Shown in pieces: positions 1 through 64,000 of a DNA stretch of 64,000 nt. This DNA comes from Phocaeicola oris. GTDB lineage: Bacteria; Bacteroidota; Bacteroidia; Bacteroidales; Bacteroidaceae. Every line of letters starts with the position of its first letter. Position 1 is the stretch's first letter. Below the pieces are notes generated by a model, which did no database searches, was not told the origin of the DNA, and saw only the letters and a program-made list of their open reading frames with translations. Location: the NCBI RefSeq assembly GCF_021295095.1, contig NZ_JAJLQX010000006.1, forward strand, positions 1 to 64,000. The letters run 5' to 3'. The translations under genes were made by a program, and so were the position numbers.

Positions 1-21
1 AACGCTGTTTTAGGTTGTCCT

Positions 22-118
22 GAGCCTGCTTTTCCGGAAAGTGCGAAAAAAATCGAACGGGTTTTGTTTTTCGTTCCCGAACAGGGAGCCCGCCCTGAAA
101 ACCGGAAAAAGCAGGCTC
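22..118. repeat. GC-rich long inverted repeat
   Basis: The 16-nt arm at 22-37 (GAGCCTGCTTTTCCGG) pairs with 102-118, which carries one extra A. The span between the arms holds a nested 5-bp hairpin (82-86 with 93-97). The element is distinctly GC-rich against an AT-rich flank and lies 3' of queF, whose transcript would enter it. It could be the queF terminator region, a small structured RNA, or a short mobile or REP-like hairpin. I see no open reading frame in 1-197. The structure is seen directly; its role is unknown. Confidence 0.6.
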
Positions 119-197
119 TTTCCCTATCAGGCGTAACGGTAATTTATATTTATAAAGTAAAGTCAATTGGCCGGTGTCGCGCAGTGACTAAGGGTGG

Positions 198-659
198 TTA
201 TTTCAAGTCGTGATTTTTCAACCGATATTCAGCCATCTGCTCGTACTTCGTTCCCGGACGTCCGTAGTTGGTATACGGGTAAATACTGATGCCTCCTCGC
301 GGCGTAAAGAATCCGGTCACCTCAATGTACTTCGGGTCCATCAGCCGGATCAAGTCCTTCATGATGACGTTCACACAGTCCTCGTGAAAGTCGCCATGAT
401 TCCGGAAACTGAAGAGGTAGAGCTTCAAACTCTTGCTCTCCACCATGCGCACGTCGGGGATATACTCTATACGTATCTCGGCAAAGTCGGGCTGTCCGGT
501 GATGGGACAAAGCGAGGTGAACTCGGGACAGTTAAACCGTACCCAATAATCGTTCTCTTGGTGCTTGTTCTCGAATGCTTCGAGCACTTCGGGAGCATAG
601 TTGACTTTATATTCGGTCTTCTTTCCAAGGACCTTCAGTTGTTCTTCTTTTCGTTCCAT
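198..659 (-). CDS. queF: NADPH-dependent 7-cyano-7-deazaguanine reductase QueF
   Basis: QueF reduces preQ0 to preQ1, the last free-base step of queuosine synthesis for tRNA, in the cytosol. The 153-residue protein is the short unimodular form. The active site is visible as [12 protein letters not shown]: Cys51 forms the thioimide with the nitrile and Asp58 is the proton donor. The QueF signature ESKSLK follows at about residues 74-79, and HGDFHEDC is also typical. The gene stands alone and runs divergently from nth; no queC, queD or queE is in view. A minus-strand TAnnTTTG box lies at 682-689. Confidence 0.95.
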
Positions 660-681
660 AGATTCATCATTTTTTCGGTTG

Positions 682-689
682 CAAAGTTA
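682..689 (-). promoter_or_regulatory. Promoter -7 box of queF
   Basis: Reads TAACTTTG on the minus strand, matching the Bacteroidota consensus TAnnTTTG, about 23 nt from the queF ATG. It is back to back with the nth promoter. Confidence 0.6.
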
Positions 690-710
690 CACTTTATATT
701 TTTTTTTTAT

Positions 711-718
711 TATCTTTG
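711..718 (+). promoter_or_regulatory. Promoter -7 box of nth
   Basis: TATCTTTG, Bacteroidota consensus TAnnTTTG. It leaves an 80-nt leader that contains a run of seven G but no obvious structure. Confidence 0.55.
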
Positions 719-802
719 TAGTAAAGAATCAAAGGGGGGATAGTCAAGGAGACTGAGATTTCCGTAGCACCTGACAGAACTCGAATCCACGTAATATATA
801 TC

Positions 803-1450
803 ATGACTAAGAAAGAACTCTACACGAAAGTATTGGCATACCTGAAAGAAGAAATACCGGAGGCACGTACGGAATTGCATTTCAAAGATTCGTTCCAACT
901 GTTGGTGGCCGTCATTCTGAGCGCGCAATGTACCGATAAGCGGGTGAATATGATTACTCCCCCCCTCTATCGCGACTACCCCACTCCCGAAGCGATGGCA
1001 GCCACCACGCCCGAAGTGATATTCGGTTATATCCGCAGCGTAAGTTACCCGAACAGTAAGGCGAAGCATTTGGTGGAGATGGCAAAGTTGTTAGTGAACG
1101 AGTTCAACGGTGAGGTACCCGATAACATGGACGACCTGCTAAAGTTGCCGGGGGTAGGACGGAAAACGGCGAACGTGATGCTGAGCACCGTATTCCATCA
1201 GGCAGTGATAGCTGTCGACACCCATGTATTCCGAGTAAGTCATCGCGTCGGATTAGTTCCCGATAGTTGCGCCACTCCGCTGGCCACAGAGAAGTATTTA
1301 GAGAAATATATCCCTACGGAAGACATAGCCAAGGCACACCATTGGCTGTTGTTGCACGGACGGTATGTCTGTCAGAGCCGAAAACCTAAGTGTGGGGAGT
1401 GTGGACTAAACGGGGTGTGCAAGTACTCACTGACTCCACACGTCAAATAA
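803..1450 (+). CDS. nth: Endonuclease III (DNA glycosylase/AP lyase)
   Basis: This base-excision repair enzyme removes oxidised pyrimidines and cleaves the abasic site. The protein has 215 residues, the usual length. The helix-hairpin-helix LPGVGRKTANVM carries the catalytic lysine (Lys121), and Asp139 in VDTHVFR is the second catalytic residue. The C-terminal [4Fe-4S] cluster motif C-x6-C-x2-C-x5-C is complete (CQSRKPKCGECGLNGVC). The ATG at 803 follows a TATCTTTG promoter. The stop lies one base from the stop of the convergent MBL-fold gene, so the two transcripts must meet. Confidence 0.96.
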   Translation: MTKKELYTKVLAYLKEEIPEARTELHFKDSFQLLVAVILSAQCTDKRVNMITPPLYRDYPTPEAMAATTPEVIFGYIRSVSYPNSKAKHLVEMAKLLVNEFNGEVPDNMDDLLKLPGVGRKTANVMLSTVFHQAVIAVDTHVFRVSHRVGLVPDSCATPLATEKYLEKYIPTEDIAKAHHWLLLHGRYVCQSRKPKCGECGLNGVCKYSLTPHVK

Positions 1451-1451
1451 A

Positions 1452-2228
1452 TCAGATAGAGAGCGTCAGCCCGTCGTAGGCCAAATGAATATGGTCAGGC
1501 AACGCCTTGTCCACTTCGGCATGAAGTCCCATCTTATGACTCATGTGAATGAAATACGTCTCCTTGGCACCTATTCTCCGAGCATTCTCCAACGCCTGAG
1601 CTAAATTCTGGTGTGTAGGATGTTCCTTTATGTGGAGGGCATTCATCACCAATACATCCAGATTCTTCAACTTGTCGTAGTTCGCCTCGGGCATGGTCAG
1701 CATATCGGTTATCCAAGCCATTCTACCGATACGGAACCCGAGGATAGGCATTTGTCCGTGCATAATCCGCAACGGATAGATTGCTACCTTATCCCCTTGC
1801 AGATTACTCACCATAAAGGGTATATCGGGCTGAAGCTCGGTGAGCGTAATTCGGGGAACTCCCGGATACAGATTCTCGCCAAAGCAATAAGGCATCCGTT
1901 GCTTAAGATGCTCACACGTACGGTGGTCGGCATAGATGGGAATGGTACGGAACCGGCACCACGGACGAAGGTCGTCAATGCCTCCCACATGGTCATAATG
2001 CTCATGGGTAATCAGCACAGCGTCTATCGCCTTGAAGTCGTTCAGGCGTATCATCTGCTCACGAAAGTCGGGTCCGCAGTCGATAAGGATACGCGCCTTG
2101 TTCACATCGAGAATTCCCGAACAACGCAGTCGCTTGTCGTGCGGGTCGGTACTGGTACACACCGGTCCCGTACACCCTACCTCGGGCACTCCGCATGATG
2201 TTCCTGTTCCTAAGATGGTCATTTTCAT
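1452..2228 (-). CDS. MBL-fold metallohydrolase, PhnP-like
   Basis: A 258-residue metallo-beta-lactamase-fold hydrolase. The metal motif HxHxDH is seen as THEHYDHVGGIDDLR, with further ligand histidines in the C-terminal half (LHIKEHPTH, FIHMSH). The N-terminus ILGTGTSCGVPEVGC is typical of the PhnP/RNase Z-like branch, which includes phosphoribosyl cyclic phosphate phosphodiesterases. No phosphonate (phn) genes are nearby, so the substrate is probably another cyclic nucleotide or phosphodiester. Met3 is an alternative start. It lies 9 nt downstream of the lipoprotein gene starting at 3098 and is probably co-transcribed with it. Confidence 0.85.
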   Translation of the reverse strand: MKMTILGTGTSCGVPEVGCTGPVCTSTDPHDKRLRCSGILDVNKARILIDCGPDFREQMIRLNDFKAIDAVLITHEHYDHVGGIDDLRPWCRFRTIPIYADHRTCEHLKQRMPYCFGENLYPGVPRITLTELQPDIPFMVSNLQGDKVAIYPLRIMHGQMPILGFRIGRMAWITDMLTMPEANYDKLKNLDVLVMNALHIKEHPTHQNLAQALENARRIGAKETYFIHMSHKMGLHAEVDKALPDHIHLAYDGLTLSI

Positions 2229-2237
2229 AATCTCCTG

Positions 2238-3098
2238 TCAATCGCTCAAGTCGTCAAATTCAATCAGTCTCCACTGACCGTTCTTCCGCTTGAAGTATAA
2301 TGCATTATTAAATCCGTTTCCGTTCCCTTTCAGCTCCAAGACACGAAGATTCGATTTCGATGGCATTACCTGTCCGTAGATTACATTCGTCAGCGTATCG
2401 GGAGGCAATATCGGCGCAAAGGCAAACCATTGTCCGTCCTCCAATGTAGTCTCCAGCATCCGGAACTCATCATCAGGATCGAAGGTAATGAACTTCAACG
2501 GGTTAGCCACTCGCTCTGTTTGAAAGACACTGTCGTTCGCAAAGCGGAAATAGAAATGATAGAAGTCCTCTCCCCCCACTATCGAGTCAGTCTCACTCAA
2601 GGCACTATACGCTATCTCATGAAGCCTCCAACGCCCCTGATGGCGATTAAAGCAATACTTCTTGACTTGCTTCTCCTTCAACAGAATCCACTCTAACTGA
2701 GCAGTGACGGCTATCGTATCTTCTTCCATATCGGCATCATTATCAATAGTATGGATAACCGTGTAGGTTTCCATGTGACTGAAGATAGGATCGAACTTCC
2801 ACTCGTTAGCGTTGATATACGTTTTCTTGTTTGACTTAACGCAGGTGAGAGGAAAATCGATACGCGACTTCTGCATGAGGGCATCGCGCGAGAAAGTATA
2901 GATAAAGTCGGCAAAACTTCCATCAACCGAGGAAGGAATCTTTTCCTCTTCCTCCACCCGAAATCTCGCTATGGAATCATTACTTGTCGATGACTCGATA
3001 GAGTCGCCAAGAACACCTTCCGGCTCGTTTACTTTATTTATACCTTTACACGAGGCTGTTAGCGCAACCATCACCACGCCCCATAATAATTCTCTCAT
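2238..3098 (-). CDS. DUF4348-like lipoprotein
   Basis: A predicted lipoprotein of 286 residues: a short hydrophobic signal (ELLWGVVMVALTASC) ends in a lipobox with Cys17. The mature part resembles the Bacteroidales DUF4348 family, thought to have NTF2-like folds; that assignment is from memory. An in-frame ATG at 3137 exists, but it lies inside the minus-strand TAATTTTG promoter box (3135-3142), so the start at 3098, which also gives a proper signal peptide, is preferred. Function unknown. The gene runs into the MBL-fold gene. Confidence 0.75.
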   Translation of the reverse strand: MRELLWGVVMVALTASCKGINKVNEPEGVLGDSIESSTSNDSIARFRVEEEEKIPSSVDGSFADFIYTFSRDALMQKSRIDFPLTCVKSNKKTYINANEWKFDPIFSHMETYTVIHTIDNDADMEEDTIAVTAQLEWILLKEKQVKKYCFNRHQGRWRLHEIAYSALSETDSIVGGEDFYHFYFRFANDSVFQTERVANPLKFITFDPDDEFRMLETTLEDGQWFAFAPILPPDTLTNVIYGQVMPSKSNLRVLELKGNGNGFNNALYFKRKNGQWRLIEFDDLSD

Positions 3099-3134
3099 TT
3101 CCCTATAAAAAACTCTTCTAAGAAAAATACGGCA

Positions 3135-3142
3135 CAAAATTA
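3135..3142 (-). promoter_or_regulatory. Promoter -7 box of the DUF4348-like gene
   Basis: TAATTTTG on the minus strand (TAnnTTTG). It decides the start of the lipoprotein gene, because any transcript begins downstream of the upper ATG. Confidence 0.55.
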
Positions 3143-3186
3143 CGAATTCTTTTATTCTTTTCTACAAATAATTCCGTTTAATTCCT

Positions 3187-3194
3187 TAAATTTG
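3187..3194 (+). promoter_or_regulatory. Promoter -7 box of pheS
   Basis: TAAATTTG, 22 nt upstream of the pheS ATG. Confidence 0.6.
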
Positions 3195-3216
3195 CAGACA
3201 ATAAAAAATAAGAACT

Positions 3217-4254
3217 ATGTTAACAGACAAAATAGAGCAGTTGCTCAACGAAGTAAAAGAAATTCAAGCAGCTAACGCAGAGGAATTAGAAGCACTTCGG
3301 ATAAAGTATTTGAGTAAAAAAGGCGAGATCAATGCACTGATGGCGGATTTTCGTACGGTGGCAGCCGACCAAAAGCGCGAGATAGGCATAAAAATCAATG
3401 AGCTGAAGCAAACAGCTACAGAACGCATCAATAACCTGAAGAAGCAATTTGAAGCAGCCGATGATTCATCTGCCGGCATGGATTTAACCCGAAGTGCCTA
3501 TCCTGTTGAATTCGGTACACGCCATCCGCTGAGCATTGTAAAGAATCAAATCATTGATATTTTCAATCACATGGGATTCACCATTGCCAACGGCCCGGAG
3601 ATTGATGATGATAAGCACGTGTTCACAATGCTGAACTTCGCTGCCGATCATCCTGCGCGCGATATGCAAGATACATTCTTCATCGAGACGAATCCGAACG
3701 ACGTTACAAAGAATATCATTCTACGCTCCCATACATCAGGCGATCAGTCGCATTACATGGAGACACATCAACCGCCGCTCAGAATTATTTGCCCTGGACG
3801 TGTTTACAGAAACGAAGCCATCAGTTACCGCGCGCACTGCTTTTTCCATCAGGTGGAAGGGCTATACGTCGACAAGAACGTCAGCTTTGCCGATTTGAAA
3901 CAGGTACTGTTGACATTCGCTCAAGAGATGTTCGGAAAGGACACGAAGATACGTCTGCGCCCTTCCTACTTCCCGTTCACGGAACCAAGCGCGGAAATGG
4001 ACATCAGTTGTAACATCTGCGGAGGGAAAGGTTGTGCCTTCTGTAAAGGCACCGGTTGGGTGGAGATTCTCGGGTGCGGCATGGTCGACCCTAACGTTCT
4101 TGAGGCTTGCGGCATAGACAGTAAAGTGTATTCGGGCTATGCTTTCGGAATGGGTGTGGAGCGTATTACCAACTTGAAATATCGTGTCAACGATTTACGA
4201 CTTTTCTCGGAGAACGACACACGGTTCCTGAAAGAATTCCAAGCTGCTTATTAA
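3217..4254 (+). CDS. pheS: Phenylalanine--tRNA ligase alpha subunit
   Basis: Catalytic subunit of the alpha2beta2 PheRS that charges tRNA-Phe. An N-terminal coiled coil (about residues 1-85) binds tRNA. Class II motif 2 is seen as PGRVYRNEAISYRAH and motif 3 as GMGVERITNLKY. Within the catalytic domain, between EPSAEMD and GCGMVDPNVL, there is a cysteine insertion, CNICGGKGCAFC (C-x2-C-x4-C-x2-C), replacing a short loop of the E. coli enzyme; it should bind zinc. I recall this insertion from other Bacteroidota PheS. pheT is not adjacent. Confidence 0.96.
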   Translation: MLTDKIEQLLNEVKEIQAANAEELEALRIKYLSKKGEINALMADFRTVAADQKREIGIKINELKQTATERINNLKKQFEAADDSSAGMDLTRSAYPVEFGTRHPLSIVKNQIIDIFNHMGFTIANGPEIDDDKHVFTMLNFAADHPARDMQDTFFIETNPNDVTKNIILRSHTSGDQSHYMETHQPPLRIICPGRVYRNEAISYRAHCFFHQVEGLYVDKNVSFADLKQVLLTFAQEMFGKDTKIRLRPSYFPFTEPSAEMDISCNICGGKGCAFCKGTGWVEILGCGMVDPNVLEACGIDSKVYSGYAFGMGVERITNLKYRVNDLRLFSENDTRFLKEFQAAY

Positions 4255-4259
4255 CAACA

Positions 4260-5396
4260 TCACTTTTTATAGGTAAGCACGATAAGATTCGATAACCTGC
4301 CCTCCGACTCGGATATCTGCGAGGATAGAATGAAAGGACGGAAATGTTCCATATTCCTCAGCATATACCGCGAGAAATAAGGAGTGAAGCGAAGGGTATC
4401 GTCGGCTATGATATTTCCATCGGCAACCAATATGTAAGAGGCGTCGGGCGACAATGACTTGACACACTGCCCGAACAAGAGATGGTCGGCAAAACACTGT
4501 GGAACCTGGCTCATATACGTGCTAATGGAATCATGATCGGCCGACATAACCAAACGGTCTTCCAGCACATCAGGAACGCTCCTGAAGTAACTGTGAGCCT
4601 CGTCCAGAGCCTTCCGGCTGTCTTTCCAATAACTCTCACCGGTCAGATAAATCACATCGCTGTTAACCTTCACTTCAAAGAGGCTCCACCCTGTCAGTTC
4701 ATTGGGTACGGGAGTGAATGGGCAACGGGTGTACAGGCGGACATAGTTGTGCAGCGTCTTTACCGTCGGAGTCTGCCGGAATACCGGATCGTTCATGACA
4801 CTCTTTTTATCCAAATAAGCATCAATCACCTTCTCTATCAGATACTTCTCATAACTCATGACAAAGACCCCGTTGCCGGAGTAAGTGGATAAGAAGCCAT
4901 GGGACTTCAACGGATAAATAACAATATCTTCGTGACGGTATTTCTCTTCCCTTTCATTACCTGCTAAGAAATCACTCCTCAATATGTCGGCCAGCATATT
5001 CTTCCCTTCACGCACCGTACGGAACAATACTACGTCATCGGTCGCCTCCAAGGTGTCGTAATAACACACTACCACTCCGTTTATCACATTACTTATATTA
5101 TGCAGATGTTCCGACGATTCATTGATAAGGGTTTGAATGAAAAAGTCCATTAAACTGTTCGACTGGAAAGAACGCAATTCTTTCTGAAAACTGATTTCAT
5201 CAAATTCCGAAATAATGGTATTGACATTATCGCTGGCAAGGAAGCTGTTACAATCGGAGGGAACAAGTTCAAAAAGATTCAGTTCACGGCTGTGCTCCGC
5301 GTCGTTCAGGCTCATATAGGCATAAACACCCATCGCCAAACAAAATAGAAGCACACACACAACAGCACCATATTTAGTCACTAACCTCAACCGCAT
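4260..5396 (-). CDS. Unknown membrane-anchored protein
   Basis: A 378-residue protein I do not recognise. One N-terminal hydrophobic segment (about residues 8-28, GAVVCVLLFCLAMGVYAYM) is either an uncleaved anchor or a signal. The rest is soluble, mixed alpha/beta, with no catalytic motif I can identify; it recalls loosely the DUF3352-type proteins of Bacteroidales. The anchor implies a periplasmic location. The gene converges on pheS, with stops 5 nt apart, and has its own TATATTTG promoter (5426-5433). Real coding status is supported by length and composition. Confidence 0.75.
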   Translation of the reverse strand: MRLRLVTKYGAVVCVLLFCLAMGVYAYMSLNDAEHSRELNLFELVPSDCNSFLASDNVNTIISEFDEISFQKELRSFQSNSLMDFFIQTLINESSEHLHNISNVINGVVVCYYDTLEATDDVVLFRTVREGKNMLADILRSDFLAGNEREEKYRHEDIVIYPLKSHGFLSTYSGNGVFVMSYEKYLIEKVIDAYLDKKSVMNDPVFRQTPTVKTLHNYVRLYTRCPFTPVPNELTGWSLFEVKVNSDVIYLTGESYWKDSRKALDEAHSYFRSVPDVLEDRLVMSADHDSISTYMSQVPQCFADHLLFGQCVKSLSPDASYILVADGNIIADDTLRFTPYFSRYMLRNMEHFRPFILSSQISESEGRLSNLIVLTYKK

Positions 5397-5425
5397 CTTT
5401 TCGCACTTTTATTAAAACTTATTTG

Positions 5426-5433
5426 CAAATATA
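5426..5433 (-). promoter_or_regulatory. Promoter -7 box of the gene at 4260-5396
   Basis: TATATTTG on the minus strand, 30 nt from the ATG. Confidence 0.5.
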
Positions 5434-5474
5434 CGATATTTTTTAAGAAAATAAAACATTTTAAGTGATTTTTT

Positions 5475-5482
5475 TATCTTTG
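5475..5482 (+). promoter_or_regulatory. Forward promoter -7 box with no annotated gene
   Basis: TATCTTTG on the plus strand. The sequence after it holds a 6-bp hairpin (5495-5500 with 5504-5509), a ribosome binding site (AAGGAG, 5550-5555) and the short frame starting at 5566. All larger genes around it lie on the other strand. Confidence 0.45.
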
Positions 5483-5565
5483 CATGTTAAATTTCCGTAT
5501 CGTATACGGTTTCTTTCCGCTAAGTGATAAGCAAATATGCCGAATTCATAAGGAGAAACGATAAT

Positions 5566-5691
5566 ATGATATGGATAATTGGAGAAGATAACACTTATGA
5601 GTTATTTAATGACGGCCATGTTTTTCATTGTTCGACCTCTTGGAAGAGTCCGGCCATAACAATTTTTTATCAGCCGAAAGCGCTTCTTTAG
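5566..5691 (+). CDS. Candidate 41-residue small protein
   Basis: The frame begins MIWIIGEDNTYELFNDG and has an AAGGAG ribosome binding site 10 nt upstream and a TATCTTTG promoter box at 5475. Strong Shine-Dalgarno sequences are unusual here, so the combination is notable. The last 86 nt overlap the 3' end of the opposing 5'-nucleotidase gene, where the frame could be a shadow. I recognise no family. It may be a small protein, the remnant of a larger gene, or chance. Confidence 0.3.
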   Translation: MIWIIGEDNTYELFNDGHVFHCSTSWKSPAITIFYQPKALL

Positions 5692-7336
5692 TTTCCTTGT
5701 CGCACACGTACCTCCAGTTGGTAAGCGACGGGATAACAACCGGCTCTTTCGATTCCTTGAAACAGTTGATGATACAAGTCCGGATATCCTGCTGGGTAAT
5801 CAGCAGACACTTAGCTGCCAGCTCTTTCAAAGTCAGACCGGCTCCATCGGTGAGAATGCCTCCGCCTCCGCTACCTATATACGAATTGACCGCCACCCGA
5901 TACTCCCTGTCGTAATCGAACGGTGTTCCATCGGTCATCCTCAGGATGCTTACCTTCTCTCCCATTGGTTTATTTAAATCCACTTCATATTCTATGCCAG
6001 CGGCTGTGATGAGGAACGGACTGAACGCTCCCAAATAGAAATTCTTATGCGAGAAAGTGATATAGAATACCTTCCCCACAGATCCTTCCGCCTCAACATC
6101 GGTCAGCAAGTCGTACGAACGCTCCAGTGCTCCCCGAATCTCCTTTCCGGTAAAACGGAACACCTCTATCAGATTTTCATAACGGTACAACTTAAATATA
6201 TCTCTGATACGGACATCGCCGGGAGTCACCACCTCATCGTATGTCAGAGGAGCGGAAAGAGAAATATCGGCATCCCTGTCTTTCAGCTGAACCATGTGGA
6301 GCAGATCGCCTAATGCCGAAGGACCAAAGAAATAATCGGCCGCATTGATGGGGGTAACCAACTTACCTATCTTCTGAGAAACATAATGCTTCACTTCCTT
6401 TTTAAAGCCGGCGTAACGCTTGGCGAAAGCCAAATCCACCGGATAATCGACCACAGAAACCAACTGGCCACATTTATGTTCTACCTTTACGCCCTGATCC
6501 GAAACAAAGCACACCAGCTGCGCCTCGGCAACATGAAGAGTAGCACCGCCTGCATTCAACACTAACACCTTCCGGCCGTCTACCTTATTCTCCACCTCCT
6601 GCGCACAGGGACGATGGTCGTGACCGAAAAAAATGACATCGAAACCCGGAACGTCGGTCGCAATCTCCTCGGCAGCATTCTCATTAAAGCCATTCAACCC
6701 CTCTTCTTTCAGGCCGGTATGGAAAAGGCCGATCATCACATCGGGATGTTCCTCCTCCCTGATTTTCTCCACCCAATAACGAGCAGACGCGACAATATCG
6801 TCAAAGTGAATGCCCGACCAGAACTTATGAGGAAGCCACATGGGAACAGCAGGGGTGATGAGACCGAGAACGGCTATGCGTATCCCGTCTTTCTCCAGAA
6901 CGGTATAAGGCTCAGTATACGATTGATGATTGTCATCACGAACGATATTCGCTCCCAGAACAGGGAAATTCACATTCGAAATCCATTTGTCATAAACCTC
7001 ATGTCCTACTTCAAAGTCGTGATTACCCAAAGCAACAACATCGTATTCCATGAAATTCATCACGTCGGCAGCCAAATGACAAAGGCTCTTATCAACAAAG
7101 TTGGCATAATGGGCACAAGGCTGTCCCTCCAAGACATCTCCTCCGTCCATCAGAATACAGTGTTCCCTGCCCCAAAGTTTCCTCTGACGACGAACATAAG
7201 CATCCACCTTGCCCAAACCTCCCTGATAAGAATGATTATTGATAAAATCATATCCCATGAAGTTGCCGTGTACATCCGTTGTTTCAAAGAACTTCAGAAC
7301 TACTCTGCGACTGATATTTTTCTCCTCTTTTTCCAC
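5606..7336 (-). CDS. 5'-nucleotidase/metallophosphoesterase, UshA-like
   Basis: A 576-residue bifunctional phosphoesterase expected to hydrolyse nucleotides or 2',3'-cyclic nucleotides. The N-terminal calcineurin-like domain shows the dimetal motifs TTDVHGN, GGDVLEGQP, ALGNHDFEVG and FFGHDHRP. The C-terminal 5'-nucleotidase domain (about residues 330-520) has the substrate-binding NSYIGSGGGG. Unlike classical UshA/CpdB it has no signal peptide: the start is GTG at 7336 and the DxHG motif begins by residue 21, so it is probably cytoplasmic. A TATCTTTG box (7369-7376) precedes it. The GTG is required, because the next ATG lies inside the motif. Confidence 0.88.
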   Translation of the reverse strand: MEKEEKNISRRVVLKFFETTDVHGNFMGYDFINNHSYQGGLGKVDAYVRRQRKLWGREHCILMDGGDVLEGQPCAHYANFVDKSLCHLAADVMNFMEYDVVALGNHDFEVGHEVYDKWISNVNFPVLGANIVRDDNHQSYTEPYTVLEKDGIRIAVLGLITPAVPMWLPHKFWSGIHFDDIVASARYWVEKIREEEHPDVMIGLFHTGLKEEGLNGFNENAAEEIATDVPGFDVIFFGHDHRPCAQEVENKVDGRKVLVLNAGGATLHVAEAQLVCFVSDQGVKVEHKCGQLVSVVDYPVDLAFAKRYAGFKKEVKHYVSQKIGKLVTPINAADYFFGPSALGDLLHMVQLKDRDADISLSAPLTYDEVVTPGDVRIRDIFKLYRYENLIEVFRFTGKEIRGALERSYDLLTDVEAEGSVGKVFYITFSHKNFYLGAFSPFLITAAGIEYEVDLNKPMGEKVSILRMTDGTPFDYDREYRVAVNSYIGSGGGGILTDGAGLTLKELAAKCLLITQQDIRTCIINCFKESKEPVVIPSLTNWRYVCDKETKEALSADKKLLWPDSSKRSNNEKHGRH

Positions 7337-7368
7337 CTTTATAAAAGTTCACCGACCGAACCGGTTTG

Positions 7369-7376
7369 CAAAGATA
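7369..7376 (-). promoter_or_regulatory. Promoter -7 box of the 5'-nucleotidase gene
   Basis: TATCTTTG on the minus strand, about 33 nt from the GTG start, in the short gap after the patatin gene. Confidence 0.55.
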
Positions 7377-7408
7377 GTCGGATTTCCGTAATATATTCTC
7401 TTTTCCCA

Positions 7409-8251
7409 TTACAACTTTTCAAACACGTTCTTTGCTACCTCATATCCCTCTTCGTAAAGGGTGGTTAACTTTTTCGTGTCCTTACAAATCCGATCTACTT
7501 CCAATGGTTTTTGCGGACGGATGACTATGATTCTCCCCTCGTCTTCCCATCTCTCCACCATCTTCAGCTGTCTGTTATAGCTCTCGCAACGATGGCTGAG
7601 CGCCACTCTTAACCGAGGATAATCCTTATAAACCATGCGCAAGCGAAAGTCTTTCTTTTTTTTTCTGAATCCTTTATTACGAGTCAAGACCACCACATTC
7701 CGTTGACAACCCTGACTCACAGCCCGCTCCAACGGAATGGAATCGACAATTCCTCCATCCAGCATCGGTTCTCCATCGACCAGCGCGACAGGACAGGCAA
7801 ACGGTAAACTTGCCGATGCACGAACGATATCGATAATCCGTTTTCTGTCGTGCTTCTCTTCCAAATAAACGGCACGTCCCGTAACGCAGGATGTGGTCAC
7901 CATCTCAAAACGAGCAGGATTCTCCTCATAAGCCTTGTAATCGTATGGAAGAATCTCTTCAGGGAAATGATTATACAACAAATCCATATTCATAATGCTA
8001 TGCTGAGACCAAAGATATTTTATCCCCAGATAATGGTATCTGTCCAGCATGTCAATATTACTGAACTTAGCACGCCCACGCTGGCGCGACATATACGAAA
8101 GTCCGTTGCATGCTCCTGCCGAGACACCTATCGTATAGGGGAAATATATATTCTCGTCCAACAAATAATCGAGCACTCCACAAGTGAATACTCCACGCAT
8201 GCCGCCACCTTCGAGCACTAATCCTGTTTTATCATCGATTAAAAACATCAT
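7409..8251 (-). CDS. Patatin-like phospholipase
   Basis: A predicted serine acyl hydrolase of 280 residues. The oxyanion motif is GGGMRG near the N-terminus, the nucleophile elbow is GVSAG, and the catalytic-dyad aspartate is in LDGGIVDS. No signal peptide or membrane segment is seen, so it is cytoplasmic, close to the YjjU type. An upstream ATG at 8269 would lie at the edge of the TAAATTTG promoter (8267-8274), so the ATG at 8251 is chosen; the next codon is also ATG. The substrate is not predictable. Confidence 0.88.
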   Translation of the reverse strand: MMFLIDDKTGLVLEGGGMRGVFTCGVLDYLLDENIYFPYTIGVSAGACNGLSYMSRQRGRAKFSNIDMLDRYHYLGIKYLWSQHSIMNMDLLYNHFPEEILPYDYKAYEENPARFEMVTTSCVTGRAVYLEEKHDRKRIIDIVRASASLPFACPVALVDGEPMLDGGIVDSIPLERAVSQGCQRNVVVLTRNKGFRKKKKDFRLRMVYKDYPRLRVALSHRCESYNRQLKMVERWEDEGRIIVIRPQKPLEVDRICKDTKKLTTLYEEGYEVAKNVFEKL

Positions 8252-8266
8252 TCTTCTTTTATGGCA

Positions 8267-8274
8267 CAAATTTA
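8267..8274 (-). promoter_or_regulatory. Promoter -7 box of the patatin gene
   Basis: TAAATTTG on the minus strand. It overlaps the upstream ATG and therefore favours the internal start. Confidence 0.55.
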
Positions 8275-8327
8275 AACTTTATAAACGAAAAAAGAGATTG
8301 AAGGGTATAAAATTGATTAAATTATAT

Positions 8328-8335
8328 TACTTTTG
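8328..8335 (+). promoter_or_regulatory. Promoter -7 box of the aminopeptidase P gene
   Basis: TACTTTTG, 41 nt before the ATG; it probably also drives the downstream peptidase gene. Confidence 0.55.
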
Positions 8336-8376
8336 CGAAACAGGTCAATAAACAAATAATATAAAACACATATACT

Positions 8377-9771
8377 ATGTTTGATACTTCAATATACAAA
8401 AACCGTCGTGCAGCTCTTCGGAAGAAGATTCAAAGCGGTATTATCCTACTGTTGGGCAATAATGAAGCACCGGCAAATTATCCTGACAATACCTACGTAT
8501 ATCGTCAGGACAGTACATTCCTTTATTTCTTCGGACATTCTCTTCCGGGTTTGGCCGGCGTGATAGACGTAGACGCGAATAAAGATTATTTCTTTGGCGA
8601 TGATGTCACCATGGACGATATCATCTGGATGGGACCTCAACCGAGCATCAAAGAGTTAGGGATGCAGGTAGGCGTCCGTAACAGCTATCCGTTGAAACAA
8701 CTCCGCAAGATGATTGCCGAAGCGGTATCCAAAGGCAGAAAGATTCATTTCATTCCCCCATACCGTTTCGATCATTACCTAATGATAGAAGAGTTGACGG
8801 GAATTCGTTCGTCGGTAGTCAGACAATATGCCTCCGTAGAGCTTATAAAGGCCATTGTAGCCCTTCGTTCCGCCAAGGAGCCATGCGAGATAGAGGAGCT
8901 GGATAAAGCTGCTCACATCGGCTATCTGATGCATACCACAGCCATGAAAATGTGTAAGCCGGGCGTAAAAGAACAACTTATATCCGGTGCATTGGACGGC
9001 ATCGCTTCGCAATACGGAAGCATGGTTTCATTCCTCACCATTCTTACTCAACATGGTGAGACCATGCATAACCACGGACATGAAGCACTGCTTGAAAAAG
9101 GTAAGCTGATGTTAGTAGACGCCGGCGCGGAATCGAATACCAACTACTGTTCCGACAACACCCGAACCATTCCTGTGGGAGGCAAATATACTCCTCGTCA
9201 GAAAGAAGTTTACGAATTGGTACTCGCTTGCCACGATCTTGCATTGGAGTTGGCCAAGCCGGGTATTACCTATCAATCGGTCCATTTAGCTGTTTGTAAA
9301 AGACTGGCTCTGGGATTGAAAGATATGGGATTGATGAAAGGAAACACTGATGACGCTGTAGCAGCAGGAGCGCATGCACTGTTCCTCCCTCACGGATTAG
9401 GTCACATGATGGGACTCGACGTTCACGACATGGAGAATTTAGGACAAACCTATGTTGGTTACGATGACGAAGTACGCCCGTCCGGTCAGTTTGGGTTAGC
9501 GTCCCTGCGCATGGGAAGAAAGTTACAGGAAGGTTTTGTCATCACCGATGAGCCGGGATGTTACTTTATCCCTGCCCTCATCGATAAATGGAGAGCAACC
9601 GGACTGCATAAAGATTTCCTAAACTATGATGCTATTGACCAATATAAAGACTTCGGAGGAATCCGCATCGAAGATGATATCCTCATTACCAAAAACGGCT
9701 CTCGCTTCTTAGGTACGGAACGTATTCCTGCCGGCGTAAGAGAAATAGAAGAATTTATGAAAAATAATTAA
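8377..9771 (+). CDS. Xaa-Pro aminopeptidase (M24B)
   Basis: A dimanganese aminopeptidase P that removes N-terminal residues before proline. The 464-residue protein has an N-terminal AMP_N domain (about 1-150) and a pita-bread C-terminal domain. Metal ligands are visible: Asp in LVDAGAESN, Asp in SDNTRTIP, His in PHGLGHMMGLDVHD, Glu in DEPGCYF and Glu in GGIRIEDDIL. No signal peptide is present, so it is cytoplasmic. The next gene, a secreted cysteine peptidase, starts 20 nt downstream, suggesting a small peptide-degradation operon. Confidence 0.93.
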   Translation: MFDTSIYKNRRAALRKKIQSGIILLLGNNEAPANYPDNTYVYRQDSTFLYFFGHSLPGLAGVIDVDANKDYFFGDDVTMDDIIWMGPQPSIKELGMQVGVRNSYPLKQLRKMIAEAVSKGRKIHFIPPYRFDHYLMIEELTGIRSSVVRQYASVELIKAIVALRSAKEPCEIEELDKAAHIGYLMHTTAMKMCKPGVKEQLISGALDGIASQYGSMVSFLTILTQHGETMHNHGHEALLEKGKLMLVDAGAESNTNYCSDNTRTIPVGGKYTPRQKEVYELVLACHDLALELAKPGITYQSVHLAVCKRLALGLKDMGLMKGNTDDAVAAGAHALFLPHGLGHMMGLDVHDMENLGQTYVGYDDEVRPSGQFGLASLRMGRKLQEGFVITDEPGCYFIPALIDKWRATGLHKDFLNYDAIDQYKDFGGIRIEDDILITKNGSRFLGTERIPAGVREIEEFMKNN

Positions 9772-9791
9772 TCAACATATAATCAATAAAG

Positions 9792-11000
9792 ATGAAAAAA
9801 TTAGTATTATTAGCTGCAGCCGGACTGATCAGTTTCAGTTCGTTTGCTCAAGACGACAAAGACACAAAAGATGAAGGATTCGTCTTCACAACCGTCAAGG
9901 CTAACCCTATCACTTCAGTAAAAAATCAGAACCGTGCCGGTACGTGCTGGTGCTATTCTTCCATGGGCTTCTTAGAGTCTGAATTGCTCCGTATGGGCAA
10001 AGGAACCTACGATTTGTCGGAGATGTACATCGTTGAGAAGACTTACATGGATCGTGCCGACGCTGCTGTCCGCATGCATGGTGACGTTTCTTTCTCACAG
10101 GGTGGCTCCTTCTATGATGTAATCTATGGCATGTCTCATTTCGGATTGGTTCCTGAAGAAGTGCTGCGTCCGGGCGTAATGTATGGTGACAGCTTAAGCG
10201 ACCACTCTGAGCTTTCCGTTCTGACAGACGCCATGATCAATGGTATCAACAAGAGTAAGCTCCGCAAGTTACAGACCGATAAGGATGGTAATGCCCTATG
10301 GAAAAAAGCCGTAGAAGCTGTTCACGAAACTTACTTAGGCAAAGCTCCCGAATCTTTCACATACAAAGGAAAGACTTATACACCGAAATCATTCTATGAG
10401 TCGACAGGCTTAAATCCTAACGATTACATTTCATTGACATCGTTTACACATCATCCATTCTATGAGCCGTTTGTTATCGAGGTTCAAGACAACTGGCGTT
10501 GGGCAAAGTCATACAATTTACCTATTGATGAGTTAATGGAGGTTTTCGACAACGCCATTAATAACGGCTATACCATTGCTTGGGGTGCCGATGTTAGTGA
10601 ACAGGGCTTCACACGCGACGGTGTTGCTGTTGTTCCCGATACAAAGAAAATGGCTGAAGCAGCCGGAACCGACATGGCACATTGGCTGAAATTACCTGCT
10701 GAGAAACGTCAGGTAACCACCAAACCGGGACCTGAGAAATGGGTCTCTCAACAAGATCGTCAGACAGCTTACGACAACTGGGAAACCACCGATGATCATG
10801 GTATGCAAATCTACGGCATTGCCAAAGATCAAAACGGTACCGAATATTATATGGTAAAGAACTCTTGGGGAGACAGCGGCAAATATAACGGAACTTGGTA
10901 TGCGTCCAAGGCTTTCGTTCGTTACAAAACAATGAATATCCTTGTTAACAAAAAGGCTCTTCCGGCAGAAATTGCAAAGAAATTGGGTGTACAGCTTTAA
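9792..11000 (+). CDS. Secreted C1B cysteine aminopeptidase (bleomycin hydrolase type)
   Basis: A papain-fold peptidase of 402 residues. The signal peptide is KLVLLAAAGLISFSSFAQ, with cleavage near residue 20. The catalytic set is complete: Gln46, Cys52 in AGTCWCYS, His336 in DDHGMQ and Asn357 in KNSWGDSG. The large insert between Cys and His is typical of bleomycin hydrolase/PepC. Cytosolic PepC has no signal, so an exported form (periplasm or surface) is a Bacteroidales feature. It probably shares the aminopeptidase P transcript and ends at a strong terminator. Confidence 0.92.
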   Translation: MKKLVLLAAAGLISFSSFAQDDKDTKDEGFVFTTVKANPITSVKNQNRAGTCWCYSSMGFLESELLRMGKGTYDLSEMYIVEKTYMDRADAAVRMHGDVSFSQGGSFYDVIYGMSHFGLVPEEVLRPGVMYGDSLSDHSELSVLTDAMINGINKSKLRKLQTDKDGNALWKKAVEAVHETYLGKAPESFTYKGKTYTPKSFYESTGLNPNDYISLTSFTHHPFYEPFVIEVQDNWRWAKSYNLPIDELMEVFDNAINNGYTIAWGADVSEQGFTRDGVAVVPDTKKMAEAAGTDMAHWLKLPAEKRQVTTKPGPEKWVSQQDRQTAYDNWETTDDHGMQIYGIAKDQNGTEYYMVKNSWGDSGKYNGTWYASKAFVRYKTMNILVNKKALPAEIAKKLGVQL

Positions 11001-11028
11001 TAAGCATCCCTCTTTTTAAGTATATTAT

Positions 11029-11068
11029 CGTCAATTCTATAAATTTTAATATAGAATTGGCGATTTTT
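11029..11068 (+). terminator. Rho-independent terminator of the peptidase operon
   Basis: Arms 11029-11041 and 11050-11062 (one G-T pair), AATT-rich loop, followed by a T-rich tract. Confidence 0.85.
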
Positions 11069-11132
11069 AGTTGTTTTTTTCTAACTTTACGGTTTGATAG
11101 GTGTAGAAGTATTCTTTCGTTACAATCTAACC

Positions 11133-11140
11133 TATCTTTG
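11133..11140 (+). promoter_or_regulatory. Promoter -7 box of recJ
   Basis: TATCTTTG, 30 nt before the ATG at 11171. The open frame extends upstream to 11057, but that part precedes the transcript start. Confidence 0.6.
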
Positions 11141-11170
11141 AGAGCAAAAAAAGAAAAAACAATATATAAA

Positions 11171-12895
11171 ATGAATTTCAAATGGAACTATCAACCTCCA
11201 ACCCAAGAACAGATAGAAGCAGCTAAGGCACTTGCGAAAGAAGTGGGAATCAATCCCATCCTCGGCAAGCTCCTGTTGGAAAGAGGCATTACCTCTACCG
11301 CAGAGGCCAAACGATTCTTCCGCCCACAGCTAAGCGAACTGCACGACCCATTCCTTATGAAGGATATGAGCAAAGCCGTAGACCGCCTGAACCAAGCCAT
11401 GGGAAAGAAAGAACGTATCTTAGTGTATGGAGATTATGATGTGGACGGAGTAACATCTGTGGCTCTTGTCTACAAATTTATTCTTCAGTTCTATTCTAAC
11501 ATTGACTACTATATCCCCGACCGCTATGAAGAGGGATACGGAGTGTCAAAGCAAGGAGTAGATTATGCTTACGAAACCGGTGTAAAACTGGTGATTGTTC
11601 TTGATTGTGGGATCAAGGCCGTAGATGCCATCGCATACGCTAAAAAGAAAGGCATCGACTTCATTATCTGTGATCATCATGTACCCGATGAAGCATTACC
11701 CGCAGCCGTGGCCATTCTAAATCCGAAACGCAAGGATGCCACTTATCCGTACGAACATCTGTCAGGGTGTGGCGTAGGCTTCAAATTCATGCAGGCATTC
11801 GCGCTAAACAACGGTATTGATTTTCATCAGCTCACACCGCTGCTCGACTTGGTTGCCGTAGCCATTGCGTCGGATATCGTACCTATCATGGGCGAAAATC
11901 GGGTACTGGCCTATCACGGACTGAAACAATTGAACTCAAATCCGAGTGTGGGACTGAAAGCTATCATCGATATCTGCGGACTGCAGAACAAAGAAATCAT
12001 GATGAGCGATATCGTGTTTAAGATCGGTCCCCGTATCAATGCGTCCGGTCGTATACAGAACGGTAAAGAAGCGGTGGAACTGCTGATTGAGAAAGATTTC
12101 GCTGCCGCTGTAGAGAAAGCAAATCAAATCAATGAATACAACGAAACCCGTAAGGATCTTGACAAAACCATGACGGAAGAAGCTACCCAACTTGTTATAG
12201 ATAAAGAGGGTATGGACAAACAACGATCTATTGTCATCTATAACGAAAATTGGCATAAAGGTTTGATAGGCATTGTCGCTTCCCGACTGACGGAAACATA
12301 CTATCGACCGGCCGTCGTACTCACCAGAGCAGATGACATGGCTACCGGTTCTGCCCGGTCGGTAACGGGATTCGATGTATACAAAGCCATAGAAAGCTGT
12401 CGCGACCTGTTGGAAAACTTCGGAGGTCATACCTATGCCGCAGGACTGTCCATGAAAGTGGAAAATGTTCCCGATTTCAGTCGACGGTTTGAGGAATATG
12501 TAATGAATCATATCTCCGACGAACAAACATCTCCCATACTCGATATCGATGCGCTCATCGACTTTAAAGACATTACTCCCAAGTTCTTTGCCGACCTGAA
12601 AAAGTTCAACCCTTACGGACCGGACAACCATAAACCGTTGTTCTGCACACGCCATGTGTTCGATTATGGAACCAGCAAGGTGGTAGGACGAAATCAGGAA
12701 CATATCAAATTGGAACTGGTGGACAACAAGTCGAGCGTTGTCATGAACGGCATTGCTTTCGGACAAAGTTCACAAGCACGCTACATCAAAACCAAAAGAG
12801 CGTTCGACATCATATACTCCATTGAGGAGAATACACATAAGCACGGAGAAGTACAATTGCAGATTGAAGACATCCGGCAGACGGAAACAGTATGA
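11171..12895 (+). CDS. recJ: Single-stranded-DNA-specific exonuclease RecJ
   Basis: A 5'-3' ssDNA exonuclease in recombination and mismatch repair, 574 residues. DHH-family motifs in order: GDYDVDGVTS (motif I), LDCGIK, CDHHVP (DHH), GVGFKF, VAIASDIVP and GPRINASGRI, then the DHHA1 signature GGHTYAAGLS and a C-terminal OB-like domain. The start at 11171 is chosen because the upstream frame contains the promoter. The stop overlaps the recQ start (ATGA), so the two are translationally coupled; RecJ and RecQ act together in the RecF pathway. Confidence 0.95.
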   Translation: MNFKWNYQPPTQEQIEAAKALAKEVGINPILGKLLLERGITSTAEAKRFFRPQLSELHDPFLMKDMSKAVDRLNQAMGKKERILVYGDYDVDGVTSVALVYKFILQFYSNIDYYIPDRYEEGYGVSKQGVDYAYETGVKLVIVLDCGIKAVDAIAYAKKKGIDFIICDHHVPDEALPAAVAILNPKRKDATYPYEHLSGCGVGFKFMQAFALNNGIDFHQLTPLLDLVAVAIASDIVPIMGENRVLAYHGLKQLNSNPSVGLKAIIDICGLQNKEIMMSDIVFKIGPRINASGRIQNGKEAVELLIEKDFAAAVEKANQINEYNETRKDLDKTMTEEATQLVIDKEGMDKQRSIVIYNENWHKGLIGIVASRLTETYYRPAVVLTRADDMATGSARSVTGFDVYKAIESCRDLLENFGGHTYAAGLSMKVENVPDFSRRFEEYVMNHISDEQTSPILDIDALIDFKDITPKFFADLKKFNPYGPDNHKPLFCTRHVFDYGTSKVVGRNQEHIKLELVDNKSSVVMNGIAFGQSSQARYIKTKRAFDIIYSIEENTHKHGEVQLQIEDIRQTETV

Positions 12896-14784
12896 CTTAT
12901 CAAGAAATTTTAAAAGCATACTGGGGCTATGACAGCTTCCGAGGAATACAAGAGGAGATCATCAACAGCATCGGCTCCGGACACGATACGTTAGGATTGA
13001 TGCCAACCGGTGGAGGAAAGTCCATCACCTTTCAAGTACCTGCTTTGGCCAAAGACGGCATCTGCATCGTCATAACACCGCTCATCGCTCTGATGAAAGA
13101 TCAGACGCGCAATTTACGCGACCGTAACATCAAAGCTATAGCTGTCTACTCAGGCATGACGCATGAGGATATTGTAATCGCCTTGGATAATTGCGTCTAT
13201 GGCGATTACAAGTTTCTTTATATCTCACCCGAACGCTTAGGTACCGATCTGTTCATCACCAAACTTCGCAGCATGAAGGTGAGCATGATTACAGTAGATG
13301 AATCGCACTGCATCTCACAGTGGGGGTACGACTTCCGCCCAGCTTATCTGAAGATTGCCGATATACGGGAACTTCTTCCCGATGTTCCTATCCTTGCACT
13401 TACCGCAACAGCTACCCCGCAGGTCGTTAAGGACATTCAGGAGAAGCTTCGGTTTCGTACCGACGGACAAGTGTTCCGCATGAGCTTCGAAAGAAAGAAT
13501 CTGGCTTACGTGGTTCGCAAAACGGAAGATAAGCGCGAAGAGCTGCTTCACATTCTCTCCGCCATGAACGGATCTGCCATCGTCTATACCCGAAACCGAA
13601 AAAGAACGAAAGAAATCTCCGACTTGTTAAACCGACAAGGCATTACGACCACATTCTACCATGCAGGACTCAATAACGATGTGAAAGACAGTCGCCAGAA
13701 GGCTTGGGTTAACGATGAAATTCGAGTGATGGTGGCTACCAATGCTTTCGGTATGGGCATAGATAAACCCGATGTACGAATTGTCGTTCATGTCGACCTC
13801 CCCGATTCTCCCGAGGCTTACTTCCAAGAAGCGGGAAGAGCCGGACGGGACGGAAAGAAAGCATACGCCGTACTACTCTATGCCAAGAGCGATAAAAAAG
13901 CGCTGAGCAAACGTATCCCCGACACTTTCCCTGAGAAAGACTTCTGCCGAGATATCTATGAACATATCAACTACTACTTCGAAATGGCTATGGGAGACGG
14001 TGAAGGATGCACCTTTGCCTTCAACTTGGATGACTTTTGCCACAAGTTCAGGCATTACCCCGTTCAAACAGACAGTGCCTTGAAGATTCTTACCCGTACC
14101 GGCTATCTGGAATATACCGAGGAACAAGACAATGCCTCACAACTGATCTTTACGATACGAAGAGATGAATTGTATCTGTTGCACGATTCAGACGGAGAAA
14201 CCGATAAGCTAATCAGTATTATCCTCCGATCTTATACGGGATTGTTCTCCGACTATGCTTATATCAATGAAGACTCTCTCGCCATTCGCAGCGGACTGGA
14301 GCGGGAACGGGTGTACCAAATCCTCATCAATCTGTCCAAGCGTCATATTGTTAACTATATACCTCACAAACGGACTCCTTTCATCATCTATACAAGGGAT
14401 AGGGTGGAGAAAGAAAATCTGCCTATCACCAAAGAGGTGTACGAAGACCGAAAAGAGAGCTATGCCTCACGCATCCACGCGATGATTGAATATGCCGATT
14501 CCGATGACAAATGCCGTAGCAGAATGCTGTTGGAATACTTCGGAGAGAAGAACGATCACGACTGTGGCCTGTGCGATGTATGCATCGAAAAAAGAAAAGA
14601 CATACCTTCCGACCGTTTCAAACAACTGGAAGCGCAAATAAAAGCATCTTTAAAAGAATCGCCATTAAGTGTCGAAGCACTGATGAAACACTTTACAAAG
14701 AATAAAGACGAAGCCCGACAAGTGATTCAACATCTGCTTTCGGAAGAGGAAATTCAGTTGAAAGGCGACACTCTTTCCTTGTAA
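12892..14784 (+). CDS. recQ: ATP-dependent DNA helicase RecQ
   Basis: A 3'-5' superfamily 2 helicase, 630 residues. Walker A is MPTGGGKS and motif II is DESH, followed by the RecQ aromatic loop (CISQWGYDFRP). Later motifs include AFGMGIDKPDVR (V) and QEAGRAGRDG (VI). The RecQ-Ct zinc site is CRSRMLLEYFGE with HDCGLCDVC, followed by a winged helix. The C-terminus ends in a short helical segment instead of a recognisable HRDC domain. The ATG overlaps the recJ stop. Confidence 0.95.
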   Translation: MTYQEILKAYWGYDSFRGIQEEIINSIGSGHDTLGLMPTGGGKSITFQVPALAKDGICIVITPLIALMKDQTRNLRDRNIKAIAVYSGMTHEDIVIALDNCVYGDYKFLYISPERLGTDLFITKLRSMKVSMITVDESHCISQWGYDFRPAYLKIADIRELLPDVPILALTATATPQVVKDIQEKLRFRTDGQVFRMSFERKNLAYVVRKTEDKREELLHILSAMNGSAIVYTRNRKRTKEISDLLNRQGITTTFYHAGLNNDVKDSRQKAWVNDEIRVMVATNAFGMGIDKPDVRIVVHVDLPDSPEAYFQEAGRAGRDGKKAYAVLLYAKSDKKALSKRIPDTFPEKDFCRDIYEHINYYFEMAMGDGEGCTFAFNLDDFCHKFRHYPVQTDSALKILTRTGYLEYTEEQDNASQLIFTIRRDELYLLHDSDGETDKLISIILRSYTGLFSDYAYINEDSLAIRSGLERERVYQILINLSKRHIVNYIPHKRTPFIIYTRDRVEKENLPITKEVYEDRKESYASRIHAMIEYADSDDKCRSRMLLEYFGEKNDHDCGLCDVCIEKRKDIPSDRFKQLEAQIKASLKESPLSVEALMKHFTKNKDEARQVIQHLLSEEEIQLKGDTLSL

Positions 14785-14800
14785 ATTATGGTAAATATAC

Positions 14801-14808
14801 TAACTTTG
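14801..14808 (+). promoter_or_regulatory. Promoter -7 box of the TPR-PCMD-barrel operon
   Basis: TAACTTTG, 22 nt before the TPR gene ATG and just after recQ. Confidence 0.55.
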
Positions 14809-14830
14809 CACCCATTAAAACAGAAACAGT

Positions 14831-15778
14831 ATGAGCTTTTTAAAATCCTTGTTCGGTGGCGTCGATAAGTCTGCTCCCGAAGATAAAGAAAAAAACAATC
14901 AGAAGAACTTCGATATCTTGAAATACGATGGTATCCGTGCCCTCCACATACAGCGGGCCGACTATGCCATAGAATGTTTCAAGCGTGCCCTCGATATTCG
15001 TCCCGACAGGGAGGTGTACGATAACTTAGCGCATGCTTATGCCTCAACAGGGAAAACAGAGGATGCCCGACGGACACTGGCAACGTGGATTGAATTTGAG
15101 CCGCAAAACCCTCAGGCCTATACCTTTTTGGCCAATATCGACTTCTTATTGGAAGATTATGAATCGATGGAGGAGGCCTGTCAACATGCGTTGGAGTACG
15201 AAACGAACAATCCAATCCTCGATTATCTCACTGCCCGGGCAAAAATCGGACTGGGAAAAAACACCGAAGCCATCGAGTATTTAGATAAAGCCATCGTTCT
15301 GAAAGACGATTATCAGGACGCTTACCTGCTCCGTGCCCATCTGCTTATTAAAGCAGAGGATAAAAAAAGGGCGTTGTCCGACATCGACAGAATGCTGACC
15401 TTAGACCCTACACACGAGGAAGCTGCTCTGATGAAAGCAAACCTGATGATGAACGAAGGCAATAAGAAAGAGGCGGAAGAGAGCATCAAAGGCGTGATTG
15501 CCGCCAACCCGTTCAACAGAGACGCTTACTTGCAATTGGGCAGCTTGTATCAGGAAGAAAAGAACTACGAGAAAGCTATCGTCGTATATGACGAAGCCAT
15601 CGAGGTACTGCCCGAGTTTGTTGATGCTTACGAGGAACGGAGTAAAGCTAAAGCGGCAGCAGGCGATGAAGCCGGAGCCGAAGAGGACAGAAGGAAAGCT
15701 CAAGAACTACATCCGGACGAACCAACCGATACCGCTCTTCCCGATTATGAAAAGATGAAACAGAATATTCCTTTCTAA
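14831..15778 (+). CDS. Tetratricopeptide-repeat protein
   Basis: A 315-residue protein made mostly of TPR helices, about six to seven 34-residue repeats from residue 30 to 290 (for example YDNLAHAYASTGKTEDA and YLQLGSLYQEEKNYEKA). There is no signal peptide; the N-terminus MSFLKSLFGGVDK is amphipathic. It probably acts as a cytoplasmic scaffold, and its partner is unknown. It is the first gene of a likely operon with the PCMD lipoprotein (12-nt gap) and the barrel protein. Confidence 0.88.
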   Translation: MSFLKSLFGGVDKSAPEDKEKNNQKNFDILKYDGIRALHIQRADYAIECFKRALDIRPDREVYDNLAHAYASTGKTEDARRTLATWIEFEPQNPQAYTFLANIDFLLEDYESMEEACQHALEYETNNPILDYLTARAKIGLGKNTEAIEYLDKAIVLKDDYQDAYLLRAHLLIKAEDKKRALSDIDRMLTLDPTHEEAALMKANLMMNEGNKKEAEESIKGVIAANPFNRDAYLQLGSLYQEEKNYEKAIVVYDEAIEVLPEFVDAYEERSKAKAAAGDEAGAEEDRRKAQELHPDEPTDTALPDYEKMKQNIPF

Positions 15779-15790
15779 CAAGAAAGATAT

Positions 15791-16927
15791 ATGAACCGTA
15801 AAATACTTTTCTTACTACTCATTGCCGGACTCTTCAGTACGGCTTGCATCCGCGAAGAAGCGCTGAACGCAGAGGCAGACATCACCGCTTGTACGGTGAA
15901 CGGAGCCACTGTGCTTACCACCGACATCGACTACTATCGCACGTTCGATGAAAGTCTGAACGCTTATCCTATTTATATAGAGGTGGACAACCATACCAAC
16001 CTCTCCGCGCTGGCTCCTGTCTTTGAACTTACGCCGGGGGCTGCCATATCGCCCGAAAGCGGAACAACTCATAACTTCAACACTCCGGTTCGTTACACCG
16101 TTACATCGGAGGACGGCAATTGGCATCGCACCTATGCGCTCATCATTCGCCACCAGCAGACAAAGAGCATTCCTACCACTTACCATTTCGAGACTGCCGA
16201 CACACAGAATAAGTATCACATCTTGTACGAAAAGGCTGACGGATACACTACCCTTACGTGGGCAAGCGGCAATCAAGGCTTCGCTTTAACCGGCGGAGGC
16301 AACCGACCATCCGACTTTCCTACTTTCCTCAGCGATGAGGGACGATCGGGTAATTGCGTGAAGTTGATCACACGCAGCACCGGAAGTTTGGGACAGATGG
16401 TGAACAAGCCTATCGCTGCCGGCAACCTGTTCATGGGAAAGTTTAATATGATTAATGCCCTGACCGACGCGTTAAACGCCACCAACTTCGGAACCACGTT
16501 CTATTATAAGCCTCTTACGCTGAGCGGCTACTATAAGTATAAGGCTGGAGAGAAATTCTACGATAAAGGAAAATATACCGACCGGAAAGACAACTTCGAG
16601 CTTTATGCCATCTTCTTCGAACAGACCGATTCCGTGAAATATATGGACGGACACTTGGCAGTGAACAACTTCCAACACAGCCAGATGGTAGCATTGGCAC
16701 GAGTAACCGACCGGAAAGAGAGTAACGAATGGGTACATTTCAGTATCCCTTTCGATTACAACAGTTACGGTAAGGTTGTCGATGCCGACAAGCTGCGCAA
16801 CGGGCAATACAGCATAGCGGTCATCATGTCGTCAAGTCAAGAAGGCGACCGTTTCCGAGGCGCGCCGGGAAGTACCCTCATGGTCGATGATTTGGAAATA
16901 ACATACGAGCATCTTACTAATTATTAA
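15791..16927 (+). CDS. PCMD-family surface lipoprotein
   Basis: A 378-residue lipoprotein with signal KILFLLLIAGLFSTAC and lipidated Cys19. An N-terminal Ig-like segment (about 25-125) resembles the beta-sandwich modules that precede PCMD domains. The remaining C-terminal part (VKLITRSTGSLGQM and later GSTLMVDDLEITYE) matches the putative carbohydrate metabolism domain PF13201, which has a jelly-roll fold. A carbohydrate-binding role is inferred from the family; no catalysis is shown. The barrel gene begins 3 nt downstream, so they are probably expressed together at the outer membrane. Confidence 0.82.
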   Translation: MNRKILFLLLIAGLFSTACIREEALNAEADITACTVNGATVLTTDIDYYRTFDESLNAYPIYIEVDNHTNLSALAPVFELTPGAAISPESGTTHNFNTPVRYTVTSEDGNWHRTYALIIRHQQTKSIPTTYHFETADTQNKYHILYEKADGYTTLTWASGNQGFALTGGGNRPSDFPTFLSDEGRSGNCVKLITRSTGSLGQMVNKPIAAGNLFMGKFNMINALTDALNATNFGTTFYYKPLTLSGYYKYKAGEKFYDKGKYTDRKDNFELYAIFFEQTDSVKYMDGHLAVNNFQHSQMVALARVTDRKESNEWVHFSIPFDYNSYGKVVDADKLRNGQYSIAVIMSSSQEGDRFRGAPGSTLMVDDLEITYEHLTNY

Positions 16928-16930
16928 GTT

Positions 16931-17662
16931 ATGAAACAAACTATCATCAGTATATTGTTTTGTCTGCTCATCGCTCCTGTGGCAGCCCAACAGACCACTT
17001 TCGAAATTCGCGGAGGATTCAGTGTCGGAGGAACTTCTCCACTTCCCATGCCTAAGGAAATACGCCATATCGACGGCTTTAATCCTGATGTCAATCCAAC
17101 GGTGGAACTGAATATCACTCATTGGGTTAAGCAACATTGGGGTATCACCTCGGGCATACGTTGCGAGGTAAAAGGCATGACCACCAAAGCGAGGGTGAAA
17201 AATTACAGCATGGAAATAGTCGGCAGCGACGGAAACCGGATGAAAGGTAACTGGACCGGCGGTAATCAAACTCGTGCGCGTAACATCTACGCTGCCGTTC
17301 CGTTGCTGGCCACCTATCGCCTCAGCGATCGGGTGAACGTCAGAGGAGGACTGTATGCCGCCTTTCTGATGAATGGAACGTTCAAAGGAAAAGTGTATGA
17401 GGGATACCTCAGAAAAGATAATCCTACGGGCGATAAGGTTAACTTCACCGATGAATCTATCGCTACTTACGACTTCAGCAACCATTTAAGCAAATTCTCA
17501 TGGGGAGCAGAAGTAGGTGCCGGTTGGAAAGCTTCCCGTCGCTGGAACGTGTACTCCGAACTCACTTGGGGATTCAACAACATCTTCGAAAAAGACTTCG
17601 ACACCATCACCTTTAACATGTATCCCATCTATTTGAATATAGGTGTGGGATATGACTTATAA
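16931..17662 (+). CDS. Outer-membrane beta-barrel protein
   Basis: A 243-residue protein with signal peptide MKQTIISILFCLLIAPVAAQ. Alternating aromatic/polar strands (WGITSGIRCEVKGM, AVPLLATYRLSDRVNVRGGLYAAF, SWGAEVGAGWKASRRWNVYSELTWGF) and a C-terminal strand ending in YLNIGVGYDL indicate an 8-10 strand outer-membrane barrel of the porin-like Bacteroidales family. It sits 3 nt after the PCMD lipoprotein and may anchor or assist it. The exact function is unknown. Confidence 0.82.
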   Translation: MKQTIISILFCLLIAPVAAQQTTFEIRGGFSVGGTSPLPMPKEIRHIDGFNPDVNPTVELNITHWVKQHWGITSGIRCEVKGMTTKARVKNYSMEIVGSDGNRMKGNWTGGNQTRARNIYAAVPLLATYRLSDRVNVRGGLYAAFLMNGTFKGKVYEGYLRKDNPTGDKVNFTDESIATYDFSNHLSKFSWGAEVGAGWKASRRWNVYSELTWGFNNIFEKDFDTITFNMYPIYLNIGVGYDL

Positions 17663-17699
17663 GCCTCAACAGACAAAGTCATCAAACGAATCCGGTAAC

Positions 17700-17799
17700 T
17701 CATGCGTATGAGTTGACCGGTTCATGCGTATGAGTTGAGCAGTTCATCCGCATGAGTTGAGCGATTCATCCGCATGAGTTGAGCGATTCATGCGGATCA
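17700..17799. repeat. 22-bp dyad array, 5 cores
   Basis: Cores of 12 bp start at 17700, 17722, 17744, 17766 and 17788 (TCATGCGTATGA twice, TCATCCGCATGA twice, TCATGCGGATCA). They are separated by 10-bp linkers of the type GTTGAGCGAT, exactly 22 bp apart. The array ends in ATCACTTTT. It lies 38 nt after the barrel gene and upstream of the next promoter. The rest of 17800-17980 is AT-rich with nothing else visible. Confidence 0.9.
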
Positions 17800-17982
17800 C
17801 TTTTCCTCCGTCTCTTTATGACCATATTAATGAATCAAACAAAAGGGAAAAATACCTCACCACCATACTATACGACCGTATTCTACCCCCGTACGTCCTA
17901 CACAATCTCCCTGTTATTTCATCAAACTTATCAAAGTTACAAAAAATTATCACCCTTTTCTTGAATATAAACAAAATAGTTG

Positions 17983-17990
17983 TATATTTG
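17983..17990 (+). promoter_or_regulatory. Promoter -7 box of the peptide/fimbrillin operon
   Basis: TATATTTG, 42 nt before the small ORF at 18033. Confidence 0.55.
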
Positions 17991-18032
17991 CCTTTAATAA
18001 TCAAATTTATCAATCTTTAAATTATCATCAAA

Positions 18033-18158
18033 ATGAAACACAACGTGATCTATGAAGCACCTCGGGCGCAAGTATTGGAATTGGAACTTCAAAGTTCCGT
18101 GCTGGAAGCCAGTACCGGCGCAGGATTCGGCACTCCGGGTTTGGAAGAAGACGACTGA
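18033..18158 (+). CDS. 41-residue Bacteroidales short peptide
   Basis: The peptide begins MKHNVIYEAPRAQVLELEL and ends GAGFGTPGLEEDD. This pattern (basic N-terminus, Y-x-x-P, an alternating hydrophobic/acidic V-L-E-L-E-L stretch, then a small-residue and acidic tail) resembles short proteins I recall next to fimbrial and surface-lipoprotein genes in Bacteroides and Prevotella. It has no signal peptide. A promoter box lies just upstream and the lipoprotein gene begins 67 nt downstream with no terminator between, so they are probably co-transcribed. Function unknown. Confidence 0.7.
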   Translation: MKHNVIYEAPRAQVLELELQSSVLEASTGAGFGTPGLEEDD

Positions 18159-18225
18159 TATCCTCCCTCATCCGCATACGCCGGACAAAGAAACTTAAAT
18201 GACAAAACCAATTAACAAAACAAAC

Positions 18226-20052
18226 ATGAGAAGAATTTTCAGGACCCTACCAACGGGCATGCTGTTCTTTGCTGCCCTACTGATGTGCGCTGCTTCGTGC
18301 AGCAATCAAGATGATGTATCCATGCCACCTTCGCAATCCGAAGTAAAAGGCATTCCCTACAGTGTGACAGTGACCAAGAATGTCAACGCTCAAACTCGCG
18401 TGACGATAGCCGACGATAAAACTTATCGCTTTGAAGAGGGCGACAGCCTGTATATCTGTGTACCTAACTTTAAAAAGCCCAAACTATGGGGCACACTGAC
18501 CGTGAGCAAATTAACGAATGGCGGTACCACTGCCACTTTCTCGGGCGAGTTAAAACCGATAAGCGCCACGAATCCTTACACACCCAAGCCCGACGACAGG
18601 ATGGAAGCTCGATTGTTAAGCGCAAGCAACAAGGTGATTCAAGTACAAGCCACTCCGGGAAAACTGAAACACGATTATCAACATTGCATAGCCCCCTCCC
18701 TGAAAGAGGCGGTGGAGCAGTACAGCATTTTCACAGCGTTGGATCTCACTACCGGTTCCGGTCTCCCTACTTATGGTTCGAAAAACATCAAACTGTATAA
18801 TCTGAGCATGGCATTCATGCAATTCCATGTGACGTTCAAGGACGGTACGCCTACCGATACTTCACTCGACATTAACATAGATAACCAGATTAATAATTCC
18901 AAACAAGAAATCAAGACCAAGACGCAAAACGACGGCAACGTAGTGGCAGACTTTGTGGCAGCCGCGTTCTTTTCATTCAACCCCAACGCTAAGCTGATTA
19001 TCGGGCCTAAAGGTGGAGAAAGTAAAGAGGTAACGCTCTTCCCCGGAGAGAAATACGGCGTACAATTAGAATCGAACAAGCTCTACACCTATAACATGAC
19101 AGTAGACAATTACGATGATATAAGCTCTTTAGGAACAGCAAACTGCTACATGGTAAACGCTCCCGGCAACTACAAGTTCAATGCCACGATAAAAGGTAAC
19201 GGCGGCATCGACCCGTTGACGGGCACCACTGCCACCCGCATCAAGGGCATAGCGGACGTAAAAGTGCTGTGGGAACTAAAGGAACAAGGGCGTGCCATCA
19301 AGCATAACGGAACGGCTTACGACATCCGTTACGAAAACGGTTATGTATACTTCTCTACCCCCGACACCTTTAAGGAAGGCAATGCCTTGATAGCTGTTAC
19401 CGACGCGGAAGGCAAGATACTCTGGAGCTGGCACATTTGGGCTACCGAGCCGGTAAGCAAGGAGACACACAACGGGCTTGACTTCATGGACCGTAACATC
19501 GGTGCCATGACTCACGAGACGGAGACCTTCTACAAAGGAGGCTTCAGTTACCAGTGGGGACGCAAAGACCCGTTCCCATCGGGCACCCAATATGCTTCTC
19601 CTACAGGGTATGTGTATGTTCCTGCCATAGCAGAGGCATTCAGCCCTTACGATGTAGGAACAGAAGGAATCAGTGTGGCAGAAGTCGCGGCTCGCCCCAC
19701 AGAACTCTTTACTCCTTGGGATAAAAGAATGTGGGCAAAAGAAGACCTTGAGCTCTGGTGCTACGAAGGAAGAAAGACCATTTACGACCCGTCGCCTGCC
19801 GGTTGGAGAATTCCCACCAAAGAAGAGATGGACGACCTTATAGCCGATGGAAAAGATATGCTTTGGGGATCCGGATTCATTGGAACTTACGGCCCTTCGT
19901 TCGGTTACGGTAATGCAGGCAATCCCGGTAAAAGATACTATTGGACAAGTACCGGCACAAGCCGAGGAGCAGTATATTCATTATGTGAAGGTGTTGCTGC
20001 TTCAGATAACCATCAAATGTCCGGCATGCTTATCCGCTGTGTCAGCGAATAA
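18226..20052 (+). CDS. Fimbrillin-like/FISUMP lipoprotein
   Basis: A 608-residue lipoprotein from the ATG at 18226; an in-frame ATG at 18199 would add nine polar residues ahead of the signal. The lipobox is LMCAASC with Cys25. The N-terminal half (about 40-320) resembles the Mfa-like/fimbrillin module (QTRVTIADDKTYRFEEGD). The C-terminal about 250 residues are a FISUMP (Fibrobacter major paralogous) domain: LDFMDRNIGA, YQWGRKDPFP, GWRIPTKEEM, YYWTSTG and the final MLIRCVSE. It is probably surface-exposed; a role in a fimbria or adhesin is inferred. Confidence 0.82.
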   Translation: MRRIFRTLPTGMLFFAALLMCAASCSNQDDVSMPPSQSEVKGIPYSVTVTKNVNAQTRVTIADDKTYRFEEGDSLYICVPNFKKPKLWGTLTVSKLTNGGTTATFSGELKPISATNPYTPKPDDRMEARLLSASNKVIQVQATPGKLKHDYQHCIAPSLKEAVEQYSIFTALDLTTGSGLPTYGSKNIKLYNLSMAFMQFHVTFKDGTPTDTSLDINIDNQINNSKQEIKTKTQNDGNVVADFVAAAFFSFNPNAKLIIGPKGGESKEVTLFPGEKYGVQLESNKLYTYNMTVDNYDDISSLGTANCYMVNAPGNYKFNATIKGNGGIDPLTGTTATRIKGIADVKVLWELKEQGRAIKHNGTAYDIRYENGYVYFSTPDTFKEGNALIAVTDAEGKILWSWHIWATEPVSKETHNGLDFMDRNIGAMTHETETFYKGGFSYQWGRKDPFPSGTQYASPTGYVYVPAIAEAFSPYDVGTEGISVAEVAARPTELFTPWDKRMWAKEDLELWCYEGRKTIYDPSPAGWRIPTKEEMDDLIADGKDMLWGSGFIGTYGPSFGYGNAGNPGKRYYWTSTGTSRGAVYSLCEGVAASDNHQMSGMLIRCVSE

Positions 20053-20110
20053 AAGTCCATAGAATAGTCGTATAGGTATAGCATTATCATCGCACAGTAA
20101 AACAAATGGA

Positions 20111-20140
20111 GGCAGGTATAAGTCCTGCCCCCTTTTTTAT
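20111..20140 (+). terminator. Terminator of the fimbrillin/FISUMP gene
   Basis: GGCAGG (20111-20116) pairs with CCTGCC (20124-20129), followed by C2 and a T6 tract. Confidence 0.85.
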
Positions 20141-20160
20141 TTGCATAGGGAAGCTCCCAT

Positions 20161-20199
20161 AAGAAAACAGGATGTCGCTGAGATTCCGCGACATCCTGT
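20161..20199 (-). terminator. Terminator of the susCD operon
   Basis: Perfect 12-bp arms (20167-20178 with 20188-20199). On the minus strand the hairpin is followed by TTTTCTT. It lies 31 nt after the SusD stop. Confidence 0.85.
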
Positions 20200-20229
20200 A
20201 CAGTTACCTTGGTAAGGAAAAAGTATTGA

Positions 20230-22095
20230 TTACTCCTCCCATCCCGGTGTGGTTTGTTTCAACTCAGGATTAGCATTCAGCTGACGCTGAGGAATCGGGA
20301 AATAAGTCCGTTCCTTTCCATCACCGAACTTAGCGTCATCCTGTTTTGCCCACCATGCCTTACCGAACATTCCCCAGCGGATAAGGTCGGTACGACGGCG
20401 ACGCTCACCAATGAACTCACGTCCCCACTCTTTCAACATCTCTGCGTCGGTCAGTCGTTCCGGATGGTTAGCGTAACTCTTGCTCGACCATACCTCCGGC
20501 GGGAAGTTACGCTCACGCACTGCGTCCAACAACTCGGCAGCCTTCGCGACATTTCCTTCTCGATAATAGCACTCGGCAAGCGAATAATATATCTCCGCCA
20601 AACGGATTTCAGGTGTACTTTGCGAACGGAACTGTCCGGTCACTTCCGGCAGATACGGGAACTTATTGAAACGGATTCCCGAATTCTCCTCTCCCAAGAA
20701 TACGTTCGATCCTCCATCTTCCGGATGATCTTCTCCCTTTCCGGTCACTTCGGGCGCGTTGGTAACGAAGTATCCGCGCTTGTTCACCTCCATAAGCAAC
20801 TCAGCACGCTGAGCCTGATTCATAGCTTTTACAGCAGGATCCTCTGAGAATCGTCCCACCTGATCGACAAATACCAATGGTGATCCGCTCCACTCCTCCT
20901 GTCCGTTAACATTCGTAGCGTTGTTCAAGTCGCTCATGTCGTATGCTATGTATCCGTCGCCCGAACCGTTAACCGACCGCATCAGTCCTTTCAAGAAGAA
21001 GCCATCGTAGCGGAATCCCTTGGAATCGGTTGCATGTACACGGAACGGCTGACGGCGATAGTCTGCCTCATCATAATTCTCGAATGGCGTTCCCAATCCG
21101 CTTTCAAACTCATAGACTACACCCTGAAGGTTACGTGACGGTTGCATAAGAATAGCATTCCATCCTCCACCACTGGCACCGATATACTTATTGGCTGCAT
21201 AGTGTGAAGCATGATCCCACCAAGTGTATTGTTGAAGCTGTCCGTACTGATGTTTAAACTCGAACAAATTCTCGGGAGACTCATAATTGTCCACTCCCGA
21301 AGAGAACGGTCCGCGGTAGTCGGGATCGAGTCTATACGCTCCATACACCCCATTGATAATGTCTTCGCACACTTTCTTACAATCGGCATACTTGCTCTCG
21401 CCAATCCACACATTCGCGTTCAGGTAAAGGCGAACGAGCAATCCGGCCGCAGGTCCCTGCGTCCAACGTGACAGACGCTTCTCTTTCGGCAAGTCGGGAA
21501 TAGCGGCTTTCAATTCCGATTCGATAAACTCAAACAACTGTTTAGCCGTTCCTTGCGGCACCAGTTCTGTTTCTCCTGTCTGCTCTGTAGCGATAGGCAC
21601 GTTACGGAAATCGTTGAGCAGGAACATATAATACCAAGCACGCAACACACGCAGTTCTGCCTTATAACCCTTTTCCTGTGCTTCCGACACTCCGATGGAA
21701 CGAAAATCTACCGTATTGAAATCACGCAATACGACATTAGCTTGCGATATTCCCTGAAAAGCACCTGTCCATGCGCCATTTATATCACCCTGAATATAAT
21801 TCCAAGTATGACGATGCAAACGGTCCCACTGTCCGTCATCGTATCCGTGACGTCCCTTTTGAGTCCACACGAACTGGTCGGCAGTCAATTCCTCCAGCAA
21901 CATGATAGATCCTCTCCACGTTACATTATCGCCATGTTCGTGCGCACGTAACACAGCAGCTTCAACCGACTGCTGGTCAGTATAGTAATTATTCTTTGCC
22001 AACTGCGAATACAGCGTTTCATCAAGATTCGTACACGATGGCATTGCCAAGGCCACACCCAATATGGCACATAGCATTATTTTTATCTTTTTCAT
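20230..22095 (-). CDS. SusD/RagB family nutrient-binding lipoprotein
   Basis: Surface lipoprotein that binds glycan or peptide and caps its SusC porin, 621 residues. Signal KIKIMLCAILGVALAMPSC, lipid on Cys21, followed by the usual NLDETLYSQ. TPR-like helices carry RVLRAWYYMFLLNDFRNVP, a hallmark of the family; the C-terminal EIRLAEIYYSLAECYYREG and GERRRRTDLIRWGMF are also diagnostic. It follows the susC-like gene by 12 nt and ends at a strong hairpin. No sulfatase, glycoside hydrolase or HTCS regulator is adjacent, so the ligand cannot be inferred. Confidence 0.95.
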   Translation of the reverse strand: MKKIKIMLCAILGVALAMPSCTNLDETLYSQLAKNNYYTDQQSVEAAVLRAHEHGDNVTWRGSIMLLEELTADQFVWTQKGRHGYDDGQWDRLHRHTWNYIQGDINGAWTGAFQGISQANVVLRDFNTVDFRSIGVSEAQEKGYKAELRVLRAWYYMFLLNDFRNVPIATEQTGETELVPQGTAKQLFEFIESELKAAIPDLPKEKRLSRWTQGPAAGLLVRLYLNANVWIGESKYADCKKVCEDIINGVYGAYRLDPDYRGPFSSGVDNYESPENLFEFKHQYGQLQQYTWWDHASHYAANKYIGASGGGWNAILMQPSRNLQGVVYEFESGLGTPFENYDEADYRRQPFRVHATDSKGFRYDGFFLKGLMRSVNGSGDGYIAYDMSDLNNATNVNGQEEWSGSPLVFVDQVGRFSEDPAVKAMNQAQRAELLMEVNKRGYFVTNAPEVTGKGEDHPEDGGSNVFLGEENSGIRFNKFPYLPEVTGQFRSQSTPEIRLAEIYYSLAECYYREGNVAKAAELLDAVRERNFPPEVWSSKSYANHPERLTDAEMLKEWGREFIGERRRRTDLIRWGMFGKAWWAKQDDAKFGDGKERTYFPIPQRQLNANPELKQTTPGWEE

Positions 22096-22107
22096 ACGTC
22101 GTCTGAT

Positions 22108-25100
22108 TTAATAAGTAATTTGTACACCGAATGTTAGATTTCTTGCTGACGGATAAACTTCCATGCCTCCAATACCCGGCCATATTCCGTTGGTGTTTAC
22201 ATTGGTAACATCCAGTCCGGTATAACTTGTCAAAGTAAATACATTCTTCATAGATGCATACAGTCTCATGTTGGATATCCATTTAGTTTTAAGATTTGGA
22301 TTCCATCCTAATGTAATATTCTCCAAACGGAGATAATTACCATTCTGCAAGAAGCCATCGTAATCGCAAATCACCTTCGCTCCTTTAATATGGTTGTTCT
22401 TCCCGTAAGTCGATGATAATTTATTATCGCCTGAGATAACCTGCAATCCGTAGTACATCTCATACTGATTCATGATTTTATAGTCAAAACGTCCGTGGAA
22501 GAAGAGCGAAAGATCGAAATTTTTATAGGTAAAGGTATTCCCCCATGAGAGTTCCCACTTAGGAACACCCGAAGCCTTGAGATAAACCTTATCGTTCTCA
22601 TTGATATCGGATCCAAGTTTCTTCTGTCCGTTTACTTTTCCACCTTCCCATACCTGAATGTTTCCGTTCTCGTCGACACCGGCATAGCGAGCCATATAGA
22701 ATACACCTATTTCCTTTCCATCCTCAAGACGTTGAGCCGAACCCGGATTACCCGGTGAAGGGAAACCGTCGCCTTCAATATACGACAACTTATACTTATC
22801 GTTAGAGAATGATTTCAACTTAGTCTTCATATAAGAAAGAACCACATTGGTAGAATAAGAGAATTTCTCTGTTTTTACAGCGTCCCAATTGAGCAAAAGC
22901 TCAAATCCTTTAGATTCTGTGGTTCCTACGTTGGTAGTAATGGATGAATGCAGGTATGGAGGCAATGGAACAGCGTAATCGCTGATAAGGTCGCGACCTT
23001 CACGGATAAAGAAATCGAGATTTCCCGACAAACGCGAGTTGAACAGAGTGAAATCGAGACCTAAGTTATATGAATACTGTTTCTCCCATTTCAAATCCGT
23101 ATTCGGATTGTTGCCCGGACCATAACCCTTAATGTATTTTCCATACGTATCGCTCCAGTACATTCCGTAACCCGTATATTTAGCCAGAGAGATATAGCGG
23201 TTGAATCCGGAACGTCCGGTTACACCATACGACGCACGAATTTTCAAATCGTTGACCACCTTGCTATCCTCGAACGCAGAAAGGCGCGACAGACGGAAAG
23301 CAGCAGAAGCAGCAGGGAAGAGTCCCCATTTGTTCTTGTCACCGAATTTTGAATTACCTTCATAACGCATTGATCCGGTAAACAGAATCAGGTCGTCATA
23401 GTTATAATTCAAACGGCCAAGAAAAGCAATCGTCTTCTCTTGAGTTTTTTCCGAACTCATTCCGTTTCTTCCCTGTACCTTCATATAATCGCCCGCGTCC
23501 AAATTATTAGTTTCAAACACATCGGTAGGAAAGTTTCTGTTCTCTGCGCCAAACTGCTCATAATTGAACTCTTGGTATGAATAACCCGCCATAAGTTTGA
23601 AATCATGCTTATCGAGTTTGAGGTTATAATTTCCTGTCCATTCCAATGTCCAATCGGTATTGTCATACTGGTTGATAATAGCACGTCCGTTATATTTGTT
23701 GACAATACAGTCGCGTGAGTATTTGTTATAATATTCTTTCTTCTTCTGCCCGTGGAACTGACGTCCTAACTTAATCTCGGTATTCAAATTATCAAGGATA
23801 TTCAACTTGACATTCAAGTCGATGGTAGCATATTCGTGACGACTTGACTGCTTACGATTCTTCAAGTTGGTAACCGGATTAAAGTTGTAATGATCATATC
23901 CCATCTCTTCCGAATCGACAGCATAAGTCGGGTTCTGTTGAATAGCCATCTGGAACGAACGGTAATCCGGGGTTCTCATTGGTATCGGCTATACGATAAT
24001 TAATATTACCACCTATCTCAAGAAGTCCTTCAAGAGTGGTATGCTTAAAGTTGGCACGTAATCCGTATTCCTCTCTATCGGCAACGATATCCATGGATTT
24101 CTTATTCCTGTAGTTGGCAGAAACACGAAAGACAGAATGCTCACTACCACCAGAAATAGAGACATTATGGTTCTGTCCGAAGTTATCCTTATTGAGTAAC
24201 GCGTCATACCAATCGGTATCGGATCCATGATCGACGGCACCATTCACTTTGGCCATATAATCTTTCGCTCCAAGGATGTCTGGACGTCCGGCAATGAAAT
24301 CGTGCTCCACATAACTGTCGTAAGTAATTGTCGCTTTTCCTGCCTTTCCCGATTTGGTAGTAACCAAAATGACACCATTGGCACCACGTGATCCGTAAAT
24401 AGCGGCAGCCGAACCATCTTTCAACACTGTGATTGATTCAATATCTTGCTGAGCAAGGTTCTTAAGATCACCTCCCGGCATTCCATCAATGACTACCAAC
24501 GGAGTATTTCCAGCGTTCAATGATCCTGCGCCACGTACCTGTATGCTGGAGCTGGAGTTAGGGTCGGCTGCAGCTGTACTGCTCACAGAAACACCGGCCA
24601 CCTTTCCGTCAATCATCTGCATGGCATCATTAGATGCTCCCTGAATGAAATCTTTACTCTTCACGCTGACAACAGCAGTGGTCAAATCTTTCTTAACAGA
24701 GGTTCCGTATCCGACAACAACAACTTCTTGAAGTGCTTCGGTATCTTCTTCCAAGGTAATATTTACTGTAGATTTCCCTGCAACAGAAACACTTTGTGAT
24801 TTATAACCGATGTAAGACACTTCGAGTACGGCATTGGGAGCTACACTCAGGCTGAAGTTTCCATCCAAATCGGTAATGGCTCCGTTTGTTGTTCCTTTCT
24901 CCACAACATTTGCTCCGATAACAGGATCGCCTCTGCCATCAAGCACTTTTCCGGACACGGCGCGTTTATCTTGCTGAATACCGTAATTCTGTCCGTTCAT
25001 GTTGGCATTCAACGCATACGACGGTACACTGCAAAACGCCCATATTATGATACCAATAACAAAAATGGGGATGTTGTAAAACGATTTCTTTATGGAATGA

Positions 25101-25138
25101 ATCGTTCCAACATGTGGGGTTAAAATAAGTTTAAACAT
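22108..25138 (-). pseudogene. SusC/RagA TonB-dependent transporter, frameshifted
   Basis: Two overlapping frames form one transporter. 25138 down to 23894 encodes the N-terminal region, a carboxypeptidase-regulatory-like domain (VSGKVLDGRGDPVIGANV), the TonB box LQEVVVVGYGT and the plug (NGVILVTTKSGK). 23979 down to 22108 encodes the barrel to the usual C-terminus ARNLTFGVQITY. The frames join at GGGG (plus strand 23969-23972): removing one base restores NENPDYRSFQ and a single frame of about 1009 residues, normal for SusC. All else looks intact. It is either a recent inactivating mutation or a sequencing error; a four-base run is short for phase variation. Confidence 0.88.
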
Positions 25139-25335
25139 AACATGTTCTTTTAAGTTTTAAATTTAAAATAGTTGTATTGAAAATACTCGGACTATCCAGC
25201 TATCCATAGTAGATAATCCGCTTCTTTTTATGGGGGTCTGGCATATAACATAGTTTTAATTATTAAATTAAACAATAAGAAAAGTCGCTAATAATAAAGG
25301 CAATTACAAGCAATTTCCGCTATGTGTGCCGATAA
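25139..25335 (-). other. Long leader of the susC-like gene
   Basis: About 195 nt separate the promoter box (25336-25343) from the susC-like start. The stretch is AT-rich, with one imperfect hairpin (25189-25196 with 25212-25219). No gene is visible. A long leader allows post-transcriptional control, as seen for some Bacteroides PULs, but nothing here proves it. Confidence 0.35.
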
Positions 25336-25343
25336 CAAAGCTA
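25336..25343 (-). promoter_or_regulatory. Promoter -7 box of the susCD pair
   Basis: TAGCTTTG on the minus strand. Upstream of it (25344-25670) I see only AT-rich sequence with a 7-bp hairpin (25523-25529 with 25539-25545). Confidence 0.45.
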
Positions 25344-25673
25344 CAAAAAATATCTTTACGATAAGTCAATTCCGTAAAGATTTTGAAACAATGAAAACAA
25401 AATACATGTTAAAACATCGCAAATAGAATTTACATTCGATATTTATTCATTGACAGAACACTACTTACAACCAAATACTCATATTATTTTATCGTATCTT
25501 TTTTGATTAAAAATCTATTCTATGATGATTTTTCATGGATCATCAGATTTTATAAACGAAGGAAAGAAAGGGCATGTCGGACCTAATAGAAACGTGATTA
25601 CAGTATAATTTAAATGACGTTTTTATTTCTTCGTCAAGTGAATTTAATTTATCGTCAAGAAGATTGAAAAAAG

Positions 25674-25795
25674 TGACGCGGATGAGTTCTCTAACTCATA
25701 CGGATGAACCAAACAACTCATGCGGATGAACCGGACAACTCATCCGCATAAAATGAAGAAGTCATACGTATCACTTTTGCAACTCATACGGATGA
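25674..25795. repeat. 22-bp dyad array, 6 cores
   Basis: Cores start at 25674, 25696, 25718, 25740, 25762 and 25784: TGACGCGGATGA, TCATACGGATGA, TCATGCGGATGA, TCATCCGCATAA, TCATACGTATCA, TCATACGGATGA. Linkers are of the type ACCGGACAAC. The array opens with AAAAGTGA, the mirror of the ATCACTTTT that follows its fifth core. It lies between the terminator of the cstA operon and the susC promoter. Confidence 0.9.
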
Positions 25796-25914
25796 CTCTA
25801 TAAAGACTTTTGATGACTACGGGAACTTAACCGTATTTCATTACACATTCGTAAGCAGCGGAACAATAACCGGTTATGATTAGTCAACAGAAAAGCCCGA
25901 TATCCATCGGAAAC

Positions 25915-25948
25915 AAAAAAGAAAAGAGCTCGTCATCGCGACGAACTC
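25915..25948 (-). terminator. Terminator of the cstA operon
   Basis: Arms 25926-25934 and 25940-25948 with one mismatch; on the minus strand it is followed by a TTTTCTTTTTT tract. Confidence 0.85.
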
Positions 25949-25999
25949 CTCTCCCAACAATATTTAAAAAAACATTATACTGACGTTATATTTGTCATA

Positions 26000-26497
26000 C
26001 TACTTGAAATAGAAACCAAAGCCAATCTTAAAACCGAACTTGCTCCAGTCGGAGAAGTCGGTGGTAGCCAAATCATAATACAAAGCAGGCTCAATAGTCA
26101 GATTCCTCCCAAGGAAGAAAGTGTAACCGGCTTCGGGCGCAATGAAGAATAAAGTCTTATTCTTTACAATGTCACCCGAAAGATATTTAAGTTTCACTCC
26201 GAGTGCACCATAAAAGCCACTCTCCTCCAAGTAATAACGAAGTTGGGCCAATGCGCCGGTCTCATCAATTCCATATTTACGATAGTCCCCTTTCACTCCT
26301 ACCATCAGGGCCAAATCATCCGAAAGAAATGTTCCACCCATGGCTTCCAAACCTAACCGAGTTCCTTCGTTCTTACTATGCGACAAGTTCAGACCGGTGA
26401 CAGAGGCATTGAAATACCACGTATCTTTCTCAAACTGCGCATGAGCACTGATAACCATCATGATTGTCAGCATCAACAAAAATATTTTCTTCTTCAT
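26000..26497 (-). CDS. Small outer-membrane beta-barrel protein
   Basis: A 165-residue barrel protein with signal peptide MKKKIFLLMLTIMMVISAHAQ. Successive amphipathic strands (WYFNASVTGLNLSH, LALMVGVKGDYRKYG, FYGALGVKLKYLSG, LTIEPALYYDLAT, FGFKIGFGFYFK) suggest an eight-stranded OmpA/OmpW-size barrel. The open frame extends to 26530 and overlaps the cstA stop, but the ATG at 26497 begins the signal peptide and is preferred. It lies 29 nt after cstA and shares its transcript and terminator; it may be the outer-membrane partner of the same uptake process, which is inference. Confidence 0.82.
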   Translation of the reverse strand: MKKKIFLLMLTIMMVISAHAQFEKDTWYFNASVTGLNLSHSKNEGTRLGLEAMGGTFLSDDLALMVGVKGDYRKYGIDETGALAQLRYYLEESGFYGALGVKLKYLSGDIVKNKTLFFIAPEAGYTFFLGRNLTIEPALYYDLATTDFSDWSKFGFKIGFGFYFK

Positions 26498-26526
26498 AAT
26501 TCTTTTTTTATATGAATATAATTTAC

Positions 26527-28053
26527 TCATCTCACTCCATCCATTTTCACTTCTTTACGATACCATCTGAAGAACCATACCCCTGCGATGACCAAGCAAA
26601 CGGCACCGAGAGCATATCCGATAGTTCCTAATCCCATAGCCTGATTCGACACGAAGATGAACGTAGTACAAACCGTCGTCATAAATAGAGCCGGAATCAA
26701 GGTGATGATAAACGTTTTCTTCTGCCGCGTCAAGTACACCGTAACAGCCCACAACGCAAAGACCGCCAACGTTTGATTAGCCCATCCGAAGTACTGCCAG
26801 ATGACATTAAATCCATTAGGATTGGACATTTGCCAAGCTAACAGAGCTATAGCGCCAAGGAACATCGGTATGCAAATATACAAACGTTTTGGAATACTTC
26901 GCTGTTCCAAGTGAAGAAATTCCGCGACAATCAGTCGGGCACTGCGGAAAGCTGTATCGCCACTGGTGATAGGCGCGGCCACTACTCCTAACACCGCCAA
27001 AATACCTCCGATAATACCCAGCCAGTTTTCACATACCAATTTGACAACAGCAGGCGCGCTAAACGACTGTATCAAAGTCTTCGGGTTCTCGGCATCGAGC
27101 TGGTTTATAAAAGCCTGAACGCTCTGGGCATCGACCACTTCACGCCAACCTCCGTAATAAAAGAAATACATGGAAACGCTCGCCCAAATCAGAGCAACAA
27201 TTCCCTCGGCAATCATCGCTCCGTAGAAAATATGACGACCGTAACGCTCATTCTTCAAACAACGTGCCATCAACGGGCTCTGTGTAGCATGGAACCCGCT
27301 GATAGCTCCACATGCTATGGTGATAAACATACACGGAAAAACAGGGTTGACATGCTTAAACGTGCCCTCGCCAAGCATATCGGCAGGATTATTCAAGTTC
27401 ATGGTTGCCGGGCTCTGCCAAAGCTCAGGAATAGTCGGCCACTTAATAAACAAGCCAATCATAAGAGCCATAGCCATAAACAGCAAAGCGAATGCAAACA
27501 AAGGATAAATCTTACCAATAATCTTATCAATAGGAAGAGTCGTTGCAATGATATAATAAATGAAAATCAATATAATCCAGAGCATCTCTGTTCCACCGAA
27601 ATCCTTTAAAATAATAGCCGGACTATATACAAAGACAACTCCCACCATCATAAGCAGCAACACGGAAAATACCAACATCACTTTCTTTGTGGTACCTCCT
27701 AAGTAATCTCCCACCAATTCGGGAAGACCTGCTCCGTTATGACGGACGGAAAGCATACCGATAAAATAATCGTGTACGGAACCTGCAAAAACACATCCTA
27801 ATACAATCCATAAATAGGCATACGGCCCATACCAAGCTCCCATAATGGCTCCGAAAATAGGTCCTGTGCCTGCGATGTTAAGAAACTGAATCATGAAAAT
27901 CTTCCAGTTAGGAAGAACAATGTAATCTACTCCGTCAGCTTTAGCCACTGCCGGTGTAATACGATCGTCCGGTTTAAAGACATGCTCTACAAATTTTCCA
28001 TAAAGGATATATCCTAAGATCAGTGCAATCAAAGCCAAAATAAAACTAATCAT
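26527..28053 (-). CDS. cstA: Carbon starvation protein A (pyruvate/peptide transporter)
   Basis: A 508-residue polytopic inner-membrane protein of the CstA family, known from E. coli and relatives as a pyruvate or peptide transporter induced at carbon limitation. Family signatures: LPNWKIFMIQFLNIAGTGPI, GAIMGAWYGPYAY, GSVHDYFIGMLSVRHNGAGLPEL and the later ISGFHATQSPLMARCL. About 12-14 hydrophobic segments are visible. It is shorter than E. coli CstA (about 700) but typical for Bacteroidales. The promoter box is at 28093-28100. First gene of an operon with the barrel gene. Confidence 0.93.
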   Translation of the reverse strand: MISFILALIALILGYILYGKFVEHVFKPDDRITPAVAKADGVDYIVLPNWKIFMIQFLNIAGTGPIFGAIMGAWYGPYAYLWIVLGCVFAGSVHDYFIGMLSVRHNGAGLPELVGDYLGGTTKKVMLVFSVLLLMMVGVVFVYSPAIILKDFGGTEMLWIILIFIYYIIATTLPIDKIIGKIYPLFAFALLFMAMALMIGLFIKWPTIPELWQSPATMNLNNPADMLGEGTFKHVNPVFPCMFITIACGAISGFHATQSPLMARCLKNERYGRHIFYGAMIAEGIVALIWASVSMYFFYYGGWREVVDAQSVQAFINQLDAENPKTLIQSFSAPAVVKLVCENWLGIIGGILAVLGVVAAPITSGDTAFRSARLIVAEFLHLEQRSIPKRLYICIPMFLGAIALLAWQMSNPNGFNVIWQYFGWANQTLAVFALWAVTVYLTRQKKTFIITLIPALFMTTVCTTFIFVSNQAMGLGTIGYALGAVCLVIAGVWFFRWYRKEVKMDGVR

Positions 28054-28092
28054 CTTTCTCGCTTATCTATTGATTTGTCTCTTTTAACGTGA

Positions 28093-28100
28093 CAAAAGTA
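28093..28100 (-). promoter_or_regulatory. Promoter -7 box of cstA
   Basis: TACTTTTG on the minus strand, 40 nt from the start; back to back with the GH10-like gene promoter. Confidence 0.5.
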
Positions 28101-28121
28101 ACAAATTATATGATAAGTTTT

Positions 28122-28129
28122 TATCTTTG
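28122..28129 (+). promoter_or_regulatory. Promoter -7 box of the GH10-like gene
   Basis: TATCTTTG, 20 nt before the ATG at 28149. It rules out the longer frame starting at 28089. Confidence 0.55.
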
Positions 28130-28148
28130 CAACCAAAATATAACAGAA

Positions 28149-29816
28149 ATGTATAAACATCTTACCATCATATTATTCTTAATACTAACATCACTTCCGC
28201 TGCCAGCCCAACCAAAATATGAGATACGAGCTACGTGGCTCACTACGCTGGGAGGTATGGACTGGCCGACAACGAAAGCAAATGGGAAAGAAGGCATACG
28301 TCGTCAGAAACAGGAACTCATAGATATTCTCGACCGTTTACAAGCTGCTCATTTTAATACGGTACTCTTTCAAGTGCGTGTCCGCGGTAGCGTAATTTAC
28401 CGATCGAACATAGAAACGTGGAGTGAGTGCCTGACAGGACATGTAGGAAAAGACCCCGGCTATGACCCGTTGGCCTTCGCCATAGAAGAATGTCATAAAC
28501 GCAATATGGAACTGCACGGTTGGTTCGTAACTATTCCATGCGGTAACGACAGACAAGTACGCTCATTAGGGAACAAATCGGTAGCACGTAATCATCGGTT
28601 TATTTGCAAACATTACAAAGGGGCATGGTTCTTGGACCCGGGAAATCCGATGGCAAAAGAATATCTGTCAAGTCTGGTGACCGAGGTAGTGCGCAACTAT
28701 GACATAGATGGCGTACACTTCGATTATATACGTTACCCTGAAAATTCGAAGTTCCCCGACAACGATACATTTAAACGACTGGGTAAAGGAAAGAATCTGG
28801 CACAATGGCGTAGAGACAATATCACAGAAATAATAAGGAAATTATATAAAGATGTCAAAGCCATCAAACCTTGGGTGAAAGTAAGCAGCTCACCTGTAGG
28901 CAAGTATCAAGATTTAAAACGCTACTCTTCACATGGATGGAACGCACTCAACGCAGTCTATCAGGATGCACAGCAATGGATGCGCGAAGGCATTCAGGAC
29001 GCGCTGTTTCCGATGCTTTACTTCAAAGATAACAACTTCTATCCGTTCGCTCTCGATTGGAAAGAAAACAGCCACGGACGATGGATTATTCCCGGATTAG
29101 GCATCTATTTCCTGACCGAACAAAATTGGCCGCTCGAAGAAATTATACGTCAGGTTCACTTTATTCGCGATGTGAAACTCGACGGAGAGGCATACTTCCG
29201 AAATAAGTTCCTACTCGACAATACCAAGCAATTATTGGACGAGATACAGGAATGTATATACGTTACTCCGGCACTTGTTCCGCCGATGACATGGATAGAC
29301 GACAAAGCTCCTTCCACTCCCGGTAACGGAAGTATAAAGAATCAAGATAACGGACAGATGCTCAACTGGTCGGCATCGGTCGATAATAGTGATCAGCCGG
29401 TAGTTTACCATTTGTACGGATCGAACACCTATCCCGTGGACATTAACGATGTAAAGAATCTGATAGAAACCAATCTGAAGACTACAAACTACCTCTATCA
29501 ACCGGTTCAACCTTGGTTGCGGAAGCGCTATCTGTGCGTAACAGCTGCCGACCGGTATGGCAACGAGAGTGCTCCGCTGGAACTGAATAAAAGCGGTAAA
29601 AACGATCTGCCGATACTAAACAACGGAGACAGCCTGACACTTCCTGAGGAAGCAGAAGTGAAATACGTATCCGTCACTACGGCATCGGGCATTGAAGTAA
29701 TTCGCTACATCTATGAGCAAACACTCGATATTCAGTCGATAAAAAAAGGCTTCTACATGGTGCGCTTTATTTATAGCAACGGAAAAGACAGCTTGATAGG
29801 AACAATCTTGAAATAA
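28149..29816 (+). CDS. Secreted family-10-like glycosyl hydrolase (GHL10/YngK type)
   Basis: A 555-residue exported protein with signal HLTIILFLILTSLPLPAQ. The GHL10 domain (about residues 24-375) begins EIRATWLTTLGGMDWP and includes FNTVLFQVRVRG, GYDPLAFAIEECHKRN and DIDGVHFDYIRYPE. A fibronectin-III-like segment (about 395-480) and a C-terminal beta segment follow. Related proteins are thought to act on peptidoglycan or other polysaccharide; activity is unproven for most. It stands alone under its own promoter. Confidence 0.87.
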   Translation: MYKHLTIILFLILTSLPLPAQPKYEIRATWLTTLGGMDWPTTKANGKEGIRRQKQELIDILDRLQAAHFNTVLFQVRVRGSVIYRSNIETWSECLTGHVGKDPGYDPLAFAIEECHKRNMELHGWFVTIPCGNDRQVRSLGNKSVARNHRFICKHYKGAWFLDPGNPMAKEYLSSLVTEVVRNYDIDGVHFDYIRYPENSKFPDNDTFKRLGKGKNLAQWRRDNITEIIRKLYKDVKAIKPWVKVSSSPVGKYQDLKRYSSHGWNALNAVYQDAQQWMREGIQDALFPMLYFKDNNFYPFALDWKENSHGRWIIPGLGIYFLTEQNWPLEEIIRQVHFIRDVKLDGEAYFRNKFLLDNTKQLLDEIQECIYVTPALVPPMTWIDDKAPSTPGNGSIKNQDNGQMLNWSASVDNSDQPVVYHLYGSNTYPVDINDVKNLIETNLKTTNYLYQPVQPWLRKRYLCVTAADRYGNESAPLELNKSGKNDLPILNNGDSLTLPEEAEVKYVSVTTASGIEVIRYIYEQTLDIQSIKKGFYMVRFIYSNGKDSLIGTILK

Positions 29817-29864
29817 AGGGATGCAATTCTTGGTAAATTCCAAGGTCAGAACGAAAAATATCAT

Positions 29865-29872
29865 TAAATTTG
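29865..29872 (+). promoter_or_regulatory. Promoter -7 box of purM-prfA-pyrF
   Basis: TAAATTTG, 28 nt before the purM ATG. Confidence 0.6.
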
Positions 29873-29900
29873 CATTCTAAAGAAATTTATATACTTACTC

Positions 29901-31070
29901 ATGAGTAATCAACGATATATGGCAAGAGGTGTTTCTGCCTCCAAAGAAGACGTGCATAACGCTATCAAGAACATTGACAAGGGTATCTTTCCCGGAGCTT
30001 TCTGTAAAATTATTCCTGACATTTTGGGCGGTGATCCTGAGTATTGTAACATCATGCATGCCGATGGAGCCGGAACCAAGTCGTCCTTAGCTTACGCTTA
30101 TTGGAAAGAAACAGGCGATATGAGTGTATGGAAAGGTATCGCTCAGGATGCGCTCATCATGAACATTGACGATTTGATCTGCGTAGGCGCAGTAGATAAC
30201 ATCTTGGTTTCTTCCACGATAGGACGAAACAAAATGCTCATTCCGGGAGAAGTAATCTCTGCCATTATCAACGGTACAGACGAGTTATTGGCCGAGCTTC
30301 GTAACTTAGGCATCGGAGTTTATGCTACCGGTGGTGAAACCGCTGATGTAGGCGATCTGGTTCGTACCATTATTGTAGACTCAACAGTGACCTGCCGTAT
30401 GAAACGAAGTGATGTCATTGACAACTCACACATCCGTCCGGGCGATGTTATCATAGGCTTGGTATCGTATGGACAGGCTTCGTACGAAAAAGGATACAAT
30501 GGAGGGATGGGCAGCAACGGTCTTACTTCAGCCCGTCATGACGTATTCGCCAAATACTTGGCAAAGAAATATCCGGAAACTTTCGATCAAGCTGTTCCCG
30601 AAGAATTGGTATACTGTGGTGGGTTACGATTAACCGACTCTGTAGAAGGCAGTCCGTTAGACGCAGGCAAGTTGGTACTCTCTCCTACCCGTACGTATGC
30701 ACCCGTAGTAAAACAGTTGCTTGAAGCCATTCGCCCGCATATACATGGCATGGTGCATTGTTCAGGCGGCGCACAAACCAAAGTGATGAACTTTGTAGGT
30801 GAGAATTGTAAAGTGATCAAGGATAATCTTTTCCCTGTTCCCCCGCTCTTCAAAACTATTCAAGAACAAAGTAAAACCGATTGGGCGGAAATGTATAAAG
30901 TATTCAACATGGGACACCGTTTGGAAGTCTACACTTCGCCCGAATACGCAAAGGAAGTAATCGAAATCAGCGAGAGTTTCCATATTGACGCGCAAATCAT
31001 CGGACACATTGAAGAGAGTAAAAAGAAAGAATTGATTATCAAAAGTGAATTTGGAACATTCAAATATTAA
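29901..31070 (+). CDS. purM: Phosphoribosylformylglycinamidine cyclo-ligase
   Basis: Forms aminoimidazole ribotide from FGAM with ATP, step five of purine synthesis. The 389-residue protein is the long Bacteroidota version of PurM. AIRS-family motifs: HADGAGTKSSLAY, GIAQDALIMNIDDLICVGA, ATGGETADVGD and GDVIIGLVSYGQASYEKGYN. The C-terminal domain has VFNMGHRLEVY. The prfA ATG overlaps its TAA (TAATG). A distant AIRS paralogue is possible but the match over the whole length favours PurM. Confidence 0.88.
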   Translation: MSNQRYMARGVSASKEDVHNAIKNIDKGIFPGAFCKIIPDILGGDPEYCNIMHADGAGTKSSLAYAYWKETGDMSVWKGIAQDALIMNIDDLICVGAVDNILVSSTIGRNKMLIPGEVISAIINGTDELLAELRNLGIGVYATGGETADVGDLVRTIIVDSTVTCRMKRSDVIDNSHIRPGDVIIGLVSYGQASYEKGYNGGMGSNGLTSARHDVFAKYLAKKYPETFDQAVPEELVYCGGLRLTDSVEGSPLDAGKLVLSPTRTYAPVVKQLLEAIRPHIHGMVHCSGGAQTKVMNFVGENCKVIKDNLFPVPPLFKTIQEQSKTDWAEMYKVFNMGHRLEVYTSPEYAKEVIEISESFHIDAQIIGHIEESKKKELIIKSEFGTFKY

Positions 31071-32182
31071 TGGCAAACGGGAATAACATACTTGAGAAAT
31101 TGAACGGATTGGTTCCACGTTATGAGGAGATGACCACATTGATTACCGATCCGGCAGTAATAGCCGACCAGTTACGTTATGTAAAGCTTACCAAAGAATA
31201 TAAGGATCTGGGGAAGCTGATGGACATGCGGAAAGAATATATGCAGTATTTGGACGAACTGCAAGAGGCAAAGAACATTCTGCTTAACGAACAGGATGCC
31301 GACATGAAAGAGATGGCACACGAAGAAGTAGCAACATGTGAAAAGCGTATTCCCGAACTTGAAGAAGCCATCAAGCTGCAACTGATTCCTGCCGACCCTA
31401 CCGACGACCGCAATGCTTATCTGGAGATTCGTGCCGGAACCGGAGGTGATGAAGCAGCTCTCTTTGCCGGTGATCTGTTCAGAATGTATGCCAAATACTG
31501 CGAAATGAAAGGTTGGAAACTGGAAGTGTCAAGTGCCAGCGAAGGAGCTGTAGGAGGCTATAAAGAAATTATCTGCTTTATATCGGGAGAAAAGGTATAT
31601 GGAACCTTAAAATATGAATCGGGTATACACCGAGTCCAACGAGTACCGGTCACCGAGACCCAAGGGCGAGTACATACATCGGCCGCATCGGTAGCTGTCC
31701 TTCCCGAACCGGAACCATTTGAGGTATCCATCAATGAGGGAGAAATAAAATGGGATACCTTCCGAAGCGGTGGTGCCGGAGGACAGAACGTGAACAAAGT
31801 AAACTCAGGAGTACGTTTGCGTTATAATTGGAAAAACCCTAATACCGGAGTGGTGGAAGAGATTCTGATAGAATGTACAGAGACTCGCGACCAGCCGAAA
31901 AATAAAGAAAGAGCTCTGGCACGTCTGCGTACATTTATCTACGATAAAGAACATCAGAAGTATCTGGATGACATCGCCAGCAGAAGAAAGACGCTGGTAT
32001 CGACAGGCGACCGCTCAGCAAAAATACGCACATATAATTATCCGCAAGGTCGTATCACCGACCATCGGATAAACTATACCATATATAACCTGAACGCGTT
32101 TATGGACGGAAGTATTCAAGACTGCATCGATCATCTGATTGTAGCCGAAAACGCGGAACGAATGAAAGAAAACGAACTTTAA
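31070..32182 (+). CDS. prfA: Peptide chain release factor 1
   Basis: RF1 reads UAA/UAG and triggers peptide release. In 370 residues, the anticodon-like tripeptide P-V-T is visible in RVQRVPVTETQGRVH, which distinguishes it from RF2 (SPF), and the catalytic GGQ in SGGAGGQNVNKV, whose Gln is the target of methylation by PrmC. Domain 4 ends with the usual YNYPQGRITDHR. The start codon overlaps the purM stop, and pyrF follows after 12 nt. Confidence 0.97.
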   Translation: MANGNNILEKLNGLVPRYEEMTTLITDPAVIADQLRYVKLTKEYKDLGKLMDMRKEYMQYLDELQEAKNILLNEQDADMKEMAHEEVATCEKRIPELEEAIKLQLIPADPTDDRNAYLEIRAGTGGDEAALFAGDLFRMYAKYCEMKGWKLEVSSASEGAVGGYKEIICFISGEKVYGTLKYESGIHRVQRVPVTETQGRVHTSAASVAVLPEPEPFEVSINEGEIKWDTFRSGGAGGQNVNKVNSGVRLRYNWKNPNTGVVEEILIECTETRDQPKNKERALARLRTFIYDKEHQKYLDDIASRRKTLVSTGDRSAKIRTYNYPQGRITDHRINYTIYNLNAFMDGSIQDCIDHLIVAENAERMKENEL

Positions 32183-32194
32183 ATCAGTTGAAGT

Positions 32195-33019
32195 ATGAAT
32201 AAAGAAGGCTTATTTGAACAGATAAAACAGAAGAAATCTTTCCTGTGTGTAGGACTGGATACCGATATTAAAAAAATTCCGGAATATCTGCTGCACGACG
32301 AAGATCCTATCTTCACTTTCAATCGTGAAACTATAAATGCTACAGCACCTTACTGTATTGCCTACAAACCTAATCTGGCTTTCTACGAGAGTATGGGAGT
32401 GAAAGGATGGAGCAGTTTTGAAAAGACTATCAAATACTTAAAGGACAAATTCCCGAGTCATTTTATCATAGCTGACGCAAAACGCGGAGATATAGGCAAT
32501 ACATCGGCACTGTATGCACGCAGCTTCTTCGAAGAGATGGACATTGATGCCGTCACTGTAGCTCCGTATATGGGAGAAGACAGTGTATCTCCATTTCTGA
32601 CATACGAAGGCAAATGGGTTGTTTTATTGGCTCTGACGAGTAACCAAGGTTCTCACGATTTCCAACTGACAAAAGATAAAGATGGTGAATATCTGTTTGA
32701 GAAAGTTTTACGCAAATCACAAAAATGGGCTGACAACGAGAAAATGATGTATGTAGTAGGAGCCACTCAGGGTAAGGCGTTTGAAGATATTCGCAAGATA
32801 GTCCCAAATCACTTTCTGTTGGTCCCGGGCATTGGAGCGCAGGGAGGCTCGTTGGAAGATGTATGTAAGTACGGCATGAATAAGCAATGCGGACTGATAG
32901 TTAATTCAAGTCGCGCCATTATCTATGCCGATAAGTCGCCCTGTTTTGCCGAAGCAGCAAGTATAGCAGCCAAGAAGGTTCAAGAACAGATGGCAGATCA
33001 GCTAAAAGCTATCCTTTAA
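32195..33019 (+). CDS. pyrF: Orotidine 5'-phosphate decarboxylase (group 2)
   Basis: Converts OMP to UMP, the last step of de novo pyrimidine synthesis. The 274-residue protein is the longer group 2 form: substrate-binding VGLDTD near the N-terminus, the catalytic signature [12 protein letters not shown] with the Lys-Asp network, and the phosphate-binding [10 protein letters not shown]. Last gene of the purM-prfA-pyrF operon, which couples both nucleotide pathways with a translation factor. Confidence 0.95.
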
Positions 33020-33180
33020 TTGCCAAAAAGACAGATAATCTGTTTTAAAAGTTAGTATTACTTAAATAAAAAGATATTATTACGAAAATCTTAAAAAAAA
33101 AGATTTATTTTGCATAGTTAACAAAAAAGCCCTATTGATGGGTTAAAAAACGACTTGTCATTATAAGTTTTATTGGAATT
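33020..33180 (+). promoter_or_regulatory. Leader and probable promoter of the lpx operon
   Basis: AT-rich gap. A TATTTTG (33106-33112) resembles the -7 box with a one-base spacer instead of two. No other feature is visible and no strong terminator follows pyrF. Confidence 0.35.
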
Positions 33181-34221
33181 ATGGAGTTTACAGCCAAACA
33201 AATTGCTACATATCTTCAGGGAACCATTGTAGGAGATGAGAACGCAAAGGTTCATACTTTTGCAAAGATTGAAGAAGGTATCCCCGGAGCTATCTCTTTC
33301 TTAGCTAATCCAAAGTACACCCATTATATTTACGAGACCCAGTCCACCATTGTGTTGGTTAACAACGATTTCGTTCCGGAACAGGAGGTGAAAGCTACAC
33401 TCATCAAGGTAGTCAATGCATACGATAGTCTGGCACAACTACTAAACATGTATGAAGCAAGCAAGCCAAAACTGAAAGGAATCAGTCCGTTGGCATCTAT
33501 TGCCGCAAGCGCAAAGATTGGCAAGGATGTATATATTGGTCCGTTTGCCTCTATCGGTGAAGGGGCTGAGGTAAGCGATAATACACAAATCTATCCGCAT
33601 GTCACTATTTGCGAGAACGCAAAAGTAGGCAGCAACACCATACTTTATCCGAGTGTAACCATCTACCATGATTGTCGCGTGGGAAACAATTGTATTCTTC
33701 ATGCCGGCTGCGTTATCGGATCCGACGGATTCGGATTTGCTCCAAATGAGAAAGGATACGATAAGATTCCTCAGATTGGAATTGTCATAATAGAGGATGA
33801 TGTGGAGATTGGCGCAAATACATGCGTTGACCGTTCAACAATGGGCGCGACAGTCATTCACAAAGGAGTGAAACTGGATAATCTTATTCAGGTGGCTCAC
33901 AATGTGGAGATAGGCAGCCATACCGTTATGGCCGCTCAAGTAGGCATCGCAGGCTCTACTAAGATTGGAGAGTGGTGTATGTTTGGAGGTCAAGTAGGAA
34001 TGGCCGGACATATCAAGATAGGTGACAAAGTGAACTGCGGGGCGCAAGCCGGCATCACCGGAAATACAAAATCGGGAGTAACCATCATTGGCTCTCCGGC
34101 TATTGAGGCGAAGAATTTTGTAAAGTCATCTATTTATTTCAAGCATCTTCCTGAAATGGCTCAAGAAATAGCCGATTTGAAAAAAGAAATAGATACATTA
34201 AAAGAACAAATAAAAAAATGA
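33181..34221 (+). CDS. lpxD: UDP-3-O-(3-hydroxyacyl)glucosamine N-acyltransferase
   Basis: Adds the second acyl chain in lipid A synthesis. 346 residues: an N-terminal uridine-binding domain (about 1-105, ISFLANPKY), then a left-handed beta helix of hexapeptide repeats (about 105-310) and a C-terminal helix. The catalytic histidine is His240 in QVAHNVEIG. The stop overlaps the lpxC ATG (ATGA). First gene of the lipid A operon. Confidence 0.96.
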
Positions 34222-35609
34222 ACCCCATGTTGAAACAGCAGACGTTGAAAGGAAGTTTTTCTTTAAACGGGAAAGGACTTCATACGGGAGTGAACTATAC
34301 GGTGACCTTTAATCCGGCACCGGACAACCACGGGTATAAGATTCAACGAATTGACCTTGACGGTCAGCCTACTATAGATGCAGTAGCCGAAAACGTAGTA
34401 GATACTACCCGCGGCACTGTAATTGAGAAAAATGGAGTAAAAGTCAGTACCATCGAGCATGCCATGGCTGCACTTTATGCCTTAGGCGTAGACAACTGCC
34501 TTATTCAAGTAAATGGCCCGGAATTCCCTATTCTGGACGGTAGCGCAAAATACTTCGTAGAAGCTATCCAGCGCATCGGACTGGTAGAGCAGAGTGCTGT
34601 TAAGGACTTCTATATTATCAAATCGAAAATTGAATTTCGAGATGAAGAAAAAGGATCTTCCATTATCGTCTTACCGGATGACAGTTTCAGTATCAATGCA
34701 TTAATCTCTTACGACTCAAAAATACTTTCAAACCAATACGCTACCTTGGAGGATATGAAAAAATTCCCTACTGAGATAGCGGCTGCACGTACCTTTGTCT
34801 TCGTTCGTGAAATAGAACCGTTGCTAAATGCCGGTCTTATCAAGGGTGGAGACTTGGACAACGCAATTGTTATCTACGAGAGAGAGATGACGCAGGAGAA
34901 TTACGATAAACTGGCCGACGTGATGGGGGTTCAGCATAAAGACGCTACTAAAATAGGATACATCAATAATGATCCTTTGGTTTGGGATAACGAACCTGCA
35001 CGTCATAAATTACTTGATATCATCGGTGATATGGCACTGATAGGGAAGCCTATTATCGGACGAATCATAGCAACCCGCCCCGGACATACCATCAATAATC
35101 AATTTGCCCGTCGTATGCGTAAGGAGATTCGACTGCACGAGATTCAGGCACCTATATATAATATGAACGAATCACCGGTAATTGACAACAACAGAATTCG
35201 TCAGTTACTGCCTCATCGCTACCCATTCCAATTGATTGATAAAGTCATTGCTATGGGTGCTAATTATATTGTAGGTGTGAAAAATGTCACTGCCAACGAA
35301 CCATTCTTCCAGGGACATTTCCCCAACGAACCTGTCATGCCGGGAGTGCTTCAAATAGAAGCGATGGCACAATGTGGTGGCGTACTCGTATTGAATTCTC
35401 TCGACGATCCCGAACGTTACTCTACTTACTTCCTGAAAATTGACGATGTCAAGTTCCGCCAGAAAGTAGTACCGGGGGACACTCTCCTGTTCCGTGTTGA
35501 ATTATTAGCACCTATCCGTCATGGCATTTCCTCGATGAAAGGCTATGGATTTGTAGGAGAAAAAATAGCATGTGAAGCAACATTCACTGCTCAGATTACT
35601 AAAAAATAA
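34218..35609 (+). CDS. lpxC-fabZ: Bifunctional UDP-3-O-acyl-GlcNAc deacetylase/3-hydroxyacyl-ACP dehydratase
   Basis: A natural fusion of the committed lipid A deacetylase with the fatty-acid dehydratase, known from Bacteroidota. The LpxC part (about 1-300) has the zinc site: His in [17 protein letters not shown], and His/Asp in [14 protein letters not shown], with the catalytic His in [14 protein letters not shown]. The FabZ part (about 315-463) has [13 protein letters not shown] and the catalytic His/Glu in [20 protein letters not shown]. The ATG at 34218 overlaps lpxD; Met4 (34227) gives the N-terminus seen in most homologues. Fusion allows the shared hydroxyacyl-ACP pool to be balanced between lipid A and phospholipids. 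Confidence 0.97.
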
Positions 35610-35621
35610 AATAGATATGTA

Positions 35622-36389
35622 ATGATTAGTCCTTTAGCTTATATTGATCCGGACGCAAAAATCGGGCAAAATGTAGAGATCGGTCCTTTTTGTTTTATTG
35701 ACAAGAACGTTGTCATCGGCGACAATAATGTTATAATGGCCAATGTTACCATCCTTTATGGTGCCCGAATTGGAAACGGAAACACAATCTTCCCCGGCGC
35801 AGTCATCAGTGCCATTCCACAAGACTTAAAGTTCAAAGGTGAAGAGACAACTGCAGAGATTGGCGATAACAACCGTATCCGTGAAAACGTGACCATCAAC
35901 CGTGGTACTGTCGCTAAAGGTAAAACAGTAATTGGCAGCAACAACTTACTCATGGAAAGTGCTCATGTCGCCCACGATGTCATTGTAGGGAATCGTTGTA
36001 TCATTGGCAATTCTACCAAGATGGGTGGAGAAGTTATTATTGACGACGATGCCATTGTTAGCGCCAACGTGCTCATGCATCAGTTCTGCCATGTAGCGAG
36101 TTTTGTCATGATTCAGGGGGGATGCAGATTCAGCAAAGATATTCCTCCTTATATTATTGCAGGGAGGGAGCCTATTGAATACTCAGGCATTAACCTGGTA
36201 GGATTACGCAGACACGGTTTCTCTAACGAACTGATTGAGAATATCCATAACGCTTACCGACTGATCTATCAGAGCGGACAAAACGTATCGGATGCACTCC
36301 ATGAGGTACGCCATGAAATTCCGATGAGTAAGGAAATAGAATATATCATTTCATTTATAGAAAAATCAGAAAGAGGCATTATAAAATAA
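35622..36389 (+). CDS. lpxA: Acyl-ACP--UDP-N-acetylglucosamine O-acyltransferase
   Basis: First step of lipid A synthesis. 255 residues of hexapeptide-repeat beta helix followed by a C-terminal helical domain (GLRRHGFSNELIENIHNAYR). The catalytic His lies in the AHVAHDVIVGN segment and the UDP-binding residues in REPIEYSGINLVG. It follows lpxC-fabZ by 12 nt. Confidence 0.96.
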   Translation: MISPLAYIDPDAKIGQNVEIGPFCFIDKNVVIGDNNVIMANVTILYGARIGNGNTIFPGAVISAIPQDLKFKGEETTAEIGDNNRIRENVTINRGTVAKGKTVIGSNNLLMESAHVAHDVIVGNRCIIGNSTKMGGEVIIDDDAIVSANVLMHQFCHVASFVMIQGGCRFSKDIPPYIIAGREPIEYSGINLVGLRRHGFSNELIENIHNAYRLIYQSGQNVSDALHEVRHEIPMSKEIEYIISFIEKSERGIIK

Positions 36390-36418
36390 CCTAAAACAAA
36401 CAGATAACGTATTAAAGT

Positions 36419-36985
36419 ATGGTTTACAAATTTACAATACTCTCCGACGAAGTTGACGATTTTGTCAGAGTAATTAAAATAGATGCTGATGCTACTTTCT
36501 ATGACTTTCATAAAGCCATACTGAAAGCATGTGGTTACAAAGATGACCAGATGACTTCCTTCTTTATTTGTGAGGACGACTGGGAAAAACGTGAAGAAAT
36601 TACCTTAGAAGATATGGGAAAAAGTTCTTCAGAAGAGGATGTATTCATTATGAAGGATACAAAAATCAATGATTTGGTGGAAGATGAAAAGCAAAAACTG
36701 ATTTATGTATTCGATCCGCTGACCGAACGTTCACTCTTTATTGAACTTTCTGAAATTATCCCCGGAAAAGATCTTCTTAAAGCTGAAATAGCCCGAAAGG
36801 AAGGCAAAGCTCCCATTCAAACCGTTGACTTTGAGACCGCGATGGAAAAAACATTAAAGAATCGGATGGATAATGATGATCTGGATGACAGCCTTTACGG
36901 CGACAAGGATTTTAATGATGATGAGCTTGATTTGGATGGCTTCAATATCAGTGAAGGTAATCCGTATGATGATTCTAACTATTAA
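36419..36985 (+). CDS. pRiA4b ORF-3-like protein
   Basis: A 188-residue cytoplasmic protein of the plasmid pRiA4b ORF-3-like family ([33 protein letters not shown] at its start). The fold resembles a ubiquitin-like/TnpR-passenger domain; the biochemical role is unknown. The last 45 residues are a strongly acidic, probably disordered tail rich in Asp and Asn. It lies within the lipid A operon, 29 nt after lpxA, and its stop overlaps the proposed miaA start. Confidence 0.78.
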
Positions 36986-37896
36986 TTAAGAACGACATAA
37001 AAAATCTTATTGTTCTTATAGGACCTACAGCGGTTGGCAAGACTGATCTCAGTCTGACAATCGCTGATACTTTTCAAACCGATATCATCTCTGCCGACTC
37101 CCGACAGATTTATAAAGATTTGAAAATTGGAACAGCTGCGCCCATGCCCAAACAATTGGCCATGGCAAAGCATCACTTTGTGGGAATACTCGACTTAAAA
37201 GACTATTACAGTGCCGCTCAATACGAATCGGATGTACTAAAACTTCTTGACAACCTATTTAAAGAACACGACATACAACTGCTTACCGGTGGTTCCATGA
37301 TGTATATTGACGCAGTATGCAAAGGTATTGATGAGATTCCTACTGTTGATAATGAAACACGACAAATGATGATGAAGAAGTATCAAAAGGAAGGGCTGGA
37401 AAAACTGCGTGATGAACTGAAACTTCTTGACCCGATACATTATAATAAGGTAGATTTAGAAAATCAGAAGCGGGTAATCCATGCGCTGGAAATTTGTTAT
37501 ATGACAGGAAAACCATATTCTTCCTTTCTCACTGGTCAGATAAAGAAACGTCCGTTCCGCATCATTAAAATCGGACTCTACAGAGAACGTGCAGAACTGT
37601 TCAACCGCGTCAACCGGAGAGTAGATGAGATGATGGATGATGGTTTACTTGATGAAGTCAAACGCGTTTATAAATATAAAGAATTGAACTCACTGAATAC
37701 GGTAGGATATAAGGAACTCTTTGCTTACTTGGACGGGCAATGGCCGTTAGAAACCGCAGTTGAGAAAATTAAACGAAATACCCGCATTTATGCCAAAAAA
37801 CAAATGACATGGTTTAAACGCGATGCGGACATTCATTGGTTCCATCCGGAACAGAAAAAAGAGATTCTACAGTATATAAAAGATACTATCCACTAA
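36985..37896 (+). CDS. miaA: tRNA dimethylallyltransferase with a non-canonical start
   Basis: Adds dimethylallyl to A37 of tRNAs reading UNN codons. The P-loop [14 protein letters not shown] and the [19 protein letters not shown] segment lie upstream of the first in-frame ATG (37120), so that ATG cannot be the true start. The frame is open only back to 36979 and has no ATG, GTG or TTG there. The best start is ATT at 36985, overlapping the preceding TAA, giving (M)[13 protein letters not shown] and 303 residues, the family length. Later motifs ([32 protein letters not shown]) are intact. Either a genuine ATT start, coupled to the upstream gene, or a base error. Confidence 0.88.
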
Positions 37897-37911
37897 CTTA
37901 TATAACAAAAA

Positions 37912-37940
37912 ACAGGACCTTCACAAGTCCTGTCTCCTTC
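37912..37940 (+). terminator. Weak terminator after miaA
   Basis: Perfect 7-bp arms ACAGGAC (37912-37918) and GTCCTGT (37927-37933) followed by a mixed C/T tract rather than pure T. Confidence 0.55.
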
Positions 37941-38054
37941 ATATTCTATTACTAACTTCTTAAACCGCTATAATTCCTTTTATACAGATTATCAGATATA
38001 GTTTTACTCTTACTTTATGAACGATAAAACTGAAAATGATAATCGAACAAGGAT

Positions 38055-39002
38055 TTATTTTCCTCTTACAATTCCCATCGTCTGTAGATATTCCGCTAAC
38101 GGAATCATGCCGACTGACTTTCTCCATTCATCCACTTTTGCAGGATTCTGCAATTTGTAAAGACGCATCTTTCCATCATTGCCCTCTTTCAGTTGAGATC
38201 CATATTTCTGCGGTTTTCCTTCAAACACATTGATACGATCCTCCATCATGGCCACATGAGCTTGTGCAATTTCACCTTTATCTGCTGCAATACGAAATTG
38301 CGACAAGTATTTCTTCTGCAACTCAACCGGAGAATGTTGTATCACCAACCAGAATACTTCACAGGCTTCGCCCACTTTATCTTTTCCTACGAATCCTCTG
38401 GTATCCAAAATATTACATATTTTCTTCTGATTCAAACTATCCACTCGCAAAAGTACTTTGAATAAAGAATCTGCCATAGCCTTGTCATCAGCGTGCCGCT
38501 GAGAATGTGCCATCAATTCATAACGGATACACTGATCTGATCTGCCTATCTCCAATAATTCTTTACGCAAAGGGATATCATAATCAGCTTCATGCTTAGT
38601 TTTACGTATCAGCATTTCATTGGCAAATACAGCCCACCTGCTATCCTCATGAAGAGACATCAAGTCCTTGTCTGCGTCAAAATCGGATATATACCATTCC
38701 GTATCCCTTTTCAGTCTCTCATTCAAAAAGTAATAAGCTCCATCCTTATCGTCCGTCAACGCATAAACACAGGCCGCATTATATAAATGATTGTTCTGAA
38801 CGCAATTTTCTATTTGAAATGCACTGGCAAAGAAACGCTTAGCATCTTCATAATTCTGTCGCATATAACATGAATCAGCCTTGGCAATCAATATAGTATA
38901 TTGCTCATTATCTCCTAATTGCTTCGTGCTCTGTGCCGGTATAGCGACAGAAAAAGAAAAATATAAAAATATTGCGCTGATTATAAAACGTATATTATGC
39001 AT
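38055..39002 (-). CDS. Exported DUF6624-like protein
   Basis: A 315-residue protein with signal peptide (RFIISAIFLYFSFSVAIPAQ). An N-terminal TPR-like segment (about 30-110, DSCYMRQNYEDAKRFFASAF and LYNAACVYALTDDKDGAYYF) is followed by a domain that resembles DUF6624 (LDTRGFVGKDKVGEA, VIQHSPVELQKKYL, AMMEDRINVFEGKPQKYGSQ). The upstream ATG at 39026 lies in the promoter box (39024-39031), so 39002 is chosen. It follows the BlaI/M56 pair on the same strand and could be an output of that system, though it also has its own promoter. Confidence 0.75.
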   Translation of the reverse strand: MHNIRFIISAIFLYFSFSVAIPAQSTKQLGDNEQYTILIAKADSCYMRQNYEDAKRFFASAFQIENCVQNNHLYNAACVYALTDDKDGAYYFLNERLKRDTEWYISDFDADKDLMSLHEDSRWAVFANEMLIRKTKHEADYDIPLRKELLEIGRSDQCIRYELMAHSQRHADDKAMADSLFKVLLRVDSLNQKKICNILDTRGFVGKDKVGEACEVFWLVIQHSPVELQKKYLSQFRIAADKGEIAQAHVAMMEDRINVFEGKPQKYGSQLKEGNDGKMRLYKLQNPAKVDEWRKSVGMIPLAEYLQTMGIVRGK

Positions 39003-39023
39003 ATATTCTAATAGTATAGCGAC

Positions 39024-39031
39024 CAAAATTA
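39024..39031 (-). promoter_or_regulatory. Promoter -7 box of the DUF6624-like gene
   Basis: TAATTTTG on the minus strand, 21 nt from the ATG at 39002. Confidence 0.45.
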
Positions 39032-39044
39032 TTACAAAACATTC

Positions 39045-40706
39045 CTATTGCAAGCTGAAAGTAACCGGCATGGTATATTTTACCCTCACGTTCTGCCCTC
39101 TTTGCTTTCCCGGTTCCCATTTAGGCATGCTCTTTATCACGCGAACAGCTTCAGCATCGAGCAGTGGATCAACACCTCTTACAACCTTCACATTACTGAT
39201 ACTGCCGTCTTTTTCTACCACATACTGAACAATCACTCGTCCTCGGATACCTTTGTTATAGGCCTCAGCAGGATACTTCACATTCTTTGCCAAATATTCC
39301 TGCGCAGCAGATGGTCCACCCGGAAATTTCGGCATCTCCTCTACTACTGTGAATTCCTGATCGGGGGAAACAACCTGAGGAGTAGAGCCGGAAGTCTGTC
39401 TATTCACAGCATCACTGTTTTTATTTAAACGGAAAGTGACAGGAATAGTGTAATATACTCTCACATTCTGCCCTCTCTGCTTCCCCGGTTTCCACTTAGG
39501 CATCATAGCTATCACCCGTTTTGCTTCTGCGTCTATCTCCGGGTCAACACCTCTTACAATCTGAATATTCGAAATTTCACCATCTTTCCCCACGATATAC
39601 TGAGCTATTACCCTGCCTTCAATGCCATTCTTCTTCGCATTCTCAGGATACTTAATGTTATCCCCAAGGAATTTCATACACGCGTCCGTTCCTCCGGGAT
39701 ATTCCGGCATTTCCTCTACAATCCGAAAAACTTGTGAGGTATCTTCTTTAACTACTTCATTTTTTACACTCTCCGACTTGATTAAATCGGAAATTTCACT
39801 AACTTTGCTGTTGGAAATTTCATTCAGACTTGAAGAAACCTCCGGACGGGCGAAAGCAGTCACAGCAAGAGCTGCCAATGGAAGTACATATAAGCACTTC
39901 AACATAGCCCATTTGTTTGATTTTCTTTTACACATCATAGTAATTCGTTTTTTTAATGAATTATGATTGAAGCTGTTGGCCATAGAGTAGAGCCTTGTGC
40001 CGACAGCTTTTTCTATTAATAATAATTGATATTTTCTTGCGTCCACCCCCTTACGAATCACCGCTTCATCGGCTTCGTACTCATGAATATTCTGCAACTC
40101 CTGCTTTAACAACCAAATGGCCGGATTAAACCACTGGAGTACAATACAAATGTCGATTATCAGAATATCAATAGAATGACGCATGTGGATATGAGCTTTC
40201 TCGTGTGTGATTACCGTCGATGCATTCTCTGCATAATCCTTACGCGACAAAACGACGTAATTCATCCAACTAAACGGAGAAAAACGTTCGTCATTGTAGA
40301 CTAAAACTTTCACCCCATCAGCATCGCTCATACATTCCCCTTTCCGGAACAGACGAAACATCTGAATCAAGGAAATCAGCTTATATACAGCAAAAAACAC
40401 TACACCCAAAAAGTAAACAGACAGCACGATGCTCTGCCAATGAAAGACAGGAGTCTCCTCTTCTATCACTTCAGTATGCTGAAACTCCATCATTTCTTCG
40501 AATGTAAGAAGCGACCGATTCAAGTCGGTGGAGTAATATGCTGTCAGCTCTATACAAGGAATGATACACGAAGTCACCACCATTGCCAACAGTACAACAC
40601 GATTGAACCGATGGAACGTTTCCTTGCTGAGCAATAACCTGTAAAACAGATAAAATACAACAAGGCAGACAGCTGTTTTCAGCATATATACAAAGAATGC
40701 TCCCAT
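39045..40706 (-). CDS. M56 (BlaR1-type) sensor peptidase with two TonB C-terminal domains
   Basis: A 553-residue membrane sensor. The N-terminal half has about four membrane segments (near residues 5-25, 37-57, 92-112 and 180-200) and the M56 zinc motif HEKAH at 168-172 with the third ligand in IHEYEADEA, as in BlaR1/MecR1. Where BlaR1 carries a penicillin-binding sensor, this protein carries two homologous TonB C-terminal domains (about 320-425 and 450-553), each starting VEEMP-(E/K)-(Y/F)-PGG and ending PKW-(K/E)-PGKQRGQNVRV. It lies 4 nt after the BlaI-like gene. The stimulus is unknown, perhaps envelope stress. Confidence 0.9.
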   Translation of the reverse strand: MGAFFVYMLKTAVCLVVFYLFYRLLLSKETFHRFNRVVLLAMVVTSCIIPCIELTAYYSTDLNRSLLTFEEMMEFQHTEVIEEETPVFHWQSIVLSVYFLGVVFFAVYKLISLIQMFRLFRKGECMSDADGVKVLVYNDERFSPFSWMNYVVLSRKDYAENASTVITHEKAHIHMRHSIDILIIDICIVLQWFNPAIWLLKQELQNIHEYEADEAVIRKGVDARKYQLLLIEKAVGTRLYSMANSFNHNSLKKRITMMCKRKSNKWAMLKCLYVLPLAALAVTAFARPEVSSSLNEISNSKVSEISDLIKSESVKNEVVKEDTSQVFRIVEEMPEYPGGTDACMKFLGDNIKYPENAKKNGIEGRVIAQYIVGKDGEISNIQIVRGVDPEIDAEAKRVIAMMPKWKPGKQRGQNVRVYYTIPVTFRLNKNSDAVNRQTSGSTPQVVSPDQEFTVVEEMPKFPGGPSAAQEYLAKNVKYPAEAYNKGIRGRVIVQYVVEKDGSISNVKVVRGVDPLLDAEAVRVIKSMPKWEPGKQRGQNVRVKYTMPVTFSLQ

Positions 40707-40710
40707 CGTT

Positions 40711-41079
40711 TTACTTCTTTTTATTCGACTCTTCTACCTCATGAATCAACTGTTTCAAATCATCCACCGATAAATCTTCTGCCTTCACCAGCGATGACAC
40801 AGCTCCCAAATAAGAATTGTTGAAGTACTTACTAATGACATTCTTCAGCGTACCTTTCTTGAACTCATCGCGTGTAATGGCCACCTCGTACAAATAAGTA
40901 TTGCCATATACACGATGCTTCAGAAATCCCTTCTCGTCAAGTCCGCGAACCACAGTAGATGCCGTATTTACATGTGGTTTCGGGTCGGGATATAACTGAA
41001 CCAAATCTTTCACAAACATGGAACCTTTCTCCCAGAAAAATTCCATTGCTTCTTCCTCTTTTGCTGTTAATCTTTTCAT
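40711..41079 (-). CDS. BlaI/MecI/CopY-family repressor
   Basis: A 122-residue winged-helix repressor. The DNA-binding domain (about 1-75: LTAKEEEAMEFFWEKG, VNTASTVVRGLDEKGFL) is followed by a dimerisation region (NVISKYFNNSYLGAVSSLVK) that in BlaI/MecI contains the protease-cleavage site. It should repress its own operon through the dyads at 41105-41141 until cleaved by, or by a process dependent on, the M56 sensor downstream. No beta-lactamase gene is present, so this is probably a general envelope-response pair. Confidence 0.92.
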   Translation of the reverse strand: MKRLTAKEEEAMEFFWEKGSMFVKDLVQLYPDPKPHVNTASTVVRGLDEKGFLKHRVYGNTYLYEVAITRDEFKKGTLKNVISKYFNNSYLGAVSSLVKAEDLSVDDLKQLIHEVEESNKKK

Positions 41080-41104
41080 CTTTCCATATTTTCTCTTTGC
41101 AAAT

Positions 41105-41123
41105 AAACTAAATAATTTAGTTT
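41105..41123. promoter_or_regulatory. Probable BlaI-type operator 1
   Basis: Perfect 9-bp dyad AAACTAAAT-A-ATTTAGTTT, 26 nt upstream of the repressor ATG. Size and position suit the operator of a BlaI/MecI dimer. Confidence 0.65.
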
Positions 41124-41128
41124 GTTAG

Positions 41129-41141
41129 CTAAATATTTTAG
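41129..41141. promoter_or_regulatory. Probable BlaI-type operator 2
   Basis: CTAAATATTTTAG, a near-perfect copy of the core of the dyad at 41105-41123; centres are 21 bp apart, two helical turns. Confidence 0.55.
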
Positions 41142-41274
41142 TTAATAAACTATAAAATCTCATTTGCTTTTATTTAAAGCATACTGACCGATATAGAAAA
41201 GCTGATCCGGTGATTTGATAATCGGATGAAGTAATACCGACGAACGAGCTAATTCATCAGAAAATTTTTTCGTT

Positions 41275-41396
41275 TCACCTATGTGATTCATTTGTTTCAC
41301 CTATGTGATTCACTTGTTTCACCTATGTGAAACAAATAAATTATCCGCATGAGTTAAACGATTCATCCGCATGATTTCATCTACTCATAAGTTGCT
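41275..41396. repeat. Hybrid 22-bp dyad array, 5-6 cores
   Basis: Cores start at 41275, 41297 and 41319 (all TCACCTATGTGA), then 41341 (TTATCCGCATGA), 41363 (TCATCCGCATGA) and a decayed one at 41385. All are in one 22-bp register, so the CTAT-centred and CG-centred cores belong to a single repeat family. The array abuts the stop codon of the transporter gene (41396). Between it and the operators (41142-41274) I see nothing. Confidence 0.88.
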
Positions 41397-42280
41397 TATG
41401 CCTTTGTTCCCTTTCCGGCACAGAAAACACCGGCAAGAATAAGAAAACAACCAATATAAGAAATAATATTCATGGGTTCGTGAAGAAAAATAGCCGAAGC
41501 AATCATCGTACTGACAGGGTTTAAATAGATGTAATTGGTTACGCGAAGGGCTCCTAACTTTTTAATCACCCAACTCCACACTAAAAAACAGATGAAAGAG
41601 GCTACGACCGCCAAAAACAGATAATTGACCAACGTTGACGGACGAAAGAATCCAGACAAAGGAAACTGCCAAGGCATAAAAATAAAAATAGGCAATACAG
41701 ACATAATGCCGTAGAAAAACACTTTCCGAGTGATAAACACAGCACTGTAACGACCAGATAACTTCTTGATAAGCAGACTGTACACCGCCCAAGCAACAGA
41801 CGCCGTAAGTGCTAAAACATCTCCTATCGGATTCAATTTCAGCACAAAATGCCCGTTAAAAATAACCATTCCCACTCCTATCAACGCAATAACAGAACCT
41901 ACCATCAACATAACAGTCGCCTTTACCTCTTTATATACGGCGATGGCCATGAGCGTAGCAATGAGTGGGGAACTACATACGATAAACGAGACATTATTCA
42001 CGAGCGTATAAGTGAGAGCCGTATTTTCGGCTACGAAATAAAGCGACCCACCGGTTATTCCCAGCAAAAATAGTAAAAACTCATCTTTTAAATTGACAGC
42101 AAAAAGCTTTCTTGGAGAAATAAACCAAATACAGATGTATGCCAGAAAGAAACGAGCAAGAAATAGTTCGTGTGCCTGAAGACCCTGATTCAATAGAATC
42201 TTCGAGTTGATAAACGTAACACCCCAGATGACAACCGTGAGTATGGCAATGATATGATATAATAGTGCCTTGTGCTTCAT
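41396..42280 (-). CDS. EamA-family drug/metabolite transporter
   Basis: A 294-residue inner-membrane exporter with about ten hydrophobic segments in two EamA halves (first ILTVVIWGVTFINSKILL, second GDVLALTASVAWAVYSLLIKKL). The substrate is unknown; relatives export amino acids or small metabolites. It has its own promoter box (42300-42307). The stop codon touches the repeat array at 41275. Confidence 0.9.
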   Translation of the reverse strand: MKHKALLYHIIAILTVVIWGVTFINSKILLNQGLQAHELFLARFFLAYICIWFISPRKLFAVNLKDEFLLFLLGITGGSLYFVAENTALTYTLVNNVSFIVCSSPLIATLMAIAVYKEVKATVMLMVGSVIALIGVGMVIFNGHFVLKLNPIGDVLALTASVAWAVYSLLIKKLSGRYSAVFITRKVFFYGIMSVLPIFIFMPWQFPLSGFFRPSTLVNYLFLAVVASFICFLVWSWVIKKLGALRVTNYIYLNPVSTMIASAIFLHEPMNIISYIGCFLILAGVFCAGKGTKA

Positions 42281-42299
42281 TTTGTCCGTTAAAGTGTTG

Positions 42300-42307
42300 C
42301 AAAATTA
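42300..42307 (-). promoter_or_regulatory. Promoter -7 box of the EamA gene
   Basis: TAATTTTG on the minus strand, 20 nt from the ATG. Confidence 0.5.
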
Positions 42308-42434
42308 CAACAAAAAACAGAAAGTATATCCTATACCACTCTCAAATAGTAGGACTTTTTTATTTATTTTTTAATTGAAGATATTGTTAAACAACAATTA
42401 ATATAACATCTTGAATTTTATAAATTAAAATAAT

Positions 42435-42442
42435 TACCTTTG
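42435..42442 (+). promoter_or_regulatory. Promoter -7 box of the amidase-mlaD operon
   Basis: TACCTTTG, 14 nt before the amidase ATG, leaving a very short leader. Confidence 0.55.
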
Positions 42443-42456
42443 CAGCGCGTAAAAGA

Positions 42457-43686
42457 ATGAAATTCAAAGTACTGCATAAAATACTACTTGTAGGGCTTCT
42501 CTGCCTAACCGCTTCACTTCATTGTTCAACAGCTGAAGCAAAAGATTTTGTTGTCGTCATTGATGCCGGCCATGGAGGTCATGACCCCGGAGCAATAGGA
42601 CGTAAAGGAAAAGAAAAAGAAATCAATCTGGTAGTCGCTTTAAAGTTAGGTAAGCTCATTGAACGCAATTGCAAGAATGTGAAAGTAATCTATACTCGTA
42701 AAAAAGATGTGTTTGTAACCCTGAACGGACGTGCCGACATTGCCAACAAAGCAAAAGCCGACTTGTTCATATCCATTCATACCAACTCCATGCCCAAAGG
42801 ACACCAGTCAACACAGGGCGCAGAGACTTATACTCTCGGTCTGCATCGCACGGCCGACAATCTGAATGTGGCAAAGCGTGAGAATTCCGTTATTCTTATT
42901 GAAGACAACTATCAGCAACGATACGCCGGCTTTAATCCGAACTCTTCGGAAAGCTATATCATCTTCGAGTTCATACAAGACAAATATATGAAACAAAGTG
43001 TCCGATTGGCCACACTTATTCAAAAACAGTTCCGTAACTACGCGAAACGACCGGACAAAGGTGTCCATCAGGCTGGCTTTTTGGTGCTACGCGAAACGTA
43101 TATGCCAAGCGTACTGATAGAATTAGGCTACATCTCTTCTCCCACAGAAGAAAATTATTTGCTTTCCGACGCAGGGACATCAGCTTTAGCCAACAGTATA
43201 TATAATGCTTTCGTGAGCTATAAACAGGAACATGACGCAGAATCACATGATAAATCTATCCCCGACGCAATCTATGTTCCTGTACAGCCGGAGACTGTGG
43301 AAAGCCCAACCAACGACAGCACAACCGAAATCATCACTCCCGATACCGCTATAGACCGGTCGGCACAAAAGAAAATTATCAAAACGACTCCGGTTGCCGT
43401 ATCGGATACAGACAGACCAATTTTCAAAATACAATTTTATATTTCATCGGAAAAACTTTCAAAGGGAAATCCCAAGTTCAAAGGCCTTTCTCCGGTGAAC
43501 TATTATAAAGAAGATGGCATATATAAGTACACATACGGTGAGAACGCCGATTATAATAAAGTATATAAAGTTTTCAAGGAAGTACGTGCCAAATTCAAAG
43601 ACGCGTTCATCATTGCCACGAAGAACGGAAAGAAGGTGAATGTGCACGAGGCCATCAATGAATTCAAAAGAAACCGAAATAAATAA
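42457..43686 (+). CDS. N-acetylmuramoyl-L-alanine amidase (Amidase_3)
   Basis: A periplasmic zinc amidase that cuts peptide stems from peptidoglycan, needed for daughter-cell separation. 409 residues: signal peptide to about residue 29 (ILLVGLLCLTASLHCSTAEA), Amidase_3 catalytic domain (about 30-265) with VVIDAGHGGHDPGAIG, ISIHTNSM and the catalytic Glu in ELGYISSPTEENYL, then a low-complexity Thr/Pro linker and a C-terminal segment (about 325-400, IFKIQFYISSEKL) that looks SPOR-like. The MlaD gene begins 6 nt downstream. Confidence 0.92.
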   Translation: MKFKVLHKILLVGLLCLTASLHCSTAEAKDFVVVIDAGHGGHDPGAIGRKGKEKEINLVVALKLGKLIERNCKNVKVIYTRKKDVFVTLNGRADIANKAKADLFISIHTNSMPKGHQSTQGAETYTLGLHRTADNLNVAKRENSVILIEDNYQQRYAGFNPNSSESYIIFEFIQDKYMKQSVRLATLIQKQFRNYAKRPDKGVHQAGFLVLRETYMPSVLIELGYISSPTEENYLLSDAGTSALANSIYNAFVSYKQEHDAESHDKSIPDAIYVPVQPETVESPTNDSTTEIITPDTAIDRSAQKKIIKTTPVAVSDTDRPIFKIQFYISSEKLSKGNPKFKGLSPVNYYKEDGIYKYTYGENADYNKVYKVFKEVRAKFKDAFIIATKNGKKVNVHEAINEFKRNRNK

Positions 43687-43692
43687 GTATAT

Positions 43693-44601
43693 ATGAGAAA
43701 AGAAATTAAGATAGGATTACTTGCCATCGTAGCATTCGCCTGTCTCATTATCGGCATCAATTATCTGAAGGGCATCAACCTCTTCAAGGTGACGAACCAT
43801 TACTATGTTTCATTCGACAATGTTGCCGGTGTCACCCTTTCCAGTCCGGTTTTCGCCAACGGCTACCAAATTGGTCTGGTGCAAAGCATCAACTTCGATT
43901 ATAAAAAACTTGGCAAGACATACATTGAAGTAAAATGCGATAAAAGTGTACGCATTCCGGAAGGAAGCTACGGAGAATTAGTAACAGAGCTACTGGGTGG
44001 TGTAAAAATGAATATCATTGTAGATCCGGCTAATCGCAGTAAATACCTTGCAAGCGGTGATACGCTGACAGGCAGACTGAACCAAGGACTGATGGACATA
44101 GCGCAAAAAGAGCTGGTGCCGAAGTTGCAGGTGACGATGGAAAGACTCGACACACTGTTGGCATCGTTGAATACGTTGATCAATGATCCGGCACTGTCGG
44201 GAACGCTAAAGAATGCCAATCAGATTACATCAAACTTGACTGCCACAACCATCAAACTAAACACATTACTTTCGAATGATATCCCTGCCATTACCGGTAA
44301 CCTGTCGCATATAACCAACAATTTTGCGGCCATTTCGGATAATCTGAAAAAAATAGATTACGCTTCCACCCTTAATAAGGTAGACGCCACGTTAGCCAAC
44401 GTGCAATTACTCACAGAAAAAATGAACCGTCAGGATAACACATTGGGATTACTTTTAAATGATACCGGCGTATACGATAATTTAAACAGGACAACAGCTA
44501 ATGCGGCCTCCTTACTTCAGGATTTGAAAAACCATCCGAAACGTTATGTCCATTTCTCACTTTTCGGGAAAAAAGACAAACCTGCTAACGATATAAAATA
44601 G
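43693..44601 (+). CDS. MlaD/MCE-family lipid-transport protein
   Basis: A 302-residue protein with one N-terminal membrane anchor (KIGLLAIVAFACLIIGINYL) and a periplasmic MCE domain (about 38-115: YYVSFDNVAGVTLSSPVFANGYQIG), followed by a long helical region likely to form a tunnel or coiled coil. In Mla-type systems such proteins bind phospholipid between inner and outer membrane with an MlaE/MlaF ABC pair; those genes are not adjacent here. Operon with the amidase, ending at the terminator at 44663. Confidence 0.88.
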   Translation: MRKEIKIGLLAIVAFACLIIGINYLKGINLFKVTNHYYVSFDNVAGVTLSSPVFANGYQIGLVQSINFDYKKLGKTYIEVKCDKSVRIPEGSYGELVTELLGGVKMNIIVDPANRSKYLASGDTLTGRLNQGLMDIAQKELVPKLQVTMERLDTLLASLNTLINDPALSGTLKNANQITSNLTATTIKLNTLLSNDIPAITGNLSHITNNFAAISDNLKKIDYASTLNKVDATLANVQLLTEKMNRQDNTLGLLLNDTGVYDNLNRTTANAASLLQDLKNHPKRYVHFSLFGKKDKPANDIK

Positions 44602-44662
44602 AATTAATCTAAATAACGATTTTATTTTATAAAAGGAAGAAGCATGTAATATCAAAGCATTT

Positions 44663-44705
44663 AAGGACGTTTCTTTGTTTCGAACAAAGAGCGTCCTTTT
44701 TCTTT
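44663..44705 (+). terminator. Terminator of the amidase-mlaD operon
   Basis: AAGGACG (44663-44669) pairs with CGTCCTT (44692-44698), with further imperfect inner pairing, followed by T-rich sequence. Confidence 0.85.
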
Positions 44706-44744
44706 TTCATTGACAACAGAGTTCGCCAAACACTTTAAGATCAG

Positions 44745-44752
44745 TACCTTTG
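44745..44752 (+). promoter_or_regulatory. Possible promoter -7 box of dnaA
   Basis: TACCTTTG, 174 nt before the dnaA ATG. A closer promoter is not obvious. 44753-44926 is AT-rich and holds the 17-bp element shared with nrdJ; I see no cluster of DnaA boxes. Confidence 0.4.
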
Positions 44753-44891
44753 AAAATAACAAATCTTTTTTTCACCCCCCTATTACATAATCAATTAATA
44801 AACAACTGAAAGTAAACGACTTATTCTTTTTCTCTTATTTGCAAGGAAAAGAACATTTTTATTTTTCAAAAAACTTTCCGTCATTTGTAGT

Positions 44892-44908
44892 ATAGAAGTT
44901 TCGTTTAT
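44892..44908 (+). promoter_or_regulatory. 17-bp element shared with nrdJ (dnaA copy)
   Basis: ATAGAAGTTTCGTTTAT, 18 nt upstream of the dnaA ATG. The identical 17 bp occurs inverted in the nrdJ leader (47722-47738). I found no third copy in the window by eye. Confidence 0.7.
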
Positions 44909-44926
44909 TAGAATTTAGATAGTAAT

Positions 44927-46327
44927 ATGAATGATAAAGAACACGTCGCACTCTGGAACCGCTGTTTACAGTTTATAAAAGATAACGGTATCAATGAGAC
45001 GGCTTTTAATACATGGTTCAATAACATTCGCCCTTTGAAGTATGAGAACAAAACCTTAACACTTGGGGTACCAAGTCCATTCTTCATCGAATATTTAGAG
45101 GAGAATTACTTAGGGGTATTAAGTGAGGCATTACATAAGGAGATTGGAAATGATGCCAAATTAATGTACCATGTATTAACCGATAGTACAAGTAATCAAT
45201 ACGTTGATTACCCGGGGAGTAACCGTTCGGCAGCTGTAACAGTGAAGCCTATAAAAGATGTCAATAAATCTCCCGACCCTTTAAAATCTCCGGAAGTTCA
45301 GGATCTGGATTCACATTTGAATCCGGACTATAATTTCGAGACTTTCATTAAAGGTACGAGCAATGAGCTTTCGCGTACAGCAGGAGAAGCCATCGCACAG
45401 CATCCGGCAAAATCATTTAACCCGCTGTTCCTATTCGGGCCATCGGGGGTAGGAAAAACTCATTTGGCCAATGCTGTTGGAACACGCATTAAAGAGCTGT
45501 ATCCGGAAAAGAGAGTATTGTATGTATCTGCACATCTTTTCATGATTCAGTATACCGATGCTGTCCGCACCAATAACTCGAACAATTTCATCAACTTCTA
45601 TCAGAGCATAGATGTTCTGATACTCGATGATGTTCAGGAATTTACAGGGAAGACTCAGACCCAAAACACGTTCTTCCACATCTTCAACCATCTACACCAG
45701 AACGGAAAGCAGCTGATAATGACTTGCGACCGCCCTCCGATGATGCTTCAAGGTATGGAAGACCGCCTTTTGACTCGCTTTAAGGGTGGATTGGTCGCCG
45801 AAATGTATAAACCTGATCTGGAGTTGAGAAGAAATATCCTGCGTAATAAAATCTGTCGTGACGGTTTGACCATCCCCGATGAGGTAATAAACTACATTGC
45901 CGAGAACGTGGAAGAGAGTGTACGTGAGCTGGAAGGAATCATCAACTCCCTCCTCGCACAGTCCATCATCTTTAAACGTGATATTGACCTCAGTTTGGCT
46001 GAACGGATTGTCCACAAGGCTGTCAAGATGGTAAACAAAAACATTACTATCGAGGAAATTATTCAGAAAGTATGCAGTCACTTCGGCATGGAGGAATCTG
46101 CAATTCATGCAAAGAGTCGTAAACGCGAACTGGTACAAGCCCGACAGATAGCCATGTATTTAGCAAAGAAACACACCGACAACTCTACGTCGAAAATCGG
46201 TTTAATCATTGGCAGAAAAGACCATGCCACTGTTTTACATGCGTGCAGAATGGTTGAGAATCAAGCACAAGTTGACAAGGTATTTAAGAGTGAACTGGAT
46301 GAAATTGAATCATCTTTGAAGAAATAA
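44927..46327 (+). CDS. dnaA: Chromosomal replication initiator DnaA
   Basis: AAA+ initiator that unwinds oriC. 466 residues with the normal order: domain I (about 1-85, [23 protein letters not shown]), a short linker, the AAA+ domain with Walker [15 protein letters not shown] and Walker [11 protein letters not shown] and sensor-II region, and domain IV with the DNA-binding signature [18 protein letters not shown]. Followed by a perfect 14-bp terminator. nrdJ, which supplies dNTPs, lies 1.4 kb downstream on the same strand and shares an upstream element. Confidence 0.98.
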
Positions 46328-46349
46328 ATGACTTAGTCGTAGACCTAAT

Positions 46350-46395
46350 AATAAGAGAGTATGCCCGAACAGACATACTCTCTTATTTATTTTAA
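46350..46395 (+). terminator. Terminator of dnaA
   Basis: Perfect 14-bp arms 46350-46363 and 46374-46387 followed by a T-rich tract. Confidence 0.88.
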
Positions 46396-46405
46396 CAGGA
46401 ATTCG

Positions 46406-46561
46406 ATGAAACAACAAAACTATGAGAATACCCGCGAAGGTAAAATACGTCCTTATGGAATGTTTAAACGATGTCTTTCCTCTTTCGTCAAATTCATTAA
46501 ATTTATCATCAAGATGACCGGTAAAAGTGATATGCGCCAATCGTTCAACTCATGCGGATGA
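46406..46561 (+). CDS. Candidate 51-residue basic small protein
   Basis: The frame starts MKQQNYENTREGKIRPYG and continues with a basic amphipathic stretch (MFKRCLSSFVKFIKFIIKMTGK). AGGA lies 7 nt upstream of the ATG. It begins just after the dnaA terminator with no TAnnTTTG box, and its last 34 nt run into the repeat array at 46528. Codon choice looks coding-like up to the array. It may be a small membrane-active protein or a chance frame. Confidence 0.3.
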   Translation: MKQQNYENTREGKIRPYGMFKRCLSSFVKFIKFIIKMTGKSDMRQSFNSCG

Positions 46562-46693
46562 ATCGTTCAACTCATACGCATGAACCGTTCAACTCATACG
46601 CATGAACCGTTCAACTCATGCGGATGAACCGTTCAACTCATACGCATGAATTGATCTACTCATACAGATGACTTTAGCAACTCATACATATCG
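46528..46693. repeat. 22-bp dyad array, 8 cores
   Basis: The longest array. Cores start at 46528 (TGATATGCGCCA, preceded by AAAAG), 46550, 46572, 46594, 46616, 46638, 46660 and 46682, strictly 22 bp apart. Sequences alternate between TCATGCGGATGA and TCATACGCATGA, decaying to TCATACAGATGA and TCATACATATCG at the right end. Linkers are mostly ACCGTTCAAC. It fills the convergent gap between dnaA and the nitroreductase gene. Confidence 0.92.
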
Positions 46694-46728
46694 CGCCAAC
46701 ATTTTATTTTGACATGCCTCTCTGCTGA

Positions 46729-47478
46729 TTATTTTAAAAATCCCTGCCTTTTAAGTGTCTTTATAAACTGATCGGACATAAATTCATTGTCCGATTTCTT
46801 ATAACGTACATCGGTAAACACTTGAGCCAATGTCGCTTTATCGTTTTCTTTCATAAATTGATGGTTCTCAGGAAGTGACTCCTTATAAGCATAAATACGA
46901 TTTATATCTTCACCGGTGTAATCATGATAAGTCTCCTGATGAATAAGTCCTTCGACAGGCAAACGATCTGTCTGAGCAGGATTCTCAGCCGGATAGCCGA
47001 CCGTGATAGTTGATATCGGCATAACCAGTTTGGGAAGTTTCAACAAATCAATAATCGGGTCAGGATTATAAATAGTGGTACCTAAATAACATAGTCCCAG
47101 CCCATTTGCCTCTGCTAACGTACAGAAATTCTGAACGACAAGTAGCGCGTCTGACATAGCGTTAAGGAAAGACAATAAATTATCATAACCGGGAACTGCA
47201 TCCCGTTCGGCACACCATTGACTAAAACGATTAAAGTCGGCACAGAAAGTAAGCACTACGGAAGCTCCGGTAACCATCGGTTGCCGGAAATGAGCAGGGG
47301 CTAATTTCTCTTTCATCTTCTTATCGCGAGTAACAATAACACTATAAAGTTGCATATTACCCATCGTAGCTGCCCTAAACGATTCTTCAAGCAAATCATT
47401 CAACAAGTCATCGGAGATTTCCTGATCGGAATATTTTCGTATACTTCGACGATTTTGAATAAAATCCAAGTGTTTCAT
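46729..47478 (-). CDS. Nitroreductase-family flavoprotein
   Basis: An NADPH/FMN-dependent oxidoreductase, about 249 residues from the ATG at 47478. The FMN-binding signature FIQNRRSIRKYSDQEI opens the protein, followed by ESFRAATMGNMQLYSVIV and the GLCYLGTTIYNPDPI segment of NfsA/FRP-like enzymes. The frame is open to 47595, but the minus-strand TATCTTTG box (47496-47503) places the transcript start downstream of that; ATG at 47487 is possible but would leave no leader. The natural substrate is unknown. Confidence 0.88.
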   Translation of the reverse strand: MKHLDFIQNRRSIRKYSDQEISDDLLNDLLEESFRAATMGNMQLYSVIVTRDKKMKEKLAPAHFRQPMVTGASVVLTFCADFNRFSQWCAERDAVPGYDNLLSFLNAMSDALLVVQNFCTLAEANGLGLCYLGTTIYNPDPIIDLLKLPKLVMPISTITVGYPAENPAQTDRLPVEGLIHQETYHDYTGEDINRIYAYKESLPENHQFMKENDKATLAQVFTDVRYKKSDNEFMSDQFIKTLKRQGFLK

Positions 47479-47495
47479 ATCTTCCATATTTTTCA

Positions 47496-47503
47496 CAAAG
47501 ATA
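47496..47503 (-). promoter_or_regulatory. Promoter -7 box of the nitroreductase gene
   Basis: TATCTTTG on the minus strand; it decides the shorter start of the gene. Confidence 0.55.
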
Positions 47504-47694
47504 ATGACAATCAAATATAAATTCAAAAAAACAAGAAATCTTTTCGGCATACAAGTTTTCAAAAAGAGAAACAATCGGCCAGAAGTAAAATTCATTTCGC
47601 TTTGACAATCAAGTTAATAACTCTCTTTAATAGAAAACTTTCAAATTGTTGATAACTTTTTAATGATTTGTTTTGTAAAAATCAAAATCGTCTA

Positions 47695-47702
47695 TAGCTT
47701 TG
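47695..47702 (+). promoter_or_regulatory. Promoter -7 box of nrdJ
   Basis: TAGCTTTG, 74 nt before the GTG start. Confidence 0.55.
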
Positions 47703-47718
47703 CAAAGTCATTCAGAAA

Positions 47719-47754
47719 AACATAAACGAAACTTCTATTATTATAGTTTATGTT
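47719..47754 (+). promoter_or_regulatory. nrdJ leader hairpin and 17-bp element shared with dnaA
   Basis: Perfect 9-bp arms AACATAAAC (47719-47727) and GTTTATGTT (47746-47754). Positions 47722-47738 are the exact reverse complement of the dnaA element at 44892-44908. The site lies about 10 nt after the probable transcript start, suiting an operator or a leader structure. Confidence 0.65.
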
Positions 47755-47776
47755 TTATTTTCTTTATATATAAAAA

Positions 47777-50314
47777 GTGGAAAAGCAAAGTTATACTTAC
47801 GATGAAGCTTACGAAGCTACACTAAAATACTTCGATGGTGATGAACTTGCGGCACGTGTCTGGGTCAACAAATACGCTCTAAAAGATTCTTTTGGACATA
47901 TTTTCGAAAAGACTCCGACTGACATGCACTGGCGTATCGCTAATGAGCTCGCACGTATTGAAAAGAAATATCCTAACGGGTTGAGTGCTCAAGAGCTCTT
48001 CGACCTGATGGATCATTTCCGTTATATTGTTCCTCAAGGAAGTCCGATGACCGGCATTGGCAATGAATACCAAGTCGCTTCCCTTTCCAACTGTTTCGTT
48101 ATTGGTATTGAGGGGGCTTCCGATTCTTACGGAGCCATCATGAAGATTGACGAGGAGCAAGTACAATTAATGAAACGTCGTGGCGGTGTAGGTCACGACA
48201 TGTCGGATATTCGCCCGAAAGGTTCGCCGGTAAAGAACTCAGCGCTTACCTCTACAGGATTAGTTCCATTCATGGAACGCTATTCAAACTCAACACGGGA
48301 AGTCGCGCAAGACGGTCGTCGCGGAGCATTGATGCTAAGTGTATCCATCAAACATCCGGATTCCGAATCGTTTATCGACGCAAAGATGACAGAGGGAAAA
48401 GTAACCGGTGCAAACGTTTCAGTTAAGTTGGATGATGAGTTCATGGAAGCAGCCATCGAAGGAAAGCCATACGTACAGCAGTATCCTATTGACTCTCCGA
48501 TGCCTGTTTATTCAAAAGAAATAGATGCTCAAGCATTATGGAAAAAAATTGTTCACAATGCATGGAAGTCGGCAGAACCGGGAGTACTCTTTTGGGATAC
48601 CATCATCCGCGAGTCGGTACCTGATTGCTATGCCGACCTCGGTTACAAGACTATTTCTACCAATCCGTGTGGTGAAATTCCGCTTTGCCCTTACGACTCG
48701 TGCCGTCTGTTGGCTATGAACCTCTACTTTTATGTTCAAAAACCATTTACCAAGGATGCATACTTCGATTTCGATTTGTTCAAAAAACATGTTATTCTTG
48801 CTCAGCGCATTATGGATGACATCATTGATTTGGAAGAAGAGAAAATTGATAAGATTCTCGCTAAGATTGAGGCAGATCCGGAAAGTGATGAAGTAAAATA
48901 TACAGAGCATCATCTGTGGGAAAAGATAAAGAAAAAGACTATTGAAGGCAGACGTACCGGTGTAGGCATCACCGCCGAAGGAGATATGATTGCCGCAATG
49001 GGACTCCGCTACGGAACAGAGGAAGCTACCGACTTTGCGGAAAACGTTCATAAAACAGTTGCGCTATCAGCCTATCGTTCATCGGTTGAGATGGCTAAAG
49101 AACGGGGGGCTTTTACTGTCTATGATACTAAACGAGAAAAGAACAATCCTTTCATTATCCGGCTCAAGAATGCCGACCATGAATTGTATGAAGACATGGT
49201 TAAATATGGACGGCGTAACATTGCCTGTCTGACCATTGCTCCTACCGGTACCACAAGTCTGATGACTCAAACCACTTCAGGCATAGAGCCGGTCTTTATG
49301 CCTGTCTACAAACGTCGTCGTAAAGTTAACCCCAACGACGAGGAAGTACATGTAGATTTTGTCGATGAAACAGGTGACGCATTCGAAGAATATATCGTTT
49401 ATCACCAGAAATTCCTGAAATGGATGGATGTCAACGGATACGATAAAACCAAACGTTACACCCAAGAAGAAATTGACGAACTGGTTGCCCAATCTCCTTA
49501 TTATAAAGCTACTGCCAACGATGTCGATTGGATGGAAAAAGTAAAGATGCAAGGACGTATCCAGAAATGGGTTGATCATAGCATTAGTGTTACTATTAAT
49601 CTGCCGGCAAACGTAGACGAGGACTTAGTTAACCGACTATATATTGAAGCATGGAAATGCGGATGTAAAGGATGTACCGTTTATCGTGACGGATCGCGTG
49701 CCGGTGTTTTAGTCGCAGCCTCAAAAGAAGAAAAAAAAATGATTCCGGAATGTAAACAACCGGAAGTTGTCGAAGTCCGTCCGAAGTCATTGGAGGCTGA
49801 CGTTATCCGTTTCCAGAATAACAAAGAGAAATGGGTTGCTTTCGTCGGTCTGTTAGATGGTCGCCCTTACGAAATCTTTACCGGTTTGCAGGATGATGAT
49901 GAAGGAATCCTTCTTCCAAAATCTGTCACCAAAGGACGTATAGTCAAAAACATCGACGATGACGGTTATAAGCATTACGATTTTCAGTTTGAGAACAAAC
50001 GCGGATACAAAACTACGATTGAAGGTTTGTCCGAGAAGTTCAACAAAGAATACTGGAACTACGCCAAACTCATTTCCGGCGTCCTCCGTTGGCGCATGCC
50101 TATCGACCGTGTAATCAAGTTAGTCGATTCATTACAACTCGACAGCGAGAGTATCAATACATGGAAAAACGGGGTTGAACGTGCGCTGAAGAAATACGTG
50201 ATGGATGGAACAAAAGCGGAAGGAATGACTTGTCCTAATTGCGGACATGAAAGTCTGATTTATCAAGAAGGTTGCCTGATTTGCAAAAATTGTGGAGCAT
50301 CAAGATGTGGTTAA
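47777..50314 (+). CDS. nrdJ: Adenosylcobalamin-dependent ribonucleotide reductase (class II)
   Basis: Reduces ribonucleotides to deoxyribonucleotides without oxygen or iron, using B12. 845 residues from a GTG start. Visible: SNCFVIGIEGASDSYGAIM with the first active-site Cys, KRRGGVGHDMSDIRPKGSPV (specificity/effector region), the radical-site motif NPCGEIPLCPYDSC, the PTGTTSLMTQTTSG phosphate-binding loop, and CGCKGCTVYRDGSRAGVL at the end of the barrel. A C-terminal zinc ribbon (CPNCGHESLIYQEGCLICKNCG) supplies redox cysteines. No partner subunit is needed. Terminator at 50335. Confidence 0.96.
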   Translation: MEKQSYTYDEAYEATLKYFDGDELAARVWVNKYALKDSFGHIFEKTPTDMHWRIANELARIEKKYPNGLSAQELFDLMDHFRYIVPQGSPMTGIGNEYQVASLSNCFVIGIEGASDSYGAIMKIDEEQVQLMKRRGGVGHDMSDIRPKGSPVKNSALTSTGLVPFMERYSNSTREVAQDGRRGALMLSVSIKHPDSESFIDAKMTEGKVTGANVSVKLDDEFMEAAIEGKPYVQQYPIDSPMPVYSKEIDAQALWKKIVHNAWKSAEPGVLFWDTIIRESVPDCYADLGYKTISTNPCGEIPLCPYDSCRLLAMNLYFYVQKPFTKDAYFDFDLFKKHVILAQRIMDDIIDLEEEKIDKILAKIEADPESDEVKYTEHHLWEKIKKKTIEGRRTGVGITAEGDMIAAMGLRYGTEEATDFAENVHKTVALSAYRSSVEMAKERGAFTVYDTKREKNNPFIIRLKNADHELYEDMVKYGRRNIACLTIAPTGTTSLMTQTTSGIEPVFMPVYKRRRKVNPNDEEVHVDFVDETGDAFEEYIVYHQKFLKWMDVNGYDKTKRYTQEEIDELVAQSPYYKATANDVDWMEKVKMQGRIQKWVDHSISVTINLPANVDEDLVNRLYIEAWKCGCKGCTVYRDGSRAGVLVAASKEEKKMIPECKQPEVVEVRPKSLEADVIRFQNNKEKWVAFVGLLDGRPYEIFTGLQDDDEGILLPKSVTKGRIVKNIDDDGYKHYDFQFENKRGYKTTIEGLSEKFNKEYWNYAKLISGVLRWRMPIDRVIKLVDSLQLDSESINTWKNGVERALKKYVMDGTKAEGMTCPNCGHESLIYQEGCLICKNCGASRCG

Positions 50315-50334
50315 TTACTATCTAAAATAAGTGG

Positions 50335-50371
50335 AAAGGCTGTTTCTCCCTCGGGGGAGGCAGCCTTTTTT
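50335..50371 (+). terminator. Terminator of nrdJ
   Basis: AAGGCTG (50336-50342) pairs with CAGCCTT (50361-50367), with an inner CTCC/GGAG pairing, followed by T6. It sits only 27 nt before folB. Confidence 0.88.
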
Positions 50372-50397
50372 CATCACCTCCTTTATTTATACAATAT

Positions 50398-50766
50398 ATG
50401 AAAGCAAAAGATATGTATATCACGCTAAGCGGATTACGCATTCATGCTTCCCATGGCGTCGATGAACAGGAGCAAACTGTAGGCGCGGACTTTCTTATCG
50501 ACTTACGGATAAAAACAAACTTTACAGAAGCTGCCCGTACCGATGAGTTAAAAGGAACCATCAACTACGCCACAGTGTATGATATTATAAAAGATGAGAT
50601 GAGCATTCCTTCAAAACTGTTGGAACATGTATGTAATCGTATTGCAGAACATTTATTCTGTAAGTTCAACAAAATAGAAGAAATAGAAATCAAACTTTTC
50701 AAAGAGAACCCTCCCATGGGTGCTCAGGTAAAGAGATGTGGAGTGGAGATAAAATATACCCGTTAA
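50398..50766 (+). CDS. folB: Dihydroneopterin aldolase
   Basis: Folate pathway enzyme that splits dihydroneopterin, 122 residues, forming a tunnel-fold octamer in the family. Typical: ITLSGLRIHASHGVDEQEQ at the N-terminus with the catalytic Glu, INYATVYDIIKDEM, SKLLEHVCNRIAEHL and the C-terminal KENPPMGAQVKRCGVEI with the conserved Lys. No clear promoter lies between the nrdJ terminator and its ATG, so expression may depend on read-through. Its stop overlaps that of the opposing glycosyltransferase gene by 4 nt. Confidence 0.92.
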   Translation: MKAKDMYITLSGLRIHASHGVDEQEQTVGADFLIDLRIKTNFTEAARTDELKGTINYATVYDIIKDEMSIPSKLLEHVCNRIAEHLFCKFNKIEEIEIKLFKENPPMGAQVKRCGVEIKYTR

Positions 50767-51809
50767 CTGTTTATCTTCAACTGAGAAAAACGTTTCTTTC
50801 TCCCAATATAATATTTAAAGAGAATACTGAATTTAGCCTGCTCAGGTATAGGTTCATCAACCATGGAAATCATATTCTTAGCTCGCTCTGAAGCATAGCC
50901 ATAACGTGTTTTATAAAAATCACGACGAGCATCAAACAATATGGAAGCATTATCGGTATGCCCCTTCAAAAAGAATACCAATGCAGCCAAACGGTCGGCA
51001 AACCAACGAAAACACAATACCTTATGCAGTTCGAAATTATCCAAATTCTTATAAAGCATCAACAGATTATTTCGAAAATTAAGATACGTTTTCTTCGGAT
51101 TCTCTTTCTTTAATGTAGCAGCCCCTACATGATATACCACACTTTCGGGGATGCAAACGATACCTTTTCCTCTACTGCGCAATCGCCAACAGAAATCAAT
51201 CTCTTCCATGTGAGCAAAGAAACGGCCATCCAAGCCACCAACAGCCCAATAATCGGACAAACGAACAAACAATGACGCCCCCGAAGCCCAGAATATCATA
51301 GCTGTAGTATTGTACTGACCATGATCTTCCTCCACCGTATTAAATATACGACCACGGCAAAAAGGATAACCATACTCATCAATATATCCTCCGGAAGCAC
51401 CGGCATACTCAAATACTTCTTTACCCTGTTCATGAGCCAACTGTGAAAGAATCTTCGGCTGACAAGCTGCCACGTTCGGATGAGAATCCAAATACTTCAC
51501 CATCGGCCGAAGCCAACCCACTGTTACTTCCACATCACTGTTTAAAAGGACCACATATTCCGCGTTAATCAATTGAAGAGCCTTATTATATCCTTCGGCA
51601 AATCCATAATTTTTATCGAAAACTATCTGACGGACTGATGGGAATTCTTTCTCCAACATAGAAAGCGAACCATCTGTTGAGCCATTGTCAGCGACACAAA
51701 TTTCCACATCCCCCTGCTCTACTTCAGAGTTCTTACAAACCGATGGAAGAAAACTACGGAGCATCTCTTCTCCATTCCAATTTAATATGACTATCGATAC
51801 TTTCTTCAT
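50763..51809 (-). CDS. Family 2 glycosyltransferase
   Basis: A 348-residue GT-A enzyme that likely transfers a sugar from a nucleotide donor to an envelope glycan. Starts VSIVILNWNGEEMLRSFL; donor-binding CVADNGSTDGSL and VVLLNSDVEV (DxD-type) are clear, and ACQPKIL, MIFWASGASLFVR and GRFFAHMEEIDFCWRLRSRGKG are typical of rhamnosyl/related GT2 proteins. The acceptor is unknown. It overlaps mtaB by 4 nt (ATGA), so it is translated from the mtaB transcript. Confidence 0.88.
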   Translation of the reverse strand: MKKVSIVILNWNGEEMLRSFLPSVCKNSEVEQGDVEICVADNGSTDGSLSMLEKEFPSVRQIVFDKNYGFAEGYNKALQLINAEYVVLLNSDVEVTVGWLRPMVKYLDSHPNVAACQPKILSQLAHEQGKEVFEYAGASGGYIDEYGYPFCRGRIFNTVEEDHGQYNTTAMIFWASGASLFVRLSDYWAVGGLDGRFFAHMEEIDFCWRLRSRGKGIVCIPESVVYHVGAATLKKENPKKTYLNFRNNLLMLYKNLDNFELHKVLCFRWFADRLAALVFFLKGHTDNASILFDARRDFYKTRYGYASERAKNMISMVDEPIPEQAKFSILFKYYIGRKKRFSQLKINS

Positions 51810-53122
51810 TGTAATTCACCTATTAACGCAGTTCCTTCGACATTAAATTGCCCCAAGCGAACTCGCACTAACTGATTGTCTATTGCGTTATTATGCGGTA
51901 GCTCTACACGTATATAATTATCTGTAAAACCGTGCATCGGCATTCCTGCCTTAGCTCTCTCAGCCAGCACTACAACTTCTTTCCCAATATGTCGCTCATA
52001 AAAAGCATGCGTCTTCTTTTCAGATAAATTAAGCAACAATTGGCTGCGCCGATGCTTTTCATCGGGAGAAACCATATAATCTATCTTCAGTGCCATTGTG
52101 CCGGGGCGTTCTGAATAGCTAAACACATGAAGTTGTGTCACATCCAGACTATCTATAAAATGATAAGCATCCTCAAAATATTCCTCTGTCTCACCGCGAG
52201 TACCTACCATCACATCAACACCAATGAAAGCATCAGGCATCTCTTCCTTTATCCGTTGTATTTTATTCGCAAATAGTGCCGTATCATAACGACGATGCAT
52301 CAGTTTGAGCACCGGATCACTTCCACTTTGCAATGGAATATGAAAATGTGGCATAAAGGCACGCGACCGAGCAACAAAATCAATGACTTCATCTGTAAGC
52401 AAATCGGGTTCAATGGACGAAATGCGATAACGGCGAATGCCCTCTACTTTATCCAGTTCCTTTATCAAATCGAGGAACGTCTCATGGGTGGTTTTGCCAT
52501 AATCACCTATATTTACTCCGGTAATTACTATTTCTTTTCCTCCCTCATCAGCAGCTTGTTGTGCTTCTTTAACCAACGATTCTATCGTCCCGTTTCGACT
52601 TCTTCCACGAGCAAACGGAATAGTACAATAAGTACAAAAATAATCACATCCGTCTTGTACTTTCAGAAAGTAACGGGTACGGTCGCCACGCGAACAAGAA
52701 GGGATAAATGTACGGATATCCTTCAGCGGAGAAGTCACCGCTGTACCCGTCTGACGTTTTTCCAAATTATCCAGATATTTCAGAATATCTCCTTTCTGAT
52801 CGGCTCCGAGAACCACATCAACCCCGGCAATATGCGATACCGTCTCCGGCTTTAATTGAGCATAACACCCTGTCACCACGACATAGGCTCCGGGATGCCT
52901 GCGAGTAAGTTTATGAATGGCCTGACGACACTTGTGATCGGCAACTTCGGTCACCGAACATGTATTCACTACTATTATGTCTGCCTTCTCACCTTTACGA
53001 GCAGTTCGAATACCGGCATTCCTCAACGTGCGACCAATCGTTGAGGTCTCTGAGAAATTCAGCTTGCAACCAAGTGTATAATAAACCGCCGTCTTGCCTT
53101 CAAATATAGTAGAATCAACCAT
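51806..53122 (-). CDS. mtaB: tRNA t6A37 methylthiotransferase MtaB
   Basis: Radical SAM enzyme that converts t6A37 to ms2t6A37 in tRNA. 438 residues: an N-terminal UPF0004 domain with three cluster cysteines (YYTLGCKLNFSE, VNTCSVTEVADHKC, VVTGCYAQ), the SAM cluster CDYFCTYCTIPFARGRSR (C-x3-C-x2-C) and a C-terminal TRAM domain. The YTLGCKLN start favours MtaB over MiaB and RimO. The promoter box is at 53143-53150; together with miaA it represents a second A37 modification route in the window. Confidence 0.95.
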   Translation of the reverse strand: MVDSTIFEGKTAVYYTLGCKLNFSETSTIGRTLRNAGIRTARKGEKADIIVVNTCSVTEVADHKCRQAIHKLTRRHPGAYVVVTGCYAQLKPETVSHIAGVDVVLGADQKGDILKYLDNLEKRQTGTAVTSPLKDIRTFIPSCSRGDRTRYFLKVQDGCDYFCTYCTIPFARGRSRNGTIESLVKEAQQAADEGGKEIVITGVNIGDYGKTTHETFLDLIKELDKVEGIRRYRISSIEPDLLTDEVIDFVARSRAFMPHFHIPLQSGSDPVLKLMHRRYDTALFANKIQRIKEEMPDAFIGVDVMVGTRGETEEYFEDAYHFIDSLDVTQLHVFSYSERPGTMALKIDYMVSPDEKHRRSQLLLNLSEKKTHAFYERHIGKEVVVLAERAKAGMPMHGFTDNYIRVELPHNNAIDNQLVRVRLGQFNVEGTALIGELQ

Positions 53123-53142
53123 TCACATGAACTTTTACGTTG

Positions 53143-53150
53143 CAAAGGTA
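53143..53150 (-). promoter_or_regulatory. Promoter -7 box of mtaB
   Basis: TACCTTTG on the minus strand, 21 nt from the ATG. Confidence 0.6.
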
Positions 53151-53193
53151 AACATTTTACGCAAAATTCTTTTTATTATAGAATAATTATCTA

Positions 53194-53201
53194 TACTTTT
53201 G
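53194..53201 (+). promoter_or_regulatory. Promoter -7 box of the acyl-CoA ligase gene
   Basis: TACTTTTG, 23 nt before the ATG at 53225. It makes the in-frame TTG at 53210 an unlikely start. Confidence 0.6.
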
Positions 53202-53224
53202 CACATTATTTGTTTTTTTGTGCA

Positions 53225-54898
53225 ATGATAAAAGAGAATTTCATTAAATTATTCGAAAATAGCTTCAAAGAGAATTGGGATCTGCCATGTTATACCGATT
53301 ACGGTGAAAATAGGACTTACACTTATGGCCAAGTTGCCGAACAAATTGCAAAAGTTCATTTGGTATTCCAACATTGCAGTCTCCGCCGTGGAGAACGAAT
53401 CGCAGTGATTGGAAAGAATACTTCGCACTGGTGTATCGCATATTTGGCGACTGTAACATACGGTGCCATCATCGTTCCCATTTTACAAGACTTCAAGCCA
53501 AACGATGTGCAACACATTGTCAACCATTCCGAAGCGACATTCCTTTTTGTCAGCGATAATATATGGGAAAATCTGGAACAAGAAGCGATGGAAGATCTTC
53601 GTGCCGTATTCTCTCTGAGCGACTTTCGTTGTCTGTATCAGCGTGATGGAGAAACTATTCAGAAATTTATCGGATCTTTACCACAAACCATGCAACAAAC
53701 TTATCCGAAAGGCTTTCGGAAAGAAGACATCGTCTATACGGAACTGTCGAATGAAAAAATAATGGAAATAAATTATACTTCGGGAACGACAGGGTTCAGT
53801 AAAGGAGTTATGCTTACGGGAAATAATCTGGCAGGTAATACGGTATTCGGTTTAAAAACGAAACTGCTCCAACGGGGTGAAAACGATTTGTCTTTCCTTC
53901 CTCTGGCTCATGCCTACGGATGTGCATTCGACTTCCTTGTCGCTACCGCCGCGGGGACACATGTCACACTGCTGGGAAAAACTCCGGCTCCAAAAATTCT
54001 GCTCAAGGCTTTCGAAGAGATTAAACCCAATCTGATTATCACAGTTCCACTGGTACTCGAAAAAGTGTATAAGAATGTTATTCTACCGCTTATCAACAAG
54101 CGACAGATGAAGTTTGCGCTCAATATTCCTTTGCTGAATAATCAAATTTACGGACAGATTCGTAAGCGACTGATCGATGCATTGGGAGGACGGTTCAAAG
54201 AAGTCATCGTAGGTGGCGCTGCCATGAACCCTGAAGTAGCAGCATTCTTCACAAAAATCAAATTTCCTTATACCATCGGTTATGGAATGACTGAATGTGC
54301 CCCTCTCATCAGCTATTCATGGTGGGAAGATTTTGTTCCGGGATCATCAGGGAAAATACTGAATACCATGGAAGTACGAATAGATTCTGACGATCCATAT
54401 AATGAAATCGGAGAGATTCAGGTACATGGCGAAAATGTGATGAAAGGCTATTATAAAAATGATAAAGCAACAGAAGAAGCCTTCACGGAGGACGGTTGGC
54501 TGCGTACCGGTGATTTAGGTACCATCGACCATAACAATAATATTTTTATCCGTGGACGTAGTAAAACCATGATTCTGAGTTCAAACGGTCAGAACATATT
54601 CCCTGAAGAAATAGAAGCTAAACTGAATAACCTACCGTTTGTCTTAGAGAGTCTGATTATAGAACGCAACAAAAAATTGGTAGCACTGGTGTATCCCGAC
54701 TATACCAGTCTGGACGAAGTAGGGCTAAACACACCGGATAACGTCAAAGCCATTATGGATGAGAACTTAAAGACATTGAATACATTGGTAGGAAACTACG
54801 AACAGGTTAATAAAATTCAGCTCTACCCTACGGAATTCGAGAAAACTCCCAAAAGGAGTATTAAACGTTTTTTATATAATAGTATCGCAGACGAATGA
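53225..54898 (+). CDS. AMP-dependent acyl-CoA ligase (long-chain fatty acid type)
   Basis: Activates a fatty acid to acyl-AMP and acyl-CoA at the inner face of the membrane. 557 residues from the ATG at 53225. The P-loop INYTSGTTGFSKGVMLT, the A5 motif GYGMTECAPLIS and the hinge TGDLGTIDHNNNIFIRGRSK are complete, and the catalytic lysine region EKTPKRSIKRFLY is near the C-terminus. It closes the FadD-like group, but the chain length is not predictable. It stands alone. Confidence 0.92.
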   Translation: MIKENFIKLFENSFKENWDLPCYTDYGENRTYTYGQVAEQIAKVHLVFQHCSLRRGERIAVIGKNTSHWCIAYLATVTYGAIIVPILQDFKPNDVQHIVNHSEATFLFVSDNIWENLEQEAMEDLRAVFSLSDFRCLYQRDGETIQKFIGSLPQTMQQTYPKGFRKEDIVYTELSNEKIMEINYTSGTTGFSKGVMLTGNNLAGNTVFGLKTKLLQRGENDLSFLPLAHAYGCAFDFLVATAAGTHVTLLGKTPAPKILLKAFEEIKPNLIITVPLVLEKVYKNVILPLINKRQMKFALNIPLLNNQIYGQIRKRLIDALGGRFKEVIVGGAAMNPEVAAFFTKIKFPYTIGYGMTECAPLISYSWWEDFVPGSSGKILNTMEVRIDSDDPYNEIGEIQVHGENVMKGYYKNDKATEEAFTEDGWLRTGDLGTIDHNNNIFIRGRSKTMILSSNGQNIFPEEIEAKLNNLPFVLESLIIERNKKLVALVYPDYTSLDEVGLNTPDNVKAIMDENLKTLNTLVGNYEQVNKIQLYPTEFEKTPKRSIKRFLYNSIADE

Positions 54899-54992
54899 TA
54901 TAGATGTTATCAAACATACTAAATTTGTATTATTTAACTATTCAACCCCTAAAAAATCCGTTTAATGTGAACAAGATATATCAAAAAGAATA

Positions 54993-55000
54993 TATCTTTG
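54993..55000 (+). promoter_or_regulatory. Promoter -7 box of the small lipoprotein gene
   Basis: TATCTTTG, 51 nt before the ATG. Confidence 0.6.
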
Positions 55001-55051
55001 CACCGTTTTAAAAAGCACATTATTATTACAAGTTTTTAAAAGCAAAAGAAA

Positions 55052-55246
55052 ATGAAAAAATTAGTTTTTATGTTCGTGGCATTCGCAGCTATTTCACTTG
55101 CATCATGTGGAAATAAAACTGCCGGTACAGAAGAAAGCGCAGACTCAGCTGCTGTTGTAGAAGAGGCTGCTCCTACTGAAGAAGTTGTTGTTCCTACCGA
55201 TACAGTTGCTGCTCCTGCAGATTCAACTACACAGGCTGCTCAGTAA
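55052..55246 (+). CDS. Small Ala/Glu/Thr-rich lipoprotein
   Basis: A 64-residue protein: lipoprotein signal KKLVFMFVAFAAISLASC with Cys19, then a low-complexity, acidic mature part of about 45 residues (repeats of VVEEAAPTEE and PTDTVAAPADST). No fold is expected; it may be a surface-exposed or periplasmic linker-like lipoprotein. Strong promoter (TATCTTTG) and terminator suggest a monocistronic, well-expressed gene. Similar tiny lipoproteins are common in Bacteroidales but have no known function. Confidence 0.8.
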   Translation: MKKLVFMFVAFAAISLASCGNKTAGTEESADSAAVVEEAAPTEEVVVPTDTVAAPADSTTQAAQ

Positions 55247-55270
55247 TCTAACGAGCAACAGAGAGAATTG

Positions 55271-55305
55271 AAGTCCTGTCGGGCATTGCTCAACAGGCTT
55301 TTTTT
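55271..55305 (+). terminator. Terminator of the small lipoprotein gene
   Basis: AAG(T)CCTGT pairs with ACAGGCTT, followed by a T7 tract (one bulged T). A second, mutually exclusive pairing, GGGCAT (55281-55286) with ATGCCC (55306-55311), spans the T tract. Confidence 0.8.
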
Positions 55306-55360
55306 ATGCCCAAAAATTACAATAAGACGATATAAAAAGAGAACTGAAGAAAGAAGAAAA

Positions 55361-55437
55361 TGATACGCATGACCGTGCCAAAGCATCAGAAGTTTTTGAC
55401 GATTCACGCGTATCAACCGGTATGATGATACGTATCA
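55361..55437. repeat. Degenerate 22-bp dyad array, 3-4 cores
   Basis: Cores TGATACGCATGA (55361), TCACGCGTATCA (55404) and TGATACGTATCA (55426, a perfect palindrome). The slot near 55383 is decayed and the first interval is 43 instead of 44, a one-base slip. Ends in ATCACTT like the other arrays. It lies between the convergent lipoprotein and bL9 genes. Confidence 0.7.
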
Positions 55438-55483
55438 CTTCATCTGTTTATAAGTATCTCTTGAAGGAATTATATACAATGAC

Positions 55484-55523
55484 TCTAAAAACAACAAGCC
55501 CGACTCATTTGAGTCAGGCTTGT
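55484..55523 (-). terminator. Terminator of the rpsF-rpsR-rplI operon
   Basis: Arms 55494-55506 and 55511-55523 (13 bp, one mismatch). On the minus strand it is followed by TTGTTTTTAG. Confidence 0.85.
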
Positions 55524-55546
55524 ATTTATATAGCATCCTACTATTG

Positions 55547-56017
55547 TTATTCAGCTTTTGGAGCTTCTTCTTCAGTACCTTCTGCTATAACCTTGAAAGG
55601 AATCTCTACAACAACTTCTTTATGCAATTTAACGGTTGCAACATAGTTGCCGACTTCCTTAACAGGAGCAACAGTAATAAGCTTACGATCAATCTTGTGA
55701 CCAAGTTTCTCAAGTTCGTCAGCAATCTGAATGTTAGAAACAGAACCAAAGATAGTACCTGTGGAGCTTACCTTTGTAGCAATTGTCAGAGCAACATCTT
55801 TCAACGAATCAGCAATTGCTTCAGCGTCTTTCTTAATCTTTTCCAACTTGTGAGCACGCTGTTTCAACTCTTCTGCTAATGATTTTCTTGCAGAAGGAGA
55901 AGCGATAACAGCTTTGCCGGAAGGAATAAGATAGTTACGACCGTAACCAGATTTTACTTTTACGATATCATTTTTATAGCCCAAATTAGCTATATCTTCT
56001 TTCAAAATAATTTCCAT
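55547..56017 (-). CDS. rplI: Large ribosomal subunit protein bL9
   Basis: Binds 23S rRNA at the base of the L1 stalk. 156 residues: N-terminal rRNA-binding domain with MEIILKEDIANLGYKNDIV and VKSGYGRNYLIPSGKAV, the long connecting helix, and a C-terminal domain (about 75-148). It has a short acidic tail (EGTEEEAPKAE) beyond the E. coli length. Third gene of the bS6-bS18-bL9 operon, 15 nt after rpsR. Confidence 0.97.
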   Translation of the reverse strand: MEIILKEDIANLGYKNDIVKVKSGYGRNYLIPSGKAVIASPSARKSLAEELKQRAHKLEKIKKDAEAIADSLKDVALTIATKVSSTGTIFGSVSNIQIADELEKLGHKIDRKLITVAPVKEVGNYVATVKLHKEVVVEIPFKVIAEGTEEEAPKAE

Positions 56018-56032
56018 ACTTATTTCTCCTTA

Positions 56033-56302
56033 TTATTTCAACATATCCGTAACAAATGGAAGTAAAGCCAAGTGGCGTGCTCTCTTAACTGCAGTAGCAA
56101 TACGGCGCTGATATTTCCAAGAAGTACCTGTGATACGGCGAGGAAGAATCTTGCCCTGCTCATTTAAGAACTTCTTTAAGAATTCGGGGTCCTTATAGTC
56201 AATATACTTGATGCCATTCTTTTTAAAACGGCAATATTTCTTCTTCTTAACGTCTACTGAAGGCGGAGTTAAATATCTGATTTCTGATTGATCCTGTGCC
56301 AT
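56033..56302 (-). CDS. rpsR: Small ribosomal subunit protein bS18
   Basis: 89 residues, forms a heterodimer with bS6 on the 30S platform. Typical core: [41 protein letters not shown] and the basic [14 protein letters not shown]. It lies 2 nt after rpsF. Confidence 0.97.
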
Positions 56303-56304
56303 AA

Positions 56305-56646
56305 TTAAGCCTCCTTATTTGATTTTAAATTTCTTCTCTTAGCAGCATATTCTGCAGCATATTTCTCCATACGTACGGTTAAGTAACGGAGGACGCGTTC
56401 GTCACGGCGATAATTAACTTCTAACTTTGCAATCGTCTCCGGATTTGCATTAAACTCTATCAGTTGATAGAATCCTGTTGTTTTTTTCTCAATGGGGTAG
56501 GCCAATTTCTTAAGTCCCCAATTTTCTTCATTGATAATCTCAGCGCCTTCGGCAGTAAGAATACCTTTGAACTTTTCTACCGTCTCCTTCATCTGATCAT
56601 CAGACAAAACGGGAGTTAAAATGAAAACGGTTTCGTATTGATTCAT
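56305..56646 (-). CDS. rpsF: Small ribosomal subunit protein bS6
   Basis: 113 residues. [18 protein letters not shown] at the start, [25 protein letters not shown] and the C-terminal [15 protein letters not shown] are diagnostic. First gene of the operon; no ssb or priB lies between it and rpsR, unlike in Proteobacteria or Firmicutes. The leader is short and AT-rich and shows no bS6:bS18-binding hairpin that I can recognise. Confidence 0.97.
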
Positions 56647-56689
56647 ACTATGTTAATTAATTTGTTAAATAAAAATTTAATTGCGATCG

Positions 56690-56697
56690 CAAAGATA
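56690..56697 (-). promoter_or_regulatory. Promoter -7 box of the rpsF operon
   Basis: TATCTTTG on the minus strand, 44 nt from the rpsF ATG. Confidence 0.6.
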
Positions 56698-56853
56698 GTG
56701 ATTTTCTTATTACCGACAAACTCATTAGCCTGTTTTTTCTTCTTTTTCAAAGAATTATCTGTTTTTCATATTTTTCTTCGAAATTATTTCCTTATTTATA
56801 AAATTATGCTTTAATTTGTGGCTCAGAATATAAATCAATAAAAATATACGAAC

Positions 56854-57036
56854 ATGAAAGGTTTACTGAAAAACTTAGGATTGATCATGATTATCGTTGG
56901 TGCTGTCATTTTAATGTCTCTCTTCTTCACAGGTAGCGCAGCCATCAATAACAACAACGTTCTGTTGTTATCTGCTGCTCTCATTGTTTTCGGCATCATC
57001 GTTTACATCATTCTCAACAAGAAATTTACTGAATAA
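56854..57036 (+). CDS. 60-residue two-helix membrane protein
   Basis: Two hydrophobic segments (about 8-28, LGLIMIIVGAVILMSLFF, and 37-55, LLLSAALIVFGIIVYIIL) joined by a short polar turn (SAAINNNN), with a basic C-terminus. No family recognised; similar tiny inner-membrane proteins are common in Bacteroidales. A TAATTTG, close to the -7 consensus, lies about 40 nt upstream. It shares a bidirectional terminator with rprY. Confidence 0.75.
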   Translation: MKGLLKNLGLIMIIVGAVILMSLFFTGSAAINNNNVLLLSAALIVFGIIVYIILNKKFTE

Positions 57037-57053
57037 GTAAAGATCAAAGCATA

Positions 57054-57087
57054 AAAAAGCCCGGGATCATTCGATTCCGGGCTTTTT
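57054..57087. terminator. Bidirectional terminator
   Basis: AAAAAGCCCGG pairs with CCGGGCTTTTT around an AT-rich loop, serving the small membrane protein on the plus strand and rprY on the minus strand. Confidence 0.9.
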
Positions 57088-57104
57088 ATATTCCTATCAG
57101 TTAC

Positions 57105-57812
57105 TTACTCTGCCTCAGGAGTAATAAGCTTATAACCTTTACCGTGGATATTGATAATCTCAACCGACTCATCTGCACGCAGATGCTTACGCAACTTGGT
57201 AATATATACATCCATGCTACGAGCATTGAAATAATTATCATCAATCCAGATAGTCTTCAAAGCAAAATCGCGCTGAAGAATCTCATTTGCATGAGCGCAA
57301 AGCAAACCAAGAAGTTCTGACTCCTTAGTAGTCAGCTTAGTACTCTCATCACCGATAGAAAGCAACTGCTTCTGGGTATCGAAAGTAAACTTACCAATCT
57401 TATATACATTGCGTTCCTTAGAGCGTTTTCCACGTACACGACGGAAAATAGCTTCGATACGGAAAGTAAGTTCTTCCATGCTGAACGGCTTGGTGATGTA
57501 ATCATCTGCACCAATCTTGAATCCCTCGAGAATATCCTCTTTCAAGGTCTTCGCAGTAAGGAAGATAATAGGGACTTCAACATTAGCCTGGCGTATTTCC
57601 TGTGCTAATGTAAAGCCGTCTTTCTTCGGCATCATAACATCCAGAATACATAAATCATACTTATTCCTCAGAAATGCTTTGTATCCGGCATCACCATCAG
57701 GGAAGAGGTCTGCCGAGTAATTCTTTGCCTGGAGATACTCTCTCAACAGCATGCCAAGATTTTCATCATCTTCGCACAATAAGATACGTAATTTCTCGTC
57801 CATATTATTCAT
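57105..57812 (-). CDS. rprY: OmpR-family response regulator RprY
   Basis: A 235-residue regulator with an N-terminal receiver (phospho-acceptor Asp58 in YDLCILDVMMPKKDG, acidic DD at 15-16, Lys in IFLTAKT) and a C-terminal winged helix (LTTKESELLGLLCAH, RSMDVYITKLRKHL). The sequence is close to what I recall of RprY of Bacteroides fragilis, linked to oxidative and envelope responses. ATG at 57812 overlaps the rprX stop; ATG at 57803 (MDEKLRI) is the alternative. Operon with rprX. Confidence 0.93.
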   Translation of the reverse strand: MNNMDEKLRILLCEDDENLGMLLREYLQAKNYSADLFPDGDAGYKAFLRNKYDLCILDVMMPKKDGFTLAQEIRQANVEVPIIFLTAKTLKEDILEGFKIGADDYITKPFSMEELTFRIEAIFRRVRGKRSKERNVYKIGKFTFDTQKQLLSIGDESTKLTTKESELLGLLCAHANEILQRDFALKTIWIDDNYFNARSMDVYITKLRKHLRADESVEIINIHGKGYKLITPEAE

Positions 57813-59358
57813 TTTTTAATAAAGGTATTGCAATTATAAATTTAGTTCCTTGCCCATATTCGCTCTCGGCACGGATGGTCCCGCCATGATCGGTCACTAT
57901 TTTATGGACATAAGCCAATCCTAAGCCAAATCCTTTCACATCGTGCAAGTTTCCGGTGTGAACGCGATAGAACTTATCGAAAATTTTCTTCAAGTTCTCC
58001 TTCTTTATTCCTATACCATTGTCTTCAATAGAGATATTCAACTTATTTCCATCATTCCACGTACGAATATTCAGATTCAATTCTCTAGCCGGGTTACGGT
58101 ATTTGACAGCATTATCCAATAAATTGAAAATCACGTTAGTAAAGTGCATCTCATCGACAAAGATATATGGATCAGCAGCCTGCAGATCGGTAGTGATTGA
58201 TCCGCTATACTTCTCTACTTTCAACGAGAAAGAGTTAACAACACCATCTATCAGCTTATGGGCATTTACTTCTTTCTTTTTCAGCACTGCTTTTTGACGC
58301 TCAAACATAGACATCTGAAGCACCTTCTCTACTTGAAAGCGCAGACGTTTAGTCTCATCGTTAATCACTCCGGATATGTGCTTAAACATAGCCGGCGACT
58401 TTCCTATCTCAGGATCCTGCAACATCTGGGCGGCCAGAGAAATAGTAGAGATAGGTGTCTTAAACTCGTGTGTCATATTATTGATAAAATCGTTCTTTAT
58501 CTCCGTCAACTTCTTCTGACGGAAGATGATATAAATGGTAAAGATGAATGTTACCAGTAATACGAGCGTAAAGATAATGGACGGAATCATAAACTTTACA
58601 GAGCGGAAAATGTAACGATCCAAGTCAGGAAAATGAATATTCACAAATCCCATACGTGCAGGTGGATCGTTTTTAAACAATTCCTGTGTAAACGTATGGT
58701 TACTGCCCGCGCTTGTATAGTCGGAACAACGATAAACTTCTTTCCCATCACGGTCGGTAACTGTAAAATGATACAGAATGTCAATGCCGTTGTTCAATAG
58801 TTCCGTCTTCAGGAATGAATCCAATTGGCGGAAGTTTACCCGCTTAGCCAAAGGTTTGTCGCTTGCCGTATACAAGATGTTATAAATCACTTCATCAAGG
58901 AGTGCACGCTGATAGACATAACGCTCTTTCAAAATATCCTGCAAAGCTTTTGAAGTCTGCGGAATGTTCTTTCCGGATGAAGAGATAAATGCTTTGGGCA
59001 CACTTGAAGGACGATTAGTAGTAATATTGAACTCAAATGATGAGATCCCTCCTAATCCATCAATCGTTGACACCGAATAACGTCTGTGAATAGTGGTATC
59101 ATTAGTTAGCGAATCGTCTGTAAGGGCTGACAGCCGGTTAGCCCGTTCCGTCGCGACAACATCCGCTTCCAAATATTTCTTCGTCTCAACCAATTCAATA
59201 TTCTTGCAAGCCTGCACCAAACTACGTTTAACAGACTCTTCAAACTGTTCCTGACGCATACTTACCATCTCCTCAATATAGCTCACCTGAAGATAAAGCA
59301 ATATGAGAAATGATACGCCCATCACAGCACCTAATATTAAAATTGTCGACTTTTTCAT
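57805..59358 (-). CDS. rprX: Sensor histidine kinase RprX
   Basis: Inner-membrane kinase partner of RprY, 517 residues. Membrane segments at about 5-25 and 262-285 enclose a periplasmic sensor of about 235 residues. The H-box is NNMTHEFKTPISTISLAAQM, followed by the N-box (FNLLDNAVKYRN), G1 (EDNGIGI) and G2 (GFGLGLAYVHKI). No HAMP domain is obvious. The promoter box (59363-59370) almost touches the ATG, leaving little or no leader. Confidence 0.93.
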   Translation of the reverse strand: MKKSTILILGAVMGVSFLILLYLQVSYIEEMVSMRQEQFEESVKRSLVQACKNIELVETKKYLEADVVATERANRLSALTDDSLTNDTTIHRRYSVSTIDGLGGISSFEFNITTNRPSSVPKAFISSSGKNIPQTSKALQDILKERYVYQRALLDEVIYNILYTASDKPLAKRVNFRQLDSFLKTELLNNGIDILYHFTVTDRDGKEVYRCSDYTSAGSNHTFTQELFKNDPPARMGFVNIHFPDLDRYIFRSVKFMIPSIIFTLVLLVTFIFTIYIIFRQKKLTEIKNDFINNMTHEFKTPISTISLAAQMLQDPEIGKSPAMFKHISGVINDETKRLRFQVEKVLQMSMFERQKAVLKKKEVNAHKLIDGVVNSFSLKVEKYSGSITTDLQAADPYIFVDEMHFTNVIFNLLDNAVKYRNPARELNLNIRTWNDGNKLNISIEDNGIGIKKENLKKIFDKFYRVHTGNLHDVKGFGLGLAYVHKIVTDHGGTIRAESEYGQGTKFIIAIPLLKNE

Positions 59359-59362
59359 ATAG

Positions 59363-59370
59363 CAAAAGTA
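59363..59370 (-). promoter_or_regulatory. Promoter -7 box of rprXY
   Basis: TACTTTTG on the minus strand, only 4 nt from the rprX ATG; a transcript starting here would be nearly leaderless. Confidence 0.45.
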
Positions 59371-59534
59371 AAACTGTTAAATTTATTATCATAATTATTA
59401 AATCAAAAATCTGCCAATTTTGCTCAATTTTAACAATATAGAAAAATATGATTACTTATTTATTAAATAAATAAAAATAGAGGAATATATCCTACCGATA
59501 CATTCCTCTATCATTTATAATTAAAATTAAGATA

Positions 59535-61694
59535 TTATTCTTCTTGAGCCTCTTGAGCTTCAAACTCTTTAATAAGCTTATCCTGAACATCACCAGGAAC
59601 CAATTCGTAACTTGCAAACTTCATGGTGAATGAAGCACGTCCTCCGGTAATAGAGCTTAAAGCGGTAGAATAATTAGACATTTCCTTTAATGGCACCTTA
59701 GCTTGAAGTTTCTGATAACTCTTCTCGCTACTCATACCCATAATGATACCACGACGTCCTTGGATGTCACTCATTACATCGCCCATGAAATCGTTTGGAA
59801 CCAATACCACAACATCATAGATAGGTTCCAAAATCTTTGGACCGGCATTCTTGAACGCATCACTAAATGCATGACGACCTGCCAACATAAATGAAATCTC
59901 ATTTGAATCTACAGGGTGCATCTTACCATCGTAAACAATAACACGAACATCACGAGCATAAGAACCGGTTAACGGACCTTGTTCCATACGCCCCATGATA
60001 CCTTTCAGGATAGCGGGCATAAAGCGAGTATCGATAGCGCCACCAACAACTGAGTTGATAAATACCAGCTTACCACCCCACTCCAATGGAATCTCTTCCT
60101 TACTCTTAACATTGATTTTATATTCTTGTCCATTGAACTTATAAGTAGTTGGATCGGGCATGCCTTCTGTATAAGGTTCAACAATGAGATGAACCTCGCC
60201 AAACTGACCGGCACCACCTGACTGTTTCTTATGGCGATAATCGGCACGAGCAGCCTTCGTAATAGTCTCACGATAAGGAATACGTGGCTCGCCATACTCT
60301 ACCTGCAATCCTTCATTATTCTCCAAACGCCATTTTAATGTACGAAGATGGAACTCACCCTGACCACGAACAATAGTCTGACGCAACTCTTTAGACTGCT
60401 CTACCAACCAAGTAGGATCTTCTTCACGCATCTTATTCAGAACTGTTATCATCTTCTCCATATCAGCCTCGTTCACTGCCTTGATGGCACGTGAATACTT
60501 CGGATTAGGATATTTCACAAAATTATATGTCCAGCTCAATCCTTTATCATTCAGGGCATTACCTGTTTTTACATCTTTCAGTTTAACGGTACAACCGATA
60601 TCACCGGCATGCAATTCAGATATAGGAATACGAGTTGCGCCGGCAGGAACAAACAGCTGTGCGATACGTTCTTTTGAACCTCTGTCGGCATTCTCCAAAT
60701 CAGTACCTTCCTTAATGGTACCGTTCATAACCTTAAAGTACTGAACACCGCCAATATGTGGTTCAATACCGGTCTTAAAGAAATAAAGAGAAACAGGGCC
60801 ATTAGAATCGGTAGGAACATCCTCTCCTTTTGAATTCTGAAGTACCGGCATATCAGAAACGAAAGGAACAACGTTACCCAAAAATTCCATCAGACGACGA
60901 ACACCCATATCTTTCTTTGCGCATACGCAAAATACCGGGAACATACCACGACTGATCAAGCCTTTACGGATACCTTCTCGCATCTCATCTTCCGTCAGTT
61001 CATCTGATTCAAAAAACTTCTCCATCAAGCTTTCATCATGCTCGGCAGCAGCCTCGACTAATACTTTATGCCACGCTTCGGCTTTCTCTTTCTGATCAGC
61101 AGGGATATCTTCAATAATAGGAGCACCACCTTCAGATTTCCAAGAATACTTCTTCATCAACAGCACATCAATGAGCGAATTGAAGTTTGGTCCTGTCTCT
61201 AATGGGTACTGAATAGGGACTATGCCTTGACCATAGCTTGAACGCAACTGTTCAAGAATTTGATCGTAATCGCATTTTTCATTATCCAACTGATTGACGA
61301 GAAAAATAACCGGCTTCTGAAGTTTCTCTGTGTAACGGAAATGGTTCTGTGTACCCACTTCAACTCCATACTGCCCGTTCAACAAAATGACAGCGGCATC
61401 GGTTACATTTAATGCAGTAACAGCTGCTCCAACAAAATCATCACTACCCGGACAATCGATGATATTCAGTTTCTTATTGTTCCATTCTACATGGAAAACA
61501 GTTGAGAATACAGAATAACCATACTCTTGTTCTACTGGAAAATAATCACTTACAGTGTTATGAGCTTCAACGGTTCCTCTACGTTTTATAACGCCACTCC
61601 CATAGAGTAAGGACTCTGTGAGGGTGGTCTTTCCAGCTCCATGATTACCCAAAAGGGCAATGTTTTTGATTTCGTTTGTTTGATAAACTTTCAT
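59535..61694 (-). CDS. EF-G paralogue (EF-G2 type)
   Basis: A 719-residue translational GTPase, not canonical EF-G. The G domain has G1 GNHGAGKTTL, G3 DCPGSDDFVG and G4 NQLDNEKCD; domains II-V follow, with domain IV (ETITKAARADYRHKKQSGGAGQFGEV) and domain V (IMGMSSEKSYQKLQAKVPL). It closely resembles the EF-G2 of Bacteroides thetaiotaomicron, reported as a starvation-associated factor that translocates without GTP hydrolysis. Loops such as NHGAGKT and DCPGSDDF differ from canonical DTPGHVDF. It is probably a low-energy translation factor here too. A box-like TAATTTG lies at 61756-61762. Confidence 0.92.
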   Translation of the reverse strand: MKVYQTNEIKNIALLGNHGAGKTTLTESLLYGSGVIKRRGTVEAHNTVSDYFPVEQEYGYSVFSTVFHVEWNNKKLNIIDCPGSDDFVGAAVTALNVTDAAVILLNGQYGVEVGTQNHFRYTEKLQKPVIFLVNQLDNEKCDYDQILEQLRSSYGQGIVPIQYPLETGPNFNSLIDVLLMKKYSWKSEGGAPIIEDIPADQKEKAEAWHKVLVEAAAEHDESLMEKFFESDELTEDEMREGIRKGLISRGMFPVFCVCAKKDMGVRRLMEFLGNVVPFVSDMPVLQNSKGEDVPTDSNGPVSLYFFKTGIEPHIGGVQYFKVMNGTIKEGTDLENADRGSKERIAQLFVPAGATRIPISELHAGDIGCTVKLKDVKTGNALNDKGLSWTYNFVKYPNPKYSRAIKAVNEADMEKMITVLNKMREEDPTWLVEQSKELRQTIVRGQGEFHLRTLKWRLENNEGLQVEYGEPRIPYRETITKAARADYRHKKQSGGAGQFGEVHLIVEPYTEGMPDPTTYKFNGQEYKINVKSKEEIPLEWGGKLVFINSVVGGAIDTRFMPAILKGIMGRMEQGPLTGSYARDVRVIVYDGKMHPVDSNEISFMLAGRHAFSDAFKNAGPKILEPIYDVVVLVPNDFMGDVMSDIQGRRGIIMGMSSEKSYQKLQAKVPLKEMSNYSTALSSITGGRASFTMKFASYELVPGDVQDKLIKEFEAQEAQEE

Positions 61695-61722
61695 GATATC
61701 TAAGATTTTATTATTAACATTC

Positions 61723-61738
61723 AGTATGTCATCATACT
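61723..61738 (-). promoter_or_regulatory. EF-G2 leader hairpin
   Basis: AGTATG (61723-61728) pairs with CATACT (61733-61738), 29 nt upstream of the ATG. In B. thetaiotaomicron the EF-G2 gene is under the carbon-starvation regulator Cur; no site could be verified here. Confidence 0.35.
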
Positions 61739-61838
61739 TTTCAAAATGCGGAGCGCAAATTAGAAAATAATATTAAGAATAACAACGAATCTAAAGTGTT
61801 ATAAAGCATAAAACGAGTTGTTTTATACTTTTTAGTCG

Positions 61839-61846
61839 TATATTTG
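61839..61846 (+). promoter_or_regulatory. Promoter -7 box of hemW
   Basis: TATATTTG, 20 nt before the hemW ATG. Confidence 0.6.
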
Positions 61847-61866
61847 CCCACGTTAAAGTAATTGTC

Positions 61867-63000
61867 ATGGCCGGAATCTATATTCATATACCATTTTGTA
61901 AAAACAGATGTATCTACTGCGACTTCTACTCCACTACTCATCATGAAATGCAACAGGTGTATGCCGAAACGTTATGTAAAGAGCTGGAGATGAGAAGGAA
62001 TTACCTTAATGGAGATGAGATAGAAACCATATACTTTGGAGGCGGAACTCCATCTCAATTAAATGAGAATCAGCTATCAAAAATCCTTTCACTTATATAT
62101 AAGGTATATCAAGTTAAGAACGATGCTGAAATCACTATCGAATGCAACCCCGATGATTTGAAAACTGAATATATCACCATGCTCCGCCGATTGTCTTTTA
62201 ATCGTATCAGTATGGGTATTCAGACTTTTAACGAAGACACTTTAAAAGTTCTGCATCGCCGACATTCTGCGGTCGAAGCGATGAATGCTTATCAAGCTTG
62301 CCGCCATGCAGGATTTCAAAACATCAGCATAGATTTAATGTACGGATTACCCCATGAAACGATTGAGCAATGGCTTTCCGATCTACAACAAGCTATTGCG
62401 TTGAAACCTGAACACATATCCGCATACCACCTGATATACGAAAAAGGAACTCCGCTATATAAGCTCCTAAAACAACATAAAATCCAAGAAGTAGATGAAA
62501 ATCTAAGCCTGAAGTTCTTCACCATGCTAATGGATGAGTTAAAAGCGGCAGGATACATTCATTATGAAATCTCCAATTTCTGTTTACCAAATTATCATTC
62601 CAAACACAACTCCGGTTATTGGACCGGCAAAAAGTACTTAGGTTGCGGTCCGTCTGCACATTCGTTTGACGGAATGTCCCGCCAATGGAATATATCTTCA
62701 TTGGATGCTTATCTAAACGGCATTAAAGTAGGGAAATTAAACTTTGAAAAAGAAGAGGAAAATTTATATACCCGATACAACGACTTTGTTATTACCTCCA
62801 TCAGAACCTGTTGGGGAATGAATTTATTGATACTGAAAGAAAGATTTGGAGATAAGCTGTTCAACTATTGTCTGAAAATGGCTTCGCCGCACATCAAGCA
62901 GAAATTGATGACCATTCAAAACAATACGCTACGTCTTACGCGTGAAGGAATATTCATTTCCGACGGAATTATGAGCGACTTACTTTGGGTAGAGGAATAA
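61867..63000 (+). CDS. hemW: HemW-like radical SAM heme chaperone
   Basis: A 377-residue radical SAM protein. The cluster motif is CKNRCIYCDF (C-x3-C-x2-C-x-F); true coproporphyrinogen dehydrogenase HemN has a further Cys at the Phe position, so this is the HemW branch, which binds and hands over heme. Further motifs: YFGGGTPSQL, SMGIQTFNEDTLKVLHRRHS, SIDLMYGLPHETIEQW and GCGPSAHSF. Most likely involved in cytochrome or quinol oxidase maturation. Confidence 0.9.
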   Translation: MAGIYIHIPFCKNRCIYCDFYSTTHHEMQQVYAETLCKELEMRRNYLNGDEIETIYFGGGTPSQLNENQLSKILSLIYKVYQVKNDAEITIECNPDDLKTEYITMLRRLSFNRISMGIQTFNEDTLKVLHRRHSAVEAMNAYQACRHAGFQNISIDLMYGLPHETIEQWLSDLQQAIALKPEHISAYHLIYEKGTPLYKLLKQHKIQEVDENLSLKFFTMLMDELKAAGYIHYEISNFCLPNYHSKHNSGYWTGKKYLGCGPSAHSFDGMSRQWNISSLDAYLNGIKVGKLNFEKEEENLYTRYNDFVITSIRTCWGMNLLILKERFGDKLFNYCLKMASPHIKQKLMTIQNNTLRLTREGIFISDGIMSDLLWVEE

Positions 63001-63072
63001 AACACGCGCAGTTCGTTCAATCTATTCTGCAAAAAGCACCACTTTCATAAGCAGAAGAACGAATTACAAACA

Positions 63073-63216
63073 TGATACCCGTGAACCGATAAAGTGATAC
63101 GTATGAATCAACCAACTCATGCGGACGAACCGGTCAACTCATGCGGATGAACCAATCAACTCATACGCATCAGTTGAGCAACTCATGCGTATCACTTCAC
63201 CCGTTCATACACATTG
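63073..63216. repeat. 22-bp dyad array, 7 cores
   Basis: Cores start at 63073 (TGATACCCGTGA), 63095 (TGATACGTATGA), 63117 (TCATGCGGACGA), 63139 (TCATGCGGATGA), 63161 (TCATACGCATCA), 63183 (TCATGCGTATCA) and 63205 (TCATACACATTG), all 22 bp apart. It fills the convergent gap between hemW and glmM. 63217-63321 holds nothing else visible. Confidence 0.9.
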
Positions 63217-63321
63217 ACTTGCTTGCCTCTCTATAACAAATCTGTAACACGCATGTATAAACATTGCTATCAAGGGATGAGATGGTGTTATGTCAAGTTA
63301 TAGCAGCCAAACAATTACAAA

Positions 63322-63352
63322 AAATAGCCCCTCACGTATTCATCATGAGGGG
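63322..63352 (-). terminator. Terminator of the glmM-like gene
   Basis: CCCCTCA (63328-63334) pairs with TGAGGGG (63346-63352); on the minus strand it is followed by CTATTTTTTG. Confidence 0.85.
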
Positions 63353-63378
63353 GCGAAATTTTATATCTTCAGTATTTA

Positions 63379-64000
63379 TTACATCAAACCTTTGATAACT
63401 TCCATCACTTCTTGGCCAATTTTATTGGCAGCCTCCATAGAAGCAGCTTCGGAATAGACACGTATAATAGGCTCTGTATTACTTTTACGCAGATGAACCC
63501 ACTTGTCGGGGAAATCAATTTTCACTCCGTCAATATCATTGATCTCCTCTCCCTTAAACAACTCCTTAACTTTTACAAGAATGGCATCAATATCCGTATT
63601 CGGAGTCAAATCAATTCGATTCTTTGCTATATAATAAGCCGGATAAGTTTCACGGAGTTCGCTTATCTTCACATGTTTTTGAGCCAGATAACTGAGAATA
63701 AGAGCAATTCCTACCAAAGTATCGCGTCCGTAATGACATTCCGGATAGATAACTCCACCGTTACCTTCACCACCGATAACAGCTCCAACTTCTTTCATCT
63801 TGGTTACTACGTTTACTTCGCCTACAGCCGAAGCATAGTATTCACAACCGTACTTACGTGTTACATCGCGCAAGGCACGAGTAGAGCTCAAGTTGGAAAC
63901 GGTAGCTCCGGGAGTATGCTGAAGAATATAGTCGGCAACTGTCACCAAAGTATATTCCTCTCCATACATCTTTCCGTTCTCCTCAATAACAGCCAGACGG
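63379..64000 (-). CDS. glmM: Phosphoglucosamine/phosphomannomutase, C-terminal part
   Basis: The gene runs off the right edge; about 206 residues are visible, preceded by codons (RLAVIEENGK) that continue into the next window. Alpha-D-phosphohexomutase domain III begins TVSNLSSTRALRDV; the sugar-binding loop GGEGNGGVIYPECHYGRD and the phosphate-binding C-terminal RKSNTEPIIRVYSEA are present. GlmM makes GlcN-1-phosphate for peptidoglycan and lipid A; a PMM/PGM specificity cannot be excluded without the rest. Confidence 0.85.
   Translation of the reverse strand, partial: RLAVIEENGKMYGEEYTLVTVADYILQHTPGATVSNLSSTRALRDVTRKYGCEYYASAVGEVNVVTKMKEVGAVIGGEGNGGVIYPECHYGRDTLVGIALILSYLAQKHVKISELRETYPAYYIAKNRIDLTPNTDIDAILVKVKELFKGEEINDIDGVKIDFPDKWVHLRKSNTEPIIRVYSEAASMEAANKIGQEVMEVIKGLM

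Follow-up and report, generated by a model that had tools for sequence, protein, structure and literature searches.

The intergenic arrays of 22-bp dyad units found in the window (the whole 64,000-bp stretch of DNA analyzed, G000:C47:1-64000, from a draft genome of 2.98 Mb in 50 contigs with 95% completeness) very probably constitute a MITE family with an internal minisatellite. A link between the arrays and IS982 is highly likely, and the explanation taken as a whole, namely, an IS982-moved MITE composed of a leader, 22-bp units and a tail, whose youngest subfamily moved recently, is considered likely. Rather than standing free, most of the arrays proved to be the middle of a dispersed element, whose leader, tail, terminal inverted repeats (TIRs) and target duplications (TSDs) had not been noticed in the initial annotation.

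Element structure and distribution in the genome

All six intergenic arrays reported initially (17700, 25674, 41275, 46528, 55361 and 63073) were present at the places claimed (Table 1). There were 23 exact TSAYNCGNRTSA cores in the window, compared with a mean of 1.29 over 100 shuffles, and the earlier figure of about 34 cores must count degenerate units too. The leaders next to the arrays at 46506 and 17700 matched the element on contig C1 at 73% and 83%, respectively (BLAST). The array at 41275 matched the array and the start of the tail of the C1 element at 87–89% (BLAST), and no leader or tail module was recognized there by nhmmer at E ≤ 0.01; it is tied to the element through the array and tail start only. 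Neither module was recognized by nhmmer at the arrays at 55361 and 63073. A gene for a penicillinase-repressor-type regulator (PF03965, window 40711-41079) was located near the array at 41275. The Rfam scan of the window gave no matches at the gathering score, and a CRISPR reading of the arrays was ruled out, the units being tandem without spacers.

Table 1. Coordinates of arrays, modules and terminal repeat in the window
Feature	Position	Strand	Characteristics
Array	17700..17799	-	Five exact cores, A-type units
Leader (L-module) belonging with array 17700	17800..17936	-	High-coordinate side of array; nhmmer positions 6-138, E = 2e-28 (copy belongs to nhmmer training set)
Array	25674..25795	+	Six units, five exact cores
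Tail (R-module) beginning, weak	25796..25880 (end approximate)	+	nhmmer R-module positions 2-82, E = 1e-3
Mixed array	41275..41374	-	B-type units GTTTCACCTATGTGA.., then A-type units
Left terminal inverted repeat	46393..46410	+	TAACAGGAATTCGATGAA; 2 mismatches vs TAACGTGAATTCGATGAA; G000:C47:46393-46410
Leader (L-module) of MITE downstream of dnaA	46393..46527	+	nhmmer L-module positions 1-139, E = 4e-27 (copy belongs to nhmmer training set)
Array downstream of dnaA	46506..46693	+	Five exact cores (46550-46649); 22-bp units number about 8-9
Short array	55361..55437	.	Three exact cores
Array	63073..63194	+	Six units, four exact cores

The family extends over the genome as a whole: a 28-bp array probe allowing up to three mismatches gave 262 matches in the 2.98 Mb, while the reversed control gave 0. 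The first 864 kb sampled contained 221 cores versus 14 in one Markov simulation, and the distances between paired cores were 22 bp (139 pairs), 44 bp (99) and 66 bp (65), with no pair 21 or 23 bp apart. When the sample was enlarged to 1.264 Mb, corresponding to about 42% of the genome, 91 distinct arrays were counted (95 before overlapping duplicates were merged), from which a genome total of about 200 arrays was estimated. The exact 22-bp period described for the window was kept across this sample, since 351 of 380 neighbor spacings in these arrays were 22 bp and 356 were an exact multiple of 22, with none at 21 or 23 bp. Furthermore, 18 full-length leader matches, chosen regardless of what follows them, were used as anchors; in all 18, every downstream exact core lay in one phase of 22, and the self-identity of the downstream sequence was 0.46–0.86 at lag 22 and at most 0.28 at 21 or 23. 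The array phase is therefore kept, via selection or via unit turnover, and because this held in all the leader-anchored copies, something may act on it.

The flanks of many arrays were repeated too, and the dispersed, non-coding design was leader (about 140 bp), a variable number of 22-bp units, and tail (about 125–160 bp). The TIRs of the element were AACGTGAATTCGATGAA...TTCGTCGAACTCACGTT; complete copies started with TAACGTGAATTCGATGAAATAACAG and finished with GAATTCGTCGAACTCACGTTA, the two ends being mutual inverted repeats. The left boundary of the leader was sharp: within the 864-kb sample, one copy was matched at 10 further places from query base 221–223 onward (BLAST). Within reach of the 91 arrays, a leader was recognized in 29 cases, a tail in 43, both in 18 and either in 54 (E ≤ 0.01), these counts including the 14 leader and 9 tail copies on which the module models were trained. 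Module matches away from arrays were rare for the tail (5 of 50) and absent for the leader (0 of 29). Arrays with no recognizable leader or tail at E ≤ 0.01 (37 of 91) were assumed to be decayed elements, bare arrays also being possible.

Both TIRs, with no more than seven mismatches together, surrounded 9 of the 91 arrays, and the elements so delimited were 360–511 bp long, a length that cannot accommodate a gene of about 300 codons, so they have no transposase of their own. An exact 5-bp TSD (ATCTT, ATTAT, AAAAT or AAGAT) was present in four of the nine, with no more than one TIR mismatch in three of these and three mismatches in the fourth; in the remaining five elements, the TSD agreement was 1, 3, 1, 1 and 2 of 5 bases, and the copy at C4:45071 had only two TIR mismatches, yet no exact TSD. 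A further copy, on C12 outside the 1.264-Mb sample, was flanked on both sides by AATTT. The cross-element control gave 1.6% exact duplications, a value to be used as a guide only, since its 16 rows list most elements on both strands. The TIR pattern had 71 matches in the genome, compared with 2 for the control pattern; 12 of the 71 lay 127 bases or less from the end of a contig, as though the assembly had been interrupted by a larger repeat bounded by such ends. The features by which a MITE is recognized were found in the family: TIRs, TSDs in some copies, short length, ends common with a transposase-bearing IS, and an empty site.

The empty site was found beside dnaA, which in the window (44927-46327) directly adjoins the array at 46506. 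The gap between dnaA and the nitroreductase gene holding this array was 401 bp. In 11 of 15 dnaA loci examined, out of 34 fetched, a convergent nitroreductase gene followed after about 15–110 bp; two of the other four had no nitroreductase gene in the stretch examined, and two had it 3.2 kb off. No cores were present within 600 bp of dnaA in any of the 15 loci. Because the relatives' gap is short and core-free compared with 401 bp, it is most likely that this array arrived by element insertion. The nearest named relative returned for dnaA of the source genome was Phocaeicola abscessus (identity = 77%).

Types, symmetry and predicted folding of the 22-bp unit

Three unit types with one period were distinguished, namely, type A (TCAT NCGN ATGA), type B (GTTTCAC NTAN GTGAAAC) and a third, CACGTGCGTG-like type. 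Type B units occurred in four near-identical copies on contigs C3, C4, C12 and C33; their half-sites GTTTCAC/GTGAAAC resemble parS (ParB/parS), but they lie 4 bp apart. The third type, with CACGTGCGTG/CACGCACGTG cores, was represented by 8 arrays in 1.2 Mb according to TRF (G000 loci L070:7445, L072:1831, L075:14320, L090:4527, L091:12058, L103:4039, L176:5185 and L190:11576). Several of these arrays had the two ends AGGTGTA...TACACCT, and no leader or tail was seen at them by eye. It should be noted that two copies of ATTTAATTTCTACTATTGTAGAT, which appear to resemble Cas12a-type CRISPR direct repeats, were located about 64 bases apart just before position 14320 of L075 (G000:C33).

The initial annotation stated that the outer bases of the dyad co-vary, which for the most part was not borne out. 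The 199 internal units were distributed as TCAT..ATGA (124), TCAT..ATCA (48), TGAT..ATGA (15), TGAT..ATCA (3) and others (9). G at position 2 was found in 34 of 69 first units and in 19 of 199 internal ones, and C at position 11 in 41 of 60 last units and 51 of 199 internal ones. Thus, the outer bases track the place of the unit in the array, not one another. The pairing of TCAC with GTGA is real, but it is a property of the second unit type, GTTTCAC NTAN GTGAAAC.

The suggestion that the unit may form a hairpin gained support, with the hairpin best formed on one strand. In type A units, the left flank was mostly CAAC and the right flank had C or T at two places, which gives G.U or A-U pairs when taken on the GTTG strand. 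Over three flank positions in the 199 internal units, 254 cells formed G.U pairs on the GTTG strand versus 14 on the other, these cells being non-independent, as the units are related; at the flank base adjoining the core, 55 of the 199 had a plain mismatch. The predicted hairpin on the GTTG strand had a stem of about 8 bp, including G.U pairs, and the loop NCGN. For 55 arrays with at least four type A units and clear orientation, the mean fold z was −5.75 on the GTTG strand (53 of 55 arrays below −2) and −3.84 on the CAAC strand (45 of 55 below −2), the latter also being better than chance.

Among nine copies, the identity was 84% for cores, 74% for the leader and 63% for the linker, the core value being inflated, since arrays were found by their cores. 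The leader-anchored comparison in a fixed frame gave an identity of 0.36 downstream versus 0.76 in the leader; the former value conflates different unit types as well as offsets of one base, and is uninformative on cores. In a weak dyad-symmetry test of TRF consensus units, 12 of 70 period-22 and 13 of 14 period-44 arrays from the genome studied passed, and the same weak test was passed in relatives by 2 of 14 arrays with a period of 21–23 in G017, 1 of 2 in G041, 0 of 5 in G029 and 0 of 7 in G001; the 21–23-bp arrays of the relatives are therefore no more than candidates.

Probable IS982-family parent and related genomes

The starts of contigs C1 and C3 and position C5:15703 had the same end as the element, followed by the N-terminus of an IS982-like transposase. 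In the chimera G000:C1:1193-1844, the leader and array were joined to a 121-aa transposase remnant, which matched NF033520 (IS982 transposase) with E = 7.8e-7 and 28.9 bits, i.e., below the 130-bit cut-off; Pfam gave nothing in either of two transposase fragments. Six stretches of the genome matched NF033520, one of them above the cut-off (C13), and the ends of this intact IS982 copy differed from the MITE TIR by eye (TACGCGAGTTCGGG). Meanwhile, a complete IS982-like element in relative G037 (L165) had ends 3 and 4 of 17 bases off the MITE TIR, and its 307-residue frame was 49% identical to the C13 transposase. When a whole copy was compared by BLAST with 60 further genomes from the genus, only its last 28–48 bases matched, in 11 of them. 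The end thus appears to be common to the IS of relatives, and the array-bearing inside was not seen in those 60 genomes. Arrays were also located within about 200 bp downstream of two larger IS982 genes, intact G000:C13:15734-16815 and decayed C27:18655-19699, with an IS end of another type, judged by eye, between the gene and the array in both cases; this arrangement may have arisen by insertion beside or into a MITE.

On this basis, an IS982-family transposase would move the MITE in trans via the common ends, and the number of units would grow and shrink through slippage or recombination. Insertions outside intergenic regions would be selected out. The units could pair with one another only if their spacing stays in register, and fold-back in RNA or single-stranded DNA might make the element cheap to carry or help its movement. 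As unit–unit pairing needs register, the hairpin seems the best account of why the 22-bp period is exact, an attribution that is offered tentatively from the predicted folds.

The array probe had one match in 79 relatives, in one genome (G029), and no match among phages and plasmids, and the strict two-unit pattern was absent from GTDB genome contigs, where the genome studied is possibly lacking. A profile of 22 arrays, built from sequence alone and scored on 67 candidates per genome with some places counted on both strands, gave matches in nine of the 60 other genomes from the genus (G029, 32; G005, 8; G001, 5; G006, 4; five genomes, 1 each), compared with 112 in the genome studied. Ten loci from six genomes were viewed: those of G001, G005, G006 and G017 had a 22-bp period with other linkers (TRF), and the period was absent at the loci of G029 and G092 (TRF). 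Both G001 and G005 had CATNCGNATG cores at a 22-bp period, and G006 had a closely related core. Other genomes of the genus thus appear to carry 22-bp arrays of other sequence (G001, G005, G006 and G017). In three G005 loci (L229, L238 and L243), the array TGCATACGTATGTGTAGCCCGA was followed by a common module; the common stretch, array included, was about 400 bp, of which about 300 lay beyond the array, with an identity of 74–82%, and it probably represents an array-plus-module repeat distinct from the element described here. Two of these three loci were near contig ends. The G017 loci (L270, L273, L278, L280, L281, L284 and L285) contained arrays of 21–23-bp units with palindromic stretches, e.g., GGTTTCCATATCAAGAACGTAC, of unrelated sequence, and the two loci L228 and L237 of G029 looked like long imperfect hairpins with CATGCGG/CCGCATG cores.

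Placement among genes, alternative explanations and known systems

None of the 91 arrays was more than half covered by a gene called with the hexamer gene caller made for this analysis, which upholds the earlier statement that no array lies wholly inside a recognized gene. Of 127 convergent gaps, 31 held arrays, compared with 40 of the 702 tandem gaps and 19 of the 127 divergent ones, and a single array was at a sample edge; the excess in convergent gaps versus the rest (p = 4e-8) and the density of 0.95 arrays per kb of convergent gap, compared with 0.40 and 0.42 for the other gap types, indicated a convergent bias. Arrays in tandem gaps lay at a median of 108 bp from the 3′ end of the upstream gene and 303 bp from the start of the following one. 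After exclusion of the 12 of 40 tandem-gap arrays without clear orientation, 18 arrays were opposite to the gene direction and 10 the same, i.e., orientation was unbiased (p = 0.18). This placement could be read as the host having co-opted the arrays as two-way transcript ends or 3′ stabilizers between convergent genes, and AAAAG tends to precede first units and CTTTT to follow last ones; terminator-like calls overlapped two of the five window arrays scanned (17768-17797, plus strand; 25752-25717, minus strand; the array at 41275 was left out), but not the other three. However, the description of pneumococcal repeats gives BOX, RUP, SPRITE and IS as likewise over-represented between convergent genes (PMC3049150), so that parasitic repeats show such an excess too, the gap at C2:55857 has an ordinary terminator besides the array by eye, and arrays are not oriented with respect to genes; co-option of this kind is unlikely.

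The exact spacing admits another reading, in which a dimeric host protein, nucleoid or domain-organizing, polymerizes along sites phased at two helical turns and the cell keeps the arrays. Cooperative protein binding is possible because the phase was kept in each of the 18 leader-anchored copies, and the absence of 21- and 23-bp spacings among 380 neighbors, the higher identity of cores than of leader and linker (with the core value inflated as noted) and the recurrence of CATNCGNATG cores at a 22-bp period in other species agree with it. Such a protein is nevertheless rather improbable, given that many arrays travel in a MITE, that two or three unrelated unit types share one period in one genome, that the G.U asymmetry suggests a single-stranded form and that the probe found a single match in the 79 relatives. 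Growth of plain minisatellites in place from chance palindromes, without transposition, would fit the 37 arrays lacking recognizable modules, but it is refuted for module-bearing copies by the leader, tail, TIRs, TSDs and empty site, and for the family it is highly improbable. Of the initial proposal of a dimer-binding site or hairpin with a chromosome-organizing role, the 22-bp-phased dyad and the hairpin stand, while the organizing role is not needed, because many of the arrays are borne by a transposable element (TIRs, TSDs, empty site), they are, like parasitic repeats, densest between convergent genes, and their orientation is unbiased.

Several published systems were compared with the element. 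The remark that no named family has this form was nearly right, BrickBuilt of Porphyromonas gingivalis being the closest published design. It is described as a MITE with a minisatellite, having a leader and tail with small inverted ends and spacerless tandem units, and it has in common with the present element a Bacteroidales host, exclusively intergenic position, narrow host range and varying unit number (PMC4596501). Both families include copies that keep just the leader, just the tail or neither module, and the TIRs resemble those of IS in the genome (PMC4596501). As to differences, the BrickBuilt unit is 23 nt instead of 22 bp, its TIRs are those of ISPg1/ISPg9 of the IS5 family (GAGACCTTTGCA) instead of IS982-like, its duplications are GAAA or AAAA instead of 5-bp, and 19 copies are given for one strain, with occurrence also in P. 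gulae, compared with an estimated 200 or so here (PMC4596501). The published account of BrickBuilt copies has no transposase remnant, in contrast to one here, where several unit types also occur; the likeness to BrickBuilt is one of design (PMC4596501). MITECca01 of Cardinium is, like the present element, an IS982-derived MITE in Bacteroidota with the ends of its parent IS and lineage-specific spread (PMC9769881), but it is about 240 bp long and no internal array seems to be reported, the words 'tandem' and 'direct repeat' being absent from its main text (PMC9769881). REP/BIME with RAYT transposases are described as many short extragenic palindromes in mosaics, as here (PMC2817692, PMC3733652). 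Unlike them, the present element has TIRs with TSDs as its ends, and this candidate was rejected, Y1_Tnp (PF01797) giving 0 matches in the draft genome, with the control matched in 5 of 14 genomes. In pneumococcal BOX, the boxB unit is about 45 bp, i.e., longer than the present one. The BOX design of Streptococcus pneumoniae, boxA - boxB(n) - boxC, resembles that found here in its variable tandem middle (PMC3049150), and a predicted fold if transcribed and an excess between convergent genes are also given for it; the likeness is by description and concerns a different bacterium (PMC3049150). No 22-bp dyad array of Phocaeicola or Bacteroides was found in titles and abstract starts of the open-license literature, outside which most subscription journals lie.

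The three unit types, the array-plus-module repeat of G005, the CATNCGNATG arrays of G001 and G005 with the related core in G006, and the kept phase hint that dyad arrays phased at about two helical turns, with 22 bp here and 23 nt in BrickBuilt, may be a recurrent module that unrelated non-autonomous Bacteroidales elements repeatedly acquire or evolve, because the array would serve the element, as a chain of self-formed hairpins or as a place where a host protein docks; this is a speculative reading and on balance a somewhat doubtful one. The arrays belong to a familiar class of element, the MITE, whose form here is unusual and little described, and the point of interest is the recurrence of dyad arrays of about two helical turns inside such elements. 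Minisatellite-bearing MITEs would not be a Porphyromonas oddity, and the approximately 200 estimated arrays would make up a large part of the intergenic DNA of this genome. The family serves as a warning that strictly phased intergenic dyads need not be chromosome-organizing sites, and its many natural replicates provide a setting for asking why such arrays keep exact phase.
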